Assembly (NCBI GenBank): GCA_041228345.1
Contig: CP166131.1
Location: 1,357,001 to 1,421,000 of the forward strand
Direction of reading: 5' to 3'
Source: Alphaproteobacteria bacterium LSUCC0396
GTDB taxonomy: Bacteria > Pseudomonadota > Alphaproteobacteria > Puniceispirillales > Puniceispirillaceae
DNA: 64,000 nucleotides
The first letter of the stretch is position 1. Each line of letters opens with the position of its first letter. Made by a program: the position numbers and the translations under genes. Of this stretch, positions 1 through 64,000 are shown in pieces. The notes under the pieces are model-generated. The model was not told the origin of the DNA and searched no databases. It saw only the letters and a list, made by a program, of their open reading frames with translations.

Positions 1-617
1 GAATAGCGCGCGCAAAACTGATCAATCTGCGAGCCTGATGCCGCCGCTACATAGATCTGTTGTGGTGCGTCGATCAGTGATTTCCGTCGACTGAGGCTGA
101 TGTCCGCCATCGCAGTTACCAGCCAGATATCACCACAAGCATTTTCAATATACCGCAATGCTGGCCAATGCCGGCTTGACCGATAGCGTTTGCGCATTTG
201 CCGAAAGAACGGCTTGGCTAATACGCATTGCCGAAACCGTTGAAACAAACTGGCAATCTGGAAATGTAAACGGCGTGCTTTGGGGTAGCGTTGCAACGCC
301 TCGTTGGCCAGTTTGACCGCATCGCCCGCACGCGCCAGACCAAGCAATAAGCCGATCGCATGCCGATAAGATTTCAATCTATGCCGAGACGCCGCTAATG
401 CATGGCGGGGCGATGTCTGTTCCGGGCCATTCACCTTTGCCTGAGCTTTTGGCCGCGTTAAGCCTGTTGGTGGGTGCGGATCAATAACGCCTGCAGGACT
501 CTGATCAAATATCTGGGTAATCGGGGATTGCTGGTCTGCCTCGGCCAGACTGTTTGAAAAGAGCAGCAACAGTGCAACCAGACCAATTATGAACAAAGAA
601 GTTTCCAGCACCACCAA
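1..617 (-). CDS. Secreted helical-repeat (TPR-like) protein, partial at window edge
   Basis: The frame is open from base 635 to the left edge and is cut off there, so at least 205 residues are visible and the C-terminus is missing. No ATG is available. A TTG at 617, or GTG at 614 or 611, gives a start with a GGTGA sequence about 10 bases upstream. A hydrophobic stretch (FIIGLVALLLLFSNSLAEA) at about residues 9-27 looks like a signal peptide. It is followed by a Pro-rich linker and an amphipathic stretch (around GLARAGDAVKLANEALQRYP) that resembles TPR helices. The later part, with WLVTAMADISLS and YVAAASG, could be the start of a beta-barrel. That would fit a Slam/DUF560-like outer membrane protein, but this is a guess. 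The coding call is good; the function is unknown. Confidence 0.6.
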   Translation of the reverse strand, partial: MVVLETSLFIIGLVALLLLFSNSLAEADQQSPITQIFDQSPAGVIDPHPPTGLTRPKAQAKVNGPEQTSPRHALAASRHRLKSYRHAIGLLLGLARAGDAVKLANEALQRYPKARRLHFQIASLFQRFRQCVLAKPFFRQMRKRYRSSRHWPALRYIENACGDIWLVTAMADISLSRRKSLIDAPQQIYVAAASGSQIDQFCARY

Positions 618-839
618 TGCGATGATTTCACCAGATTAATTCTGTTGGCTTTGTCAGCCCAGTACCCCAAGACAATCTCCAAATGCAGGTTTCTGCGATA
701 GATGCCAACAAAAGAGTTAAAGAGATGACTTCCGAACGGCATCAAATGCTATGTTCGGTTAATCCGAAAGATCAACTAACGGGGGCACCGCCAACAGACG
801 TGCCAACCCGATTAGAAACATAACGTCCTATTGAAAACA

Positions 840-1541
840 TCATTCGAGAATTGATTTCAGCTTTTCGGTGATAAACGCGATCGGCTCATTATGCACAATC
901 GTGCCTTTGAAACTGCCATCATCGCGATATAGAAATACCGCAGCACTGTGATCATAGAGATAATCACCATCGCCCTGATCGGTTTTCTGCGCAAAGACGC
1001 CAAATTGTTTCAGCGCCGAGCGTACCTTTTCCGGTGATCCGGTCAGGCCGGTAACCTCTGCCTCGAATAGGCTAAGATATTGTTTCAACTGATCTGGCGT
1101 ATCGCGTTCCGGGTCAACCGTGACAAACAGGATTTGCAACCGGCTGCTGTCGATACCAGCGGCGCCAAGGTTATCGCGCGCCGCCGCTAGAGTGGTTAAG
1201 GTGGTCGGGCAGACATCCGGGCAATAGGTAAAGCCGAAAAACAGCGCCACAGGCCGGCCGGCAAAATCACCAGCAGAGCGCGCCGCACCGTTTTGATCAC
1301 GCAGTTCAAGCTGGTTATCCTGAAAATTCGGAATGCCCATTGTCGTCTTTTTGGCAAAATGATCGGATGTAAAAAAGACACCTGCCGCCACGCCAGCAAA
1401 CAGCAGCACCGCGATGATTATTTGCCAGAATTTCCCAAATGACCGGCGCGCCTCATGGTCGGCGGCCGGCACCTGATTTGCGGGTTCCCGAACTTTGGGT
1501 GATTTTGAACGCGCCTGTTTCATGCCCCAGATGTAGGCCAT
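840..1541 (-). CDS. SCO1/SenC family copper chaperone
   Basis: Membrane-anchored periplasmic thioredoxin-fold protein of the SCO family, which delivers copper to the CuA site of cytochrome c oxidase or acts as a thiol reductase. One N-terminal membrane segment (about residues 39-57) is followed by the thioredoxin-like domain. The copper ligands are visible: C107 and C111 in TYCPDVCP, and H198 in YDHSA. The length of 233 residues is usual for the family. A second ATG six codons in (base 1523) is an equally possible start because neither has a clear ribosome binding site. No cytochrome oxidase gene lies nearby, so its partner is encoded elsewhere. The family assignment is secure; the exact role is inferred. 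Confidence 0.92.
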   Translation of the reverse strand: MAYIWGMKQARSKSPKVREPANQVPAADHEARRSFGKFWQIIIAVLLFAGVAAGVFFTSDHFAKKTTMGIPNFQDNQLELRDQNGAARSAGDFAGRPVALFFGFTYCPDVCPTTLTTLAAARDNLGAAGIDSSRLQILFVTVDPERDTPDQLKQYLSLFEAEVTGLTGSPEKVRSALKQFGVFAQKTDQGDGDYLYDHSAAVFLYRDDGSFKGTIVHNEPIAFITEKLKSILE

Positions 1542-1608
1542 TCAAACACAGCTTTCAAGGTCGCTTCTAGTGCCGTGTGATCACATTTCCGGCACGCAGT
1601 TAAATACG

Positions 1609-1644
1609 GGTAAATATTGGCGTTGGGGTAAATGCGGGCGTTGG
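1609..1644. repeat. 18-bp tandem duplication in the SCO1/yggT spacer
   Basis: Two adjacent 18-bp copies (GGTAAATATTGGCGTTGG then GGTAAATGCGGGCGTTGG) match at 15 of 18 positions. They lie between divergent genes and are one of many unrelated spacer duplications in this window. Confidence 0.8.
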
Positions 1645-1733
1645 GGCGCCTTTTTTTGCGCCCATTAAGTGAGCCATTTAGATGAGCCAATCAGTGAAGA
1701 ACTCACTGAATGAAAGGCCCAATGAATGAATGA

Positions 1734-1763
1734 TTGTCTTTGCCAATCGGTTTTGATTATAGT
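1734..1763 (+). promoter_or_regulatory. Candidate sigma70 promoter for yggT-folD
   Basis: TTGTCT at 1734-1739 and TATAGT at 1758-1763 are separated by 18 bases and point at yggT, about 60 bases downstream. Only hexamer resemblance supports this. Confidence 0.45.
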
Positions 1764-1825
1764 GCGGGGCCGGTGGACAGCCCGCTGTCCGAAACACCAA
1801 GAGAAACCCAAATGAGCCAATAGCC

Positions 1826-2107
1826 ATGCACGCAGTCGCAATCCTGATAGATCAGATTATCAATCTCTATATTTGGACGTTGCTCGCCTATCTTGCAGCA
1901 GGCTGGTTGATCGCCTTCAAGATCATTAATCCATGGCAGCCGGCGGTGCGGATTATCATTGATATCCTGTCACGGATTCACGAACCACTATTGCGGCCAG
2001 TACGCCGGATTCTTCCTGATTTCGGGGCGCTTGATGTAAGCCCCATTGTGCTGTTCCTTCTGGCCCAGTTTCTGCGCAACCTTCTGCAAAGCAGCATTAT
2101 GGGCTAG
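1826..2107 (+). CDS. YggT family membrane protein
   Basis: Small integral inner-membrane protein of the YggT (YlmG-like) family, 93 residues, with two hydrophobic segments at about residues 12-35 and 68-90. Between them is the family loop containing SRIHEPLLRPVRRILPDFG, which carries the conserved EPLL..R motif. Family members are linked to osmotic tolerance and membrane or division-site organisation, but the biochemical function is not settled. The gene is 62 bases upstream of folD on the same strand and probably shares its transcript. A three-codon ORF (ATG at 1812) ends 4 bases before the yggT start; I attach no meaning to it. Confidence 0.88.
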   Translation: MHAVAILIDQIINLYIWTLLAYLAAGWLIAFKIINPWQPAVRIIIDILSRIHEPLLRPVRRILPDFGALDVSPIVLFLLAQFLRNLLQSSIMG

Positions 2108-2169
2108 GCTTTGCCAACTGAGATGAATGACCCCTATCATCAGGGTCGGACTTAATAAAAGAGGGGCAA

Positions 2170-3072
2170 ATGGCTATGACAGATGCAACAGTGATTGATG
2201 GCAGAGCATTTTCTGAAAAGCTGGTACAGCAGGTAGCTGACGAGGTTAAGCTGTTTGAAAAGGCCACCGGAACAGTGCCCGGGCTTGCCGTAGTGCTTGT
2301 TGGCGAAGATCCAGCCAGCAAGGTTTATGTTCGCAATAAAAGTGAGCGAACCGCCGCCGCTGGGATGCGCTCAATCGAGCACCGCCTAGACCGTGACACA
2401 GATCAAGCCAGCCTGCTGGCGCTGATTGATAGCCTGAATGAGGATGACACAGTTGATGGCATTCTGGTGCAATTGCCACTTCCCGATCAGATTGATGCTG
2501 ATGCGGTGATTAATGCCATACGTCCAGATAAGGATGTTGACGGCTTTCATGTCGTCAATGCGGGATTGCTGGCAACCGGTCAGGACTCGCTGGTACCATG
2601 CACGCCCTATGGCTGTCTTTTATTGCTTCGGGATCATCTTGGCGATTTATCCGGACAGCATGCGGTTGTTGTGGGCCGCTCAAATATTGTTGGCAAGCCC
2701 ATGGCGCAATTGCTGCTTGGCGAAAGCTGTACCGTCACCATCGCACATTCACGCACAAAGGACCTTGCCGCAATTTGCAAGCAGGCAGATATTCTAGTCG
2801 CTGCGGTTGGACGGCCTGAAATGATTACCGATGCGCATATCAAGCCCGGTGCAACAGTGATTGATGTTGGCATTAACCGGGTACCTGCTCCCGAACGTGG
2901 CGACGGAAAATTTCGTCTAACCGGTGATGTTGATTTTGACGCCGCTGCCAAACAGGCCGGCGCCATCACTCCTGTACCTGGCGGTGTTGGGCCAATGACG
3001 ATTGCCAGCCTGTTAAGAAATACCCTTGTTGCTGCGGCACGGCGTCACGGCGTCACCATCGCAAAAATCTGA
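2170..3072 (+). CDS. folD: Bifunctional methylenetetrahydrofolate dehydrogenase / methenyltetrahydrofolate cyclohydrolase
   Basis: Cytosolic enzyme that oxidises 5,10-methylene-THF with NADP+ and hydrolyses the 5,10-methenyl product to 10-formyl-THF, supplying one-carbon units for purines and formyl-Met-tRNA. The 300-residue length is usual. The catalytic region has YVRNKSE with the general-base lysine; the Rossmann loop [12 protein letters not shown] starts at about residue 168; and the C-terminal signature [10 protein letters not shown] starts at 268. The ATG at 2170 is preceded by GAGGGG, a good ribosome binding site, at the right distance. It follows yggT closely and is followed by the HIG1 gene after 84 bases. 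Confidence 0.97.
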
Positions 3073-3156
3073 TAATACTTCATCATCATCGGCAGCCAAG
3101 ACGTCAGATTTTAACAGCTACCAAAACAACGCTTTTTTGAAAAGAGACGCACCATC

Positions 3157-3357
3157 ATGCAGTTTGACCAAATTATTCTAGTCGTGGCGCTGTGCAGTGT
3201 TGCCGGCATTCTTTTCTGGGGCGTCATTACGATGGCACGCGGCGGCGCGTATAATGTCAAAAACTCAAACCGCATCATGCGATACCGGATTGTGTTTCAG
3301 GCAATCGCATTATTATTGATTCTTGGCCTGATGTGGTATCGACGCCAAGCCGGCTAG
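3157..3357 (+). CDS. HIG1-domain twin-transmembrane protein
   Basis: A 66-residue protein with two membrane segments (about residues 5-27 and 44-61). They are separated by a short polar loop containing ARGG, then MRYRIVFQ, which resembles the conserved (M)R.R...Q core of HIG1 domains. Alphaproteobacterial HIG1 proteins are small inner-membrane proteins related to mitochondrial Rcf1/Hig1, which associate with cytochrome oxidase or the bc1 complex. The neighbours are a cobalamin adenosyltransferase and the electron transfer flavoprotein genes, an arrangement also known in other Alphaproteobacteria. A respiratory role is inferred from family and context. There is a clear AAAAGAGA sequence upstream of the ATG. 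Confidence 0.75.
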   Translation: MQFDQIILVVALCSVAGILFWGVITMARGGAYNVKNSNRIMRYRIVFQAIALLLILGLMWYRRQAG

Positions 3358-3455
3358 GCAGACGGAGGCTCTGGGGGACTATTGTGCGCGCAATGTATGC
3401 CCGCATTTTTTACACGAAACAGAACAGTTCAAAAAGCTAGGACAGGCAAGCGAAC

Positions 3456-4025
3456 ATGGTAAAGCTGAACAAGATTTATACACGGACTGGCGATGCTGGC
3501 GAAACCAGTTTGGTCAATGGGATGCGCGTATCAAAGCATGCGAGGCGTCCATCCGCATTTGGTGAGGTTGACGAGGCAAATTCGGTGATTGGTCTGGCGC
3601 GACTTCACACCGGCGATATCGCTGATGCTGATGCCATGCTGGCACGCATTCAAAATGATTTGTTTGACCTAGGTGCCGATATTGCGACACCGGAAACTGA
3701 CAAGCCTGCCTTACGAATTACCGCCGCGCAGGTCGTCCGGCTGGAGAGTGAAATTGACTATATGAATGCCGAGCTTGATCCGCTTGGCTCATTTATTCTT
3801 CCCGGCGGTAGTCCGGCATCGGCATGGCTGCATCTGGCGCGAACCGTAACCCGCCGCGCCGAACGTCACATGACCGAGCTTGCCGCCGAAGAGGTGGTCA
3901 ATGATGATGCGATGCGCTATGTAAACAGGCTATCAGATCATCTGTTTGTGCTGGCCCGCCGGTTGAATGAAAATGGCAAGACTGATGTATTATGGCGTCC
4001 CGGACAAAATTCAGGGCAGAAATAG
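3456..4025 (+). CDS. PduO-type ATP:cob(I)alamin adenosyltransferase
   Basis: Transfers the adenosyl group of ATP to cob(I)alamin to make adenosylcobalamin, the cofactor of methylmalonyl-CoA mutase and related enzymes. The 189-residue all-helical PduO fold is recognised from the N-terminal ATP loop YTRTGDAGETSL (residues 8-19), FILPGGS (113-119), RRAER (133-137) and the C-terminal NRLSDHLFVLAR (157-168). An AGGACAGG ribosome binding site lies upstream of the ATG. It sits between the HIG1 gene and etfBA. The clustering with ETF is consistent with propionate/branched-chain or fatty-acid oxidation using a B12-dependent mutase, but that link is inference. Confidence 0.93.
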   Translation: MVKLNKIYTRTGDAGETSLVNGMRVSKHARRPSAFGEVDEANSVIGLARLHTGDIADADAMLARIQNDLFDLGADIATPETDKPALRITAAQVVRLESEIDYMNAELDPLGSFILPGGSPASAWLHLARTVTRRAERHMTELAAEEVVNDDAMRYVNRLSDHLFVLARRLNENGKTDVLWRPGQNSGQK

Positions 4026-4085
4026 ACAGGTTTTTGATAATGGTCGCCCTTAGGGTGGCAGGGTATTGATGCGGAGGATATGAAA

Positions 4086-4835
4086 ATGAAGGTTCTTGTT
4101 CCGGTAAAACGGGTCATTGACTATAACGTCAAGGTGCGCGTAAAGGCCGACCAAACAGGGGTTGAGCTTGCCAATGTGAAAATGGCGATGAACCCGTTTG
4201 ATGAAATCGCTGTCGAGCAGGCATTGAGATTGCGCGAGGCTGGCACAGCTGAAGAAGTGGTTGCGGTGTCAATCGGCCCAGCGCAGAATCAGGAGACCAT
4301 CCGCACAGCGTTGGCCATGGGCGCGGATCGCGGTATCCATATCGAAGCCCCGCATGACATCGAGCCACTGGCGGTTGCAAAATTGTTAAAAGCAGTTGTG
4401 GCAAATGAAAATCCGGGACTTGTTCTTCTCGGCAAGCAGGCAATTGACGATGATTGCAACCAAACCGGACAGATGCTTGCCGCCCTGCTTGGATGGGCGC
4501 AAGGCACGTTTGTTTCAGCGCTTGAAATTGCTGGTGACAAAGCCAAAGTCACCCGCGAAGTTGATGGCGGGCTGGAACATATCGAAATCAAAATGCCAGC
4601 CATTGTAACAGTTGATTTGCGGCTGAACGAGCCACGCTATGCGTCATTGCCAAACATCATGAAGGCCAAGAAAAAGCCGCTTGATAGCCTGAATGCAGCT
4701 GATCTTGGGGTTGATATTGCGCCGCGCCTGACCATCGTCAAGGTTGAAGAGCCAGCCGCCCGTGCCGCCGGTGTGAAGGTCGCCGATGTAAAGGAGCTGG
4801 TCAATAAATTGAAAAATGAAGCAAAGGTGATCTAA
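4086..4835 (+). CDS. etfB: Electron transfer flavoprotein, beta subunit
   Basis: Small subunit of the heterodimeric ETF, which carries electrons from acyl-CoA and other flavin dehydrogenases to ETF-ubiquinone oxidoreductase; the beta subunit binds AMP. The 249-residue protein begins with the usual [16 protein letters not shown]. The beta-subunit signature, from [17 protein letters not shown] into AIVTVD, lies at about residues 155-178. An ATG at 4080 would add two residues, but GGAGG at 4073-4077 is only 2 bases from it and 8 bases from the ATG at 4086, so the internal ATG is chosen. etfA follows 3 bases after the stop. Confidence 0.96.
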
Positions 4836-4838
4836 GCC

Positions 4839-5771
4839 ATGAGCATTCTTATCCTATGTGACCATGAAAATGGACAGCTAAGCCCGGTTACCCTAAACGC
4901 GGTTAGCGCCGCGAGCCAGATCGGTGGGGACATGCATCTGCTTGTTGCCGGTGATGCCAGCGGCAATGTTGCCAAGGCAGCAGCGTCAATTGCTGGTGTT
5001 GCCAAGGTATTGGTGGCCGATGACAAGGCGTTCGAAAATGGCCTTGCCGAAAATCTGGCACCGTTGCTGCAAAGCCTATCAGCTGGGTATTCGCACATTA
5101 TGGCAGCGGCAACAACGACCGGCAAAAATGTTATGCCGCGTCTGGCGGCCATGCTTGATGTAATGCAAATCTCTGACATCATCAAAGTTGTCGACGCCAA
5201 TAGTTTCCAGCGTCCAATTTATGCTGGAAATGCGCTGTCAACCGTATCGTCTAACGAGGCAATCAAGGTCATTACCGTTCGTGGCACCGCCTTTGAGGCT
5301 GTTGCGAGCGAGGGTGGCAGCGCCGCAATCGAAGCCGTGACCGGCGGGGGTGAGGCTGGCCTTTCAGCCTATGTCAAATCTGAGCTTTCTAGCTCGGAGC
5401 GCCCTGAACTGACCTCGGCTCCCATTGTGGTATCGGGCGGCCGCGGTATGCAGGATGGGGCAAATTTTGCCATGCTGGAAAAGGTTGCTGACAAGCTTGG
5501 TGCCGCCGTTGGCGCGTCCCGTGCAGCGGTCGATGCCGGGTTTGTGCCAAATGATTATCAGGTCGGCCAGACCGGCAAGGTTGTTGCGCCTGATCTATAT
5601 ATTGCCGTCGGTATTTCGGGGGCCATTCAGCACCTAGCAGGCATGAAAGACAGCAAGGTGATTGTCGCCATCAATAAAGATGATGAAGCGCCAATTTTCC
5701 AAGTTGCCGATTATGGTCTGGTCGCCGATCTGTTTGATGCGGTGCCTGCGCTTGAGCAGGAACTAGGCTAA
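4839..5771 (+). CDS. etfA: Electron transfer flavoprotein, alpha subunit
   Basis: Large FAD-carrying subunit of ETF. The protein has 310 residues, with an N-terminal alpha/beta domain (residues 1-190) that contacts EtfB and a C-terminal FAD-binding domain. The latter shows VSGGRGM (about 199-205), [20 protein letters not shown] (241-260) with the family Q.GQTG..V.P.LY.A.GISG signature, and [12 protein letters not shown] near the end. It is translationally close to etfB (3-base gap), as expected for stoichiometric subunits. A strong intrinsic terminator follows 31 bases after the stop, closing the yggT/folD/etf stretch of plus-strand genes. Confidence 0.96.
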
Positions 5772-5802
5772 AGGTTTCTGATTTCTTAAGTCAGCCTGAT
5801 CA

Positions 5803-5832
5803 GGCGGCACTCTCGCCAGTGCCGCCTTTTTT
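5803..5832 (+). terminator. Intrinsic terminator after etfA
   Basis: A 9-bp perfect stem, GGCGGCACT and AGTGCCGCC, with a 6-base loop, is followed by TTTTTT. The T-run is only on the plus strand, so it serves etfA rather than the convergent tlpA-like gene. Confidence 0.9.
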
Positions 5833-5868
5833 GTGCCAAACGTTTTGTGCCGCTCTTTTTTGTGCAAA
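5827..5868. repeat. Short T-rich direct repeats downstream of the etfA terminator
   Basis: TTTTGTGC occurs three times within about 40 bases, at spacings of roughly 13-16 bases. The copies overlap the T-run of the terminator and look like slippage-type duplication of its tail. Confidence 0.55.
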
Positions 5869-5892
5869 GGGCGTATCGTTAGACTGATCCGT

Positions 5893-6498
5893 TTATGCGG
5901 CAGCGGGCTGGGTTTGCAATAGAGCGCGAATTTCCGCAATCATTGCCGCCGAATCCCATTCCCGCGGCCCCACATAGGCCCAGCTTTGTTGTTGATCCGC
6001 GCTAAGCAAGAACGTGGTTGGCAGCCCTCTTACGCCCATTTCACGCGACAATGCCGCCTTGGCATCAAAGGCCATTTCCGGACGGGAAATACCGCGATCT
6101 TGCAAGAACGGCAGTGCCTTTTTACTGCCGCCCCGATCAACCGAAATAAGCAGCACCGTCACATCATCACCCAGCTGTTTGGCGGCAGTGTCGAGTGCTG
6201 GTAATTCGGCAACGCAAGGAGGGCACCATGTTGCCCAGAAATTGATCAATAGCGGCGTGCCGCGAAACCTGTCGAGGCGGAGAGCCTCGCCGTCTTTATC
6301 CAGAATAGATGTTGATATTGGCGGCGTGGGCGCTGCCGTTGGCGGTGCACCAGCCACCGCCAAATCCGGCCACAGCATGAATGCCGACAGTCCGAGAAAA
6401 CCAGAAAAAACCTGTCGCCGCGCAATCAATGCGGTTTTTGGCGCGGTTTTTGGCTGAAAATTTGACGAAAGCCGCGTATAAGACAATTGAGTTCCCAC
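5893..6498 (-). CDS. TlpA-like periplasmic thiol-disulfide oxidoreductase
   Basis: Thioredoxin-fold protein of the TlpA/ResA group, which keeps periplasmic cysteines reduced, for example in cytochrome c or CuA-oxidase assembly. The active site WCPPC has C92 and C95, and the cis-proline loop GLPTT is at residues 159-162. An N-terminal export or anchor segment (about residues 28-49, after ARR) ends in AVAGA, so the protein is exported. The 201-residue frame starts with GTG at 6498, only 17 bases from the argH start on the other strand; a shorter start inside the first 25 residues cannot be excluded. The divergent tlpA/argH pair is common in Alphaproteobacteria. Confidence 0.85.
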
Positions 6499-6515
6499 TT
6501 CACTGGTTTATTGAC

Positions 6516-7934
6516 ATGGCGAAGACCGATAAAACATCGAACAACGACGCAAAGTCTAGCATCTGGGGCGGGCGCTTCTCAAGTGGTCCGTCACAATTGA
6601 TGCAAGATATCAATGCGTCAATTGCCTATGACCAGCGACTTTACCGACAGGATATTGCCGGATCAAAGGCGCATGCGACCATGCTTGCCTCCTGCAAGAT
6701 TATTTCCGATGCTGATTGCCAAGCAATTCATGGCGGGCTTGATCAGATTGCCAGCGAAATCGAGGCTGGCAGATTTGCCTTTTCCGAAGCGCTTGAAGAT
6801 ATTCACATGAACATCGAGTCGCGGCTTGCCGAATTGATTGGCGAGCCAGCGCGCCGCCTTCATACGGCGCGGTCGCGTAATGATCAGGTCGCCACCGATT
6901 TTAAATTATGGGTTCGTGATCTGCTGGATTCGGTTGATCATGCGCTGGCCGATATGCAGGCCGCGCTATTGGATAAAGCCGAGGCGCATGCCGATGTTTT
7001 AATGCCCGGATTTACCCATCTTCAGACCGCCCAGCCGGTTACTTTTGGCTTTCATCTGATGGCCTATGTTGAAATGCTGGGACGTGATCGCGGGCGCTTT
7101 GCCGATGCCAGAAAGCGGTTGAATGAATCGCCGCTTGGCGCCGCCGCATTGGCCGGAACATCCTTTCCAACCGACCGGCATATGACGGCAAGCGCACTCG
7201 GCTTTGACCGGCCCGCAAGCAATGCAATGGACGCGGTTTCTGACCGCGATTTCGCGCTGGAATTCCTGGCGGCTGCGGCCATTTGTTCGGTTCATCTATC
7301 ACGCTTTGCCGAAGAATTGGTGATCTGGTCATCTGACCGGTTTGGGTTTATCGCACTTTCAGATGCCTTTACCACCGGATCATCCATCATGCCGCAAAAG
7401 CGAAATCCGGACGCGGCCGAACTCGTGCGGGCAAAGCCGGGGCGAATCATTGGCGCGCTGACCGGATTGTTGATCGTGTTGAAAGGTCTGCCACTTGCCT
7501 ATGGCAAGGATATGCAAGAAGACAAGGAAGGCGTGTTTGACGCTGCTGATGCGCTAGGCATCGCGGTGGCGGCAACAACCGGCATGATCCGCGATATGAC
7601 ACCAAAGCCGGACGCTATGCTGGCGGCATTGAAGACCGGTTTCCCGACAGCGACCGATCTGGCTGATTACATGGTTCGTGAATTGGGTATGCCGTTTCGC
7701 GAGGCGCATCATGCTAGCGGCGCGATTGTTGGCAAGGCTGCAGCAAAGGGGGTTGACCTCGAAGAGATGAGCCTTGCCGAGATGCAGGCCATTGAGCCGC
7801 GGATCAAGCCAGATATTATTGGGCTTTTATCGGTAGCAAGTGCCGCCGCGGCGCGAACCAGTTTTGGCGGCACTGCCCCTGATGAAGTGCGCGCACGCAT
7901 CGCCGATGCACGCAAACGCTTTGCCATCACCTAA
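6516..7934 (+). CDS. argH: Argininosuccinate lyase
   Basis: Last step of arginine synthesis: splits argininosuccinate into arginine and fumarate. The 472-residue protein is of the fumarase/aspartase superfamily. [12 protein letters not shown] opens the protein at about residues 13-24, [13 protein letters not shown] carries the conserved substrate loop, and the superfamily signature [12 protein letters not shown] is near residues 287-298. The open frame runs 135 bases further upstream, but that part overlaps the tlpA-like gene on the other strand and has no family similarity. The ATG at 6516 gives the normal N-terminus, although the ribosome binding site is weak. The next gene, a small lipoprotein, starts 31 bases downstream. 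Confidence 0.96.
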
Positions 7935-7965
7935 CGATGAAGCACACCCGGTTAAAGGAGCCGCT

Positions 7966-8103
7966 ATGCGACGCACATTTATTATTGGCAGTCTGATCGG
8001 CCTAGTCCTAACGCTTAGCCTTACCGCCTGTGGCAAACGCGGCGATCCTTATCGGCCATCCCAAATTCCTGCCGCAAGCCAGACCGAAACCCCCGCCAAC
8101 TAG
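7966..8103 (+). CDS. lptM: LptM-like small lipoprotein
   Basis: A 45-residue lipoprotein with signal peptide residues 1-21 and lipobox LTAC, giving C22 as the lipidated residue. It is followed by GKRGDPYRPS, which matches the short conserved CG..G..Y.P segment of LptM (YifL), a factor that assists maturation of the LPS translocon LptD-LptE. GGAGCC sits just upstream of the ATG at 7966. The larger open frame beginning at 7840 overlaps argH and is not used. Position between argH and lysA is typical in Alphaproteobacteria. The name rests on the short motif and the context. Confidence 0.8.
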   Translation: MRRTFIIGSLIGLVLTLSLTACGKRGDPYRPSQIPAASQTETPAN

Positions 8104-8135
8104 GCTTTGGCACAGCTTTAGGAGCCATCGTAATC

Positions 8136-9404
8136 ATGTGCGCTTTTTACCGTGATGACAGCCAGCAACTATGCGTTGACGGGCTTGCCCTTACCGATAT
8201 CGCCGCGACCTATGGCTCGCCGGTTTATGTCTATTCGGGGGCTGGCATAACCGAGGCATTTACCCAGTTTCAGGCGGCTGTCGCACCGGTAGCCGGCAAG
8301 GTGCATTTCGCGATGAAGGCCAATTCGGCGCTTGGTGTGCTGGCTTTGATCGGGCGGCTTGGCGGTGGTATGGATATCGTGTCTACTGGCGAGTTGGCGC
8401 GTGCCAAGGCAGCCGGTATCAATCCGGCTGATGTGGTGTTTTCCGGGGTTGGCAAAACCGCTGATGACATCCGGCAGGCGCTTGGCGATGGTATTGGCCA
8501 GATCAATGCCGAATCCGCCCCTGAAGTGGCCGCCATCAGCGCGATTGCCGCTGAAATGGGATTGGTTGCACCGGTCGCGTTACGGGTCAATGTTGATGTG
8601 AATCCGGGCACCCTTGCAAAAATTTCAACCGGTCAACGCGACACAAAATTCGGCATTTCAACCGACCAGTGCGAAGCCGCTGATCTATATCGCAAACTGA
8701 CCGAAGATGCGCATATCCGGCCTTCTGGTCTGGCCGTTCATATCGGCTCGCAGATCCGTAATCTGGCACCGTTCGAGACTGCCTATTCGGCACTTCTGGC
8801 GCTTGCGATCGACCTTCGCGATGCGGGAATGCCCGTGCCCAATCTTGACCTTGGCGGCGGTGTCGGGGTTGATTATGACATGGCTGGCCCAACCGATTTC
8901 ACCGCCTATGGGGCGATGGTCGAACGGCTGTTCAAGGATCAGGGCTTTACTCTTGGCTTTGAGCCGGGACGGTCGATCATTGCCAATAATGGTGCGCTGA
9001 TCACCAAGGTTATCTATGCCAAAGAGGGCGATAATAAGCGCTTTGTCATTGTTGATGCAGCGATGAATGATCTATTGCGGCCAACGCTTTATGAGGCGCA
9101 TCACCCAATCTGGACACTTGCCGCGCCAAAGCCTGTGACAGGCAAGGCCGATATTGTCGGGCCGGTTTGCGAAACTGGTGATTATCTGGGGCTAGACCGG
9201 GATATGCCCGATCTTTTTGCCGGTGACGGGCTTGCCATCATGTCAGCCGGTGCTTACGGCGCGGTGATGGCGTCTGGCTATAACAGCCGGTCACCTGCCG
9301 CAGAAATTTTGGTGCTGGATGGCACCGCGCATCTGCTACGCGGGGCCCGCCCCATTGCCGAGATAATCAATGATGAAACAATCCCCACCTTCGCCACTCT
9401 ATAG
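8136..9404 (+). CDS. lysA: Diaminopimelate decarboxylase
   Basis: PLP enzyme that decarboxylates meso-diaminopimelate to lysine, the last step of the DAP pathway (dapF is also in this window). The 422-residue, group IV decarboxylase fold comprises an alanine-racemase-like barrel with PLP lysine K61 in FAMKANSALG, HIGSQI and the phosphate-binding GGGVGVDY in the middle, EPGRSI, and a C-terminal beta domain carrying the active-site cysteine in GPVCETGDYL (about residue 346). AGGAGCC precedes the ATG. It is transcribed after argH-lptM in a likely operon. Confidence 0.97.
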   Translation: MCAFYRDDSQQLCVDGLALTDIAATYGSPVYVYSGAGITEAFTQFQAAVAPVAGKVHFAMKANSALGVLALIGRLGGGMDIVSTGELARAKAAGINPADVVFSGVGKTADDIRQALGDGIGQINAESAPEVAAISAIAAEMGLVAPVALRVNVDVNPGTLAKISTGQRDTKFGISTDQCEAADLYRKLTEDAHIRPSGLAVHIGSQIRNLAPFETAYSALLALAIDLRDAGMPVPNLDLGGGVGVDYDMAGPTDFTAYGAMVERLFKDQGFTLGFEPGRSIIANNGALITKVIYAKEGDNKRFVIVDAAMNDLLRPTLYEAHHPIWTLAAPKPVTGKADIVGPVCETGDYLGLDRDMPDLFAGDGLAIMSAGAYGAVMASGYNSRSPAAEILVLDGTAHLLRGARPIAEIINDETIPTFATL

Positions 9405-9452
9405 GGCTAGATTTTCGCACTGGCAAAAGCACTAGAAAGCGCATTGGGATCA

Positions 9453-10046
9453 TCACTCAAGCACGGGTTGCGATAGTGGCACAACGCTAACATCAGCCTT
9501 TAGGCCAACATCAATATCAAGCTGGACAAAAAACCGGCTTTGCTTTTTGGCACCAATAATCCGGTCATCGGGCCAGATCAGGGTTTCCTGCAAAATTGCG
9601 CCGGCCGGGCTAGTTACCTTTACCAGCAACGGTGCAGCATGACAGCGCCATAAACCATCATTACGAAGCGCACCCCGAAGCCGCAGCATATCACCGACAT
9701 AAGACCCATCGAGATCAACCACAAGCAACTGATCCAGTGGCAGGCGAATCGCAAGGCCGGCCCATTGAAAAACGCCAATCAGGCTGGGCAGATAGCTGGT
9801 AATGATTGCGCGCGCTTGAATTATGCCCACCAATATGACAGCACCTGTTAAAAGCCCAATGACCGGCAAACGGGCTTTGTGCCAATAATCGTCCAAATCC
9901 AGAGTTTCATGCCGATCATCATTTGCCCCTAAGCGCACCGTCCAGATATGATCACAAATCCTGCAATGAACCGGTTGACCAGCGGGGTGTAACCGCAGCC
10001 GATCGACCCGGAAAATCGTCTCGCATTGCGGGCAGGTAAGCAGCAT
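9453..10046 (-). CDS. MJ0042-type zinc-ribbon, single-pass membrane protein
   Basis: A 197-residue protein. The N-terminal zinc ribbon of the MJ0042 finger type has ligands C5, C8, C28 and C31 (TCPQCETIFRV and VHCRICDHIW). One membrane segment is at about residues 59-77. The rest is a beta-rich domain of the DUF3426 kind found in alphaproteobacterial MJ0042 proteins, where it ends in residues such as VSVVPL. The biochemical role is unknown. In many Alphaproteobacteria this gene is next to ftsE-ftsX, but here the next gene is a divergent ydcF-like ORF and no ftsE or ftsX is present. Confidence 0.8.
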   Translation of the reverse strand: MLLTCPQCETIFRVDRLRLHPAGQPVHCRICDHIWTVRLGANDDRHETLDLDDYWHKARLPVIGLLTGAVILVGIIQARAIITSYLPSLIGVFQWAGLAIRLPLDQLLVVDLDGSYVGDMLRLRGALRNDGLWRCHAAPLLVKVTSPAGAILQETLIWPDDRIIGAKKQSRFFVQLDIDVGLKADVSVVPLSQPVLE

Positions 10047-10193
10047 CAGCCTCTCTTGCTTTAGGTTTTCCTAATATGTTTCTACTGCAAGCAAGGTTTT
10101 GCACAAACACTGCATCCAGATCATTAGGGCTATCCACCAGCAGATCGGTCTTTACCACTGGTTTTGGTTGGCAATTCCGGCATAATTCCTATT

Positions 10194-10844
10194 ATGAAAA
10201 GCGGTATGGCTAGGGTGAAAACAGTTTCTGCGGGGCGAACCGGAATGACAGCAAAATCAGTGCTGGTCATCCTGCTTCTTGGCTGCGCCTATTTTCTGGC
10301 CGGATTACAGCATTTTGTCCTAACCCTTCCCAAGGTTGATCAGGCGACCACCGTACCCACCGACGGCATTGTGGTGATTACTGGCGGGCAGCAACGCCTC
10401 GCCGAAGGGCTGGATCTTTTGCAGAATGGTGCTGGCAAGGCGCTTTTGGTGTCAGGCGTTGGGCGGGGTGTAAACAAGGCTATTCTTGCTGATAATCTGA
10501 ACCTTGATGGGACCGCAGCGGCACTGTTTGATTGTTGCGTGACGCTGGAATTTGAGGCTGGCGACACCAGAGAAAATGCGGTCGCGGCGCGGCAATGGGC
10601 CACCGCCAATCAGTTCCAGTCGTTGCGGCTCGTCACGGCAAATTATCACATGCCCCGCGCCAAATCAGTTTTTGCCCAGAGATTGCCAGATTTTACACTT
10701 CATTATTCGGCAGTTAGCCCGACTGATCTCGACCTTGAAACATGGTGGAAAACCCCGCCGATTATCCGGCTTCTGGCACGCGAATATGCGAAATATCTGA
10801 CCGAACCGCTGGCCGGTTTAATCCTGACCCGCGTCGATGATTGA
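10194..10844 (+). CDS. YdcF-family (DUF218) membrane-anchored protein, copy 1
   Basis: DUF218 proteins (YdcF, SanA, ElyC) are envelope proteins with an alpha/beta domain, linked to vancomycin resistance and envelope integrity; their chemistry is not fixed. An N-terminal membrane segment (SVLVILLLGCAYFLAGL) is followed by the domain with DGIVVITGGQQRLAEGL, the nucleophile-like region LLVSGVG, ENAVAARQWA and LVTANYHMPRA. The open frame can extend to a TTG at 10164, but the ATG at 10194 is preferred. Its end overlaps the convergent prephenate dehydrogenase gene by 27 bases. A second member is at 59639-60430. Confidence 0.8.
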   Translation: MKSGMARVKTVSAGRTGMTAKSVLVILLLGCAYFLAGLQHFVLTLPKVDQATTVPTDGIVVITGGQQRLAEGLDLLQNGAGKALLVSGVGRGVNKAILADNLNLDGTAAALFDCCVTLEFEAGDTRENAVAARQWATANQFQSLRLVTANYHMPRAKSVFAQRLPDFTLHYSAVSPTDLDLETWWKTPPIIRLLAREYAKYLTEPLAGLILTRVDD

Positions 10845-11696
10845 GCGTCGGATCTCACGCGTACGGGTAAACAAGGCTTCCAGCTTGTCGCCCTCCTGCC
10901 ACCGGATCGCCCGCTGCAAATAACTGAGATCTTCGGAAAAACGCTGCAACATTTCCAGCACCGCCGCATCATTATTCAAAAAGACATCGCGCCACATCAC
11001 CGGATCAGAGGCGGCAATTCGGGTGAAATCACGAAATCCTGATGCCGAAAAACGGATCACATCATTTTTCAACTGGGTTTCCAGATCAACCGCCGTCCCC
11101 ACGATCGTATAGGCGATCAGATGCGGCAAATGCGACGTTAACGCCAATACCTTATCATGATATTCGGGACTCATCCGCTCACACACCGACCCAAGACCAG
11201 TGATATAGGTCTCTAACCGCGTTACCACAGCCTCATCGCTCGCCAACGGCAAAATAATCCAATAGCGGCCGTCAAACAGCGCCTCGAAACCTGCCCCCGG
11301 ACCCGAATGTTCGGTACCGGCAAGCGGATGCGATGGCACCCAGAAAACATCATCACGCAAATGCGGCGCAACATCGCGCACAACCGATGTTTTGGTTGAT
11401 CCGGTATCGGTCAACACTGCACCCGGTTTCATATGTGGCAAAATCTGTTCGGCAAGCGCACCAACGGCACCAACCGGCACCGCCATGATCACAAGATCGG
11501 CATCCTGTACCGCCAAGGCTGCATCCGCTTCAAAATGATCAACAAGCTGGAGGCGCGCCACCGTCACCGCGACTTCGGGCGAACGGTCACTACCGATCAC
11601 GCTACCAGCAAGCCCGCCGCGGCGCGTTGCAAGCGAAATTGAGGCCCCGATCAGCCCCATGCCAATCACCGCCACCTTGTCGTAAATTAGTGTCAT
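10818..11696 (-). CDS. Prephenate (cyclohexadienyl) dehydrogenase
   Basis: Oxidative decarboxylation of prephenate, or arogenate, on the way to tyrosine. The protein has 292 residues: an N-terminal Rossmann domain with VAVIGMGLIGASI at residues 8-20 and an acidic residue after the second strand (SDRSPE), DTGSTKTSVV, the substrate-binding PSHPLAGTEHSGP, and an all-helical dimerisation domain containing SHLPHLIAY. The open frame extends 62 codons upstream without family similarity; the ATG at 11696 gives MTLIYDKVAVIG, the normal beginning. The chorismate mutase gene ends 67 bases upstream on the same strand, so the two probably form one unit. The hisC-type aminotransferase often found between them is absent. 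Confidence 0.92.
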   Translation of the reverse strand: MTLIYDKVAVIGMGLIGASISLATRRGGLAGSVIGSDRSPEVAVTVARLQLVDHFEADAALAVQDADLVIMAVPVGAVGALAEQILPHMKPGAVLTDTGSTKTSVVRDVAPHLRDDVFWVPSHPLAGTEHSGPGAGFEALFDGRYWIILPLASDEAVVTRLETYITGLGSVCERMSPEYHDKVLALTSHLPHLIAYTIVGTAVDLETQLKNDVIRFSASGFRDFTRIAASDPVMWRDVFLNNDAAVLEMLQRFSEDLSYLQRAIRWQEGDKLEALFTRTREIRRSIIDAGQD

Positions 11697-11763
11697 TATT
11701 CTGCTTTCACTTTTTTGTCTTTGCTGTTCATCTATCCGGCAAATCTGATTATCCGGCACCGGA

Positions 11764-12447
11764 TTAGCGCGCGTAAACCCCGACAAGCCGTGCCGCATCT
11801 GGCAATGCTGCACCAGCAGCGTCGTCACCGTGATGGCCGTCAAAACTGCCAAGGGTGAACCCACTTGCTGAGGCAACAGCATAAAGGCTTATGTCATCAC
11901 CAGAAGGGTCTGGCAAGTAATCGGCGATGATAAAGGCCGGACGCACCGCTGGCATATCATATAGCGGGGTGCGCGCAATGATGAATAGCTGGCGATGTTT
12001 ATCAAGGCTTTCCAGCAACGCTTGTTGGTCACCATCGGCAGGCACCAGCGCGTAACGGCATTGCCCAGATGCAGCCATGGCTAATAGCAGATCAAGCTGA
12101 TCATGATTTGTTGCCACAAGCGCACTGCCCATATGCCATGCGGCCGCAGGCATCACCGACGGATGCACGGCAACGGCCAGATCGCCATTCTGCCGGCTAA
12201 GGCTGGCGGCCATAATCTGTCGCCAAACCCCCAAAATTACCGCAGGCGACAAATCTTGGCCGTTTGCTTTGCTGTTGGCGACAAGCTGGCGCACCAAGGC
12301 GGCCTCACGTCCCGGACGAAAGGCAAAAGCCCCCTTTTTCGCAGCAATTACCTGATCCGATAATTGCATACGTTTCGCCAGAGCTTGTAAAATCTCGCTA
12401 TCCAGCCGGTCAATGGCGTCTCTTAATTGGTTCAGATCTTCACTCAT
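11764..12447 (-). CDS. AroQ-type chorismate mutase with an extra C-terminal domain
   Basis: Rearranges chorismate to prephenate, the substrate of the enzyme encoded next door. The AroQ helical domain is residues 1-80: LNQLRDAIDRLDSEILQALA supplies the conserved R and D, and KRMQLSDQVIAAKK the catalytic arginine/lysine pair. The total length is 227 residues, far beyond the 90 of a simple AroQ. The C-terminal half (about 85-227) has no motif I recognise, but similar long chorismate mutases occur in Rhodospirillales. The start MSEDLNQLRD at 12447 is preferred over an in-frame start 16 codons upstream. Confidence 0.85.
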   Translation of the reverse strand: MSEDLNQLRDAIDRLDSEILQALAKRMQLSDQVIAAKKGAFAFRPGREAALVRQLVANSKANGQDLSPAVILGVWRQIMAASLSRQNGDLAVAVHPSVMPAAAWHMGSALVATNHDQLDLLLAMAASGQCRYALVPADGDQQALLESLDKHRQLFIIARTPLYDMPAVRPAFIIADYLPDPSGDDISLYAVASASGFTLGSFDGHHGDDAAGAALPDAARLVGVYAR

Positions 12448-12534
12448 GCCCAATGTTCCCAGCCTTCTAAACCAATCATCTTTGCCCAAGGCCATATTTT
12501 TGCGGTTACCAGCATTGAATTGCCAGTTCCACGA

Positions 12535-13272
12535 TCAAATTTTTGGCGATAATGCCCCGCGCGATTGCCCCACCAATACAGGCGTACCAGCGGTTTCTCG
12601 GCTGTGAAGTTTACGTGCTTTTCCCGAAGGTGCATAGAGCATTTTATCAGCCTCGACAAGCAGAACGCCGCCCATAGCAGGCCACCATCTGGTACCGACA
12701 CGCTCGATAGCTGGCGCAAAACGCTGGGCAAGCCCGCCGGCTAATGGTGGCATAAAGGCCACGCGGCGGGTTTGCCGCGGCGTAAAGCCATGCATTTCCA
12801 TCAAACGGCGTAACTGGCGCCCAGAATAGGGGCGACCGTGACCGAATGGCGTCCGTTCCGCCTTTGCCCATAGGCCGCTGCGGTTGGGCACAATAACCAG
12901 CAATCGCCCCGCGCCATCCAGCACGCGCCAGCATTCGTCAAGAAGCTGACCCGGATCATGTTCAAATTCCAGCATATGTGCCATTAACAGCCGGTCAAGA
13001 TGAACATCGGGAAGTGGCAGATTTGCAGGATTAACCAAACAATTTCGAACCGATGATGGTTTTGGCCATGCCGCGGCCCCGCGCCGCGCCGGCATCATCC
13101 CAAGCGCTGCCGAGCCTTTGTCGATAAACGGCTGAGCATACCCTAAAAAAGCCACTGACGAGGATGAACCGCTGGGCCAAAAAGACCCCAATTGCTGGCG
13201 GATCAACCCGGCGACACGCTGTCCGGTTCCAGTTTGATAAAACCGCGTGAATTCGGTGATATCATCAAACAT
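12535..13272 (-). CDS. SAM-dependent methyltransferase-like protein (class I, type 11)
   Basis: A 245-residue protein. The N-terminal half contains VAFLGYAQPFI, which takes the place of the usual glycine-rich motif I (only one of the glycines is kept). It is followed by LPLPDVHLDRLLMAHMLEF and RVLDGAGRLLVIVPN, which match motifs of methyltransferase type 11 proteins. The C-terminal part (GHGRPYSGRQLRRLM, then PPLAGGLAQRF) is typical of an alphaproteobacterial subgroup of unknown substrate. The degraded SAM loop raises the possibility of lost activity, but the whole subgroup may look like this. It ends 87 bases upstream of the chorismate mutase gene on the same strand. Confidence 0.75.
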   Translation of the reverse strand: MFDDITEFTRFYQTGTGQRVAGLIRQQLGSFWPSGSSSSVAFLGYAQPFIDKGSAALGMMPARRGAAAWPKPSSVRNCLVNPANLPLPDVHLDRLLMAHMLEFEHDPGQLLDECWRVLDGAGRLLVIVPNRSGLWAKAERTPFGHGRPYSGRQLRRLMEMHGFTPRQTRRVAFMPPLAGGLAQRFAPAIERVGTRWWPAMGGVLLVEADKMLYAPSGKARKLHSRETAGTPVLVGQSRGALSPKI

Positions 13273-13289
13273 TCACTCGAGATCCTCAT

Positions 13290-13363
13290 TTGCTGCACTG
13301 CATTGTATGTGCCAATAATTCATATCTATATTGTAGAAATTTATTTTGCACTGCAACATTGCG
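13290..13363 (+). promoter_or_regulatory. TGC-rich candidate PhaR operator sites upstream of phaR
   Basis: Two clusters, TTGCTGCACTGCATTG at 13290-13305 and TTGCACTGCAACATTGCG at 13346-13363, share the element TGCACTGCA and sit in the AT-rich 139-base spacer before phaR. PhaR repressors of Paracoccus and Rhodobacter bind TGC-rich sequences in front of phasin genes and their own gene, so autoregulation is likely. The site assignment is inference from sequence resemblance. Confidence 0.5.
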
Positions 13364-13411
13364 TCTTGGGCCAACATTTGCTAGCTGTTGTTTCCCATTG
13401 TATTTCCCGAG

Positions 13412-13885
13412 ATGTTTATGACGCCAAAGCAAGCCGCAAATCAAGTGGTCATCCGCAAATATGCGAATCGCCGCCTCTATGACACCAGCTCATCAAAATA
13501 TGTCACGATTGATGATTTGAAACTGATGGTCAAAAACAATATTGATTTTCAGGTCATTGACGCGACCAACGGTCAGGATTTAACCCGCTTTACCCTTGTG
13601 CAGATCATTTTGGAAATTGAATCGGCGGGCCACCGGCTTTTGCCCATTGCTGTCCTGCAACAACTAATCCGCTTTTACGGCGACCGTATGGAACCGATTT
13701 TGTCGCGCTATCTCGAACGTTCAATGAATGCGTTTCTCGCGCATCAGGGTCATGCCGAAGATGCGCTTGGTGCCAGCCTCGACAATATTCGCAGCGGCGG
13801 CACAGCTAGCCCGGACAATGATCCCTTGCGCGTGATCCGTGATGAGTTTGATCAATTAAAGGCCAAGCTCGACCGGCTAGGCTAG
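13412..13885 (+). CDS. phaR: Polyhydroxyalkanoate synthesis repressor
   Basis: DNA-binding regulator that represses phasin and PHA genes and is released by binding to nascent PHA granules. The PHB/PHA accumulation regulator DNA-binding domain covers about residues 10-70 (VVIRKYANRRLYDTSSSKYV, then the VTIDDL and GQDLTRFTL segments), and the accumulation domain follows (LLPIAVLQQLIRFYGDRM). The length is about 157 residues. The start is ATG 13412 or ATG 13418 (MTPKQ); neither has a strong ribosome binding site. No PHA synthase, depolymerase or phasin gene is in the window, so the targets lie elsewhere. It converges with folB, with 5 bases between the stops. Confidence 0.92.
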   Translation: MFMTPKQAANQVVIRKYANRRLYDTSSSKYVTIDDLKLMVKNNIDFQVIDATNGQDLTRFTLVQIILEIESAGHRLLPIAVLQQLIRFYGDRMEPILSRYLERSMNAFLAHQGHAEDALGASLDNIRSGGTASPDNDPLRVIRDEFDQLKAKLDRLG

Positions 13886-13890
13886 CGCAT

Positions 13891-14241
13891 CTAAAAATTA
13901 TCCAGCTCATAGGCGATGGTTTCACAATCATCATAGGCATCCGGCTTGGCGGTGCGGACACAAAGCGACTGCACATCTTTGAGGCCGGATAGCGCGTCGA
14001 ATAGCGCGCGCGCCAATGTTTCCTGCAAATCATAATGCCGCGCCGCGACAATTGTCAGGATTGTCTGCCGGATATTGTCATAATTCAGGGTGCTTTCAAC
14101 CTGATCATCGAGGGGCTCGCTGGCCGCATTCAGCCGCAATTCAGCGTCAATCTTGATCCGTTGCGGGGCAGCACGCTCGGCGTCATAGATACCAATTGAC
14201 GCTTGGCATTCCAGACCTTGTAAAATAAACCGTCGTTGCAT
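13891..14241 (-). CDS. folB: Dihydroneopterin aldolase
   Basis: Cleaves 7,8-dihydroneopterin to 6-hydroxymethyl-dihydropterin and glycolaldehyde in folate synthesis, or a related FolB-family aldolase/epimerase. The protein has 116 residues with the compact T-fold. GLECQASIGIYDAERAAPQRIKID shows, in its parts, the conserved IG.Y..E. .Q.. pattern with the active-site glutamate. LNYDNIRQTILTIV follows with the Y/D-I pair, and the C-terminal VRTAKPDA has the catalytic lysine. folK and folP are not adjacent. It may have been transcribed alone from the repeat-bearing spacer upstream. Confidence 0.88.
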   Translation of the reverse strand: MQRRFILQGLECQASIGIYDAERAAPQRIKIDAELRLNAASEPLDDQVESTLNYDNIRQTILTIVAARHYDLQETLARALFDALSGLKDVQSLCVRTAKPDAYDDCETIAYELDNF

Positions 14242-14267
14242 AAGCCCTCCATGGTGCCTTCGCGCGC

Positions 14268-14326
14268 TATATGTTTGTAAGCTGTATGTTTGTGAGTATG
14301 TGTTTGTAAGTATGTGTTTCTATAGG
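14268..14326. repeat. Four-copy degenerate tandem repeat upstream of folB
   Basis: About four adjacent units of 14-15 bases resembling TATGTGTTTGTAAG, progressively diverged, lie in the spacer between folB and the HAD gene and within the likely folB leader. The last copy breaks into TATGTGTTTCTATAGG. Confidence 0.75.
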
Positions 14327-14382
14327 CCTGCCTGCCGTTCACGCAAGTCATGTCTCAAAATCGGGCGTTCCCTGATCACCCC

Positions 14383-15360
14383 TTACAGCGTGTTCACCAC
14401 CCAGTCAGGGCGAATGCCACAAGCATCACAATAGGCCAGTGCACGCGCGCTTCTGAACAGCCCATGATCGGTGACCAGAACGCTTGTCATGCCAGCGCTA
14501 CCACCGCCAAGAATGTCAGTATGTAAACTATCGCCGACCATGGCAATGCGTTTGGGATCGAAATTACGGCCAAGCCGCAGTTTCATCCGCGCCAGCACCA
14601 TATCAAAGGCCGGTAGATACGGCTTGCCGTACCAGTTGACCTCAACCTTTATGCCCTGTTTTGCCGCCTGCTGCATCATCCGCGCTGTCCAATAGCCGGG
14701 TTCGGCTGAAAACCGATCATTTGCCTGTGGTGCGGTCACATCGGGATTGGCCACATATAATGGCCGCGGATGGGTCAGTATGGCCATTTCAAATGCCGCC
14801 TGATCCGCCTCATCCCAATCAATTGCCCCCAAAAAGACAAAGGCTTCAGCCCGCTGCCAGAAATCATCATCGCGGCCATAGACAATCACCTGATCACCGA
14901 TAAGCGGTTCAACATTGCGTCCAAAAACGCCAGTCACCCTTTGCCGCGGCAGTGACGTTTGAGACGGTATCGCAAGCGCGGCCATCAGCGCATCACGGCT
15001 GGATAAAACATCATCCCGTGCGATGGGAAGTTGCCATTGCTGATATTTGGTAAAAGCACGCGCCGATGAAAAACTGGCGCCATTGGTCAGAACCAGCACC
15101 GGCTTTGCCATGCTGGCCGCCGCATCGAGCAATTCAGCAATCCCCTCAATCGGGCCATCACCGATATTGATCACCCCATAGCCATCCAGAACCAGCCCAT
15201 CAAATTCAGCTAAAATATCAAGCAGCCGTGGCGCTGGCTGGCAACCGCCGTTTTGCGGCGTTGGCATGAGCGGCTGCAACGCCTGATAAATTGCCATAAC
15301 ATCATCAAGACCAAGCGCATCTGCGGCTGGAATCTTTACCTGCTTCAACTGCGCCAGCAC
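14383..15360 (-). CDS. HAD-superfamily subclass IIA hydrolase (NagD-like)
   Basis: A 325-residue phosphatase-like protein of the HAD-IIA group (the alphaproteobacterial type related to NagD and 4-nitrophenyl phosphatase). Motif I is in FDGLVLDGYGVIN (about residues 53-65). Motif II is in VLVLTNGAS. The IIA cap lies between motifs II and III, and motif III/IV is IAMVGDSLHTDILGG near residue 270, with the metal-binding aspartates. The first 50 residues (from a GTG start) are poorly conserved, so the true start may be further in, for example at the ATG of MAIYQALQPL. The substrate cannot be read from sequence. Confidence 0.85.
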   Translation of the reverse strand: MLAQLKQVKIPAADALGLDDVMAIYQALQPLMPTPQNGGCQPAPRLLDILAEFDGLVLDGYGVINIGDGPIEGIAELLDAAASMAKPVLVLTNGASFSSARAFTKYQQWQLPIARDDVLSSRDALMAALAIPSQTSLPRQRVTGVFGRNVEPLIGDQVIVYGRDDDFWQRAEAFVFLGAIDWDEADQAAFEMAILTHPRPLYVANPDVTAPQANDRFSAEPGYWTARMMQQAAKQGIKVEVNWYGKPYLPAFDMVLARMKLRLGRNFDPKRIAMVGDSLHTDILGGGSAGMTSVLVTDHGLFRSARALAYCDACGIRPDWVVNTL

Positions 15361-15506
15361 GAAATGATCCTCTGTACATTAAATCGTTGAGATGGGGATA
15401 AGGCTCCCTTACCGCCTAACATACTGTTACCCGATCTCATCACCACCCAAATTCATCCATGTGCGAGAATAACCGCGCCCACGATCCAAGCATAAAAGCA
15501 ATCTGG

Positions 15507-16010
15507 CTAATTTTCCAGCTTTGCTGCGTTGATAAACTGCTGAAAGGCCTCGCACCAAATAATCACCGCCTGATAATCATCAAGATCAAGGCCCGGCGGC
15601 AAATCTAGCGCAAAATTTTCAAAAGTTTCTATTGGCCCTATCTGGCGTGCCGCCGACTTGATCGCCATGAATGCCGCGCCAGTGTCAACAAATTGCGACG
15701 TCAGATACAGCCGGTAATCAGGACCCGGCGAAATATGACCATCAAGCCAGATTTTATTGTCATTCAACATGATTGTGCCATCCCCCCAATGCAGCACATC
15801 CGAGCCAGGCAAATCACGCACAAATTTGCCCCGGCGCTCGGCGCTATCGGCAAGCGCACGCACCGTCGCCGCATCAAGACCCGGACCAGCCGTTAGAATC
15901 GGCAGAAAATAAACCCCAAGACCAAATCCGGCTACCCCGCCGATACCAAGCCCGACAACACCCCCGAAGATGATGCCGCGCCATGCCTTTTTGCCGAACC
16001 AGCTAGTCAT
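15507..16010 (-). CDS. Membrane-anchored DM13-domain protein
   Basis: A 167-residue protein. The N-terminal membrane anchor with a glycine-rich segment (about residues 11-38) is followed by a DM13 domain. That domain shows GKFVRDL, HWGDGTIML, LDGHISPGPDYRLYL and the near-terminal VIIWCEAFQQFINAAKL, which contains the conserved cysteine of DM13 in IWC. DM13 domains are proposed electron-transfer or redox modules, mostly extracytoplasmic. No redox partner gene is next to it. It is divergent from the enolase-superfamily gene across a 416-base spacer. Confidence 0.8.
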   Translation of the reverse strand: MTSWFGKKAWRGIIFGGVVGLGIGGVAGFGLGVYFLPILTAGPGLDAATVRALADSAERRGKFVRDLPGSDVLHWGDGTIMLNDNKIWLDGHISPGPDYRLYLTSQFVDTGAAFMAIKSAARQIGPIETFENFALDLPPGLDLDDYQAVIIWCEAFQQFINAAKLEN

Positions 16011-16198
16011 AACAAGCCCTCCTCGGATCAGAATTTTTAGGCTGCATATTCGCCTCCTTTGTTAGATTTACGCGTCTATTAGAGTGGGCGTCCGTTAGAA
16101 TGAAACGGTCTTTACCCGTCTGTCTGGGGGCAACCCTAGGAACTGGCAATAGCAAAAAGATTCTGGCGAACAAATGCTGGCAAAGGGGCGCCGGTCAT

Positions 16199-16224
16199 TA
16201 CCAAGCGAGCCATTGGTATTTTTT
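16199..16224 (+). terminator. Terminator-like hairpin in divergent spacer (upstream one)
   Basis: TACCAA and TTGGTA form a 6-bp stem around an 8-base loop, followed by TTTTTT. The stem is AT-rich, so its strength is uncertain. No upstream plus-strand gene exists that would need it. Confidence 0.55.
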
Positions 16225-16246
16225 GTCAAGCTTTCCGGGAATCACT

Positions 16247-16278
16247 CAGTTGGAGGCGCGTTCAGTTGGAGGCGCGCT
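16247..16278. repeat. 16-bp tandem duplication in divergent spacer
   Basis: Two adjacent copies, CAGTTGGAGGCGCGTT and CAGTTGGAGGCGCGCT, match at 15 of 16 positions. A partial third copy (CAG) follows. Confidence 0.8.
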
Positions 16279-16331
16279 CAGATGAGGGAATCGCAAAAGG
16301 GGGGAGCAGGCTGAAGATGCCGGCAATCCGC

Positions 16332-16350
16332 ACCGCAATGGCGGTTTTTT
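16332..16350 (+). terminator. Terminator-like hairpin 77 bases before the enolase-superfamily gene
   Basis: ACCGC, AATG loop and GCGGT are followed by a run of six T (the last stem T included). It lies inside what would be the leader of the downstream gene, so it could act as an attenuator. Confidence 0.6.
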
Positions 16351-16426
16351 CTTGCCAGCACTTAATCGCCATATGATGCTTTCACCACGCCGGTTTTTTG
16401 CTGGCCTTACAAGCCGGATTGAATTT

Positions 16427-17647
16427 ATGAAACTTCAAACAATCGAAACCCATATCGTCAAAACACCGCCACCCGGCTTTGGCGGCCGCTATTTTATTTT
16501 TGTGATTTTACACACCAGTTGCGGGATACGTGGATATGGCGAAATTTATGCCGCCAGCTTTGCGCCCGAAATCGTGGCAATCATGGCTGCCGATATGTTT
16601 GGCCGGTATCTTGAAGATCAAAACCCGTTCGAGATTGAGCGATTCTGGCGTCGCGCCCATGGTTCGGGATTTTCACATCGTCCCGACCCAACGGTTCAAG
16701 GTGTTGCCAGCGGGCTGGAAATGGCCTGCTGGGATATTATCGGCAAGGCGCTTGACCGGCCGGTTTATGACCTGCTTGGCGGCAAGGTAAATGACCGGCT
16801 GCGCAGCTATACTTATCTCTACCCCCGCGCCGATCAGGATGCAGCCAGTTTCTACAATGATGCCAGCGCCAGCGCCGAAGCCGCCGCCGCCTATGTAAAG
16901 GAGGGCTTTACCGCCGTAAAATTTGATCCGGCAGGTCCATATACGGTGTTTGACGGCCGCCAGCCTGATCTTGAAACACTTGGTCAATGCGAGGATTTCT
17001 GCCGCAACATTCGCGCCGCGGTTGGTGATCGTGCCGATCTGTTATTTGGCACGCATGGCCAATTCACCCCGGCAGGTGCGATCCGGCTAGCCAAGCGCCT
17101 TGAGAGCTTTGATCCGCTGTGGTTCGAAGAGCCAACCCCGCCAGATATGCCCGAAGCCATGGCAAAAGTGGCAAAGGCCACCCGAATTCCGGTCGCAACT
17201 GGCGAGAGGCTGTGCAGCAAGTATGAATTTTCGCGTGTTCTTGACTGCGGCGCAGCAGCGATTCTGCAACCCAATCTGGGGCGGGCTGGCGGCATTCTAG
17301 AAGGCAAAAAGATTGCCGCCATTGCCGAACCCTATTATGCGCAGATCGCCCCACATCTTTATTGCGGGCCAGTGGTGGCGGCGGCGAATATCCAGCTTGC
17401 CGCCTCGATCCCGAATTTCCTGATTCTCGAATCAATTCAAAAGATGGACGGATTTCATGCCGATTTGCTAAAAACCCCGCTTTGCTGGGAAGATGGTTAT
17501 ATAATTCCGCCAACCGCACCGGGGCTTGGCATCGAGCTGGATATGGATGTGGTGGCGCAAAACCCGTGGGATGGCAACAGGTTACACCTCGAAATGGGGC
17601 AGAATCCCTATGATCCGGTGCGCGATGGGCCGTTTGCAGGTGGCTGA
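16427..17647 (+). CDS. Enolase-superfamily enzyme (mandelate racemase / muconate lactonizing type, probable sugar-acid dehydratase)
   Basis: A 406-residue member of the enolase superfamily, acting through an enolate intermediate stabilised by Mg2+. The N-terminal capping domain starts MKLQTIETHIVKTPPP. The barrel shows the lysine-strand motif VKFDP, GTHGQFTPAGA after the first metal-ligand strand, WFEEPTPPD (second ligand), TGERL (third ligand) and APHLYCGP with the catalytic histidine. This pattern is closest to the D-galactonate/mannonate dehydratase-like groups, but the substrate cannot be assigned. No sugar transporter or pathway gene is adjacent. The ATG at 16427 gives the normal N-terminus; an upstream in-frame start at 16352 overlaps a hairpin. 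Confidence 0.85.
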   Translation: MKLQTIETHIVKTPPPGFGGRYFIFVILHTSCGIRGYGEIYAASFAPEIVAIMAADMFGRYLEDQNPFEIERFWRRAHGSGFSHRPDPTVQGVASGLEMACWDIIGKALDRPVYDLLGGKVNDRLRSYTYLYPRADQDAASFYNDASASAEAAAAYVKEGFTAVKFDPAGPYTVFDGRQPDLETLGQCEDFCRNIRAAVGDRADLLFGTHGQFTPAGAIRLAKRLESFDPLWFEEPTPPDMPEAMAKVAKATRIPVATGERLCSKYEFSRVLDCGAAAILQPNLGRAGGILEGKKIAAIAEPYYAQIAPHLYCGPVVAAANIQLAASIPNFLILESIQKMDGFHADLLKTPLCWEDGYIIPPTAPGLGIELDMDVVAQNPWDGNRLHLEMGQNPYDPVRDGPFAGG

Positions 17648-17799
17648 TGCCAACCGCCGCCAACAACAGCCCTAATCACCGGCCATTGATAGACCGCTGA
17701 TGGCTGGCGAACAGCACCGGTTAAAACCCGTGGCTAAACTCACCGCAGGGACGCGGCGCAAGGCTATGCTGGAAAAGGGGAATAAAAGCATCTGAATAC

Positions 17800-17827
17800 T
17801 TGACAGCGGGGCGGCAAAGCGTATATT
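17800..17827 (+). promoter_or_regulatory. Strong sigma70-type promoter of rplU-rpmA
   Basis: Perfect -35 TTGACA at 17800-17805, a 16-base spacer and -10 TATATT at 17822-17827. It is the best promoter match in the window, as expected for a ribosomal protein operon. Transcription would start near 17834. Confidence 0.8.
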
Positions 17828-17841
17828 CCAGCCCGCTGTCG

Positions 17842-17865
17842 CGCTTTGGCATGGGTGCCAAGGCG
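17842..17865 (+). promoter_or_regulatory. Hairpin at the 5-prime end of the rplU leader RNA
   Basis: CGCTTTGGCA pairs with TGCCAAGGCG over 10 bp (one T-G wobble) around a TGGG loop. It begins about 8 bases after the predicted transcript start. It could stabilise the mRNA or take part in ribosomal protein feedback; both are inference. Confidence 0.6.
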
Positions 17866-18005
17866 GCGCTGCCTCGTTATTGAGGGAAAAGCGACTGGCC
17901 GGAAACCCCGTCCACAGCTGATGAGATGATTATGATGACATGACGACGTTGCCAAAAATAACGGCACGCTTATGACATCAAACTGTTTAGGTAAGGAAGA
18001 TCGCC

Positions 18006-18464
18006 ATGTACGCTTTGGTGAAGACCGGTGGCAAACAATATCGCGTTTCAAAGGATGACACTATTCTAGTGGAACGTCTGGCCGCCGAAGAGGGCGAGCA
18101 GATCATTTTGAACGACATCGTCATGCTTGGCGATGGCGACAAGGTGACAATCGGCACACCGCTTGTTGATGGTGCGGGCGTTAGCGCCACCGTAATGCGC
18201 CAGACACGCGGCCCGAAAATCATCATCTTTCGCCGCAAGCGCCGGAAAAACCATCGCCGGACACAAGGCCATCGTCAAGATCTGACCCTTTTGAAGATCA
18301 ACGATATCGCCGAAGACGCCAAAAGCCTTAAAACAGCAAAACCTGCTGCGAAAGCGGCGCCAAAGGCGGCTGAGTTTGGCGACGCGCCTGCGAAAAAGGC
18401 TGCACCGAAGAAAACTGCACCAAAAGCCGCTGCCGCGAAAAAGCCCGCAGCGAAAAAAGACTAA
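18006..18464 (+). CDS. rplU: 50S ribosomal protein L21 with Lys/Ala-rich tail
   Basis: L21 of the large subunit, a beta-barrel protein contacting 23S rRNA and L20. Core residues 1-102 begin MYALVKTGGKQYRV and include VMRQTRGPKIIIFRRKRRK and the conserved basic NHRRTQGHRQ. Residues 103-152 are a Lys/Ala/Pro-rich extension (for example KKAAPKKTAPKAAAAKK), as seen in many alphaproteobacterial L21 proteins; it is probably disordered and RNA-binding. TAAGGAAG is an excellent ribosome binding site. rpmA follows 51 bases later in the universal rplU-rpmA pair. Confidence 0.97.
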   Translation: MYALVKTGGKQYRVSKDDTILVERLAAEEGEQIILNDIVMLGDGDKVTIGTPLVDGAGVSATVMRQTRGPKIIIFRRKRRKNHRRTQGHRQDLTLLKINDIAEDAKSLKTAKPAAKAAPKAAEFGDAPAKKAAPKKTAPKAAAAKKPAAKKD

Positions 18465-18515
18465 TCAGAATAATGCCGCAATATTGGCTGTGAACAGATA
18501 GAAGGTTGGTAGAAA

Positions 18516-18785
18516 ATGGCACATAAAAAAGCAGGCGGTAGTTCCAGAAACGGTCGTGATTCGGCTGGCCGCAGACTTGGTGTAAAGAAATTTGGCGGCG
18601 AAAGCGTTCTTGCCGGCAATATCATTGTTCGCCAGCGCGGAACGAAGGTTAACCCGGGCCAGAATGTCGGCATGGGCAAAGACCATACATTGTTTGCCCT
18701 GATCGAAGGCAAGGTTGCATTTCGGCAGAAATCAGGCGGCAAAATGTTTGTGGCTGTTGAACCGATGGCCGAGGCTGCTGAATAG
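18516..18785 (+). CDS. rpmA: 50S ribosomal protein L27
   Basis: L27, whose flexible N-terminus reaches the peptidyl transferase centre. The 89-residue sequence starts [20 protein letters not shown], the typical uncleaved form, and contains the family signature [15 protein letters not shown]. It lacks the N-terminal extension that is proteolytically removed in Firmicutes. It is co-transcribed with rplU and closed by an intrinsic terminator about 70 bases downstream. Confidence 0.98.
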
Positions 18786-18852
18786 CGCCTTTTGCATCAC
18801 ATAAATGACGCGCGGGGGGGGCAGGTTATGACCGGCAGCCGCGCAAAAGTTG

Positions 18853-18882
18853 AAGGGGGATAACAATTGTTGTTCCCCTTTT
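18853..18882 (+). terminator. Intrinsic terminator after rpmA
   Basis: AAGGGG at 18853-18858 pairs with CCCCTT at 18875-18880, with further pairing of AACAA and TTGTT across the loop, followed by a T-run at 18879-18882. Confidence 0.8.
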
Positions 18883-18919
18883 ACTTATCTCGCGTGCGGG
18901 TACTTATCCAGCGTACGGG
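18882..18919. repeat. 19-bp tandem duplication after the rpmA terminator
   Basis: Adjacent copies TACTTATCTCGCGTGCGGG and TACTTATCCAGCGTACGGG match at 16 of 19 positions. The first copy begins inside the terminator tail. Confidence 0.75.
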
Positions 18920-19091
18920 TGTCTTTCAGAGGGGTCGCCATCAGCAATCTGCGCCGCCAGATACAATAAAGCGCAAATTTGATAATTCGCGGATCACATA
19001 GCCAAGCTCAAGCTACAGTTTTGTCACCGCATCTGTTACCATCCGTCCAACCAAAGCAATAACCCCGTTTTTGAATACCGGAATCGTCATA

Positions 19092-20126
19092 ATGAAATTT
19101 CTCGATCAGGCAAAAATCTACACCCGTTCAGGGCATGGCGGGCCGGGAGCAATCAGCTTTCGGCGTGAAGCGCATGTGCCATTGGGCGGGCCAGATGGCG
19201 GCGATGGCGGGCGCGGTGGTAATATTGTGGCGATAGCGGTCAATGGGTTGAACACACTTATTGATTATCGCTATCAACAGCATTTCAAAGCCGAATCAGG
19301 CCGCCCCGGGGCTGGCCGAGACCGAAGTGGGGCGTCAGGCAAGGATGTTGTCATGCGGCTGCCGATTGGCACACAGATCCTATCAGATGACCAGCAAACG
19401 ATCCTTGCTGATCTAACTTATGAAGGCCAGACGATCATTCTTGCCAAAGGCGGGGCTGGCGGCAAGGGCAATGCCTTTTTCAAATCATCGACCAACCGCG
19501 CGCCGCGCAAATCACAGCCCGGCGAAGATGGTCAGGAAATGTGGGTCTGGCTGCGACTGAAATTGATTGCTGATGCAGGCCTTCTTGGTATGCCCAATGC
19601 TGGCAAATCGACGTTCCTTAGCGCCGTTTCGGCCGCCCGACCAAAAATCGCCGATTATCCCTTTACCACACTTCATCCCAATCTTGGGGTGGTCGGTATT
19701 GATGGCAAAGAATTTGTGATGGCCGATATTCCGGGGCTGATCGAAGGCGCGCATGAAGGCGCTGGCCTCGGTCACCGGTTTTTGGGCCATGTTGAACGGT
19801 GCCGGATTTTGCTGCATCTGATTGATGCCACAGGCGAAGATCCTGTTGCCGCATGGAAGATGTTGCGGCATGAACTAAAGGCCTATGGCGGCGATCTTTA
19901 TGACAAGCCAGAGATTGTCGGGCTAACCAAATTAGATGCAACGCCCGAAGATTACGCAGCCGACCTTGCCAAAGCGCTAAAAGATGCTGGTGCAGGCCAG
20001 GTGCTAGCGCTGTCATCGGTAACAGGAAGCGGCGTGACGACAATGTTGCGCCAATTAATCAACGTGATTGAAACAAGCCGGGCAAAGGAAGCGGAGCCCG
20101 AAGAGGCTGTGCCATGGTCGCCGTAA
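19092..20126 (+). CDS. obg: GTPase Obg/CgtA
   Basis: Essential ribosome-associated GTPase acting in 50S maturation and stress control. The glycine-rich Obg fold is residues 1-160 ([32 protein letters not shown]). The G domain follows: G1 GMPNAGKST at 166-174, G3 [20 protein letters not shown], and G4 as TKLDA. The protein ends at 344 residues, without the OCT/TGS-like C-terminal domain, which is normal for Proteobacteria. ATG 19092 is chosen over an in-frame start at 19071 because MKFLDQ is the invariant beginning. The 3-prime end overlaps proB by 13 bases. Confidence 0.97.
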
Positions 20127-21283
20127 CACCACCTGCCACCAAAAAAGCCACCAAAACGGCCAGCAATAATGTGTTCGATGCGGCAAAAATCATCGTCATC
20201 AAGGTTGGGTCTTCCCTGCTTGTTGATGAAGACAAAAATGCCATCAACACGTCATGGCTTGCCGGTATTGCCAGCGATATTGCGCGGCTGAAGTCGGCTG
20301 GCAAGGACGTTGTGGTGGTCTCAAGTGGCGCGATCGCGCTTGGGCGCCGCCTCCTGAAAATTACCGATGGCAAGTTGAAATTACAAGAAAAGCAAGCCGC
20401 AGCGGCAACCGGTCAGGTGCTTTTGGCGCACGCATGGATGGACGCGCTTGGTGCGCATCAGATTCAGACAGCGCAGATTCTATTATCGCCCGATGATACC
20501 GAAACCCGGCGCAAACACCTGAATGCGCGCACAACGATGATGGCGTTGCTGGGGCTTAATGCGGTGCCGGTGGTGAATGAGAATGATACGGTAGCAACCG
20601 CCGAAATCCGCTTTGGTGACAATGATCGGCTGGCCGCCCGCGTTGCCGCGATGGTTGGCGCGGATTTGCTGGTGCTTTTATCCGATGTTGATGGGCTTTA
20701 TACGGCCAACCCGAATGGCAGTGATACAGCCACCCACCTTGGCGAGATTGCTCAGATCACGCCTGAAATTATGGCAATGGCTGGGCCTGCCAACGCATCA
20801 TACGCGTCTGGCGGCATGGTTACCAAGCTGGAGGCGGCGCGAATCGCCACCGCTGCTGGTTGTCAGATGATTATCTGTGATGGACAAAGCCCGGCACCGT
20901 TGTCACGCCTCGAAGCCGGCGCCAAATGCACAATTTTTGCCGCTGCGCTGACGCCGCATACCGCCCGAAAACAATGGATTGCTGGGGCACTGACACCAAA
21001 AGGAACGATCCGCATTGACGATGGTGCGGCCAAGGCTGTTCGCGCCGGCAGATCCCTTTTACCAGCCGGTGTCGTCGCGGTTCGGGGGCAGTTTGAACGC
21101 GGTGACCTGATCGAGATTGAAAATAACGCCGGAACGGTCATTGGACATGGGCTGTCCAGCTATGGCAGCGACGATGCCGCGGCGATCAGAGGTCACAAGA
21201 GCAATGCAATCGAAACCGTGCTAGGCTATCGCGGACGTGACGAGATGATTCATGCGGATAATCTTGTGATCAGTGATAGCTAG
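20114..21283 (+). CDS. proB: Glutamate 5-kinase
   Basis: First enzyme of proline synthesis: phosphorylates glutamate to gamma-glutamyl phosphate. The protein has 389 residues. The amino-acid kinase domain (about 25-270) has [40 protein letters not shown] (parts of the substrate and nucleotide site) and [13 protein letters not shown]-terminal PUA domain follows (about 290-375; [16 protein letters not shown]). The first 20 residues are a Thr/Lys/Ala-rich extension. Start codons are embedded in the end of obg, so translation is probably coupled. proA follows 68 bases later. Confidence 0.97.
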
Positions 21284-21351
21284 GCCTTAAATTCGCTAAG
21301 ACGCTTTATCCGCGAAGATCCAAAGCCAGAAGACCTAAAACAGGAAGATAA

Positions 21352-22632
21352 ATGGCACAGCAACTAGAAAAAACCAGCGACGCTACCGCCCTGATCGCCG
21401 CAATGGTCACCCGTGCGCGCGCCGCCCAATCGGTAATTGGCAAAAGTGATTTTACTACCAGATGCGCGGTATTGCAGGCCGCCGCCACGCTGATTCGCGC
21501 CCAAAAAACATCCATCCTTGAGGTTAATAAAAAAGATGTAGCGGCCGCCAAGGCCAGCGGCATCAGCGGTGCCTTTGTTGACCGTTTAACGCTTGATGAT
21601 AGCGGTGTCGAGGCGATGGCAAACGGGCTTGAGGCAATGACGCGGCTGCATGATCCGATTGGCCATGAGCTGGCACGCTGGCAACAGCCAAGCGGGCTGG
21701 ACATCACGCGCATATCAACACCGCTTGGGGTGATCGGTATCATTTACGAATCGCGGCCAAACGTTACGGTTGATGCCGCCGGATTATGCATTATTGCCGG
21801 CAATGCGGCGATTCTGCGCGGGGGCAGCGACAGCCAGCTGACCGCAAGCCTGCTTGCTAGCATCATGGCCGAGGGTCTGGACATGGTTGGCCTGCCGCGT
21901 GATGCCGTCCAGATGGTGCCAACGACCGACCGGCAGGCGGTTGGTGCTATGCTCGGTGCGGTTGGCGGCATTGATGTGGTGATCCCGCGTGGCGGACGCT
22001 CGCTTGTTGAGCGCGTTCAGACCGAGGCACGCGTGCCAGTATTTGCCCATTTGGAAGGCGTCTGCCATGTCTATGTCCATTGCGATGCCGATCCGGAAAA
22101 GGCGCGGCGCATCATGCTAAATGCAAAGATGCGGCGAACCGGTATTTGCGGGGCAGCCGAAACCCTGCTGATCGACAAGGCGGTTGCAGCCACGCTTTTG
22201 GCTGATATTACCGTCGATTTGTTGGCGGCTGGCTGCGCGCTTCGCGGCGATGCTGCGGCCTGTGCGCTGGTTCCAGCAATGACGCCAGCAACCGAAACCG
22301 ATTTCTATACTGAATATCTGGATGCAATCCTGTCGGTTGCCGTGGTTGATGATATTGACGGGGCCATTGCCCATATCGGCAAATATGGATCGGCCCATAC
22401 CGATGCGATTATTACCCAGTCAGCAGCAGCGGCAGAGCAATTCTTTGCCGAGGTCGACAGCGCCATTGTCATGCAGAACGCATCAACCCAATTTGCCGAT
22501 GGCGGCGAATTTGGCATGGGGGCTGAAATCGGCATCGCCACGGGACGGCTGCACGCACGCGGACCCGTTGGGGCGGCGCAATTAACAAGTTTCAAATATG
22601 TTGTTCGCGGCGATGGCCAGACACGCAGCTAG
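21352..22632 (+). CDS. proA: Gamma-glutamyl phosphate reductase
   Basis: Second proline enzyme: NADPH-dependent reduction of gamma-glutamyl phosphate to glutamate semialdehyde. The 426-residue protein is an aldehyde-dehydrogenase-fold member with PLGVIGIIYESRPNVTVDAA, the nucleotide region GGSDSQLTASLL, IDVVIPRGGRSLVE, and the catalytic cysteine C266 in RRTGICGAAET. GFGAEIGISTGRLHARGP of the family is present in slightly changed form (GMGAEIGIATGRLHARGP). Its last codons overlap the start of nadD. Confidence 0.97.
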   Translation: MAQQLEKTSDATALIAAMVTRARAAQSVIGKSDFTTRCAVLQAAATLIRAQKTSILEVNKKDVAAAKASGISGAFVDRLTLDDSGVEAMANGLEAMTRLHDPIGHELARWQQPSGLDITRISTPLGVIGIIYESRPNVTVDAAGLCIIAGNAAILRGGSDSQLTASLLASIMAEGLDMVGLPRDAVQMVPTTDRQAVGAMLGAVGGIDVVIPRGGRSLVERVQTEARVPVFAHLEGVCHVYVHCDADPEKARRIMLNAKMRRTGICGAAETLLIDKAVAATLLADITVDLLAAGCALRGDAAACALVPAMTPATETDFYTEYLDAILSVAVVDDIDGAIAHIGKYGSAHTDAIITQSAAAAEQFFAEVDSAIVMQNASTQFADGGEFGMGAEIGIATGRLHARGPVGAAQLTSFKYVVRGDGQTRS

Positions 22633-23257
22633 TCATACCCACCAGATGCCGGCGCTGTTTCACAGCCGGTCACGCCTGAAAATTGGTCTTGTGGGCGGCT
22701 CGTTCAATCCGGCGCATGATGGTCATATCCATGTTGCGCTAGAGGCGCGGCGGGCCTTGAGGCTTGATCAGATATGGTGGCTGGTCAGCCCGCAGAATCC
22801 GCTGAAAAGTGCCGCCGGAATGGCATCACTTGCCACAAGATTGGCCTATGCCCGCGATATCGCTGGCGGCTATCCGTTTTTGCGCGTTCTTGCACCCGAG
22901 GCGGGCCTGCCTAAGAATTATACATATAATACGTTGATTTATTTGAAAAAAACCTTGCCACTTGCGCGTTTAGTCTGGATCATGGGCGCGGATAATCTGG
23001 ATCAATTTTCGCGCTGGCACCGGCATCAGGATTTGATTCGCCTGCTACCCATTGCCGTAATCGACCGTCCAAGCTATTCTCTTAAGGCTATAGCGTCTGG
23101 TCGGTGGTTGCTAGGGCGGCGTTATCAGGTTGGGGAAATGCGCCGCGCGATTACGACAAGGTCACTAAAACTACCGGGCTGGTGTTTTATAGCTGGAAAA
23201 CGTCATGCGGCTTCGGCCACGGAAATCCGGCAACAAGCGCAGCGCGCAACCGCCTAA
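22613..23257 (+). CDS. nadD: Nicotinate-nucleotide adenylyltransferase
   Basis: Adenylates nicotinate mononucleotide to deamido-NAD in NAD synthesis. The protein has about 214 residues. The nucleotidyltransferase motif GGSFNPAHDGHIHVAL contains the HxGH-type signature (here HDGH), WIMGADNL marks the substrate region, and SATEIRQQ is the C-terminal (S/T)xTxIR motif. ATG candidates are 22598, 22613 and 22646; all overlap or closely follow the proA end, and the first two precede sequence without family similarity. The order proBA-nadD-rsfS-rlmH is typical of Alphaproteobacteria. Confidence 0.93.
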   Translation: MARHAASHTHQMPALFHSRSRLKIGLVGGSFNPAHDGHIHVALEARRALRLDQIWWLVSPQNPLKSAAGMASLATRLAYARDIAGGYPFLRVLAPEAGLPKNYTYNTLIYLKKTLPLARLVWIMGADNLDQFSRWHRHQDLIRLLPIAVIDRPSYSLKAIASGRWLLGRRYQVGEMRRAITTRSLKLPGWCFIAGKRHAASATEIRQQAQRATA

Positions 23258-23300
23258 ATCCGCCCGAAGCCTGTAACAGAAGAGGCTTGAACATTTTGAC

Positions 23301-23305
23301 AGGAG
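23301..23305 (+). promoter_or_regulatory. Ribosome binding site that decides the rsfS start
   Basis: AGGAG here is 6 bases upstream of an ATT codon at 23312, and an in-frame TGA lies 8 bases before the AGGAG. No ATG, GTG or TTG with a ribosome binding site is available in frame, so this site argues for initiation at ATT. Confidence 0.6.
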
Positions 23306-23311
23306 ATACCC

Positions 23312-23692
23312 ATTTCTAAAGCGCAAACTGCCTTAAATGCAGACCAAATCCTAAGCTTGATTACCAGCTCTCTTGACGACGACAAAGCCGAAAATATCCT
23401 GACAATCCCATTACAAGGTAAATCCGCAATGGCCGATTACATGGTCGTTGCGTCAGGGGCTTCATCCCGGCAAGTTGCCGCCATGGCAGAACATCTCGAA
23501 TTTAAGCTAAAGCAACAGAAGGTCGATATCCTTGGCCTTGAAGGATTGCGGCAAGCCGATTGGGTGTTGCTGGATGCAAATGATGTGATTGTTCATATCT
23601 TCCGCCCGGAAGTGCGTGAGTTCTATGGGCTGGAGCGGATGTGGGTTGATGATACGCCAGCTGAAATTGTCAAAATTGGCAGCGACGCCTAG
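23312..23692 (+). CDS. rsfS: Ribosome silencing factor RsfS, probable ATT start
   Basis: RsfS (Iojap/DUF143) binds L14 on the 50S subunit and blocks subunit joining in poor growth conditions. The conserved core is SSLDDDKAENI, ADYMVVASGASSRQV and VLLDANDVIVHIFRPEVREFYGLERMW in consecutive parts. The first in-frame standard start, TTG at 23357, gives 111 residues, truncates the first helix and has no ribosome binding site. Reading from ATT at 23312 gives 126 residues starting with the family-like ISKAQTALNADQILSLI, preceded by AGGAG at the right spacing. ATT initiation is rare (known for infC), so a miscalled base is the alternative. Confidence 0.9.
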   Translation: MSKAQTALNADQILSLITSSLDDDKAENILTIPLQGKSAMADYMVVASGASSRQVAAMAEHLEFKLKQQKVDILGLEGLRQADWVLLDANDVIVHIFRPEVREFYGLERMWVDDTPAEIVKIGSDA

Positions 23693-23705
23693 CGTAATTT
23701 TCGAT

Positions 23706-23745
23706 CAGATCAATGGGTTCAGATCACTGGGTTCAGATTACGGGG
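23706..23745. repeat. 14-bp tandem repeat between rsfS and rlmH
   Basis: CAGATCAATGGGTT and CAGATCACTGGGTT are adjacent (13 of 14 identical), followed by a third partial copy starting CAGATTACGGGG. Confidence 0.8.
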
Positions 23746-23762
23746 CGGTCAGGGTCTAATTA

Positions 23763-24221
23763 ATGCAATTACTAATCCTCGCCGTTGGCAAAGGCCGGGC
23801 ATCGCCTGAAAACAGCCTGACACAAGGCTGGCTATCACGCTTGCCGCAGGGCGGCAGCCTGATCGAAGTTGAGTCAAAACTTCCGCCGGGGCAAAAACGT
23901 ACCGATGACGAGGGCGACCGTCTTTTACGCGCAATGCCCGATGGCGCAGCCTTGGCCGTGCTTGATCCGCGCGGCAAGGATCTTTCATCTGAAGACCTTG
24001 CCGCATTGATTGATCGCTGGCGCAATGGCGGGTATGGCGCGGCCTGTTTTGCCATTGGCGGCGCCGATGGTCATGCAGATATATTGCGACAAAGAGCCGA
24101 CCACACCATTGCCTTTGGCCGGGCTACATGGCCGCATATGCTGTTTCGTGCCATGCTTGCCGAACAGCTATATCGCGCCAGCTCGATTTTAGCGAACCAC
24201 CCCTATCACCGTGCAGATTAA
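23763..24221 (+). CDS. rlmH: 23S rRNA (pseudouridine1915-N3)-methyltransferase
   Basis: SPOUT-class enzyme that methylates pseudouridine 1915 in helix 69 of 23S rRNA on assembled ribosomes. The 152-residue protein begins MQLLILAVGKGRA. It has the trefoil-knot motifs LAVLDPRGKDLSSEDLA, CFAIGGADGH (SAM loop) and the C-terminal LAEQLYRA with NHPYHR, which contacts the partner subunit. It follows rsfS, its usual neighbour, after a 70-base spacer with a tandem repeat. Confidence 0.96.
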   Translation: MQLLILAVGKGRASPENSLTQGWLSRLPQGGSLIEVESKLPPGQKRTDDEGDRLLRAMPDGAALAVLDPRGKDLSSEDLAALIDRWRNGGYGAACFAIGGADGHADILRQRADHTIAFGRATWPHMLFRAMLAEQLYRASSILANHPYHRAD

Positions 24222-24246
24222 CGGGGGGCACCTGACTGGTTACGAT

Positions 24247-24304
24247 AATTTGGGGCCTGAAAAATTGGAGCCTGAAAAATTTGGGCGCAAAAATTTGGGG
24301 TGCC
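24247..24304. repeat. Four-copy tandem repeat between rlmH and gpmI
   Basis: Four adjacent diverged units of 13-16 bases of the form AATTTGGGGCCTGAAA fill most of the spacer. The third and fourth copies differ most. Confidence 0.8.
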
Positions 24305-24361
24305 TCGATTGAAAGCATAGTTTATCTGTACATCAATCCATGCCCCGATTATAAGATCGTT

Positions 24362-25903
24362 ATGGCTAATTATCACCCTTCAAACGGCCCGGTTGTCCTT
24401 TGTATTATGGATGGCTGGGGTCACCGTACCGCGGTTGAACATAATGCGGTCGCGCTTGCCAAGACGCCGGTTTTTGACGCGCTGTTTTCTGCTCAGCCGC
24501 ATAGTCTGCTTGCGGCCTCGGGCGCCGATGTTGGGCTGCCGGATGGGCAGGTTGGCAATTCCGAGGTCGGTCATATGAATATTGGCGCCGGTCGGGTGGT
24601 CATGCAGGATTTGCCGCGCATCAATGCGGCGGTTAAAGATGGATCACTTGCCGGCCATCCCGAACTTGGCGCGCTGGCGGCACAGCTTCGGGCGTCCGGC
24701 GGCACTGCCCATGTAATGGGATTATTATCGCCCGGCGGCGTCCATGCGCATCAAGACCATTTTCTGGCGGTAATCAAGGGGCTGGTTGATGTCAGCGTTC
24801 CGGTTGCAGTGCATGGCTTTACCGATGGCCGCGATACATTGCCACAAGCCGCCAAGCAAGATTTACCGCGGTTTTTAGCCGATTTGCCGTCAGGCGCCAC
24901 AATGGCAAGCATCATTGGCCGCTATTTCGCCATGGATCGCGATAACCGCTGGGAGCGCACACAAGCCGCCTATGACGCCATTGCAGGCGCCAGAGCCCCT
25001 GTCTATGCCATCGACGCCCTAGCGGCGCTAGAGGCGGCCTATGCGCGTGATGAGGGCGATGAATTCATCACGCCCACAATCATCGACAAATATCAGGGTA
25101 TGCGGGATGGTGATGGCGTGGTGATGATGAATTTCCGCGCCGATCGTGCGCGTCAGATTCTAAATTGCTTTTGCCAACCTGATATTACCGGCTGTACCAC
25201 CCAGCCGCTTCGGCTGGCCGCCATGGCTGGCATGACCAGCTATTCGAAATCACTTGATGCACATATGGTCACACTCTACCCGCCGTTGGATTTGCACGAG
25301 ACGCTAGGCGAAGTTGTCGCGCGGGCTGGCAAGCGCCAATTACGGCTTGCCGAAACTGAGAAATACCCACATGTGACGTTTTTCTTTAATGGCGGCGAAG
25401 AGGCGCTACAGCCCGGTGAAGACAGGGAAATGATCGCGTCGCCAGCAGTTGCAACCTATGATTTACAGCCCGAAATGAGCGCGCATGACGTGCTGCAAAC
25501 CGCACTGAACAGTCTTAAGACCAAGGCGCATGATCTGTTGATTATTAATTTTGCCAATCCTGACATGGTCGGTCATACCGGCGATCTAGCTGCCGCCATT
25601 CATGCGGTTGAAACGGTCGATCGCTGCGTTGGCAGGCTGGTTGAGGCGCTCGTCACTGCTGGTGGGCAGATGCTATTGACCGCAGATCATGGGAATTGTG
25701 AGGTGATGTGGGATGATGATGCCGCGTCGCCGCATACCGCGCATACCACCAATCTGGTGCCATTAATTCTGGTTAACGGTAATGCGAATACAAAACTTGC
25801 CAATGGGCGGCTGGCCGATCTTGCGCCCAGTTTGCTGGCGATGATGGGAATCGCCAAACCGGCGTCAATGACCGGTATCAGTTTGTTATTGCCAACCACC
25901 TAG
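24362..25903 (+). CDS. gpmI: 2,3-bisphosphoglycerate-independent phosphoglycerate mutase
   Basis: Interconverts 3- and 2-phosphoglycerate in glycolysis and gluconeogenesis through a phosphoserine and two Mn2+ ions. The protein has 513 residues of the alkaline-phosphatase superfamily. MDGWG is at 16-20, the phosphorylated S67 is in VGNSEVGHMNIGAG, and HGFTDGRDTLP and NFRADRARQI are in the transferase domain. The returning phosphatase domain has NFANPDMVGHTG and LTADHGNCE. The ATG at 24362 gives the usual beginning; an in-frame start at 24281 lies inside the spacer repeats. In many Alphaproteobacteria an envC-like gene follows; here ctpA follows directly after a 211-base spacer. Confidence 0.97.
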   Translation: MANYHPSNGPVVLCIMDGWGHRTAVEHNAVALAKTPVFDALFSAQPHSLLAASGADVGLPDGQVGNSEVGHMNIGAGRVVMQDLPRINAAVKDGSLAGHPELGALAAQLRASGGTAHVMGLLSPGGVHAHQDHFLAVIKGLVDVSVPVAVHGFTDGRDTLPQAAKQDLPRFLADLPSGATMASIIGRYFAMDRDNRWERTQAAYDAIAGARAPVYAIDALAALEAAYARDEGDEFITPTIIDKYQGMRDGDGVVMMNFRADRARQILNCFCQPDITGCTTQPLRLAAMAGMTSYSKSLDAHMVTLYPPLDLHETLGEVVARAGKRQLRLAETEKYPHVTFFFNGGEEALQPGEDREMIASPAVATYDLQPEMSAHDVLQTALNSLKTKAHDLLIINFANPDMVGHTGDLAAAIHAVETVDRCVGRLVEALVTAGGQMLLTADHGNCEVMWDDDAASPHTAHTTNLVPLILVNGNANTKLANGRLADLAPSLLAMMGIAKPASMTGISLLLPTT

Positions 25904-26014
25904 CAAAATGAACAGGCCAAGGCTGATGGCCGCCCCAATAATGGCCATGATCTTGCCATTAGATGGTGCGATGATTTACCTTCCAAGATCGGGTTGGGGT
26001 TGTATGCAAGCGTA

Positions 26015-26044
26015 TTGACTGGCACGATAAGCAACTAGTGATAT
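26015..26044 (+). promoter_or_regulatory. Candidate promoter of ctpA
   Basis: TTGACT at 26015-26020 and TGATAT at 26039-26044 are 18 bases apart, about 70 bases before ctpA. The -10 could also be read as TATAAG three bases further on. Confidence 0.4.
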
Positions 26045-26114
26045 AAGGGTGAGGTCACCATAGGCCGATCTGTTTTGGCTACTCTATTCGGCGGGATATT
26101 AGGAGCAATTGTAA

Positions 26115-27479
26115 ATGCAAATTGTCAGCTTTCTCTCTTCGCAAGGGCGCCGGATACGTTATGCCGCCTTGCCGTTCATTGCTGGCGCGGTCATTGCCGG
26201 CTTGGCAATGCCGACGCTTACAACCGCGCAATCAGGCAAGAATGATGCTGTTTACCGGCAGCTTGGCCTGTTTGGTGATATTTTCCAGCGCGTTCGTGAA
26301 AGCTATGTTGATGAGGTCGACGAAAAAGACCTTATCGAAGCCGCCATTAACGGGATGCTGACCTCGCTTGACCCCCATTCTTCTTTCCTGAACAATGAAA
26401 ATTTCAGCGATATGCAAGTTCAGACCAAAGGTAAGTTTGGCGGACTTGGTATCGAAATCACCATGGAAGACGGGGTGATCAAAATCGTCTCGCCGATTGA
26501 TGACACGCCCGCCGCCAAAGCCGGATTACAACCCGAAGACCTAATCATCGCAGTCAATGATGAGGCGATTCGCGGTATGGGCCTTAGCGATGCAGTCGAC
26601 CGGCTGCGCGGCGAGGTCGGGTCAAAGGTCACGATCACGGTAAAACGCGGAAGCAAGGACCCGTTCGAGGTTACCCTCAAGCGCGACACGATCAAAATTC
26701 GTTCGGTACGTGCCAAGATGTTTGACGGTATCGGCTATTTGCGAATCACCACTTTTTCCGAACAGACCACACCCGGGCTGACCAAGGAAATCGACAAAAT
26801 GTTCCGTGATCACGGCGAAGACCTCAAAGGCTTTGTGCTTGATCTTCGCAACAATCCGGGCGGCTTGCTGAATGAGGCGATTTCAGTCAGTGATGCGTTT
26901 TTGGAGCAGGGTGAAATTGTTTCAACGCGCGGTCGGCGTGGTGAAAATGCCAGCCGTGCCTATGCCCGCCCCGGTGATATTGCCAAAGGTTTGCCGCTTG
27001 TCGTGCTCATCAATTCAGGATCAGCCTCAGCCTCGGAAATTGTTGCCGGCGCGCTAAAGGATCATCGCCGCGGGGTGCTTCTTGGGACGCGCTCTTTTGG
27101 CAAGGGATCGGTGCAATCGGTCATTCCTGTTTCCGGTAATAGCGCCATGCGGCTGACCACGGCGCGCTATTACACCCCATCAGGCATTTCAATTCAGGCC
27201 AAGGGTATTACCCCTGATATCGAGGTGGCACTCGCACGTATTGAAACTCTTGAAGGCGGCAATACACGCGAAGAAGATTTGCAAGGTGCGCTTGATAAAA
27301 GCAAAGCTGGGCAAGCTAGCAAGGACAGCGGCGCGTCCGGCGATAGCAAAGGCGATACCCCAGAGGCAGCCGCTGGTACAGCGCCGGAAGATCAGTCAAA
27401 AATTGATTATCAACTGGCCCGCGCACTGGATTTGATCCGCGGCGTTTCGATTTTTAATGTTACAAAGCCGGGGTCTTGA
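26115..27479 (+). CDS. ctpA: Carboxy-terminal processing protease (S41 family, CtpA type)
   Basis: Periplasmic serine protease that trims or degrades envelope proteins. The protein has 454 residues: an N-terminal signal/anchor (about 15-36), a PDZ domain (about 95-180; GLGIEITMEDG, LQPEDLIIAVNDE), and the S41 protease domain with the nucleophile motif NSGSASASEIVAGAL and the general-base lysine in GTRSFGKGSVQ. The C-terminal 60 residues are a Lys/Gly/Asp-rich low-complexity linker. Its start has GGAGC at the expected distance. rppH starts at the stop codon. An EnvC-like partner gene that often precedes it is missing here. Confidence 0.95.
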   Translation: MQIVSFLSSQGRRIRYAALPFIAGAVIAGLAMPTLTTAQSGKNDAVYRQLGLFGDIFQRVRESYVDEVDEKDLIEAAINGMLTSLDPHSSFLNNENFSDMQVQTKGKFGGLGIEITMEDGVIKIVSPIDDTPAAKAGLQPEDLIIAVNDEAIRGMGLSDAVDRLRGEVGSKVTITVKRGSKDPFEVTLKRDTIKIRSVRAKMFDGIGYLRITTFSEQTTPGLTKEIDKMFRDHGEDLKGFVLDLRNNPGGLLNEAISVSDAFLEQGEIVSTRGRRGENASRAYARPGDIAKGLPLVVLINSGSASASEIVAGALKDHRRGVLLGTRSFGKGSVQSVIPVSGNSAMRLTTARYYTPSGISIQAKGITPDIEVALARIETLEGGNTREEDLQGALDKSKAGQASKDSGASGDSKGDTPEAAAGTAPEDQSKIDYQLARALDLIRGVSIFNVTKPGS

Positions 27480-27481
27480 TT

Positions 27482-27958
27482 ATGCGGAATATCCCCTATG
27501 ATGAACGGCCATACCGGCCTTGTGTCGGCATCTTTCTGATCAATGACAAAAAGCAGGTCTTTGGCGGTCGCCGTATCGACAGCCGCGCCGAGGCATGGCA
27601 AATGCCGCAAGGCGGGATCGACCCTGGCGAGACAGCGATTGATGCCTGTATGCGTGAAATGGGCGAGGAAATTGGCACATCATCGGCAGAGTTGCTGTGT
27701 GAGCATGATGATTGGCTCTATTATGATATTCCGCTGCCACTTGCTGACCGGCTGTGGCATGGACAATATAAAGGGCAAAAGCAGAAATGGATGGCGCTTC
27801 GTTTTACCGGTGACGACGCCGATATTAATATCAATACGGCTGAGCCAGAGTTTTGCGAATGGCGCTGGTTGGCACCGCGTGATCTGGTCGATATGGCGGT
27901 TCCGTTCAAACGAGACGTCTATGATGATGTGCTGGCAGCGTTTCGCGATTTTGTCTAG
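27482..27958 (+). CDS. rppH: RNA pyrophosphohydrolase (Nudix)
   Basis: Removes pyrophosphate from the 5-prime triphosphate of RNA and so triggers RNase E-dependent decay. The protein has about 158 residues, with YRPCVGIFLIND at the start and the Nudix box GGIDPGETAIDACMREMGEE followed by IG. QKQKWMALRF and FCEWRWLAP are typical RppH segments. The ATG at 27482 is preferred over a TTG at 27476 that overlaps the ctpA stop. It is coupled to ctpA and converges with the ATP synthase operon across a shared terminator. Confidence 0.95.
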   Translation: MRNIPYDERPYRPCVGIFLINDKKQVFGGRRIDSRAEAWQMPQGGIDPGETAIDACMREMGEEIGTSSAELLCEHDDWLYYDIPLPLADRLWHGQYKGQKQKWMALRFTGDDADININTAEPEFCEWRWLAPRDLVDMAVPFKRDVYDDVLAAFRDFV

Positions 27959-27990
27959 CAAGGCTGCTGGACGAAATCGCTTAAAGCAGG

Positions 27991-28040
27991 CCCGAACCCA
28001 AGCCCCGCATTCCAGCCCCGAACCCAAGCCCCGCATCCAG
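27991..28040. repeat. 25-bp tandem duplication after rppH
   Basis: Two nearly identical 25-base copies (shared core CGAACCCAAGCCCCGCAT) lie side by side at 27991-28015 and 28016-28040, followed by a partial third. It is the longest unit among the spacer duplications in the window. Confidence 0.85.
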
Positions 28041-28070
28041 CCCCCATCCGAATGGGAAAAGAGTAAAAAA

Positions 28071-28105
28071 AAAGGGCCGCCAACTCAATTGGCAGCCCTT
28101 TTTGT
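28071..28105. terminator. Bidirectional terminator between rppH and atpC
   Basis: AAAGGGCCGCCAA pairs with TTGGCAGCCCTTT with one mismatch around a short loop. It has a T-run on the plus strand and an A-run (T on the minus strand) upstream, so it can end both rppH and the convergent atp operon. Confidence 0.85.
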
Positions 28106-28121
28106 CATTCTGATTTACGGT

Positions 28122-28475
28122 CTATAGCGCGTCGATAACCGCATTTAAAAACGCAGCCTCGGCTTCACCTGCCGTCGCTGCTTGTGCTTTCAAAGACGCC
28201 GCATCGGCGGTGCCGAGGTCAATCGCGCGTTCGGCCAGAATCGTAACGGATTCGCCAGAAACATCGGCAAGACCACCGTCAATCATGAACCGGTCAATGA
28301 TTTTGCCATCTTCATGCACTTCGACGATACCGCGCGCCAGATCAGCCAGTAATGGCGCATGCCGTGGCAGCACGCCAAACAAGCCTTCAACCCCTGGTGC
28401 GACGACCATCTGCACAGATTTCTGTGCCATGACGCGGGCTGGTGTTACCAGTTCCAATTGTGTCGTTTCAGCCAT
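28122..28475 (-). CDS. atpC: ATP synthase F1 epsilon subunit
   Basis: Central-stalk subunit that couples gamma rotation and restrains ATP hydrolysis. The 117-residue protein has the N-terminal beta-sandwich with GVEGLFGVLPRHAPLLADL. It ends after a short helical part (SLKAQAATAGEAEAAFLNAV), shorter than the two-helix C-terminus of E. coli epsilon. Short epsilon subunits are usual in Alphaproteobacteria, where the separate zeta subunit can take over inhibition. It is last in the minus-strand operon atpHAGDC, 41 bases after atpD. Confidence 0.95.
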   Translation of the reverse strand: MAETTQLELVTPARVMAQKSVQMVVAPGVEGLFGVLPRHAPLLADLARGIVEVHEDGKIIDRFMIDGGLADVSGESVTILAERAIDLGTADAASLKAQAATAGEAEAAFLNAVIDAL

Positions 28476-28516
28476 GCTACCGCATCCTTATGCTGGATCG
28501 AACAGAGACGATGCGT

Positions 28517-30004
<1,488 letters not shown>

Positions 30005-30021
30005 TTATTCAGCTGCTAAAT

Positions 30022-30894
30022 CTATAGCGCTTCAGCACCTGAAATAATTTCGATAAGTTCGTTCGTAATTGCTGCCTGACGGGTTCGGTTATACACCAAT
30101 GTCAGACCGTCAATCATTTCACCAGCATTTCTGGTGGCGTTATCCATTGCCGTCATCCTTGCGGCAAGCTCGGCCGCAGACGATTCCAGCAAGGCACTGT
30201 AAATCTGTGTTGAAATGATGCGTGGCAGCAGGCTTGCCAGCAATTCATCTTCTTCAGGCTCATAATCATAATTACCGACAGCATCCCCGTCGCCCGCCTC
30301 AGCAACCTCGGCTGGGATTAACTGGGTCAGCTTGACCTCTTGGGTGATCGCATTGACGAATTTATTATAAATCATGGTGCAAACGTCGAAATCACCATTT
30401 TCAAAACCGCTGCGGATTGTCTCGCCGAGGTCAGCTGCGTCAGAAAACGCAACTGAGGTGCCTTGGATACCTTCGAGGCTGGCAATGTATTTATCGCCGA
30501 ATTCGCGCCGAAGCGAATCAGCCGACTTCCGACCAACCATCAACAGCTTTACAGTTTTGCCTTCGCTGGTCAGGCGCGCCACTTCGGTGCGTGTCTGACG
30601 CGTGATCGACCCGTTAAAACCGCCGCAAAGACCCCGATCGGCTGAAATGACGACCAGCAGATGTGATGCTGATTTTCCATTTCCGACGAGCAATGCAGGG
30701 GCAGAACTCGGGTCAGCATTGGCCGCAAGATTGGCAATAACACCACGCATCCGGTCGGCATATGGCCGGCCAGATTCCGCTGCCTCTTGCGCCCGACGCA
30801 ATTTCGCCGCAGCCACCATTTTCATGGCAGCGGTGATTTTCTGCGTGGACTTGACGCTGTTAATGCGCGTCTTGAGATCCTTCAATGATGCCAT
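30022..30894 (-). CDS. atpG: ATP synthase F1 gamma subunit
   Basis: Rotor shaft of F1. The 290-residue protein begins MASLKDLKTRINSVKSTQKI with the long N-terminal helix, has the Rossmann-like middle part with ISADRGLCGGFNGS, and ends with the C-terminal helix carrying the gamma signature (SSAAELAARMTAMDNATRNA through RQAAITNELIEI in consecutive parts). It sits 50 bases downstream of atpA and 80 bases upstream of atpD. Confidence 0.97.
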   Translation of the reverse strand: MASLKDLKTRINSVKSTQKITAAMKMVAAAKLRRAQEAAESGRPYADRMRGVIANLAANADPSSAPALLVGNGKSASHLLVVISADRGLCGGFNGSITRQTRTEVARLTSEGKTVKLLMVGRKSADSLRREFGDKYIASLEGIQGTSVAFSDAADLGETIRSGFENGDFDVCTMIYNKFVNAITQEVKLTQLIPAEVAEAGDGDAVGNYDYEPEEDELLASLLPRIISTQIYSALLESSAAELAARMTAMDNATRNAGEMIDGLTLVYNRTRQAAITNELIEIISGAEAL

Positions 30895-30944
30895 TTACCA
30901 AACTCCATTTTGCGGCGTCAAAACCCCGCAAATGCCTTCACCAT

Positions 30945-33034
<2,090 letters not shown>

Positions 33035-33076
33035 CGACTAAACCCTCATCCTAAAGAAATTCGATTTTTGGGTGCA

Positions 33077-33121
33077 CCACCCGTCGCGCGCTGACGCGGC
33101 CCGACCAGTTGTGACGGGTGG
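33077..33121 (-). promoter_or_regulatory. Inverted repeat in the atpH leader
   Basis: CCACCCGTC (33077-33085) and GACGGGTGG (33113-33121) form perfect 9-base arms around a 27-base GC-rich loop, 43 bases upstream of the atpH start codon. The loop itself contains short self-complementary GCGC stretches. It could be an mRNA stem-loop or a protein-binding dyad. Confidence 0.6.
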
Positions 33122-33215
33122 TTGCTATCATAGCCATGCCCGAAAGGCAAGCAGTCACGCCATGAAAAATTGACGAATTTTCGATGCACCCCACCCGCAG
33201 GCGAGGTGCTAAACT

Positions 33216-35471
33216 CTAGAGGAAACTATAGGGGTCGATGTCAATCTGCATCCGCACCGATGACGGCAGCTTGATTGCCCCAAGCCATCCCTTCAAAATA
33301 TGCTGAATATTCACACCCTTATCGGCCCTGATAAGCAATCTGGCGCGATGTTTTCCTTTCAAAAAGCCGATCGGGGCAATTGCCGGCCCGTAAATCTGCA
33401 CCGCATGAAACTGGGGGCGGGTCGCGTCAATCTGGCGAAGCGCCTGATGCAGCCGGTCTTCATGGGGCGAGGCGATGATAACCGCCGCCAAGCGGCCAAA
33501 GGGCGGCATTCCGGCAGCATTTCGAGCCGCCGCCTCTTGTGCCAGAAAGGCGTCACGATCACCAGCAATCAGACTAACCAGAACCGGATTTTCCGGTTCC
33601 AATGTTTGCAGTAACGCGGCCCCCGGGCGCGATTCGCGTCCGGCACGTCCCGCCACCTGACTAAGCATCTGAAATGTGCGTTCAGCGGCGCGCAAATCAC
33701 CACCAGCAAGCCCAAGATCAGCATCAACCACCCCAACCAGTGTCAAATGCGGAAAATGATGTCCCTTGGCGGCCATCTGCGTGCCTATGATGATATCAAC
33801 CTCACCATCGCTGACCGATTGGATAAAGGCTTCGGCCGCTTTTGGTGTGCCAACGGTATCGCTGGACAGCAGGGCAAACCGCGCTTCGGGAAACCGGAAA
33901 AGCACCTCTTCGGCAAGCCGCTCTACCCCGGGACCACAAGCCTGCATCTGATCCTTTGCACCACAAGCCTGGCAATCATTGCTCGGGCGCGATTCATGGC
34001 CACAATGGTGACACCGCAGACGACCTGCCAAACGATGCGCCACCATCCATGAATCGCAATTCGGGCAGGTCACTTTGGTGCCGCAGGCCCCGCAAAGCGT
34101 CAATGGCGCATAGCCGCGCCGATTCAAGAATAACAGGCTTTGTTCACCGGCTTTAAGTCGCGCCTCAATGGCCTCGACAAGGGGCGGCGCCAGCCATCTG
34201 CCACGTTCGGGCGGCGTTTGGCGCAGGTCAATCGCGGTAATATCGGGAAGGCGGGCATCATGAACCCGCTTTGGTAACGTTAAGTAATCATACCGCGCCG
34301 AAAGCCCCGTTTTACCAGCATTGACCCAGCTTTCCAGTGACGGCGTCGCGCTTGCCAGAACCACCGGCACCTGATCAAGCTGCCCCCGCAATACCGCCAT
34401 GTCGCGCGCCTGATAGATTGCCTGATCTTCCTGTTTAAAAGCATGCTCATGCTCTTCATCAACAATGATCAATCCAAGCCGCGAAAATGGCAAAAACAAA
34501 GCCGATCGTGCACCCACCACGACCTCGGCACGGCCTTGCAGCACAAATCGCCATGATTTGCGCTTTTGCGCAGGTGAGATATCGGAATGCCATTCAACCG
34601 GCGGCACGCCAAAGCGCGCGGTAAACCTTGCGCGCCACGCAGCAGACAGGGCAATTTCAGGCAACAGAATCAGCACCTGCTGTCCAGCCGCAACGGCCGC
34701 TTCAACGGCCTCGAAATAGACCTCGGTTTTGCCCGAACCAGTTACCCCGTCAAGCAGGCAAGCCCGAAACCCATTGCCAACCGCCCGCCGCAAATGAGAT
34801 GCGGCCTTTTGCTGGTCGGCAGTTAAGGTGACACTGCGCGCCCCATGCCCTGAATTATGCCGCAACGCCGGTGGCGGCTGATCCGCCGAAACCAGCTCTA
34901 CACGCACAAGCCCCGCGTCTTCCATGCCGTTTAAAACCGCCTGACTGACCCCACAAGCAGCGGTGATCGCAGCAGCGGTAGCGCCAATCTTCGATGGAAT
35001 ATTACCCTGATTATCCGGTGTTTGCGGCCTCGTTTGGGCGGCAAGGTAATCAATAATTTTCTGACGTGATACGGTCAGCCGCGCACCAGCCTCTGGCATT
35101 TTATGATAATAGCGTTTTTGCTGTGGCGGGCGCCCAAAGGCGGCGGGCTGGCTCAACACCATTTTCACCACCGCACCAAGCGGCGCCATCGTCCAGGCCG
35201 CAACCCGTTCGATAAACAGCACCAGCGCTTCAGGCAATGGCGGCAGTTTAACCAGCGTTTCAACCGCCCGCAGCTTGGCCATCGGCACATCACCAAGCGC
35301 TGGCCCCATGACAATACCGGGCAAATGCCGCCCGCCAAAAGGCACCATCACAAGGCTGCCTCTTGACGCACCAAGCGCTGGCCCTGCGAGATAATCATAG
35401 ATCCCGCCAACCGGCGCAGCAACCGCAACCGCCAGTACAGCTGGTTGTGTCATGGCCTCAGGGTCATTCAT
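33216..35471 (-). CDS. priA: Primosomal protein N' (replication restart helicase PriA)
   Basis: 3-prime to 5-prime helicase that reloads the replisome at stalled forks. The protein has 751 residues: the N-terminal 3-prime-end binding domain (about 10-110), Walker A GVTGSGKT at 242-249, DEEH at 338-341, a helicase-embedded zinc region with eight cysteines (C460, C463, C469, C472, C487, C490, C500, C503), and motif V/VI around GTQMAAKGHHFP and VAGRAGRE. The start is ATG 35471, or ATG 35453 six codons in. It is upstream of atpH on the same strand, a conserved alphaproteobacterial neighbourhood. Confidence 0.97.
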   Translation of the reverse strand: MNDPEAMTQPAVLAVAVAAPVGGIYDYLAGPALGASRGSLVMVPFGGRHLPGIVMGPALGDVPMAKLRAVETLVKLPPLPEALVLFIERVAAWTMAPLGAVVKMVLSQPAAFGRPPQQKRYYHKMPEAGARLTVSRQKIIDYLAAQTRPQTPDNQGNIPSKIGATAAAITAACGVSQAVLNGMEDAGLVRVELVSADQPPPALRHNSGHGARSVTLTADQQKAASHLRRAVGNGFRACLLDGVTGSGKTEVYFEAVEAAVAAGQQVLILLPEIALSAAWRARFTARFGVPPVEWHSDISPAQKRKSWRFVLQGRAEVVVGARSALFLPFSRLGLIIVDEEHEHAFKQEDQAIYQARDMAVLRGQLDQVPVVLASATPSLESWVNAGKTGLSARYDYLTLPKRVHDARLPDITAIDLRQTPPERGRWLAPPLVEAIEARLKAGEQSLLFLNRRGYAPLTLCGACGTKVTCPNCDSWMVAHRLAGRLRCHHCGHESRPSNDCQACGAKDQMQACGPGVERLAEEVLFRFPEARFALLSSDTVGTPKAAEAFIQSVSDGEVDIIIGTQMAAKGHHFPHLTLVGVVDADLGLAGGDLRAAERTFQMLSQVAGRAGRESRPGAALLQTLEPENPVLVSLIAGDRDAFLAQEAAARNAAGMPPFGRLAAVIIASPHEDRLHQALRQIDATRPQFHAVQIYGPAIAPIGFLKGKHRARLLIRADKGVNIQHILKGWLGAIKLPSSVRMQIDIDPYSFL

Positions 35472-35638
35472 GATAAATCTTTATACAGCATAGGATCCTA
35501 TGGAATTTATTCGCCACCACAGCTAGGCTGATCACACATCATTTTTAAGATTGTGGATTTGCGAAGTTGCTTCAAGTAAACTTGCGTGGCGGGCTGAAAA
35601 AGCGCAAGCATCAATCCAGTTAAAACAGGATCAACACC

Positions 35639-36292
35639 ATGAAAATTTTTCTTGATAGTGCCGACATTGGCGAGATCACCGCGCTTTGCGATACTGGATT
35701 TGTTGATGGCGTCACAACGAACCCGTCATTGATTGCCAAGTCTGGTCGCAACATCCTTGATACGATTGCCGAAATTTGCCGCCTTGTTGATGGGCCGGTT
35801 AGCGCCGAAGTGACCGCAACCGATTTTGAAACAATGCTTGCCGAAGGCCGCAAGCTAGCTGCAATCGCGCCAAATGTAACGGTCAAAGTGCCGCTTACCC
35901 GCGATGGGTTAATGACCTGCCGCGCGCTGAGTGATGCTGGCACTGATGTGAATGTCACCTTGTGCTTTACCGCAGGTCAGGCCTTGCTAGCGGCCAAGGC
36001 TGGGGCGAAATTCATTTCGCCTTTTGTCGGGCGGCTTGACGATATTGGCCGTGACGGTATGGGACTGATCGAAGAGATTTGCAGCATCTACGCAAATTAT
36101 GACTATCAAACTGAAGTGCTGGTGGCCTCGGTGCGCAGTACCCAGCATGTTGTCGATGCCGCGCTGATGGGGGCTGACGTGGTGACCTTGCCACCAAAGA
36201 TTTTAACGGCACTTTACAAACACCCGCTGACTGACAGCGGTTTGGATGCTTTTTTGCAAGACTGGAAAGATACCGGTCAGTCGATTCTCTAG
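35639..36292 (+). CDS. fsa: Fructose-6-phosphate aldolase / transaldolase (TalC type)
   Basis: Small class I aldolase of the transaldolase family, 217 residues, acting in the non-oxidative pentose phosphate pathway. [13 protein letters not shown] and [15 protein letters not shown] are at the N-terminus. The Schiff-base lysine is K83 in [24 protein letters not shown] follows, and [11 protein letters not shown] is the family motif. Alphaproteobacterial members of this size usually act as transaldolase rather than as fructose-6-phosphate aldolase; the residues seen here do not settle it. It is divergent from priA and followed after 27 bases by the DUF484 gene. Confidence 0.92.
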
Positions 36293-36319
36293 GTTATTCT
36301 GACAGACAAAGGCAGCGTT

Positions 36320-37048
36320 ATGGCAGCAGATAAACCGGATACATCCATCACCGCCAAAGATGTTGCCAATTTTCTGGCTGGCAACCCCGATGCCATGTCA
36401 GACTTGCTGGCAACCGAACCAGAGTTTCTGGCCACCTGCCTGACTGCGGCTGGCACCCATGCCGCTGCTCACATGGATAATAAAGTGGTTGACCTGATAC
36501 CGGCGCTGGCCGCCAAAGCGCGCCAAGATGCCCGCAAAATTAGCCAGACACATCAGTCGCTATTGCATGTTGCGGCTGAAAATATGCTGAATTGGACGCG
36601 GTTGCATCATGCCACATTGGGGCTTCTGGCCAGTACCGATCTGGCCGGAATGTGTCAGGTGATATCAACCGAATTTCCGGTGATCTTTGATCTTAGCCAA
36701 TGCCAGCTCATCACCGAGGCTGAAGCTGGCCTAAATTCTGGTCTACAGGTTGGGCTGGCGGTACATCCGGCCGACCAGATAAATGCCGCCACCCAAGGCC
36801 GCGGCCTGTTTTTGGGTCTACCAAACGATGCTGCGCAAGCCCTGTTGATAAAGCCGGCACAAAGCCTAGCAATCATTAGATTGCCCGACCGGTTGCTGGA
36901 CCCTGTATCGCAGTGCCTGTTATTGCTTGGTGGCAAAACGGCTAATAGTTTTCACCCCGACCTTGGCAGTGACCTATTGGTGTTGCTGGCCGAAATGGTG
37001 GGCGTAACCTTGGCCGCGCGACTGGAATTGCAGGCAGAAATGACATGA
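36320..37048 (+). CDS. DUF484 family protein
   Basis: A 242-residue GAF-like DUF484 protein. The N-terminal part carries the family pattern [10 protein letters not shown] and [10 protein letters not shown]. The middle part has helical [20 protein letters not shown], and the C-terminal half is alpha/beta with SLAIIRLP and [20 protein letters not shown]. Its function is unknown. DUF484 genes lie next to xerC in many Proteobacteria, and here the stop overlaps the xerC start by 4 bases (ATGA), so the two are translationally coupled. Confidence 0.88.
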
Positions 37049-37941
37049 TCGCAGCGGCACATCGGGCAGCATGGTTGCGCTGGCTCGCCAGTGAAAAACG
37101 CTATGGCGCAAACACGCTTGATGCCTATGAACGCGATCTTGACGATTTTTCCAGCTATCTCTCAACAACGACGAATACGGCCGATGCACCGCTGTCACGT
37201 CAGCTATTTCGCGGCTGGCTTGCGGCAATGGCATCGCGTCAGCTGGCGCGCACCACGATCGCCAGACGTGTATCATCAATACGCAGTTTTTACCGGTTTT
37301 GCGGGCGTAACCGGTTGCTTGATGTTCCCGATCTTGGCTGGCTTCGTGCCCCGCAACCGCCGCGCGCCGTGCCAAAATCAATGTCACCGGATGATGCGCG
37401 CGCGTTGCTGAATGCAATTTTCGCGCGGCGTGGGGCTGACTGGATCAAAAAGCGCGACTTTGCCGTCCTCATGCTGCTTTATGGTGCTGGATTGCGAATT
37501 TCCGAGGCGCTTGGACTATGCCGCAAGGATGCCCCGCTTGGCGACTGGCTTCGCATTACCGGCAAGGGCGACAAGATACGCGATGTACCCGTCCTAAAGG
37601 CAGCAGCCGAGGCGGTTGATGACTATCTGGCATATTGCCCGTTTGATGGTGGGCCGAAAGCACCGCTGTTTATCAGCAGCCGCAACAAGCCGCTTGGCCC
37701 CCGTGCTGTGCAGCGTTTGCTTGAGGAGCTGCGTGTCGAGCTTGATCTTCCTGGTCACGTCACACCGCATAGTTTACGCCATGCCTTTGCCACGCATCTT
37801 CTTGGCAATGGTGGTGATCTAAGGGCAATTCAAGAATTGCTTGGCCATGCCAGCCTGTCGACAACTCAGCGCTATACTCATGTTGATGAGACGCACCTCA
37901 TACAGATACACCGCGATACCCATCCGCGTGCACGCCGATAG
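37045..37941 (+). CDS. xerC: Site-specific tyrosine recombinase XerC
   Basis: Resolves chromosome dimers at dif together with XerD. The protein has 298 residues: an N-terminal SAM-like core-binding domain (about 5-95) and a C-terminal catalytic domain with R151 ([10 protein letters not shown]), K174/K177 (GKGDKIRD), H242 and R245 ([12 protein letters not shown]), H268 (LGHASLSTT) and the nucleophile Y277. XerC is preferred over XerD because of the DUF484 neighbour. It is not part of an integron or phage; no attachment sites were seen. Confidence 0.93.
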
Positions 37942-37989
37942 CCAGTAACGCAAGTCACCACTTAATGCAATTTTGATTTTGCCGGATGG

Positions 37990-39399
37990 CTAGATATGGA
38001 TAGCGCGCCCATCAACCGCCAGCGCGGCTTCTTTGACGGCCTCATTCAAGGTCGGATGGCCGTGACAGGTGCGGGCAATATCTTCAGATGACGCGCCAAA
38101 GGCCATTGCCGTGGCACATTCATGAATAAGGGTTCCCGCTTCATGGCCGATGATATGGACACCCAGAACCTTATCGGTTTTGGCGCAGGCAAGAATTTTG
38201 ACAAAGCCGTCAGTATGACCTTGGGCGCGCGCCCGGCTATTTGCCGAAAACGGAAATACGCCCTTGGCATAGTCGATACCCGCGTCGTTTAACGCCTCTT
38301 CAGATTTGCCAAGCGTCGCAATTTCTGGCGCTGTATAGACAATCCCCGGTACCAGATCATAATCGACATGACCGGGCTTGCCGGCCATCATCTCAACCGC
38401 AGCAACCGCATCTTCCTCGGCCTTATGCGCCAGCATCGGCCCATCAATCACATCACCAATCGCATAGATATCCTCGATGCTGGTTTCAAAACGCGCATCA
38501 ACCGCAATGCGGCCACGCGGCGTCATAGTGACCCCGATTTTTTCAAGCCCCAGCCCTTCAGTCGCTGGATGACGGCCAACCGAAACCAAGGCGATATCTG
38601 CGTCAATCGTCGCTTCATCGCCGCCATCAGCTGGCGTTACGGTCAGGCTAACGCCTTTTTTATCAGCCTTGGCCGACTTCACCGCTGTACTAAGGCGGAA
38701 TTTCAACCCCTGCTTTTTCGCAATTGTCATAAATTTCTTGGCAATTTCACTATCCATGCCCGGCAGAATCCGCGGCAGATATTCGACCACCTCGACCTCG
38801 GCGCCCAATCGCGCCCAGACAGTGCCAAGCTCAAGCCCAATATAACCAGCACCAATTACCACTAGTTTTTTTGGCAGCGTTTCAAGACTAAGAGCGCCGG
38901 TTGAACTGACGATGCGTTTCTCGTCGATGGTAATACCCGGAAGACTGGACGGGTGACTGCCAGTGGCAATCATGATTTTTGCCGCCTTATATTCGCCCTT
39001 ATCCTTGCCATCGCTGATGGTAACACTGCCCGCACCGGAAATGGTCGCACTGCCTTCAAGCCGGGTAATCTTGTTTTTCTTGAACAGAAAATCAATGCCA
39101 CCAGTCAATGTATCAACAATGTCACTTTTCGATTTCATCATCTGCTGCAAATCAAGTGACACCGAGCCAAGCGTGACCCCCATATTGCCAAGCGCGCCAG
39201 AGGCCGCACTGGCAAAATGTTCGGACGCGTTCAACAACGCCTTTGACGGGATACAGCCAACATTAAGACAAGTGCCGCCAAGCGTTGGCCGCTTTTCAAT
39301 ACAAGCGACATTTATCCCAAGCTGTGCCGCACGAATCGCGCCAACATACCCGCCCGGGCCAGCACCAATGACGATAAGATCAAAGCTGTTATCCTGCAT
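37990..39399 (-). CDS. lpdA: Dihydrolipoyl dehydrogenase (E3)
   Basis: FAD enzyme that reoxidises dihydrolipoamide of the 2-oxoacid dehydrogenase complexes with NAD+. The protein has 469 residues. The FAD motif GAGPGG is at 12-17, the redox disulfide C44/C49 is in GGTCLNVGCIPSK, the NAD loop is VIGAGYIGLELG, and the C-terminal catalytic pair is in CHGHPTLNEA. The position directly after sucB, 127 bases downstream, makes it the E3 of the 2-oxoglutarate complex, though it may serve other complexes too. Confidence 0.97.
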   Translation of the reverse strand: MQDNSFDLIVIGAGPGGYVGAIRAAQLGINVACIEKRPTLGGTCLNVGCIPSKALLNASEHFASAASGALGNMGVTLGSVSLDLQQMMKSKSDIVDTLTGGIDFLFKKNKITRLEGSATISGAGSVTISDGKDKGEYKAAKIMIATGSHPSSLPGITIDEKRIVSSTGALSLETLPKKLVVIGAGYIGLELGTVWARLGAEVEVVEYLPRILPGMDSEIAKKFMTIAKKQGLKFRLSTAVKSAKADKKGVSLTVTPADGGDEATIDADIALVSVGRHPATEGLGLEKIGVTMTPRGRIAVDARFETSIEDIYAIGDVIDGPMLAHKAEEDAVAAVEMMAGKPGHVDYDLVPGIVYTAPEIATLGKSEEALNDAGIDYAKGVFPFSANSRARAQGHTDGFVKILACAKTDKVLGVHIIGHEAGTLIHECATAMAFGASSEDIARTCHGHPTLNEAVKEAALAVDGRAIHI

Positions 39400-39468
39400 C
39401 TTGGGTTCCTTCTTGCTCGCGCCATTTACCCGGGATGGACTCTTTCGGCGGTTTGATGCCCCCTAATT

Positions 39469-39531
39469 TTACGGGCCTTAATCTTACCGGCCTTAATCTT
39501 GCGGGCCCAAATTAGATAGGCCCAAATTAGA
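39469..39531. repeat. Two interlocked tandem duplications at the sucB stop codon
   Basis: TTACGGGCCTTAATC and TTACCGGCCTTAATC are adjacent (14 of 15 identical). They run into two copies ending in GGCCCAAATTAGA, the last of which overlaps the sucB stop codon. This is a four-unit array grown by two different duplications. Confidence 0.8.
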
Positions 39532-40783
39532 CACCAACCAACAAGCGGCGTGGATCTTCGACCATTTCCTTGACCCGTGCGAGGAATGATACCGCCTCAC
39601 GGCCATCAATAATCCGGTGATCATATGATAACGCCAAATACATCATCGGACGAATTACAATCTGATCATCAATGACGACGGCGCGTTTTTCGATCTTATG
39701 CATACCTAGAATACCACTTTGTGGCGGGTTTAAAATTGGCGTCGACATCATCGAGCCATAAACCCCGCCATTCGAGATGGTAAAGGTACCACCAGCCATT
39801 TCATCAGGCGTAATCTTGCCATCACGGGCACGAAGGCCAAAATCTGAGATGGCGCGTTCGGTCTCGACCAAACTCATCTCGCCAGCATCCTTGATCACCG
39901 GCACAACAAGCCCTTGCGGCGTGCCAACCGCAACGCCGATATTATAATAGTTTTTATAGATAATATCAGTGCCGTCGATTTCGGCATTTACCGCCGGAAA
40001 TTCACGAAGCGCCTGAATTACCGCCTGAACAAATACCCCCATGAAGCCAAGCCGGACTTCATGCATGGCTTCAAAAGCATCTTTATAATCAGCGCGCAAC
40101 TTCATCAAGGCCGACATATCCACCTCGTTAAAGGTGGTCAGCATCGCCGCGGTATTTTGCGCCGACTTTAACCGTGACGCAATTACCTGACGCAATTTTG
40201 ACATGCGCACACGTTCCTCGCGCGCGGCATCAACGGCACGCGGCGTAACGCGGGGTAGGGCTGGCGCAACGGCGGGTGCAGTTACCGCGGCGGCTGGTGC
40301 GGCTTGCGGTCGGCTAATTGCGGCCAGAATATCGGCCTTGGTTAACCGGCCCCCAACGCCAGTTGCCGGGATATTTGCCGGATTTAGATTATGTTCTTCT
40401 ACCAGACGGCGAACCGCTGGTGACAGATCGGATGTGTCAATTGCCACTGCCGGCGCGGCAGATGCGGTAGGGGCTGAGGGTGCGGTAGGGGCAGCGGGCG
40501 CGGCAGATTCTTTTGCTGCTTTGGGCGCTTGTTTCGCGCCGACAGCACCTTCTTCAACCCGCCCCAATAGCGCGCCAACTTCAACCGTTTCGCCTTCCGG
40601 CGCGACAATCTCGGCAAGTTTACCGGCAACCGGTGATGGCACTTCCAACGTCACCTTGTCGGTTTCAAGCTCAACGATCGGTTCATCCGCTGCAACAGCA
40701 TCGCCAGCCTTTTTAATCCAGCGCGCAACCGTTGCGTCGCTTACAGACTCGCCAAGTGTTGGAACATGAATATCAACTGACAT
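39527..40783 (-). CDS. sucB: Dihydrolipoyllysine succinyltransferase, E2 of the 2-oxoglutarate dehydrogenase complex
   Basis: Core of the complex that makes succinyl-CoA. The protein has 418 residues: a lipoyl domain with lipoyl-lysine K43 in [10 protein letters not shown], an Ala/Pro-rich linker (about 85-120), an E3-binding domain (about 120-158; [19 protein letters not shown]), and an acetyltransferase-fold catalytic domain ending in [14 protein letters not shown] with the active-site His and Asp. The start is ATG 40783, because GGAGG at 40793-40797 is 9 bases from it; the GTG at 40792 is too close. A single lipoyl domain is normal for SucB. Confidence 0.96.
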
Positions 40784-40840
40784 TATAAGCACCCTCCTAC
40801 GGTACCTTGTCTTAAATTGCGCCAGATTATCAGGCGTTAT

Positions 40841-43795
40841 CTATTTCTTTGCCGAAGCTGTGTTTTTTGTTTTGCCTGCTGGTTTGCTTGGCGATAGGCC
40901 AAGCGCTTCATCTACCAATGCCTTTTGCTCACGGTTATGACGCGCCAGCGTCCCCGTCGCAGGCGATGCGGCCGCCGGACGACCCGTATATAAAAGCCGA
41001 CTCTGAGCCATATTGATTTCGTCCATAACCTCTTCGATAAAGTCGCGGATAAATGTCCAGCTGCCCATATTTTTTGGCTCTTCCTGACACCAGACAAGTT
41101 CCGCATTCGGGGTCTTTGCCAGACGCTTCATCACTGATTTATGCGGGAAGGGATAGAGCTGTTCAAGACGCAGAATTTCAATATCCCACGCCTCCGCTTC
41201 GTCACGTGCGGCCGCCAGATCATAATAAACCTTGCCCGAACACATGACGATGCGCCGTGCCTTACCATGATTAACCTTGGTACCTTTTTCATCAAGCAGA
41301 CGGTGAAAGCTTGTGCCAGGGCCCATTTCGGCAAGGTCGGAGACCGCTGCCTTGTGCCGCAACAGTGATTTTGGCGTCATCACAACAAGTGGCTTGCGGA
41401 AATTGCGGCGCACCTGACGACGCAGAACGTGGAAATAATTGGCCGGCGTGGTGCAGTTTACCACCTGCATATTATCCTCGGCACATAGCTGCAGATACCG
41501 CTCAAGGCGCGCTGATGAATGTTCTGGCCCCTGACCCTCATAGCCATGCGGCAGCAACAGAACCAGCCCGTTCATGCGTAGCCATTTTGCCTCACCAGAC
41601 GAGATAAACTGGTCGACGACAACCTGCGCACCGTTGGCAAAATCACCAAACTGCGCTTCCCACATGACCAGCGCATTTGGCTCGGCCTGCGAGAACCCAT
41701 ATTCAAATCCCATGACCGATGCCTCGGAAAGCGGCGAGTCGATCACTTCAAAAATTGCCTGATTTTCATCAAGATTAGTCAGCGGTGTGTAGCGTTCTTC
41801 GGTTTTCTGGTCGATAAAAACAGAATGGCGTTGGCTAAATGTGCCGCGGCAAGAATCCTGCCCCGATAAACGCACCGGATTACCATCAAGCACGGTCGCT
41901 CCAAAGGCCAGATGCTCGGCCGTTGCCCAATCAATGCCTTTGCCCGATGCAATAGCATCAGCGCGCGCTTTCAAGATGCGCAATAGCTTTGGATTCAGCG
42001 TCATATGATCCGGTGCTGCGGTCATCACCGCACCAATTTTGCGCAACCGGTCAAGCTCCACAGCGGTATCCCCGCGCCGCTCATCACCATGTGCGGCAAC
42101 CATGCCTGACCAACTACCTTCAAGCCAATCCGCCTTGTTCGGCAGATAGTTTGTTCCCGCCGCAAACTCATCATCAAGATGCGCAACCCGGTCTTCGATG
42201 ACCTTATTTGCGCCGGCCTCGTCATAAACACCCTCGGCAATCAGGCGCGATGCATAGATTTGTCGAATCGACGGATGCTCGGCAATCGCCTTATACATCA
42301 GCGGCTGGGTAAAGGCTGGCTCATCACCTTCATTATGACCAAAGCGGCGATAGCAGAATATATCAATGACGACATCTGTGCCAAAGGCCTGACGGAATTC
42401 AGTGGCAATCCGCGCGACATGAACGACCGCTTCGGGATCATCGCCATTCACATGAAAAATCGGCGACATAACCATTTTGGCAACATCGGTTGGATAAGGC
42501 GATGACCGCGAATAATGCGGACTGGTGGTAAAGCCGATCTGGTTATTCACCACAATATGGATCGTACCACCAGTGCGATAACCACGAAGCGCCGAAAAGG
42601 CGAAGGTTTCACCAACAACACCCTGTCCGGCAAACGCCGCATCACCATGCAGCAAAATACCCATAACTGCGGTGCGGTCAGCATCACCGCGCTGCTGCTG
42701 TTTCGCGCGAACGCGTCCCACCACGACCGGATCAACAATTTCCAGATGCGACGGGTTTGGTGCCATCGACAGATGGACTTCAACGGCGTCAAATTCACGA
42801 TCAGCCGATGCGCCCATATGATATTTCACATCACCTGATCCGCCCACATCTTCAGGATTGGCAGGGTTGCCAAGGAATTCGGAAACGATGGCGCGAAACG
42901 GCTTTTGCAGAACATTATGCAGCACATTCAAACGGCCACGATGGGCCATGCCGATCACGGCCTCGCGCAGGCCTAACTGGCTGCCACGTTTAAGGATCTG
43001 TTCCAATGCCGGTATAATCGACTCGCCACCATCCATACCAAACCGCTTGGTACCGGTGTATTTTTTATGGAGATAACGCTCAAACTCTTCGGCATCAACA
43101 AGGCGCTCATAGATCGCTTGCTTGCCCTTAACCGTAAAATCGGTCTGATTACCGATGGCCTCGATGCGCTCTTGTATCCACGCCTTTTGCGCCGGATCTT
43201 GAACATGCATAAATTCAACACCAATCGTGCCGCAATAGGTTTTGCGAAGTCGGCCAAGAATTTCCGTTAATGTTGCCGTTTCAAGCCCAAGAACATAATC
43301 AATAAAGATTGGTCGCTCCCAGTCATCGTCACCAAAGCCATAGCTTGCCGGATCAAGTTCGGGGTGAAGCGGCTTTTCCTCAAGCGCCAGTGGATCAAGA
43401 TTTGCCAACAGATGGCCGCGAATACGGTAAGCACGGATTAGCATTACCGCACGAAGCGAGTCCAATGTAGCGGCGCGCATATCTACAGCATTGATTTTGC
43501 GCCCAGTACCATGCGCCTGTGCCACAGCCTTGATCGAGGCATCAGCATCAACCGCGCCGACAACGCGGCTTTGCGGCCGACCCCAGCTTGGCCCGGCCTC
43601 AACATCAGCACCAAAATCACCGGCTTTGCCCAATTGTTCGAAATAGGCCGCCCAATGCGGATCAACCGATAACGGGTTTTCACGCCACGCCTTGTTCATT
43701 TCGGCGATAAAGGTCGCATTTGCCCCAGATAGAAGACTAAAATCGATTGCAGCGCCCATGACTACATCACCAATGTTAGAAGCAGTATCATCCAT
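40841..43795 (-). CDS. sucA: 2-oxoglutarate dehydrogenase E1 component
   Basis: Thiamine diphosphate enzyme that decarboxylates 2-oxoglutarate and loads succinyl onto E2. The protein has about 984 residues. The N-terminal E2-binding region contains NPLSVDPHW; GMAHRGRLNVLHNVL and the ThDP/Mg region GDAAFAGQGVVGET are in the first half; the transketolase-like second domain has ALVMWEAQFGDFANGAQVV and LLPHGYEGQGPEHSSAR. The ATG at 43795 is chosen; a GTG at 43807 is possible. It is followed by sucB, but mdh upstream has no sucCD between. Confidence 0.97.
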   Translation of the reverse strand: MDDTASNIGDVVMGAAIDFSLLSGANATFIAEMNKAWRENPLSVDPHWAAYFEQLGKAGDFGADVEAGPSWGRPQSRVVGAVDADASIKAVAQAHGTGRKINAVDMRAATLDSLRAVMLIRAYRIRGHLLANLDPLALEEKPLHPELDPASYGFGDDDWERPIFIDYVLGLETATLTEILGRLRKTYCGTIGVEFMHVQDPAQKAWIQERIEAIGNQTDFTVKGKQAIYERLVDAEEFERYLHKKYTGTKRFGMDGGESIIPALEQILKRGSQLGLREAVIGMAHRGRLNVLHNVLQKPFRAIVSEFLGNPANPEDVGGSGDVKYHMGASADREFDAVEVHLSMAPNPSHLEIVDPVVVGRVRAKQQQRGDADRTAVMGILLHGDAAFAGQGVVGETFAFSALRGYRTGGTIHIVVNNQIGFTTSPHYSRSSPYPTDVAKMVMSPIFHVNGDDPEAVVHVARIATEFRQAFGTDVVIDIFCYRRFGHNEGDEPAFTQPLMYKAIAEHPSIRQIYASRLIAEGVYDEAGANKVIEDRVAHLDDEFAAGTNYLPNKADWLEGSWSGMVAAHGDERRGDTAVELDRLRKIGAVMTAAPDHMTLNPKLLRILKARADAIASGKGIDWATAEHLAFGATVLDGNPVRLSGQDSCRGTFSQRHSVFIDQKTEERYTPLTNLDENQAIFEVIDSPLSEASVMGFEYGFSQAEPNALVMWEAQFGDFANGAQVVVDQFISSGEAKWLRMNGLVLLLPHGYEGQGPEHSSARLERYLQLCAEDNMQVVNCTTPANYFHVLRRQVRRNFRKPLVVMTPKSLLRHKAAVSDLAEMGPGTSFHRLLDEKGTKVNHGKARRIVMCSGKVYYDLAAARDEAEAWDIEILRLEQLYPFPHKSVMKRLAKTPNAELVWCQEEPKNMGSWTFIRDFIEEVMDEINMAQSRLLYTGRPAAASPATGTLARHNREQKALVDEALGLSPSKPAGKTKNTASAKK

Positions 43796-43829
43796 GAAAA
43801 AATTCACATTCCCTAGCGTGTCGAGGCTC

Positions 43830-43850
43830 GAATAGTCTTTCAGTCTATTC
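43830..43850 (-). promoter_or_regulatory. Dyad in the sucA leader
   Basis: GAATAG and CTATTC are 6-base arms around a 9-base centre, between the candidate promoter and the sucA start codon. It could be an operator or an mRNA stem; there is no direct evidence for either. Confidence 0.35.
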
Positions 43851-43871
43851 GTTAATTTCGGTATTTCAAGT

Positions 43872-43899
43872 CGTATAGGTATTTCCTGCCAAATGACAA
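43872..43899 (-). promoter_or_regulatory. Candidate promoter of sucAB-lpdA
   Basis: On the minus strand, TTGTCA (43894-43899) and TATACG (43872-43877) are 16 bases apart, about 75 bases upstream of the sucA start. This would give sucAB-lpdA a promoter separate from mdh. Confidence 0.45.
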
Positions 43900-43970
43900 T
43901 GAATCCGACATTGTTTTAGGCAAAAACTAGGGGCCGTCAACCGCCTAAAAAGATCAACCTCGACGAACAG

Positions 43971-43996
43971 AAGGCCGGCTTTAACCGGCCTTTTTT
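43971..43996. terminator. Hairpin between mdh and sucA
   Basis: AAGGCCGG and CCGGCCTT form a perfect 8-bp stem around a 6-base loop. The T-run of six is on the plus strand; the minus strand, on which both neighbours are read, has only TTCTGTT after the stem. It most likely ends mdh transcription, imperfectly. Confidence 0.75.
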
Positions 43997-44033
43997 GATG
44001 ATTTTAAATTGGCTGGCAAAAGCGCATTTATAC

Positions 44034-45008
<975 letters not shown>

Positions 45009-45162
45009 TCAAACCGTACCGCGCAATGTTACGAGCCTTTGCCCGTCGCGCCGAACACGTTTTTTGTGTACCTAACTATCAAATAACATACAAGCGCAAA
45101 CCGGCAACAGCCAGTCTTCACGCACTGATTTTCCAATGCGTTTTACTGGTAAGTTTTGCCCA

Positions 45163-45186
45163 TGAATTTACCGGTGAATTTACCGG
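45163..45186. repeat. Perfect 12-bp tandem duplication upstream of mdh
   Basis: TGAATTTACCGG occurs twice in direct succession in the zapE-mdh spacer, close to the zapE stop codon. Confidence 0.85.
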
Positions 45187-45192
45187 CAATTA

Positions 45193-46344
45193 TCACTGGT
45201 TTTGCGCCTTGCCACGCTGCGCCATTTCTCCTAGCCGCGATGCGGTGCGGGCAAATTCAAATTGCCACTGGTGACCCTGATAAAGTGTGGCAATATCCGT
45301 TTCAGCCGACGCAATCAAGAACCTGCCCCGATCATATAGCGCATCTATCAGCCACATAAAACGGCGTGCAACATGTTCGTTCGCATCATTAAATTGTGGT
45401 ACGTCGCTTAGCACAAGCCCGGCGAACCGGCCTGCAACCGCCAGATAATCACGCGCACCAAGCGGCACATCACACAGGCTGGCAAAACTGGCAAAACCAA
45501 CGTCGCCAGACACATTTTCGATCGTAATTTCACGTCCAGCCACGCGAATTATCTCGGCAGAAATTTTACCATCACCGGCAAGCTGGCGAAAGGCGGCGTC
45601 AAGCTGTGGCCCGGCGGCCTTGGCGGGAACGTGCCATGCTGGCAAATTGGCAAGAACGGTACCGCGCCAATCAGTGCCATCATCAAGTCGGCACATCTCG
45701 CAACGATCCTTCAAAAGCGCGATGAAGGGCAGGAACCGGTCACGATGCAGCCCGCCCTTATAAAGATCATCAGCATGGCGATTGGACGTTGCAACAACAA
45801 CAATTCCGCGTTCCAGCATACCAGAAAAAAGCCGTGCTAAAATCATTGCATCGGCAATGTCGCGCACTTCCATTTCATCAAAACAGATCACCGCACCACG
45901 CCGCGCCAGTTCGCCCGCCGCCGCCTCAATCGGGTCATCCGCGCCGTTCGTTCGGGCTTCATGGATAACATCTTGCGCCAGCACCATAAAATCATGGAAA
46001 TGTAGGCGCCAAATAGCGGGGCGATCCGGATCGTCAAGCCCTTGGGCAATCACCGCATCATGGAACATATCCATCAGCATGGTTTTGCCGCGACCAACCC
46101 CGCCATAGATATACAGCCCTTGAACTGGGTCTGATCGGCGCGGCATCAGGCGGCCAGTTATCCGGCGTAACAAAGCCGGCAAACGAGATTTTGATTGCGC
46201 CGCCACGTGCAGCTGGTCGATTAACTGATCAAGTCGCACCGCCATTGCCGCTTGAGCCGGATCATCATTTAGGGCTTTTCCAGCAACCAGCGCGGCCAAT
46301 TGCTGGCTTGGATAGGCACTATAATCCCGCTGGCCGTTTGTCAT
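45193..46344 (-). CDS. zapE: Cell division ATPase ZapE (AFG1 family)
   Basis: AFG1/ZapE-type P-loop ATPase; in E. coli it interacts with FtsZ and is needed under oxygen-poor or heat conditions, and mitochondrial relatives act in respiratory-complex turnover. The protein has 383 residues. Walker A GGVGRGKT is at 81-88, Walker B VICFDEMEVRDIADA, and the sensor region is VVVATSNRHADDLYK. It sits between sdhB and mdh on the same strand. This conserved alphaproteobacterial linkage to TCA and complex II genes suits the AFG1-like respiratory role at least as well as division. Confidence 0.92.
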   Translation of the reverse strand: MTNGQRDYSAYPSQQLAALVAGKALNDDPAQAAMAVRLDQLIDQLHVAAQSKSRLPALLRRITGRLMPRRSDPVQGLYIYGGVGRGKTMLMDMFHDAVIAQGLDDPDRPAIWRLHFHDFMVLAQDVIHEARTNGADDPIEAAAGELARRGAVICFDEMEVRDIADAMILARLFSGMLERGIVVVATSNRHADDLYKGGLHRDRFLPFIALLKDRCEMCRLDDGTDWRGTVLANLPAWHVPAKAAGPQLDAAFRQLAGDGKISAEIIRVAGREITIENVSGDVGFASFASLCDVPLGARDYLAVAGRFAGLVLSDVPQFNDANEHVARRFMWLIDALYDRGRFLIASAETDIATLYQGHQWQFEFARTASRLGEMAQRGKAQNQ

Positions 46345-46401
46345 AAGGATATACCGCCCCCGCGAATTATGCCCAACAGTGACCGCTGCCTTCAGGCAGG
46401 T

Positions 46402-47178
46402 TTAACGCTGGGCCATCTCGCTTTTAATACCGGCAATGGCCTTGCCCGGGTTCAACCCTTTCGGACAGGTTTTCGCGCAATTCATGATCGTATGACAACG
46501 ATAAAGCGAGAAGCTGTCATCAAGCGCATCAAGCCGTTCACGCTTTTGCTCATCACGGCTGTCAGAAATCCAGCGATAGGCCTGCAGCAAAACCGCCGGG
46601 CCAAGATATTCGTCGCTGTTCCACCAATAGCTTGGGCAGGCCGTCGAACAGCTAAAGCACAAGACGCATTCCCATAATCCATCCAGCTGTTCGCGCTCGG
46701 CTGGTGACTGGCGGCGTTCCTCGCCCTCAGGGGCGGCAGTTTCTGCCTTCAGCCATGGCTCGATAGAGGTCAATTGCCGGTAAGCATTGCTGAGATCGGG
46801 CACCAGATCCTTTACCACCGGCATATGCGGCAGTGGATAAATCTTCACATCCCCCTTTACGTCGCTGATGCTTTTTAGACAGGCAAGGGTGTTGGTGCCG
46901 TCGATATTCATCGAGCATGATCCACAGATACCCTCGCGGCAAGACCGGCGAAAGGTCAGACTGCTATCGGTTTCATTTTTGATTTTGATCAGCGCGTCCA
47001 GTACCATTGGCCCGCAATCATCAAGATCAATTTCGAAACTATCAATGCGCGGCTGGGCATCATCATCTGGCGACCAGCGATAGATTTTAAAGGTTTTTAC
47101 ATCGCGCGCACCCGCTGCCGCCTTATGGGTTACCCCACCGGTAATCTGCGAATTTTTCGGCAATCGAAACTCGGCCAT
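46402..47178 (-). CDS. sdhB: Succinate dehydrogenase iron-sulfur subunit
   Basis: Complex II electron-transfer subunit with three Fe-S clusters. The protein has 258 residues. The [2Fe-2S] ligands are C80, C85, C88 and C100 ([12 protein letters not shown]). The [4Fe-4S] and [3Fe-4S] ligands are in [16 protein letters not shown] and [15 protein letters not shown]. The first 25 residues are a family-variable extension. It follows sdhA by 20 bases and ends 57 bases before zapE. Confidence 0.98.
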
Positions 47179-47198
47179 TTTTCTTTCCTCGTCCTTAC

Positions 47199-48989
47199 CT
47201 AGTAAACGCGCGGCGCTGGCGGGATGGGAGCGATATCATTGCTCAACGTGTTCATCACAACATTGCGATAATCAAGCTTTGACTTATTGTGCTCATCAAG
47301 CCACATGACCGTATGTTTCATCCAGTTTTCATCGTCGCGCTCAGGCCAATCTTCATGTGCATGGGCACCGCGCGATTCCTGCCGCTGTTCGGCTGAACGG
47401 ATGCTGACCAGAGCTTGGCTCATCAGATTTTCTAGCTCTAATGCCTCGATCAGGTCTGTATTCCAGATCAGCGATTTATCAACAACGCCAATCTGTCCCA
47501 TTTTGCCAGCAATCTTATCCATCGTGGCAACACCATCAGCAAGCGATACACTTGACCGGAATACTGCCGCATGGCGCTGCATGGCGTGCTGCATTTCCAG
47601 CCGAATCGACGCTGCGCTCAAGGTGCCACTGGCATGACGCATCCGGTCAAATCTTGCTAGCGCCTTATCGGTGGCGGCTTGGGGGGCACGTTTTGAGGTT
47701 ACGCCCGGCGTGATGGTTTCAGTGGCACGGTGCGCCGCGGCACGGCCAAAGACAACAATATCAAGCAATGAGTTTGTGCCAAGACGGTTCGCGCCATGAA
47801 CTGACACGCACGCCGCCTCGCCAATCGCCATCAAACCCGGCACGACAGCGTTCTGGTCATCCTTAGTTGGGGCCAGCACTTCGCCATGATAATTGGTCGG
47901 AATACCGCCCATATTATAATGCACAGTTGGCAGAACCGGAATCGGCTCACGCGTTACATCAACACCGCAGAAAATTTTCGCCGTTTCGGTAATGCCGGGA
48001 AGGCGGGTATGCAATGTGTCAGGATCAATATGCTCAAGATGCAGCATGATATGATCCTTATTCGGGCCAACACCGCGACCTTCATTAATCTCAATCGTCA
48101 TCGCGCGGCTTACCACATCGCGGCTTGCCAGATCTTTTGCAGTCGGGGCAAAACGCTCCATGAAACGTTCACCCTCAGAATTGGTCAAATAGCCGCCTTC
48201 ACCGCGCGCACCTTCAGTGATCAGAACACCAGCGCCATAGACGCCGGTTGGGTGAAACTGCACAAATTCCATATCCTGCAGTGGTAATCCAGCACGAAGC
48301 GCCATCGCATTACCGTCGCCAGTACAGGTATGCGCCGAGGTACAGGAGAAATACACCCGCCCATAACCGCCAGTTGCCAGCACGGTCTGCTGTCCCCAGA
48401 AACGGTGCAGACTGCCATCTTCCATGCAAAGCGCAATGACCCCAGCACATTCGCCATCTTCGGTCATCAGCAGATCAAGCACAAAATATTCAATATGGAA
48501 ATGCGCCTGATATTTCAGACATTGCTGGTACAAAGTATGCAGGATCGCATGACCGGTTCGGTCAGCCGCCGCACAGGCCCGGCGCGCCATTGATTTGCCA
48601 TGGTCTAATGTATGACCACCAAACGGACGCTGATAGATTTTGCCTTCTTCAGTGCGGGAAAACGGCACGCCGTAATTTTCCAGTTCGATCACTGATGGGA
48701 TAGCGTTTCGGCACATATATTCGATGGCATCCTGATCGCCTAGCCAGTCTGACCCCTTGACCGTGTCATACATATGAAAGCGCCAGTTATCGCCTTCGCC
48801 CATATTATTAAGCGCGGCGCCAATTCCGCCTTGTGCAGCAACGGTGTGCGAGCGTGTCGGGAAAACCTTTGTGATACAGGCGGTTTTCAACCCGCCAGCA
48901 GCCATGCCAAGCGTGGCACGCAAGCCGGCACCGCCCGCGCCGACAACGACAACGTCATATTGATGGTCAGTGATTTCATAAGCACTCAT
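47199..48989 (-). CDS. sdhA: Succinate dehydrogenase flavoprotein subunit
   Basis: Catalytic subunit oxidising succinate to fumarate. The protein has 596 residues. The FAD motif GAGGAG is at 18-23, H48 in [11 protein letters not shown] is the covalent FAD site, and [14 protein letters not shown] and [11 protein letters not shown] mark the substrate and capping regions. The C-terminal [18 protein letters not shown] is typical of SdhA. It is the third gene of sdhCDAB; sdhD lies 65 bases upstream. Confidence 0.98.
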
Positions 48990-49054
48990 TACCTAAATCC
49001 TTTTCTATGCGACCATTTCGCAAGCCTGTTCGATGCCGAACCCTTCACTGCCCC

Positions 49055-49417
49055 CTATATCAGTCCCACAATCATACCAACCGATATAAGGCTGGCTGCT
49101 GCCGCAATGGCGAAAACGCCACGCGCAATTGTCACCAGCGCCAAACGGCCACTGGCAAGCGGAACATAATCCTCGATAATCATCTGCACCCCAAGCGCGG
49201 CATGAAACAAGCCAGCACCCACCAAAACCGCCAGCGCCAGCGCATGGTACGGCGTCGCGACAAAGCTTTTTGCCGCAGCATAATCAAGCGCGCCTATCAT
49301 CGCGACGAGATAGGTAAAATACACCATCAATGCCAGCGTGATGACCGCGCTGATCCGCTGCCAGCGCCAATGTCCAAAGCCTGGGTCTCGTGGATTTTTT
49401 GCCGATGATTTTGCCAT
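49055..49417 (-). CDS. sdhD: Succinate dehydrogenase membrane anchor subunit
   Basis: Small membrane subunit of complex II that helps to bind quinone and heme b. The 120-residue protein has three hydrophobic segments (about 25-45, 55-75 and 92-115). The conserved H in GLFHAALGVQMIIEDYV is a probable heme ligand, followed by the D-Y pair of the family. It is 15 bases downstream of sdhC and upstream of sdhA. Confidence 0.93.
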   Translation of the reverse strand: MAKSSAKNPRDPGFGHWRWQRISAVITLALMVYFTYLVAMIGALDYAAAKSFVATPYHALALAVLVGAGLFHAALGVQMIIEDYVPLASGRLALVTIARGVFAIAAAASLISVGMIVGLI

Positions 49418-49432
49418 GCTAAAAATCCTTTT

Positions 49433-49807
49433 TTACAAAACCACCAGCCATAGGGCAGCAGTCACCAGAACGGTCAAAACAAGCACCAGATAGCCACTTT
49501 GATAAACCTGTTTGACCTCCAGCCCGAGGCGAAGATCCCATGACAAGTGCCGAATGCCGTTCAGGCCATGATAGACCAGCGCCAGCGAATAGCCAAACAG
49601 GACAAATTGCCCCAGCGGGTGCTGTAATGAGGCTGCAACGGATCCGAATATATCAGCGCCCGCCGCCAATGCCGCCAGCCAAATTGTCAGCAACAGGCTG
49701 CCCGTTGCCAAGACAGCACCACTGGCCCGATGCATGATTGACATTACCGAGGTCAGTTGCGGGCGATAGACCTGTAAATGCGGTGATAATGGGCGCGGCT
49801 TGGCCAT
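49433..49807 (-). CDS. sdhC: Succinate dehydrogenase cytochrome b556 subunit
   Basis: Membrane heme b subunit of complex II. The 124-residue protein begins with RPLSPHLQVYRPQLTSVMSI, whose SPHL..Y.....S..SI pattern is the SdhC N-terminal signature and includes the quinone-site serine. Three membrane segments follow, and YHGLNGIRHLSWDLR contains the conserved histidines (heme ligand in the H...GIRHL.WD motif). It is the first gene of the operon, with a candidate promoter upstream. Confidence 0.95.
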   Translation of the reverse strand: MAKPRPLSPHLQVYRPQLTSVMSIMHRASGAVLATGSLLLTIWLAALAAGADIFGSVAASLQHPLGQFVLFGYSLALVYHGLNGIRHLSWDLRLGLEVKQVYQSGYLVLVLTVLVTAALWLVVL

Positions 49808-49858
49808 TTGATCCTCACGTGGTCATCAAGAAGAAAGGCTGAGCGCAAAACACACCCA

Positions 49859-49882
49859 GACTGCGATTTAGACTATGATTTA
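49859..49882. repeat. 12-bp tandem duplication in the sdhC promoter region
   Basis: GACTGCGATTTA and GACTATGATTTA are adjacent (10 of 12 identical) and overlap the proposed -10 region of the sdh promoter. Confidence 0.6.
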
Positions 49883-49909
49883 TATGTGGTATTGAATGCC
49901 AATAGTCAA
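49879..49909 (-). promoter_or_regulatory. Candidate promoter of sdhCDAB
   Basis: On the minus strand, TTGACT (49904-49909) is followed after 17 bases by CATATA or after 19 by TATAAA (49879-49886), about 75 bases upstream of sdhC. The 298-base spacer to pdxY shows nothing else I can name. Confidence 0.5.
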
Positions 49910-50105
49910 TGTGTAAGGGCGAAAACTCTGTCATCATATGCCGCGTTGGGGCGCATTGAAATGCCCGCCATAGTTTAGCATGACATCACGGCAGAAAGCG
50001 CCGCTTTAGGCTCAGCATCTGCGGCTAGGACTATCGCTGTCTGTCAACGATTCATGGCTTTGATTGCGTTTGCCTTTTCGCCAAAAGCACTGCAAATATG
50101 ATTCC

Positions 50106-50945
50106 ATGGAACAGATATTATCAATTCAATCAGCAGTGACGCTTGGCTTTGTCGGCAATAATGTTGCCGCGCCGGTGATAACGCATCTCGGGCATCAGCC
50201 ATTATTGGTCAATAGTGTCACGCTTGCGGCGCATCCGGGCTATGGGCTGATCGCGGGTGGACCAACGCCTGATGCGACATTTACAGAAATTCTAGACGCC
50301 TTACCGGCCCTTAACGCGCTCGCCAATATCGGCGCCGTGATCACCGGCTATCTTGGGGCCCCGTCGCAAATTAACGCCATTACAAATTTGATCATACAAT
50401 GGCAGGCAGCACAGCCAAACGGGCATTATGTGCTGGATCCGGTGCTTGGCGATAACGGCCGTATCTATGTTGACGATCAGCTTGTTAGCGAAATGCGCGA
50501 TCAACTGTTACCGCTTGCCAGCTTTCTAACGCCCAATCAGTTTGAGCTGGAACTTCTGGCCAAGCAGCCCGTGACTGATGTCGCGAGTGCAACTGCGGCG
50601 GCGCGGCAATTACTGGCGCAAAATCCGCGCTTAAAAGGGGTTGTTGCAACCGGCATTAGCGGGCGTGATGGCCGCGTACATGATTGTTTTGTCACCTGCG
50701 AAGACGCGATTGATCTGGCCACAAATGATCTGGCTTATGAAAAACGCCCTACCGGCATTGCCGGTGGCGGTGATTTACTAACTGTCATTTTTACCAGCTG
50801 GCTTGCCGCTGGCCAGTCGTTTCATGCCAGCTTTACTGCCGCCAGCACCCAAGCGCATGCCATTATCGACAAAAGCGCGAACCATCTGGAAATCGCGCTT
50901 CTGGAAAATCTGTATCGACTCACAGCGATCGGCGCGGAACAGTAA
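50106..50945 (+). CDS. pdxY: Pyridoxal kinase (PdxY type)
   Basis: Phosphorylates pyridoxal (B6 salvage) to PLP. The 279-residue protein has the ribokinase-like fold with MEQILSIQSAVTLGFVGN at the start (VGN for the family GN pattern), the metal-binding strand DPVLGD at 111-116, the TPNQFELE signature at 142-149 and the nucleotide/catalytic region GIAGGGD with D223. The sequence there is GGGD where most PdxY proteins have GTGD. The ATG at 50106 gives the usual N-terminus; a start at 50064 adds 14 unrelated residues. It is a single gene, convergent with asd. Confidence 0.9.
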   Translation: MEQILSIQSAVTLGFVGNNVAAPVITHLGHQPLLVNSVTLAAHPGYGLIAGGPTPDATFTEILDALPALNALANIGAVITGYLGAPSQINAITNLIIQWQAAQPNGHYVLDPVLGDNGRIYVDDQLVSEMRDQLLPLASFLTPNQFELELLAKQPVTDVASATAAARQLLAQNPRLKGVVATGISGRDGRVHDCFVTCEDAIDLATNDLAYEKRPTGIAGGGDLLTVIFTSWLAAGQSFHASFTAASTQAHAIIDKSANHLEIALLENLYRLTAIGAEQ

Positions 50946-50951
50946 TCATAG

Positions 50952-51003
50952 GCCGACAGCGATTAAAGGGGGAAGCGATTAAAGGGCGACAGCGATCAAA
51001 AAC
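50952..51003. repeat. 16-bp tandem repeat between pdxY and asd
   Basis: GCGATTAAAGGG occurs at 50959-50970 and again at 50975-50986, each preceded by a related ACA/GAA segment. A third decayed copy (AGCGATCAAAAA) follows. Unit length is 16 bases. Confidence 0.8.
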
Positions 51004-51036
51004 GACCCTGTCACCCCGATGATATGCAGTAACTGC

Positions 51037-52071
51037 CTAGCGGCCGCTAAGATTACGTGCGGCAAATAATTCGGCGATCTGCACCGAATTAAGGGCGGCC
51101 CCTTTTCTTAGATTGTCTGACACGCACCAGAACACCATACCATTTGGCACGGTCGGGTCTTTGCGAATCCGGCTGATATAAACCGCATCTTCACCGGCCG
51201 CCTCATGTGGGGTGACATAGCCTTCATTCGCCCGATGGTCGACAACAATCACCCCTGGCGCATTTTCAAGTAATGAGCGCACGGCTTTTTCGGTCATTGG
51301 CTTTTCGGTTTCAATGAAAACCGCCTCGCTATGACCAACAAAAACTGGAATCCGGACGCAATGCGCAACAAGCTCGATTGCCGGATCAAGAATTTTCTTG
51401 GTCTCGGCGCTCATCTTCCATTCTTCCTTGGTAAAGCCATCATCAAGGAACACATCAATATGCGGGATCGCATTAAAGGCAATCTGTTTGGTAAAGATTT
51501 CCGGCTGAACCGCATCATTCACGAAAATGCCGCGCGTCTGGTTAAACAGCTCATCCATCGCTGGACGTCCGGCACCTGACACCGCCTGATAGGTTGATAC
51601 GACAACACGTTTGACCGAGAATTCATCATGCAATGGCTTTAGCGCAACAACGAGCTGAGCTGTCGAGCAATTCGGATTAGCAATGATATTGCGGCCATTG
51701 TTCTTGATCAAACAGCCTTCGATTGTATCGGGATTGACCTCTGGAACGATCAGTGGCACGTCACTATCCATCCGGAAGGCCGATGAATTATCAATCACCA
51801 CACATCCGGCCGCACCAGCCTTTGGCGCATAGGCCTTGGCAGTATCGCCGCCCGCCGAAAACAGTGCAATATCGGCAGTGGCAAAATCAAATTTATCAAG
51901 TGCCTGGATGGTGACGATCTGATCCTCGCCATATGACACTTCCTTGCCAACTGATTTTGACGAGGCAAGCGCATATATTTTGTCCGCCGGAAAATTCCGC
52001 TCGGCGAGGGTTTGCAGCATTTCACGGCCAACCGCACCGGTTGCGCCAACGACGGCAACTTTGTACCCCAT
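51037..52071 (-). CDS. asd: Aspartate-semialdehyde dehydrogenase
   Basis: Reduces aspartyl phosphate to aspartate semialdehyde, feeding lysine/DAP (lysA and dapF are in this window), threonine and methionine. The protein has 344 residues: the NADP loop VVGATGAVGREML at about 7-19, catalytic C135 in NPNCSTAQ, and the histidine region VAHCVRIPVFVGHSEA. The start is ATG 52071 with GGAGG 8 bases upstream; the longer frame to 52104 is ignored. It is downstream of leuB on the same strand. Confidence 0.97.
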   Translation of the reverse strand: MGYKVAVVGATGAVGREMLQTLAERNFPADKIYALASSKSVGKEVSYGEDQIVTIQALDKFDFATADIALFSAGGDTAKAYAPKAGAAGCVVIDNSSAFRMDSDVPLIVPEVNPDTIEGCLIKNNGRNIIANPNCSTAQLVVALKPLHDEFSVKRVVVSTYQAVSGAGRPAMDELFNQTRGIFVNDAVQPEIFTKQIAFNAIPHIDVFLDDGFTKEEWKMSAETKKILDPAIELVAHCVRIPVFVGHSEAVFIETEKPMTEKAVRSLLENAPGVIVVDHRANEGYVTPHEAAGEDAVYISRIRKDPTVPNGMVFWCVSDNLRKGAALNSVQIAELFAARNLSGR

Positions 52072-52158
52072 TCTAAAATCCTCCAGTAAAGGCCCAATAT
52101 CCATGTCCGTTTGGTTGGGCGGCTAAATTTCCACCAACAACGGATATGGTGGTTTGAT

Positions 52159-53271
52159 TTAACGTGCCAGACGATCCATTGCGTCAAGCACGGCTTTGGT
52201 CATGCCTTCGGTACCGGTCTGCTCGCATCCCGGGGCCATAATGTCGCCGGTGCGTTTCGTTTCCAGCGCAATATTGACAGCCTTTTCGACCAGGTCAGCT
52301 TCTTCCGCCTGATCAAAACTATAGCGCAGCATCATCGCAAAGCTGAGGAACTGTGCCAAAGGATTGGCCAGACCCTTGCCCGCGATATCAGGGGCAGAAC
52401 CATGCACTGGCTCATACATTGCCTTTGGCAGGCCAGTCTCAGGATCGGGCGTACCCAGCGATGCTGATGGCAACATCCCCAGCGAACCGGTCAACATTGC
52501 CGCACAATCTGACAAAAGATCACCAAACAGATTATCCGTAACGATCACGTCAAACTGTTTGGGGTTGCGAACCAGCTGCATGGCGCAGTTATCTGCATAC
52601 ATATGGCTAAGTTCAACACCATCGCCCTCTGCCGCATGAAGCGCGGTCATAACCTGCCGCCACAACACGCCGGAATGCATTACATTGGCCTTTTCAACCG
52701 AGGTAAGACGGCCGTCGCGTTTGCGTGCCAGATCCATACCAACGCGGCCAATCCGCTCAATTTCGGGGGTTGTGTAGGCGTTAGTGTCATAGCCTCTTTT
52801 AATACCGTCGCCCAGATCATCAATGCCCCGTGGTTCGGCAAAATACGACCCACCGCACAATTCGCGAAGAATCATGATATCAAGACCGGATACAACTTCA
52901 GGCTTTAACGTCGACGCATCAACCAATGTCGGAAACACCATTGCCGGACGCAAATTGGCGAAAAGATCCATTTCCTTACGCAAGCGCAACAGGCCTGCCT
53001 CGGGCCGCACATCAAACGGAACGCCATCATATTTCGGCGTGCCAACAGCGCCAAAAAGCACCGCATCACTGGCAATCGAATCGGCAAGGGTTTCATCGGT
53101 CAATGGCGTGCCATGCACATCATAAGCAGCGCCGCCAACAAGGCCTTCGGACAAATCAAAGCCGAGGCTGCGATGTTTTGCCAGCCAGTCAATGAGCTTC
53201 ATATTGGCCTGCATGACCTCATTGCCAATGCCGTCACCGGGCAACACCATTACTTTGCGATTAGACGCCAT
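52159..53271 (-). CDS. leuB: 3-isopropylmalate dehydrogenase
   Basis: Third leucine enzyme: oxidative decarboxylation of 3-isopropylmalate. The 370-residue protein begins with the [14 protein letters not shown] motif. [14 protein letters not shown] contains the substrate-binding arginines, [17 protein letters not shown] holds the metal-binding aspartates, and [14 protein letters not shown] is the NAD-specific signature. ATG 53271 has GAAGGA upstream. It is 40 bases downstream of leuD, in the order leuC-leuD-leuB-asd. Confidence 0.97.
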
Positions 53272-53311
53272 CTTCTTTTCCTTCACTTCAGAGCTTTGAG
53301 CTAGGTCGCGT

Positions 53312-53917
53312 TTAAAGCCAGGGTTGATCCTTGTCACGCTGGGCTTCGAAACTGTCGATATTATCCGCTTTTTCAAGGGTAAGACCAATATCATCAAGCC
53401 CTTCGAGCAGACATTTCTTGCGGAACGGATCTATCTCGAATGATACCGTCGGACCATTTGGACGCCGGATTGTCTGAGTCACCAGATCAATTGATAATTC
53501 AGGGTTTTCCGTGTCAGACGCATCGGCCATCAGCGCATCACGATCATCCGCACTAACCACGATTGGCAAAATGCCATTCTTGAAGCAGTTATTATAGAAG
53601 ATGTCAGCAAAGCTAGTTGAGATAACGCAGCGAACGCCAAAATCAAGCAACGCCCATGGCGCATGTTCACGGCTTGATCCACAGCCAAAATTATCACCAG
53701 CCACCAGAATTTTCGCATCGCGATAAGGCGCACAGTTCAACACGAAATCGTCGATCTCGGTGCCATCCTGACGATAGCGCATCTCATCAAACAAATTCTT
53801 GCCGAGGCCAGACCGTTTAATGGTTTTCAAAAACTGCTTCGGAATAATCATGTCCGTGTCGATGTTCAGAATATTCATCGGCGCGGCAACACCGGTCAGC
53901 TTGTCAAATTTCTGCAT
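53312..53917 (-). CDS. leuD: 3-isopropylmalate dehydratase small subunit
   Basis: Swivelling domain of isopropylmalate isomerase. The 201-residue protein has [19 protein letters not shown], the conserved [17 protein letters not shown] with the substrate-contacting loop, and [20 protein letters not shown] 53917 is the normal start; the open frame upstream lies inside leuC. It overlaps the end of leuC by 22 bases, so the subunits are translationally coupled. Confidence 0.97.
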
Positions 53918-55338
53918 GGTATCGCTCCGTTTTCTTTGATGTTCCGCACATCGGCAAGATGGCCGGTCAACGCTGCTGCAACCGCCATTTGCGGGCTTAC
54001 AAGATGCGTGCGACCGCCACGGCCCTGACGGCCCTCGAAATTCCGGTTTGATGTCGACGCACACCGCTCGCCCTCGGCAAGCTTGTCAGCATTCATCGCA
54101 AGACACATTGAACAGCCCGGCTCGCGCCATTCAAATCCGGCATCAATAAAGACCTTGTCCAGACCTTCAGCCTCGGCCTGTTCTTTGACAAGGCCTGAAC
54201 CCGGCACCACCAGCGCGCGCATTCCATCGGCAACTTTACGGCCCTCAGCCAGTGCCGCCGCTGCCCGCAAATCCTCGATCCGGCTATTGGTGCATGAGCC
54301 GATAAAGACAGTATCAACCTTGATATCGGTCAGCTTTTGTCCGGGTGTCAGCCCCATATAGGCAATTGCCCGTTCCATTTTGGCGCGCTTGCTGGCATCT
54401 TTTTCCTGATCCGGCAACGGCACTGAACCGGTGATCGCCAGCGCATCTTCAGGGCTGGTACCCCATGTCACGGTTGGCGCAATATCTTCGGCTGCAAGCG
54501 TGATCTCGACATCGTAACGCGCATTCGCGTCTGACGGCAGCGTTTTCCAATAGGCAACGGCACGATCCCAGTTTTCACCCTTCGGTGTCATTGGGCGGTT
54601 CGCCAAGTAATCATAGGTTGTTTGGTCGGGCGCAATCATGCCGGCGCGCGCGCCAGCTTCGATGGCCATATTGCAGACCGTCATCCGGCCTTCCATACTG
54701 AATCCACGAATCACTGATCCGGCAAATTCAATCACATGACCCGTACCGCCAGCGGTACCGATCTTGCCAATGATTGCCAAAATCACGTCCTTGGCGGTGA
54801 CCCCATCTGCAAGCGTGCCATCAACGGTGATGCGCATATTTTTTGCTGGCTTTTGGATTAATGTCTGGGTTGCCAGCACATGTTCGACTTCAGATGTACC
54901 AATGCCAAAGGCCAGCGCCCCAAATGCGCCATGGGTTGCGGTATGCGAATCACCGCAAACAATGGTCATGCCGGGAAGGGTAAATCCCTGTTCAGGGCCA
55001 ATCACATGAACAATACCCTGACGGATATCATCCATCGCAAAATAAGGAACGCCGAAATCGGCCGCATTTTTTTCAAGGGCTTCAACCTGAATGCGGCTTT
55101 CTTCATCCTCGATACCGACCGAACGGTCAGTTGTTGGAATATTATGGTCGGCAACAGCAAGGGTGCGGTTCGGGGCCCGTACGGAACGGCCAGCATTACG
55201 CAGACCTTCAAAAGCCTGCGGACTGGTCACTTCGTGAACCAGATGCCGGTCAATATAAATCAGGCAAGTGCCATCTTTCTGTTGATGCACAACATGTGCA
55301 TTCCAGATCTTATCAAACAGAGTTTTTGGAGCCGACAT
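53896..55338 (-). CDS. leuC: 3-isopropylmalate dehydratase large subunit
   Basis: Aconitase-like [4Fe-4S] subunit of isopropylmalate isomerase (second leucine step). The protein has 480 residues. [12 protein letters not shown] begins it, [13 protein letters not shown] is the family signature, and the cluster cysteines are in [13 protein letters not shown] and [11 protein letters not shown]. It starts 55 bases after rplS and is probably read together with the ribosomal/tRNA-modification genes upstream, as well as from any own promoter in that gap. Confidence 0.97.
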
Positions 55339-55393
55339 ATCATTCTCCTGATTGCTGCCGGCGAGGAGGTCATCTCAAAGCCGGTCTGGCAAT

Positions 55394-55774
55394 TTAAGAA
55401 GATGACGCCTCGCGATAGGTTGTTTTTTCAGCGATACGCGCTGCCTTACCGGTACGGCCACGCAAATAATACAGCTTTGCACGGCGGACACTACCACGAC
55501 GCATTACCGTAACACCGGCAACTTGCGGGGCATGAGTTGGGAATACGCGCTCGACGCCTTCACCATAAGAAATTTTCCGGACGGTGAATGATGAATTAAC
55601 ACCATCGCTTTTGCGCGCAATACAGACCCCTTCAAAAGCCTGAATCCGCTCACGCGTTCCTTCGATCACCTTAACGTCAACACGCACGGTGTCACCTGGT
55701 GCAAATTCTGGCAACTGGCGTTGGCCAAGCACTTTCTCGATCTGTTTATTGCCTATGCGGTCAATGATGTTCAT
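55394..55774 (-). CDS. rplS: 50S ribosomal protein L19
   Basis: L19 lies at the 30S-50S interface. The 126-residue protein has [29 protein letters not shown], the L19 core [12 protein letters not shown] and [22 protein letters not shown] in consecutive parts. It is the end of the ffh-rpsP-rimM-trmD-rplS series and follows trmD by 73 bases. Confidence 0.98.
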
Positions 55775-55847
55775 CGCCCGATTCCCTTCATAAATTCCGT
55801 GTCACCCGGATCGGTTTTCTACCGACCGCCAGCCCCGTGCTGGTGGG

Positions 55848-56618
55848 TCACTTATCTTTGCCTTTTTGCAGAGCCTGCCTGTCCAGATATTGTTGCCACA
55901 AATCCGGACGCCGACGCTGCGTCTCTTTTTCTGCCTCCGCCTGACGCCATTCAGCGATCTTGCGATGGTGGCCCGATGCCAGAATTTCCGGCGCTTCGAT
56001 GCCATTCCAGACGCGGGGTTGGGTATAGTGCGAATGCTCCAACAATCCGGTCTCAAAACTTTCCTCGCGGTGGCTGGCTTCCTTACCCATTACCCCGGGC
56101 AGCAAGCGTATCACCGCATCCATCACTGTCAGCGCAGCGGTTTCACCACCTGACAAAATATAGTCGCCGATACTGACTTCCATCATACCAGCCTGATCGA
56201 TCACCCGTTGATCGACCCCTTCATACCGCCCACACAAAAACACCGCCCCTTTGGCAGCGACCAGATCGCGCACTAGCGCCTGATCCAGCAACCTGCCACG
56301 CGGTGACAGGTAAAGTCGTGGGCCCGGGCAATCTGCCGCCGCAGCCAGTGTCGCCGCAACAACATCCGGTTTTAACACCATACCGACACCACCGCCTAGG
56401 GGGGTATCATCCACAGTCCGGTGCTTATCGCGCGCAAAGTCGCGAATGTCCAGCGTTTTCAGCGACCAAATGCCTTCATTTAGCGATTTTCCTGCCAATG
56501 AATGCGCCAAATGTCCCGGAAACATCTCTGGGAACAACGTTAGCACGGTTGCCTGCCAATGTGGGCGCGTCTTCTTTGCATCGGTTTGCTGGCGAATATG
56601 AGGTTCAGCTTTTGTCAT
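55848..56618 (-). CDS. trmD: tRNA (guanine37-N1)-methyltransferase
   Basis: SPOUT enzyme making m1G37 next to the anticodon, which prevents frameshifting. The 256-residue protein has [14 protein letters not shown] at the start, [12 protein letters not shown] (substrate), the SAM trefoil-knot [14 protein letters not shown] and [11 protein letters not shown]. The first 20 residues ([20 protein letters not shown]) are a family-variable extension. It is between rimM (67 bases) and rplS. Confidence 0.97.
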
Positions 56619-56685
56619 CTCACCCCCCTTTTACCAACAAGACTGACCCGTTCTGGTCAGTGCACCCGATTATTCGTAAAACCAC

Positions 56686-57279
56686 TTATTCCGGTTGGCC
56701 ATCCAATAAGCCATCTGGTACCAAAAGACCAATTTTACCCGCTTTGATATCGACCGTAATTAGGTTTTCACCGCCAAATGGCACCATGATTGTTGGCCCT
56801 TTGTCCGGTGCCAGCTCGGCAATCTCGCCTGCGCCAAAATCATGGATTGCAACGATCTTGCCAAGCGGCTTGCCATCCTCGGCTGACACCATCATGCCCA
56901 ACAGATCAGCATGATAAATCTCATCATCATCCAGATCCGGCAACTGCTCACGCGCCACATAAAGCGTTGTGCCGCGTAAAGCCTCGGCCGCATCGCGCGT
57001 ATCAACGCCTTTGGCCCGCACAATCGCCAGACCTTTGGCGTTAACCGATGTTACCTGCAACTGCATTTGCCGGCCATCATCCAAGATAACCGGCCCATAG
57101 GCGGCAAGCGCGTCGGGGGTCGAGGTAAAAGGTTTTACCTTGAACTGCCCCTTGATACCTTGCGCACCAACAATCGCACCAACTGGTAAATGGCTGGTTA
57201 GGCTTTGTTTCGTCAAACCCAAGCCAGCCTCAGTATTGCCAGCCTTGGTATTGCCAACCAGCCGGTCGCCAGTCGCCAC
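56686..57279 (-). CDS. rimM: Ribosome maturation factor RimM
   Basis: Assists assembly of the 30S head and binds S19. The 197-residue protein has the N-terminal RimM beta-barrel (VGAIVGAQGIKGQFKVKPFT, written in part as GAQGIKGQFKVKPF, at about 35-50) and the C-terminal PRC-barrel (IVAIHDFGAGEIAEL and PFGGENLITVD). Its ATG overlaps the stop of rpsP by one base, so the two are coupled. The first 25 residues are an unusual Gly/Asn/Thr-rich extension; a later start is possible. Confidence 0.95.
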   Translation of the reverse strand: MATGDRLVGNTKAGNTEAGLGLTKQSLTSHLPVGAIVGAQGIKGQFKVKPFTSTPDALAAYGPVILDDGRQMQLQVTSVNAKGLAIVRAKGVDTRDAAEALRGTTLYVAREQLPDLDDDEIYHADLLGMMVSAEDGKPLGKIVAIHDFGAGEIAELAPDKGPTIMVPFGGENLITVDIKAGKIGLLVPDGLLDGQPE

Positions 57280-57836
57280 TAGCTGTCCGCCTTTTCCTCA
57301 GCAGCTTCTTCAGCAGGTGCTTCTTCAGCAGGAGCAGCAGCAGCAGGTGCTTCTTCAGCAGGTGCTTCTTCAGCAGGTGCAGCAGCTTCTTCGGCAGGTG
57401 CCTCTTCAGCAGGTGCTTCTTCAGCAGGAGCAGCAGCAGCAGCGGCTTTAGCTTCGGCAGCGGCAGCGGCTTCAGCGGCGGCGGCTTCGGCGGCGGTGGC
57501 GGCAGCTTCAGCCGCTTGTGCCTCGCGATCAGCACGCTTTTTACCCGGTGCCGATTTCTTTGGCTGGTCACGAATAACCGGTGCTTCGGTCAGGCCTGCA
57601 GCGGCCAGCATCTTGTGGACGCGGTCGGTTGGCTTGGCGCCTTGGCCGAGCCAGAATGTGATCCGCTCGCTGTTCAAGGTCATGCGCTGCTCATGCTCTT
57701 TTGGCACCATTGGATTATAAGTACCAACACGCTCAACGTACCGGCCATCGCGAGGCGATGATGCCTCGGCAACAACAATCCGGTAAAATGGGCGTTTTTT
57801 TGCACCGCCGCGTGCCAGTCTGATTTTCAAAGCCAT
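57279..57836 (-). CDS. rpsP: 30S ribosomal protein S16 with long Ala/Glu-rich tail
   Basis: S16 is needed for early 30S assembly. Core residues 1-85 are canonical ([54 protein letters not shown]). Residues 86-185 are a low-complexity extension: a basic linker with [13 protein letters not shown], then poly-Ala/Glu, then repeats of APAEE. The whole is about twice the usual bacterial length of 80-90 residues. Alphaproteobacterial S16 proteins often carry Ala/Glu tails, but this one is long and its DNA is visibly repetitive. It is 38 bases after ffh. Confidence 0.96.
57297..57520. repeat. Imperfect 15-bp tandem repeat encoding the S16 tail
   Basis: On the plus strand, units such as GCTTCTTCAGCAGGT recur many times, each encoding Ala-Pro-Ala-Glu-Glu on the minus strand, and grade into Ala-only repeats. 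The array can be expected to vary in length between relatives. Confidence 0.8.
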
Positions 57837-57874
57837 GAATTTATCCCTTTCATTGGCGTTAGTCGTCGATAAGT

Positions 57875-59383
57875 CTATTTCTTCTTACCGGGGGGTTTGC
57901 TACCCAATCCCGGCAATCCATTGGCGAGGCTGTTTCCCAATCCTTTGGCAAGACCGCCGCCCAATCCCTTTGCCAGCCCACCAGAGCCAAGCCCACGCGA
58001 TAGCGCGCCTAAATCCGGCATTCCGCCAGCGCCGCCGCCCAAACCGCCACCGCCAAGCATTGCCTTCATCGCTGCAGCGCCAGTTTTACCGCCGAGCTTT
58101 TTCATCATGCGGGCCATATCTTGATATTGTTTAACCAGCCGGTTTACATCTTGAACCGTGGTCCCTGATCCGGCAGCAATGCGTTTGCGACGTGATGCGT
58201 TCAACAAGCCAACCGAAACGCGCTCTTTCTTTGTCATCGACAAAATGATCGCTTCCTGACGTTTTATCATCCGGTCGTCAATACCGGCAGCCGCAATCTG
58301 TTTTTGCATTTTACCAATGCCGGGCAACATTCCCATCAGCCCGCCAAGTCCGCCCATTTTCTGCAATTGGCGAATCTGTGCCAGAAAGTCATTCATGTCG
58401 AACTGACCTTTGGCCATGCGTTTTGCCAGACGCTCAGCCTCTTCAAGTTCGATGCTCTCGGCCGCCTTTTCGACAAGCGCGACAACGTCACCCATATCCA
58501 GAATACGTCCAGCAAGCCGCGCCGGATCAAACTCTTCAAGCGCGTCCTGTTTTTCGCCAACACCGACAAGCTTGATCGGACAGCCGGTAACATGACGCAT
58601 CGACAAGGCCGCACCGCCACGCGCATCACCATCAAGACGGGTCAGCGCAATGCCGGTTACCCCAACAGCCTTGTGGAATGCCTCGGCCGTATTTACCGCA
58701 TCCTGACCGGTCATCGCATCGGCAACCAGCAGAATTTCATGCGGGTTGGTTACGTCTTTGATGGTGCGTAGTTCGGCCATCAGCGCTTCATCAATGCTAA
58801 GCCGGCCAGCTGTATCGAGGATCAGCACGTCATAGGCTTGCAGCTTTGCTGCCTGCAACGCGCGTTTGGCAATCTGTGCCGGGCTTTCGCCATCGACCTC
58901 GTTCAGCACCCCAACTTCAGCCTGATCACCAAGCATACGCAATTGTTCACGCGCGGCCGGACGCGTCACGTCAAGCGAAGCCAGCATAACCTTTTTGCGC
59001 TCACGGCTGCGCAATCGTAACGCCAATTTACCTGCCGTGGTGGTTTTGCCAGAACCTTGCAAACCGGCCATAAGGATAACCGAAGGCGGGTTAGTGGCGA
59101 TATTCAAAGGCGCCGCATCACCGCCAAGCATTTCAATTAGAGCATCATTGACGATCTTGATCACTTGCTGGTCAGGACGCACCGCGCGCATGCTGGCGAC
59201 ACCCACAGCCTTTTCCCGCACTTTTTCGGTAAAGGCCTTGACCGCGGGCAAAGCAACATCAGCATCAAGCAACGCCAACCGCACTTCACGAAGCGCGGCA
59301 TCAACATCCGATTCGCTAAGCGCACCACGGCGCGCCAGCCCGTCAAAGACATCAGCTAATTTACTTTTCAGCGTATCAAACAT
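57875..59383 (-). CDS. ffh: Signal recognition particle protein Ffh with Gly-rich tail
   Basis: SRP54 GTPase that binds 4.5S RNA and signal sequences and docks with FtsY (also in this window). The protein has 502 residues: an N domain (1-95), a G domain with G1 [14 protein letters not shown] from 107 and the DTAGRLS loop, and the Met-rich M domain (about 330-430; [28 protein letters not shown]). Residues about 445-502 are a Gly/Leu-rich tail ([11 protein letters not shown], then GLAKGLGG repeats) ending in KKK. No 4.5S RNA gene was recognised nearby. Confidence 0.97.
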
Positions 59384-59441
59384 GGTATTTAACCCGTTTG
59401 CCCCTTTATGATCACAACTGCGTAACCGACCAGATCACCGT

Positions 59442-59467
59442 CTAAGTTCCCAAACTAAGTTCCCAAA
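59442..59467. repeat. Perfect 13-bp tandem duplication in the ffh leader
   Basis: CTAAGTTCCCAAA occurs twice in direct succession, between the candidate ffh promoter and the ffh start. Confidence 0.85.
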
Positions 59468-59600
59468 AGCCCGAGGGCTACCAAAGGGCTTCCCGGGGCT
59501 AAATGACAAAAAGCCAGATGACACCCGTGCTCGAAAACTTCAAGGACGTGTGGAACCCGTTAAGGTCTTTTTAGTCGGCGATGGCCTGATTTGATCCAAG

Positions 59601-59629
59601 CTATTGCGCTTTTTGCCACGAATTGTCAA
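59601..59629 (-). promoter_or_regulatory. Candidate promoter of the ffh-rpsP-rimM-trmD-rplS operon
   Basis: On the minus strand, a perfect TTGACA (59624-59629) is followed after 17 bases by CAATAG (59601-59606). The predicted leader to the ffh ATG is about 210 bases and contains the 13-bp duplication and a short AGCCC/GGGCT hairpin near 59469-59480. Confidence 0.55.
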
Positions 59630-59638
59630 GAATAACTG

Positions 59639-60430
59639 ATGTTCTTTATCTTGTCTAAAACGCTTGCTCTTCTGCTTGAACCGCTGTTGATCCCGTATCT
59701 GTTTCTTTTGCTGGCAGTTTTTGCCCGCTGGCGTCGCTGGCGTTGGATTATGCGCCTGTCATTTTTAACCGCGCTTTTATTGCCGCTTAGCTATGGGTTT
59801 TTGCCGGTTTCAAGCCTGCCATTACAATATCTTGAAAATCGCATCGCACGCGGTGATATCGGCCAGCGCCATATTGATGGGATCATTGTTCTTGGCGGGT
59901 TCACCGGCGATGGTATCACCGCCGAAAGCCGCAATCACTATACATTAGAAGGTGCTGCCGAACGGTTTACTGCGGCGATGACACTGGCGCGCAAACTGCC
60001 CAATACACCGATTCTCTTTAGTGGATTTTCTGGCGATTTGATGCCGAAAGGGTGGCGCGAAAGTGATAATATCCGCAACCTTATCGAACAGATAGGCGGC
60101 CTGAATACGGTGGTGCTTTATGAAGAGGCCAGCCGGAATACTTATGAAAATGCCACGAACAGCAAACAAGTTATGGCGGTTGAGCCCGGCACAAACTGGA
60201 TTTTAGTGACCTCGGCAAATCATATGCCGCGCGCCATCGGCAGTTTTGCCGCCGCCGGATGGAGTGGCATTATTCCTTATCCGGTTGATTTCCAAACACC
60301 GAAAAGCGGCTATTACAAGATATGGGATATGAAGGCTGGTGTTTCGATGATGCGAAAGAGCCTTCATGAATATGCGGGTTTGTTGGTTTATTACCTATCC
60401 GGGCGCAGCACCGCACTGTTGCCCGATTAA
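59639..60430 (+). CDS. YdcF/ElyC-like DUF218 membrane protein, copy 2
   Basis: A 263-residue protein. Two N-terminal membrane segments (about 4-28 and 36-58) are followed by the DUF218 domain with DGIIVLGGFTGDGITAE, LPNTPILFSGFSGDL, ASRNTYENATNSKQV and WILVTSANHMPRA. The two-segment anchor and length match ElyC/YdcF-type proteins implicated in peptidoglycan or undecaprenyl-carrier metabolism under envelope stress, though the enzymatic activity is unproven. It is a single gene, divergent from ffh and convergent with ftsY. It is more like ElyC than the shorter copy at 10194. Confidence 0.85.
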   Translation: MFFILSKTLALLLEPLLIPYLFLLLAVFARWRRWRWIMRLSFLTALLLPLSYGFLPVSSLPLQYLENRIARGDIGQRHIDGIIVLGGFTGDGITAESRNHYTLEGAAERFTAAMTLARKLPNTPILFSGFSGDLMPKGWRESDNIRNLIEQIGGLNTVVLYEEASRNTYENATNSKQVMAVEPGTNWILVTSANHMPRAIGSFAAAGWSGIIPYPVDFQTPKSGYYKIWDMKAGVSMMRKSLHEYAGLLVYYLSGRSTALLPD

Positions 60431-60471
60431 TGGCGGTTATTGGGCGGTCATGTACGATCAGCCAACGCGGG

Positions 60472-61416
60472 CTATTGGTTATCGGTGTCGACCCCGGCCA
60501 ACGCCTTGGCGAATTCATCAGCGGCAAATGGCTGCAAATCATCTGCCCCTTCACCAACGCCAACCGCATGAACAGGTAGCCCGAATTCCTCGGCAAGCGC
60601 AACAACAACACCGCCCTTTGCCGACCCATCAAGTTTGGTAACAATCAGGCCAGACACATCAGCAACAGCGGAAAAGGCCTTTACCTGCGATAGGGCATTC
60701 TGGCCAACGGTTCCATCAAGAACAATGACCGAATCATGCGGCGCGGTGTCATCCAGCTTGCGGATCACCCGAACAATTTTAGCCAATTCTTCCATCAACT
60801 CACTGCGATTTTGTAACCGGCCGGCCGTATCAATAATGAGCACATCGGCCTGTTCTTCAATCGCCTGTGTCATCGCCCGATACGCCAGCGCTGCGGCATC
60901 CCCGCCGGTAGCATCCGCAATGACCTTTGTGCCAGTCCGTTCACCCCAGATTTGCAACTGCTCAACCGCGGCCGCCCGAAATGTATCACCAGCAGCCAGC
61001 AAAACTGTTTTGCCTGCCGCTGTCCAATTCTGCGCCAACTTGCCAGCCGTCGTGGTTTTTCCCGATCCATTCACCCCGACTAACAGAACAACATGCGGCC
61101 GTCGCGTTGGGTCAATTTCCAGCGGTTTAGCAACCGGTTTTAAGATATCCTCAAGTCCGGCTGCCAGTGCCAAAGCAATTGAGTCTGCATCAACCGGCCC
61201 GTCGAATTTATGTGACTTTAAGGCGGTTGCCAGCCGCGTTGCTGACGCCGTGCCAAGGTCGGCTGCAATCAACGCATCCTCGACCTCTTCCAACGATGCC
61301 GCATCTAATTTTGATTTGCCGATTAGCGCCGATAAAGACGGCAGGCTGGCAAGTGACTCGCTGACTTTCTTGCTCGATTTGCTCAGGCCATCTTTAAGCT
61401 TTTTAAACCAGTTCAT
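60472..61416 (-). CDS. ftsY: Signal recognition particle receptor FtsY
   Basis: GTPase at the inner membrane that receives SRP-ribosome complexes. The 314-residue protein consists of the NG domains: the N domain from about 15 to 105 and G1 [14 protein letters not shown] from 114. DTAGRLQNRSELMEEL and the TKLDGSAKGG segment follow. It lacks the long acidic A domain of E. coli FtsY and has only a short basic N-terminus (MNWFKKLKDGLSKSSKKVS), as in many Alphaproteobacteria. It overlaps mtaB by 4 bases. Confidence 0.97.
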   Translation of the reverse strand: MNWFKKLKDGLSKSSKKVSESLASLPSLSALIGKSKLDAASLEEVEDALIAADLGTASATRLATALKSHKFDGPVDADSIALALAAGLEDILKPVAKPLEIDPTRRPHVVLLVGVNGSGKTTTAGKLAQNWTAAGKTVLLAAGDTFRAAAVEQLQIWGERTGTKVIADATGGDAAALAYRAMTQAIEEQADVLIIDTAGRLQNRSELMEELAKIVRVIRKLDDTAPHDSVIVLDGTVGQNALSQVKAFSAVADVSGLIVTKLDGSAKGGVVVALAEEFGLPVHAVGVGEGADDLQPFAADEFAKALAGVDTDNQ

Positions 61417-62699
61417 GCGCTTTGCGCTCCCTTTGCAACGGCGCGGCCAATCAGGCTATCCCCGTCGCGGCCGGTCAGTTCAACATCAACAATCTGCCCG
61501 GATGGAACGAACCCGCCATCAAGCCGGATCTTGGCAAAATTGCGTCCATGCCCGCGGTTACCTGCCTCGACAAGCAGTTCGTCCTGCTGGCCAATTGCCG
61601 CATCAAGAAATGCGCCAAGACGCGCGGCACCTAACTGGCGTAATTCAAACGCACGCTCTTTGATCATCAATGGTGCCAGCTGCGGCATATCGGCGGCCGG
61701 TGTTCCGGGGCGCGGGGAATAGGGAAAAACATGAAGATGAGTAATGTCGGCGGCGGCGATCATCGCTAGGCTGGCGGCGTGCGCCTGATCGGTTTCGGTT
61801 GGAAATCCGGCAATCACATCAGCGCCAAAAACAACATTTGGCCGGCGTCGGCGCGCCTCATCACAGAACCGCAAAATATCGCGCCCAAGATGGCGGCGCT
61901 TCATCCGCTTTAAAATCAGATCATCCCCATGCTGCGCCGATAAATGCAAATGCGGTAAAAGCCGATGATCATCAGCCAGCACATCCATCAATTCCGCGTC
62001 AGGCTCGGCCGGATCAATCGACGATAGCCTCAATCTTGGCAGATCCTTGACCTCGGCCAGAAGACGCCGCACCAGATGGCCAAGCCGTGGCCGACCGATC
62101 AGATCACTGCCCCATGAGGTGATGTCAACGCCGGTTAAAACCAGTTCTTTGCAACCATTCGCCACCAGCCGGCGCGCCGCATCAATCAGATCATCCGCAG
62201 GTGCCGACCGGTTATTACCCCGACCATAAGGGATAATGCAAAAGGTACAGCGGTGATCACAGCCTTGCTGAACTTGCAAGAAAGCGCGGGTATGTTCATG
62301 AAAACTATCCACCATATGCGCGGCCGTTTCACGCACCTCCATCACATCACTAACCAACAGCGATGGCGCCTCATTGCTCGCCAACTTTGCCCAGCTTGCG
62401 GCCTGTAGCTTGTCATAATTGCCGACCACCTGCGTGACCTCGGGCATCGCCGCCCATGTTTCGGGGGCAATCTGCGCCGCACATCCTGTCACAATTATCT
62501 TGGCATCGGGGTGATCACGGCGGGCTTTTCGAATGGCTTGGCGCGCCTGTTTTTCGGCCTCGGCCGTTACCGCACAAGTATTGAAGATAATCGCATCAAA
62601 AAGGCCGGCCGCACCGGCCTGATCACGGATGACTTCCGATTCCCATATATTCAATCGGCATCCAAATGTCTGTACATTGGGCGTGTTACGTTTGGTCAT
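61413..62699 (-). CDS. mtaB: tRNA (t6A37-C2)-methylthiotransferase MtaB
   Basis: Radical-SAM enzyme that converts t6A to ms2t6A at position 37 of ANN-decoding tRNAs. The protein has 428 residues. The N-terminal UPF0004 domain has cluster cysteines C14, C42 and C73 (TFGCRLN, NTCAVT, VTGCAA). The radical-SAM cysteines C147, C151 and C154 are in GCDHRCTFCIIPYGRG, and a C-terminal TRAM domain follows. MtaB rather than MiaB is indicated by the short spacing and GRGNNRS. It overlaps both ftsY and dapF by 4 bases, in the conserved dapF-mtaB-ftsY operon. Confidence 0.94.
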   Translation of the reverse strand: MTKRNTPNVQTFGCRLNIWESEVIRDQAGAAGLFDAIIFNTCAVTAEAEKQARQAIRKARRDHPDAKIIVTGCAAQIAPETWAAMPEVTQVVGNYDKLQAASWAKLASNEAPSLLVSDVMEVRETAAHMVDSFHEHTRAFLQVQQGCDHRCTFCIIPYGRGNNRSAPADDLIDAARRLVANGCKELVLTGVDITSWGSDLIGRPRLGHLVRRLLAEVKDLPRLRLSSIDPAEPDAELMDVLADDHRLLPHLHLSAQHGDDLILKRMKRRHLGRDILRFCDEARRRRPNVVFGADVIAGFPTETDQAHAASLAMIAAADITHLHVFPYSPRPGTPAADMPQLAPLMIKERAFELRQLGAARLGAFLDAAIGQQDELLVEAGNRGHGRNFAKIRLDGGFVPSGQIVDVELTGRDGDSLIGRAVAKGAQSA

Positions 62700-63604
62700 G
62701 CGCCCACCCTCATCAGCGTGGCCAGTTCACCCTGAAACACCCCGTCAAAGGTATAGCTGACCGGCCCGCGCATGATCACCCGTCCGCCCGGCGTGCCATT
62801 ATCCTGCCAATCAATAAAGACGCTGCCACCATCCATGATAATTTCGTTACGCCGAGACCCCCGTCCAGAACGATGCACCGCAACCCCAACCGCACAAGCA
62901 CCGCTGCCACAAGCAAATGTGATGCCGCCGCCACGTTCCCACACCCGCATCCGGAACCTGTTTGGCCCGATCTGATGTACAAAGGAAATATTCGCCCGAT
63001 CCGGAAATAGCGGATGATGTTCGAGCTGCGGCCCAATTGACCCAAGATCAACTGCCTCGGCATCATCAACAAACAATACCGCATGGGGATTGCCCATCGA
63101 ATGGCAAACCGCCGGTACCATCGCGCCAAGATCAACGCAAAGCGTATCTTGATCACTATTATTACTATGGTGGGGATTGGTGTTTTTGGGGTTGGCATCA
63201 TGTGCCAGCGGCACCTCATGCCACGCCAGCCGTGCAGGCCCCATATCAACCGAAATATGATCAGCATCTTCAGCTGCCCGCCAGCTTTGCAGAACACCCG
63301 AACGCGTTTCAATGGATAATTCTGTCAGTCCAAGATCGCGCATCACCAGATCGGCAACGCATCTCGTACCATTACCGCACGCGGCAGCATCGCTGCCGTC
63401 GCTATTGAGAATCTGCATGAAAATATCAGCTTTTGCCGATGGCCTGATCACCAGAATTTGGTCACACCCAATACCGAAATGACGGTCGGCGAGACGCGTT
63501 GCTGCACCGTGCCCGATTTTATCGGGAATGCCATTAGCCGGATCGCGCGCATCGAGGACAATGAAATCATTGCCAAGGCCGTGCATCTTTAAAAAAGCTG
63601 TCAT
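62696..63604 (-). CDS. dapF: Diaminopimelate epimerase
   Basis: Converts LL-DAP to meso-DAP for peptidoglycan and for LysA. The 302-residue protein has KMHGLGNDFIVLDA near the start. The two catalytic cysteines are C76 in AACGNGTRC and C232 in ACGSGACAV. Between the two lobes there is a short His/Asn-rich insert (about residues 138-152, NPKNTNPHHSNNSDQ) not expected in the family. The ATG at 63604 gives the normal N-terminus; the 16-codon extension upstream is ignored. Confidence 0.96.
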   Translation of the reverse strand: MTAFLKMHGLGNDFIVLDARDPANGIPDKIGHGAATRLADRHFGIGCDQILVIRPSAKADIFMQILNSDGSDAAACGNGTRCVADLVMRDLGLTELSIETRSGVLQSWRAAEDADHISVDMGPARLAWHEVPLAHDANPKNTNPHHSNNSDQDTLCVDLGAMVPAVCHSMGNPHAVLFVDDAEAVDLGSIGPQLEHHPLFPDRANISFVHQIGPNRFRMRVWERGGGITFACGSGACAVGVAVHRSGRGSRRNEIIMDGGSVFIDWQDNGTPGGRVIMRGPVSYTFDGVFQGELATLMRVGA

Positions 63605-63667
63605 AGCAAAGCATATAGCCGGTTTTTCCCCATCGCGAAAGGGGGTCACCATGGCGTTTTAAATGGC

Positions 63668-64000
63668 CTAAAGTGTCAGGCTGATCGGCACATGGTCGGA
63701 TGGCTTGTCGGCGCTGCGCAAATCGCGATGGATTTCGGCATGAACAACCCGGTCGGCAAGATCATGGCTGACCCAGATATGATCCAGCCGGCGTCCCCGG
63801 TCACTTGCCGCCCAGTCACGCGCCCGATATGACCACCATGAATAGAGTTTCTGTTCGTCACCAAAATAGGCGCGCACCGCGTCATGCCAGCCACCCTCGG
63901 CAATCAGCCGCTTTAATCCATCGGTTTCCACCGGGGTATGGCTGATAATTTTCAGCAATTGTTTGCTTGACCAGACATCATTCGCCAATGGTGCAATATT
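63668..64000 (-). CDS. xthA: Exodeoxyribonuclease III, C-terminal part (cut by the window edge)
   Basis: AP endonuclease/3-prime exonuclease of base excision repair. The frame is open to the right edge, so about 110 C-terminal residues are visible, beginning NIAPLANDVWSSKQLL. The catalytic-domain segments HTPVETDGLKRLIAEGGWHD, YSWWSYRA, GRRLDHIWVSHDLAD and the terminal active-site SDHVPISLTL are typical of the XthA family. It stops 63 bases upstream of dapF on the same strand. Confidence 0.93.
   Translation of the reverse strand, partial: NIAPLANDVWSSKQLLKIISHTPVETDGLKRLIAEGGWHDAVRAYFGDEQKLYSWWSYRARDWAASDRGRRLDHIWVSHDLADRVVHAEIHRDLRSADKPSDHVPISLTL

Follow-up and report, generated by a model that had tools for sequence, protein, structure and literature searches.

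A predicted near-cognate start codon of rsfS in Puniceispirillales and its counterparts in other Alphaproteobacteria

Rare start codons and the RsfS protein

To our knowledge, very few bacterial genes keep a start codon that is rejected by initiation factor 3 (IF3), which in E. coli discriminates against AUU, AUC, AUA and CUG alike. The infC and pcnB genes of E. coli use AUU starts (PMC9410913), and sigR of Streptomyces possesses a conserved GTC start that is repressed by IF3 (PMC5472188). In Staphylococcus aureus, initiation profiling revealed an AUA start for ccpN and an AUU start for cvfC1, both with an extended Shine-Dalgarno (SD) sequence; the near-cognate start of cvfC1 is conserved among staphylococci, and the non-canonical starts of this species gave ~10% of the expression of an AUG reporter, ccpN reaching up to 30% if the medium was rich (PMC13009471). 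Furthermore, initiation complexes that form on non-canonical codons are reported to be lost faster under the influence of IF3 (PMC8266586).

RsfS is a ribosome-silencing factor; its orthologues bind the 50S subunit and block subunit joining, and E. coli RsfS and IF3 are described as joint anti-association factors against premature subunit joining (PMC13246957). The E. coli rsfS gene (ybeB) starts with TTG; its expression peaks in exponential phase and was not affected by polyamines, the UUG codon notwithstanding (PMC10917681). The papers listed in our literature search, outside which most subscription papers and all preprints lie, showed no report of a rare rsfS start beyond this UUG.

The rsfS gene of Alphaproteobacteria bacterium LSUCC0396, for which we propose an ATT start, resembles each of these systems in part. 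Like infC, it has a conserved near-cognate start behind a strong SD, and its product acts on subunit joining; unlike IF3, RsfS has the 50S subunit as its target and is no fidelity factor. With E. coli pcnB, a different gene, it shares an AUU start, which in pcnB limits expression (as cited in PMC9410913 and PMC13009471). The sigR gene is similar in its conserved rare start, its strong SD and the fact that annotators moved the start to a nearby canonical codon, but it differs in having GUC rather than AUU, in encoding a sigma factor and in that its repression by IF3 was proven experimentally (PMC5472188). The staphylococcal ccpN and cvfC1 also combine a near-cognate start with an extended SD (PMC13009471), although they are unrelated genes of another phylum. 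Finally, E. coli ybeB is an orthologue with a minor start codon as well (UUG; PMC10917681), but this codon counts as canonical.

The rsfS locus and its start codon in the order

The window, i.e. the whole stretch of 64,000 nucleotides that was analysed, comes from a genome consisting of a single contig of 2,592,803 bases, which we take to belong to the SAR116 group. Its gene order nadD-rsfS-rlmH is the typical neighbourhood of RsfS/Iojap/YbeB genes; in E. coli, cobC is located between nadD and rsfS. The features of the locus are the following (positions in the window):

22598..23257, + strand: nadD (nicotinate-nucleotide adenylyltransferase); profile matches NF000843 and TIGR00482, both slightly below the curated cut-offs
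23297..23299, + strand: in-frame TGA stop, four codons 5' of the ATT
23301..23305, + strand: Shine-Dalgarno AGGAG, six bases ahead of the ATT at 23312; aligned spacing 5
23312..23314, + strand: ATT, predicted start codon of rsfS; 60 ATT, 5 ATC and 5 ATA among the 70 loci of families f1-f3
23312..23692, + strand: rsfS coding sequence as predicted from the ATT, 126 codons and TAG (23690-23692)
23357..23359, + strand: TTG, first canonical start-like codon in the rsfS frame, read as an ordinary Leu codon
23763..24221, + strand: rlmH (23S rRNA methyltransferase), 3' neighbour of rsfS, used as control for start-codon usage

Note that the homology of nadD begins at about residue 21-31 of its longest ORF; the ATG at 22598 overlaps proA, and Met17 (ATG 22646) may be the likelier nadD start.

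The rsfS product matches the profile TIGR00090 (RsfS/Iojap/YbeB family) with 116 bits (cut-off 56.9) over positions 3-99 of 99. Its alignment with PDB chain 3ups_A (E value 3.9e-38) begins at query residue 3, and several other solved RsfS chains align from query residues 8-16. The ATT follows the nadD stop after a gap of 54 bases. Behind the TGA, the rsfS frame reads CAG (23300), GAG (23303), ATA (23306), CCC (23309) and ATT (23312-23314), and it contains no ATG, GTG or TTG ahead of the first RsfS helix. A sequence-only reading of this DNA had put the rsfS start at ATT 23312, and this placement is supported by the orthologues, by the constraint on the frame, by the spacing of the SD and by another genome of the same species. 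Its statements that AGGAG stands six bases ahead of the ATT and that no in-frame ATG, GTG or TTG occurs before TTG 23357, 3' of the start of the first helix, were confirmed. It had also taken ATA and ATT for the sole possible starts; both are indeed present, but an in-frame ATC at 23348, a further near-cognate codon between the TGA and TTG 23357, had been overlooked. ATA 23306 and ATC 23348 both lack an SD match at a distance that could be used, and none was found in the window for TTG 23357.

The rsfS gene was present in 88 of 101 and in 15 of 16 genomes searched, and 90 rsfS places of the order were read. For every locus, each ATG, GTG, TTG, CTG, ATT, ATC and ATA before the first helix was listed, and the codon with the best SD was taken; one locus at a contig end (L037) was excluded before the f1-f3 loci were counted. 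In these 70 loci the SD-linked start was ATT (60), ATC (5) or ATA (5) and never ATG, GTG or TTG; the constant T at the second codon position carries no evidential weight, because each of the seven codons considered is NTN. The 70 loci represent 67 distinct 90-base contexts, and the second genome of the species (L031) is identical to the window in its bases at the rsfS start. The distance from the start codon to the conserved Asp is 38 to 46 codons (exactly 41 in 51 of the 70), the aligned SD spacing is 5 or 6 in 64, and the SD has at least five matching bases in 56. An in-frame stop lies at most five codons upstream of the start in 36 of the 70 loci, and in 40 no canonical codon is present between the in-frame stop and the helix (41 if the look-back is restricted to 60 codons). 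The conservation of ATT is notable, because start codons very rarely evolve into AUU in general (1 of 61,358 ancestral AUG starts; PMC5622118).

An ATG at the place of the ATT in all close relatives, which the sequence-only reading had named as the finding that would speak against it, was seen in none of the 70 f1-f3 loci; the more distant family f4 of the same order (L040, L053, L056, L058, L059, L061-L064, L070, L075, L077-L082, L085, L086) has ATG in all 19. This ATG is located 40 or 41 codons before the conserved Asp, and 16 of the 19 loci lack an SD, so that f4 represents a natural swap of a strong SD with a weak codon for a weak SD with a strong codon at nearly the same position. A quick RsfS tree, in which 42 of 82 inner branches are open, requires a minimum of 8 start-codon changes, one of them being the switch between ATH (ATT/ATC/ATA) and ATG in f4. 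The draft genome of one relative (G057; 80% complete, 5% contamination listed) contains two different rsfS copies (L046 and L088), of which L046 is on a long branch; this is probably due to contamination.

The infC gene served as a yardstick. It was found in 60 of 61 genomes, and its start was ATA behind an SD in all 50 loci read, including that of the window's own genome (L344) and those of six f4 genomes. The lineage therefore has the classical rare start of the IF3 type, and the start of rsfS is built like that of infC. The parallel between the two genes, proposed earlier for rsfS, gains weight as far as this anatomy is concerned, because infC of the same genome starts with an ATA that follows AGGAG and is directly preceded by an in-frame TAA; control of rsfS by IF3 would be the functional side of this parallel. 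The rare start of rsfS is not obligatory, since f4 uses ATG for rsfS while all 6 f4 genomes read keep ATA for infC.

Chance was assessed by comparison of reading frames and genes. In the 90 loci of the order, ATT, ATC or ATA preceded at a suitable distance by a strong SD occurred 59 times in the rsfS frame versus 1 and 4 times in the other frames; the corresponding numbers for ATG, GTG and TTG in the rsfS frame were 0, 0 and 1. The rlmH gene is a control for codon identity and not for SD linkage. If no SD was required, ATG, GTG or TTG was located exactly at the aligned first residue of rlmH in 128 of 140 loci (CTG in 6, other codons in 6), and a canonical codon was present within -6 to +4 codons of this residue in 138, while for f1-f3 rsfS a canonical codon was found at the assigned start in 0 of 70 and within -6 to +4 codons in 25 of 70. 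With an SD required, 70 of the same 140 rlmH loci had no SD-linked codon and 25 lacked the motif, while the codon was canonical in 35, CTG in 4, ATT in 3 and ATC in 3. In frames of at least 100 codons, the 64-kb window contains one other SD-linked ATH codon, an ATC at 8133 in a 423-codon frame with a canonical start codon directly after it, which is probably there by chance.

Coding constraint was estimated with 14 loci of the genus as the synonymous share of single-base codon differences. This share was 0.46 in the segment from ATT to TTG (neutral expectation 0.23), 0.84 in the next 14 codons, which belong to the undisputed RsfS domain, and 0.09 in the 13 codons upstream of the ATT (0.20 expected). 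Coding constraint thus acts on the codons after the ATT and not on those before it. Two further ideas were dropped. Five folds of the RNA around the rsfS start showed nothing notable (z from -0.91 to 1.42), which leaves a sequestered SD or other RNA structure without a signal, and read-through from nadD into rsfS is contradicted by the nearby in-frame stops of the 36 loci mentioned above.

Possible role of the AUU start and competing explanations

Comparison establishes the position, conservation, SD and coding frame of the proposed start, and on these grounds rsfS is predicted to begin at ATT 23312. It very probably belongs, judged by its sequence, to the genes with a conserved IF3-discriminated start (e.g., infC, pcnB, sigR). 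The conservation of an inefficient start suggests a deliberate brake on the amount of RsfS. In our main reading, to which we assign a probability of roughly 0.55, the AUU start is a selected non-AUG codon that holds RsfS low, its level rising if there is little IF3 for the 30S subunits present. The strong, well-spaced SD would recruit the 30S subunit to the rsfS mRNA, and at the poor AUU codon initiation would be slow and could be rejected by IF3, provided that IF3 discriminates in this lineage as it does in E. coli. Selection would keep the start non-AUG, and RsfS, which binds 50S and blocks joining, would therefore stay at a low level that increases upon IF3 scarcity, following the logic of infC. 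The concomitant rise of IF3 and RsfS in an E. coli delta-rimM strain, where the two do not change inversely, counts against inverse control by IF3, although rsfS of E. coli starts with UUG (PMC13246957). The exponential-phase peak of E. coli rsfS and its indifference to polyamines (PMC10917681) also speak against the main reading.

The same conservation in f1-f3 would fit a start codon that is real and conserved and simply keeps RsfS low, as an excess would stop translation, with no regulation by IF3. Such a passive brake has a precedent in E. coli pcnB, for which a limiting AUU is cited by both PMC9410913 and PMC13009471, and agrees with the low output of the S. aureus non-canonical starts (~10% of AUG, ccpN up to 30%; PMC13009471). 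Nevertheless, a weak SD could set a low level equally well, yet the SD of rsfS is tightly spaced and has at least five matches in 56 of the 70 loci; moreover, the UUG of E. coli demonstrates that a milder solution exists. We regard this explanation as possible but tentative. It is also conceivable, though rather improbable in our opinion, that RsfS represses its own synthesis: capping of 50S subunits would slow joining and hit the slow 30S complexes on non-AUG codons first, so that the start codon would sense joinable 50S. The anti-association activity of RsfS and IF3 (PMC13246957) and the kinetic checkpoint that IF3 imposes ahead of 70S formation (PMC8266586) would allow for this, and by analogy the architecture parallels that of autoregulated infC.

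The two remaining explanations deny the ATT itself. Translation could begin at TTG 23357 or another downstream codon, the upstream part being untranslated. TTG 23357 is the first canonical codon, and its column contains TTG in 24 and any of TTG, ATG and GTG in 32 of the 70 f1-f3 loci; however, the other 38 have no canonical codon there, an SD is absent, and coding constraint is evident between the ATT and the TTG. A start at this TTG would also cut the first helix region through which the solved RsfS chains align, and it would begin ~8 residues inside the start of E. coli RsfS (in an ungapped alignment, the Asp of ADYM is preceded by 26 residues counted from the TTG and by 34 in E. coli). We therefore consider it very unlikely. 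A sequencing or assembly error at 23314 replacing an original ATG is practically negligible as an explanation, since ATT, ATC or ATA is also present in L031, which is from the same species, and in the remaining loci of f1-f3.

rsfS starts beyond the order

At class level, rsfS was found in 273 of 289 genomes; 110 of the listed places, from 81 families, were read (the 30 best-scoring ones and 80 chosen to spread across families). If an SD with at least five matching bases was required, these 110 loci had ATA (17), ATC (9), ATT (6), CTG (13), GTG (4), ATG (3) or TTG (2), and 56 gave no call by SD; ATA/ATT/ATC or CTG was thus present in 45 of the 54 loci assignable by SD. Counted per family (n = 81), ATH was found in 28, CTG in 10, a canonical codon in 7 and a mixture in 1, with no call in 35. 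In the off-frame background, for which the count was slightly different, ATH occurred 31 times in frame versus 5 and 0 times out of frame, and CTG 12 versus 3 and 1 times.

Among named genomes (the best 80 of at least 586), the start was ATA in 16, ATT in 6, ATC in 6, CTG in 12, TTG in 5 and ATG in 1, with 34 giving no call by SD; examples are Magnetospirillum and Terasakiella (ATA), Azospirillum (ATC), Roseibium and Kaistia (CTG). Note that the sets are not additive, as 8 of these 80 loci have an exact match of 240 bases in other sets (L233/L156, L239/L125, L247/L014, L261/L132, L274/L140, L290/L172, L292/L090, L298/L031; the pair L240/L037 is void, both loci being cut off). Outside the class, the 27 best-scoring loci of the phylum all had a canonical codon, and a near-cognate start was detected in none of them if the SD had to comprise at least five bases; one locus (L316) has an ATC with a 4-base SD. 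A search of E. coli genomes by DNA similarity gave no match.

A wider proposal, which is speculative and which we hold to be doubtful, is that rsfS represents, in a large part of the Alphaproteobacteria, a second autoregulated gene of the infC type, its AUU, AUC, AUA or CUG start reading the balance of IF3 and joinable 50S. If this is true, two anti-association factors, one per subunit, would be homeostatically linked via start-codon discrimination. As a deeply conserved case, rsfS would extend the group of genes with a dose that the initiation machinery may read to an anti-association factor of the 50S side.

A rare start would also explain the inconsistent annotation of rsfS starts. Three annotated rsfS records of Rhizobiaceae share an in-frame CTG with an AAAGG-type SD; their annotations begin at ATG codons, which in two records precede this CTG by 26 and 10 codons and in the third follow it by 9 codons. 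In a Rhodobacterales record, the annotated rsfS start is a GTG located 26 codons 3' of an in-frame CTG. The annotated starts of these PLSDB records (L339-L342) thus disagree, although in each the in-frame CTG is behind a purine-rich SD; their rsfS N-termini are probably misannotated.
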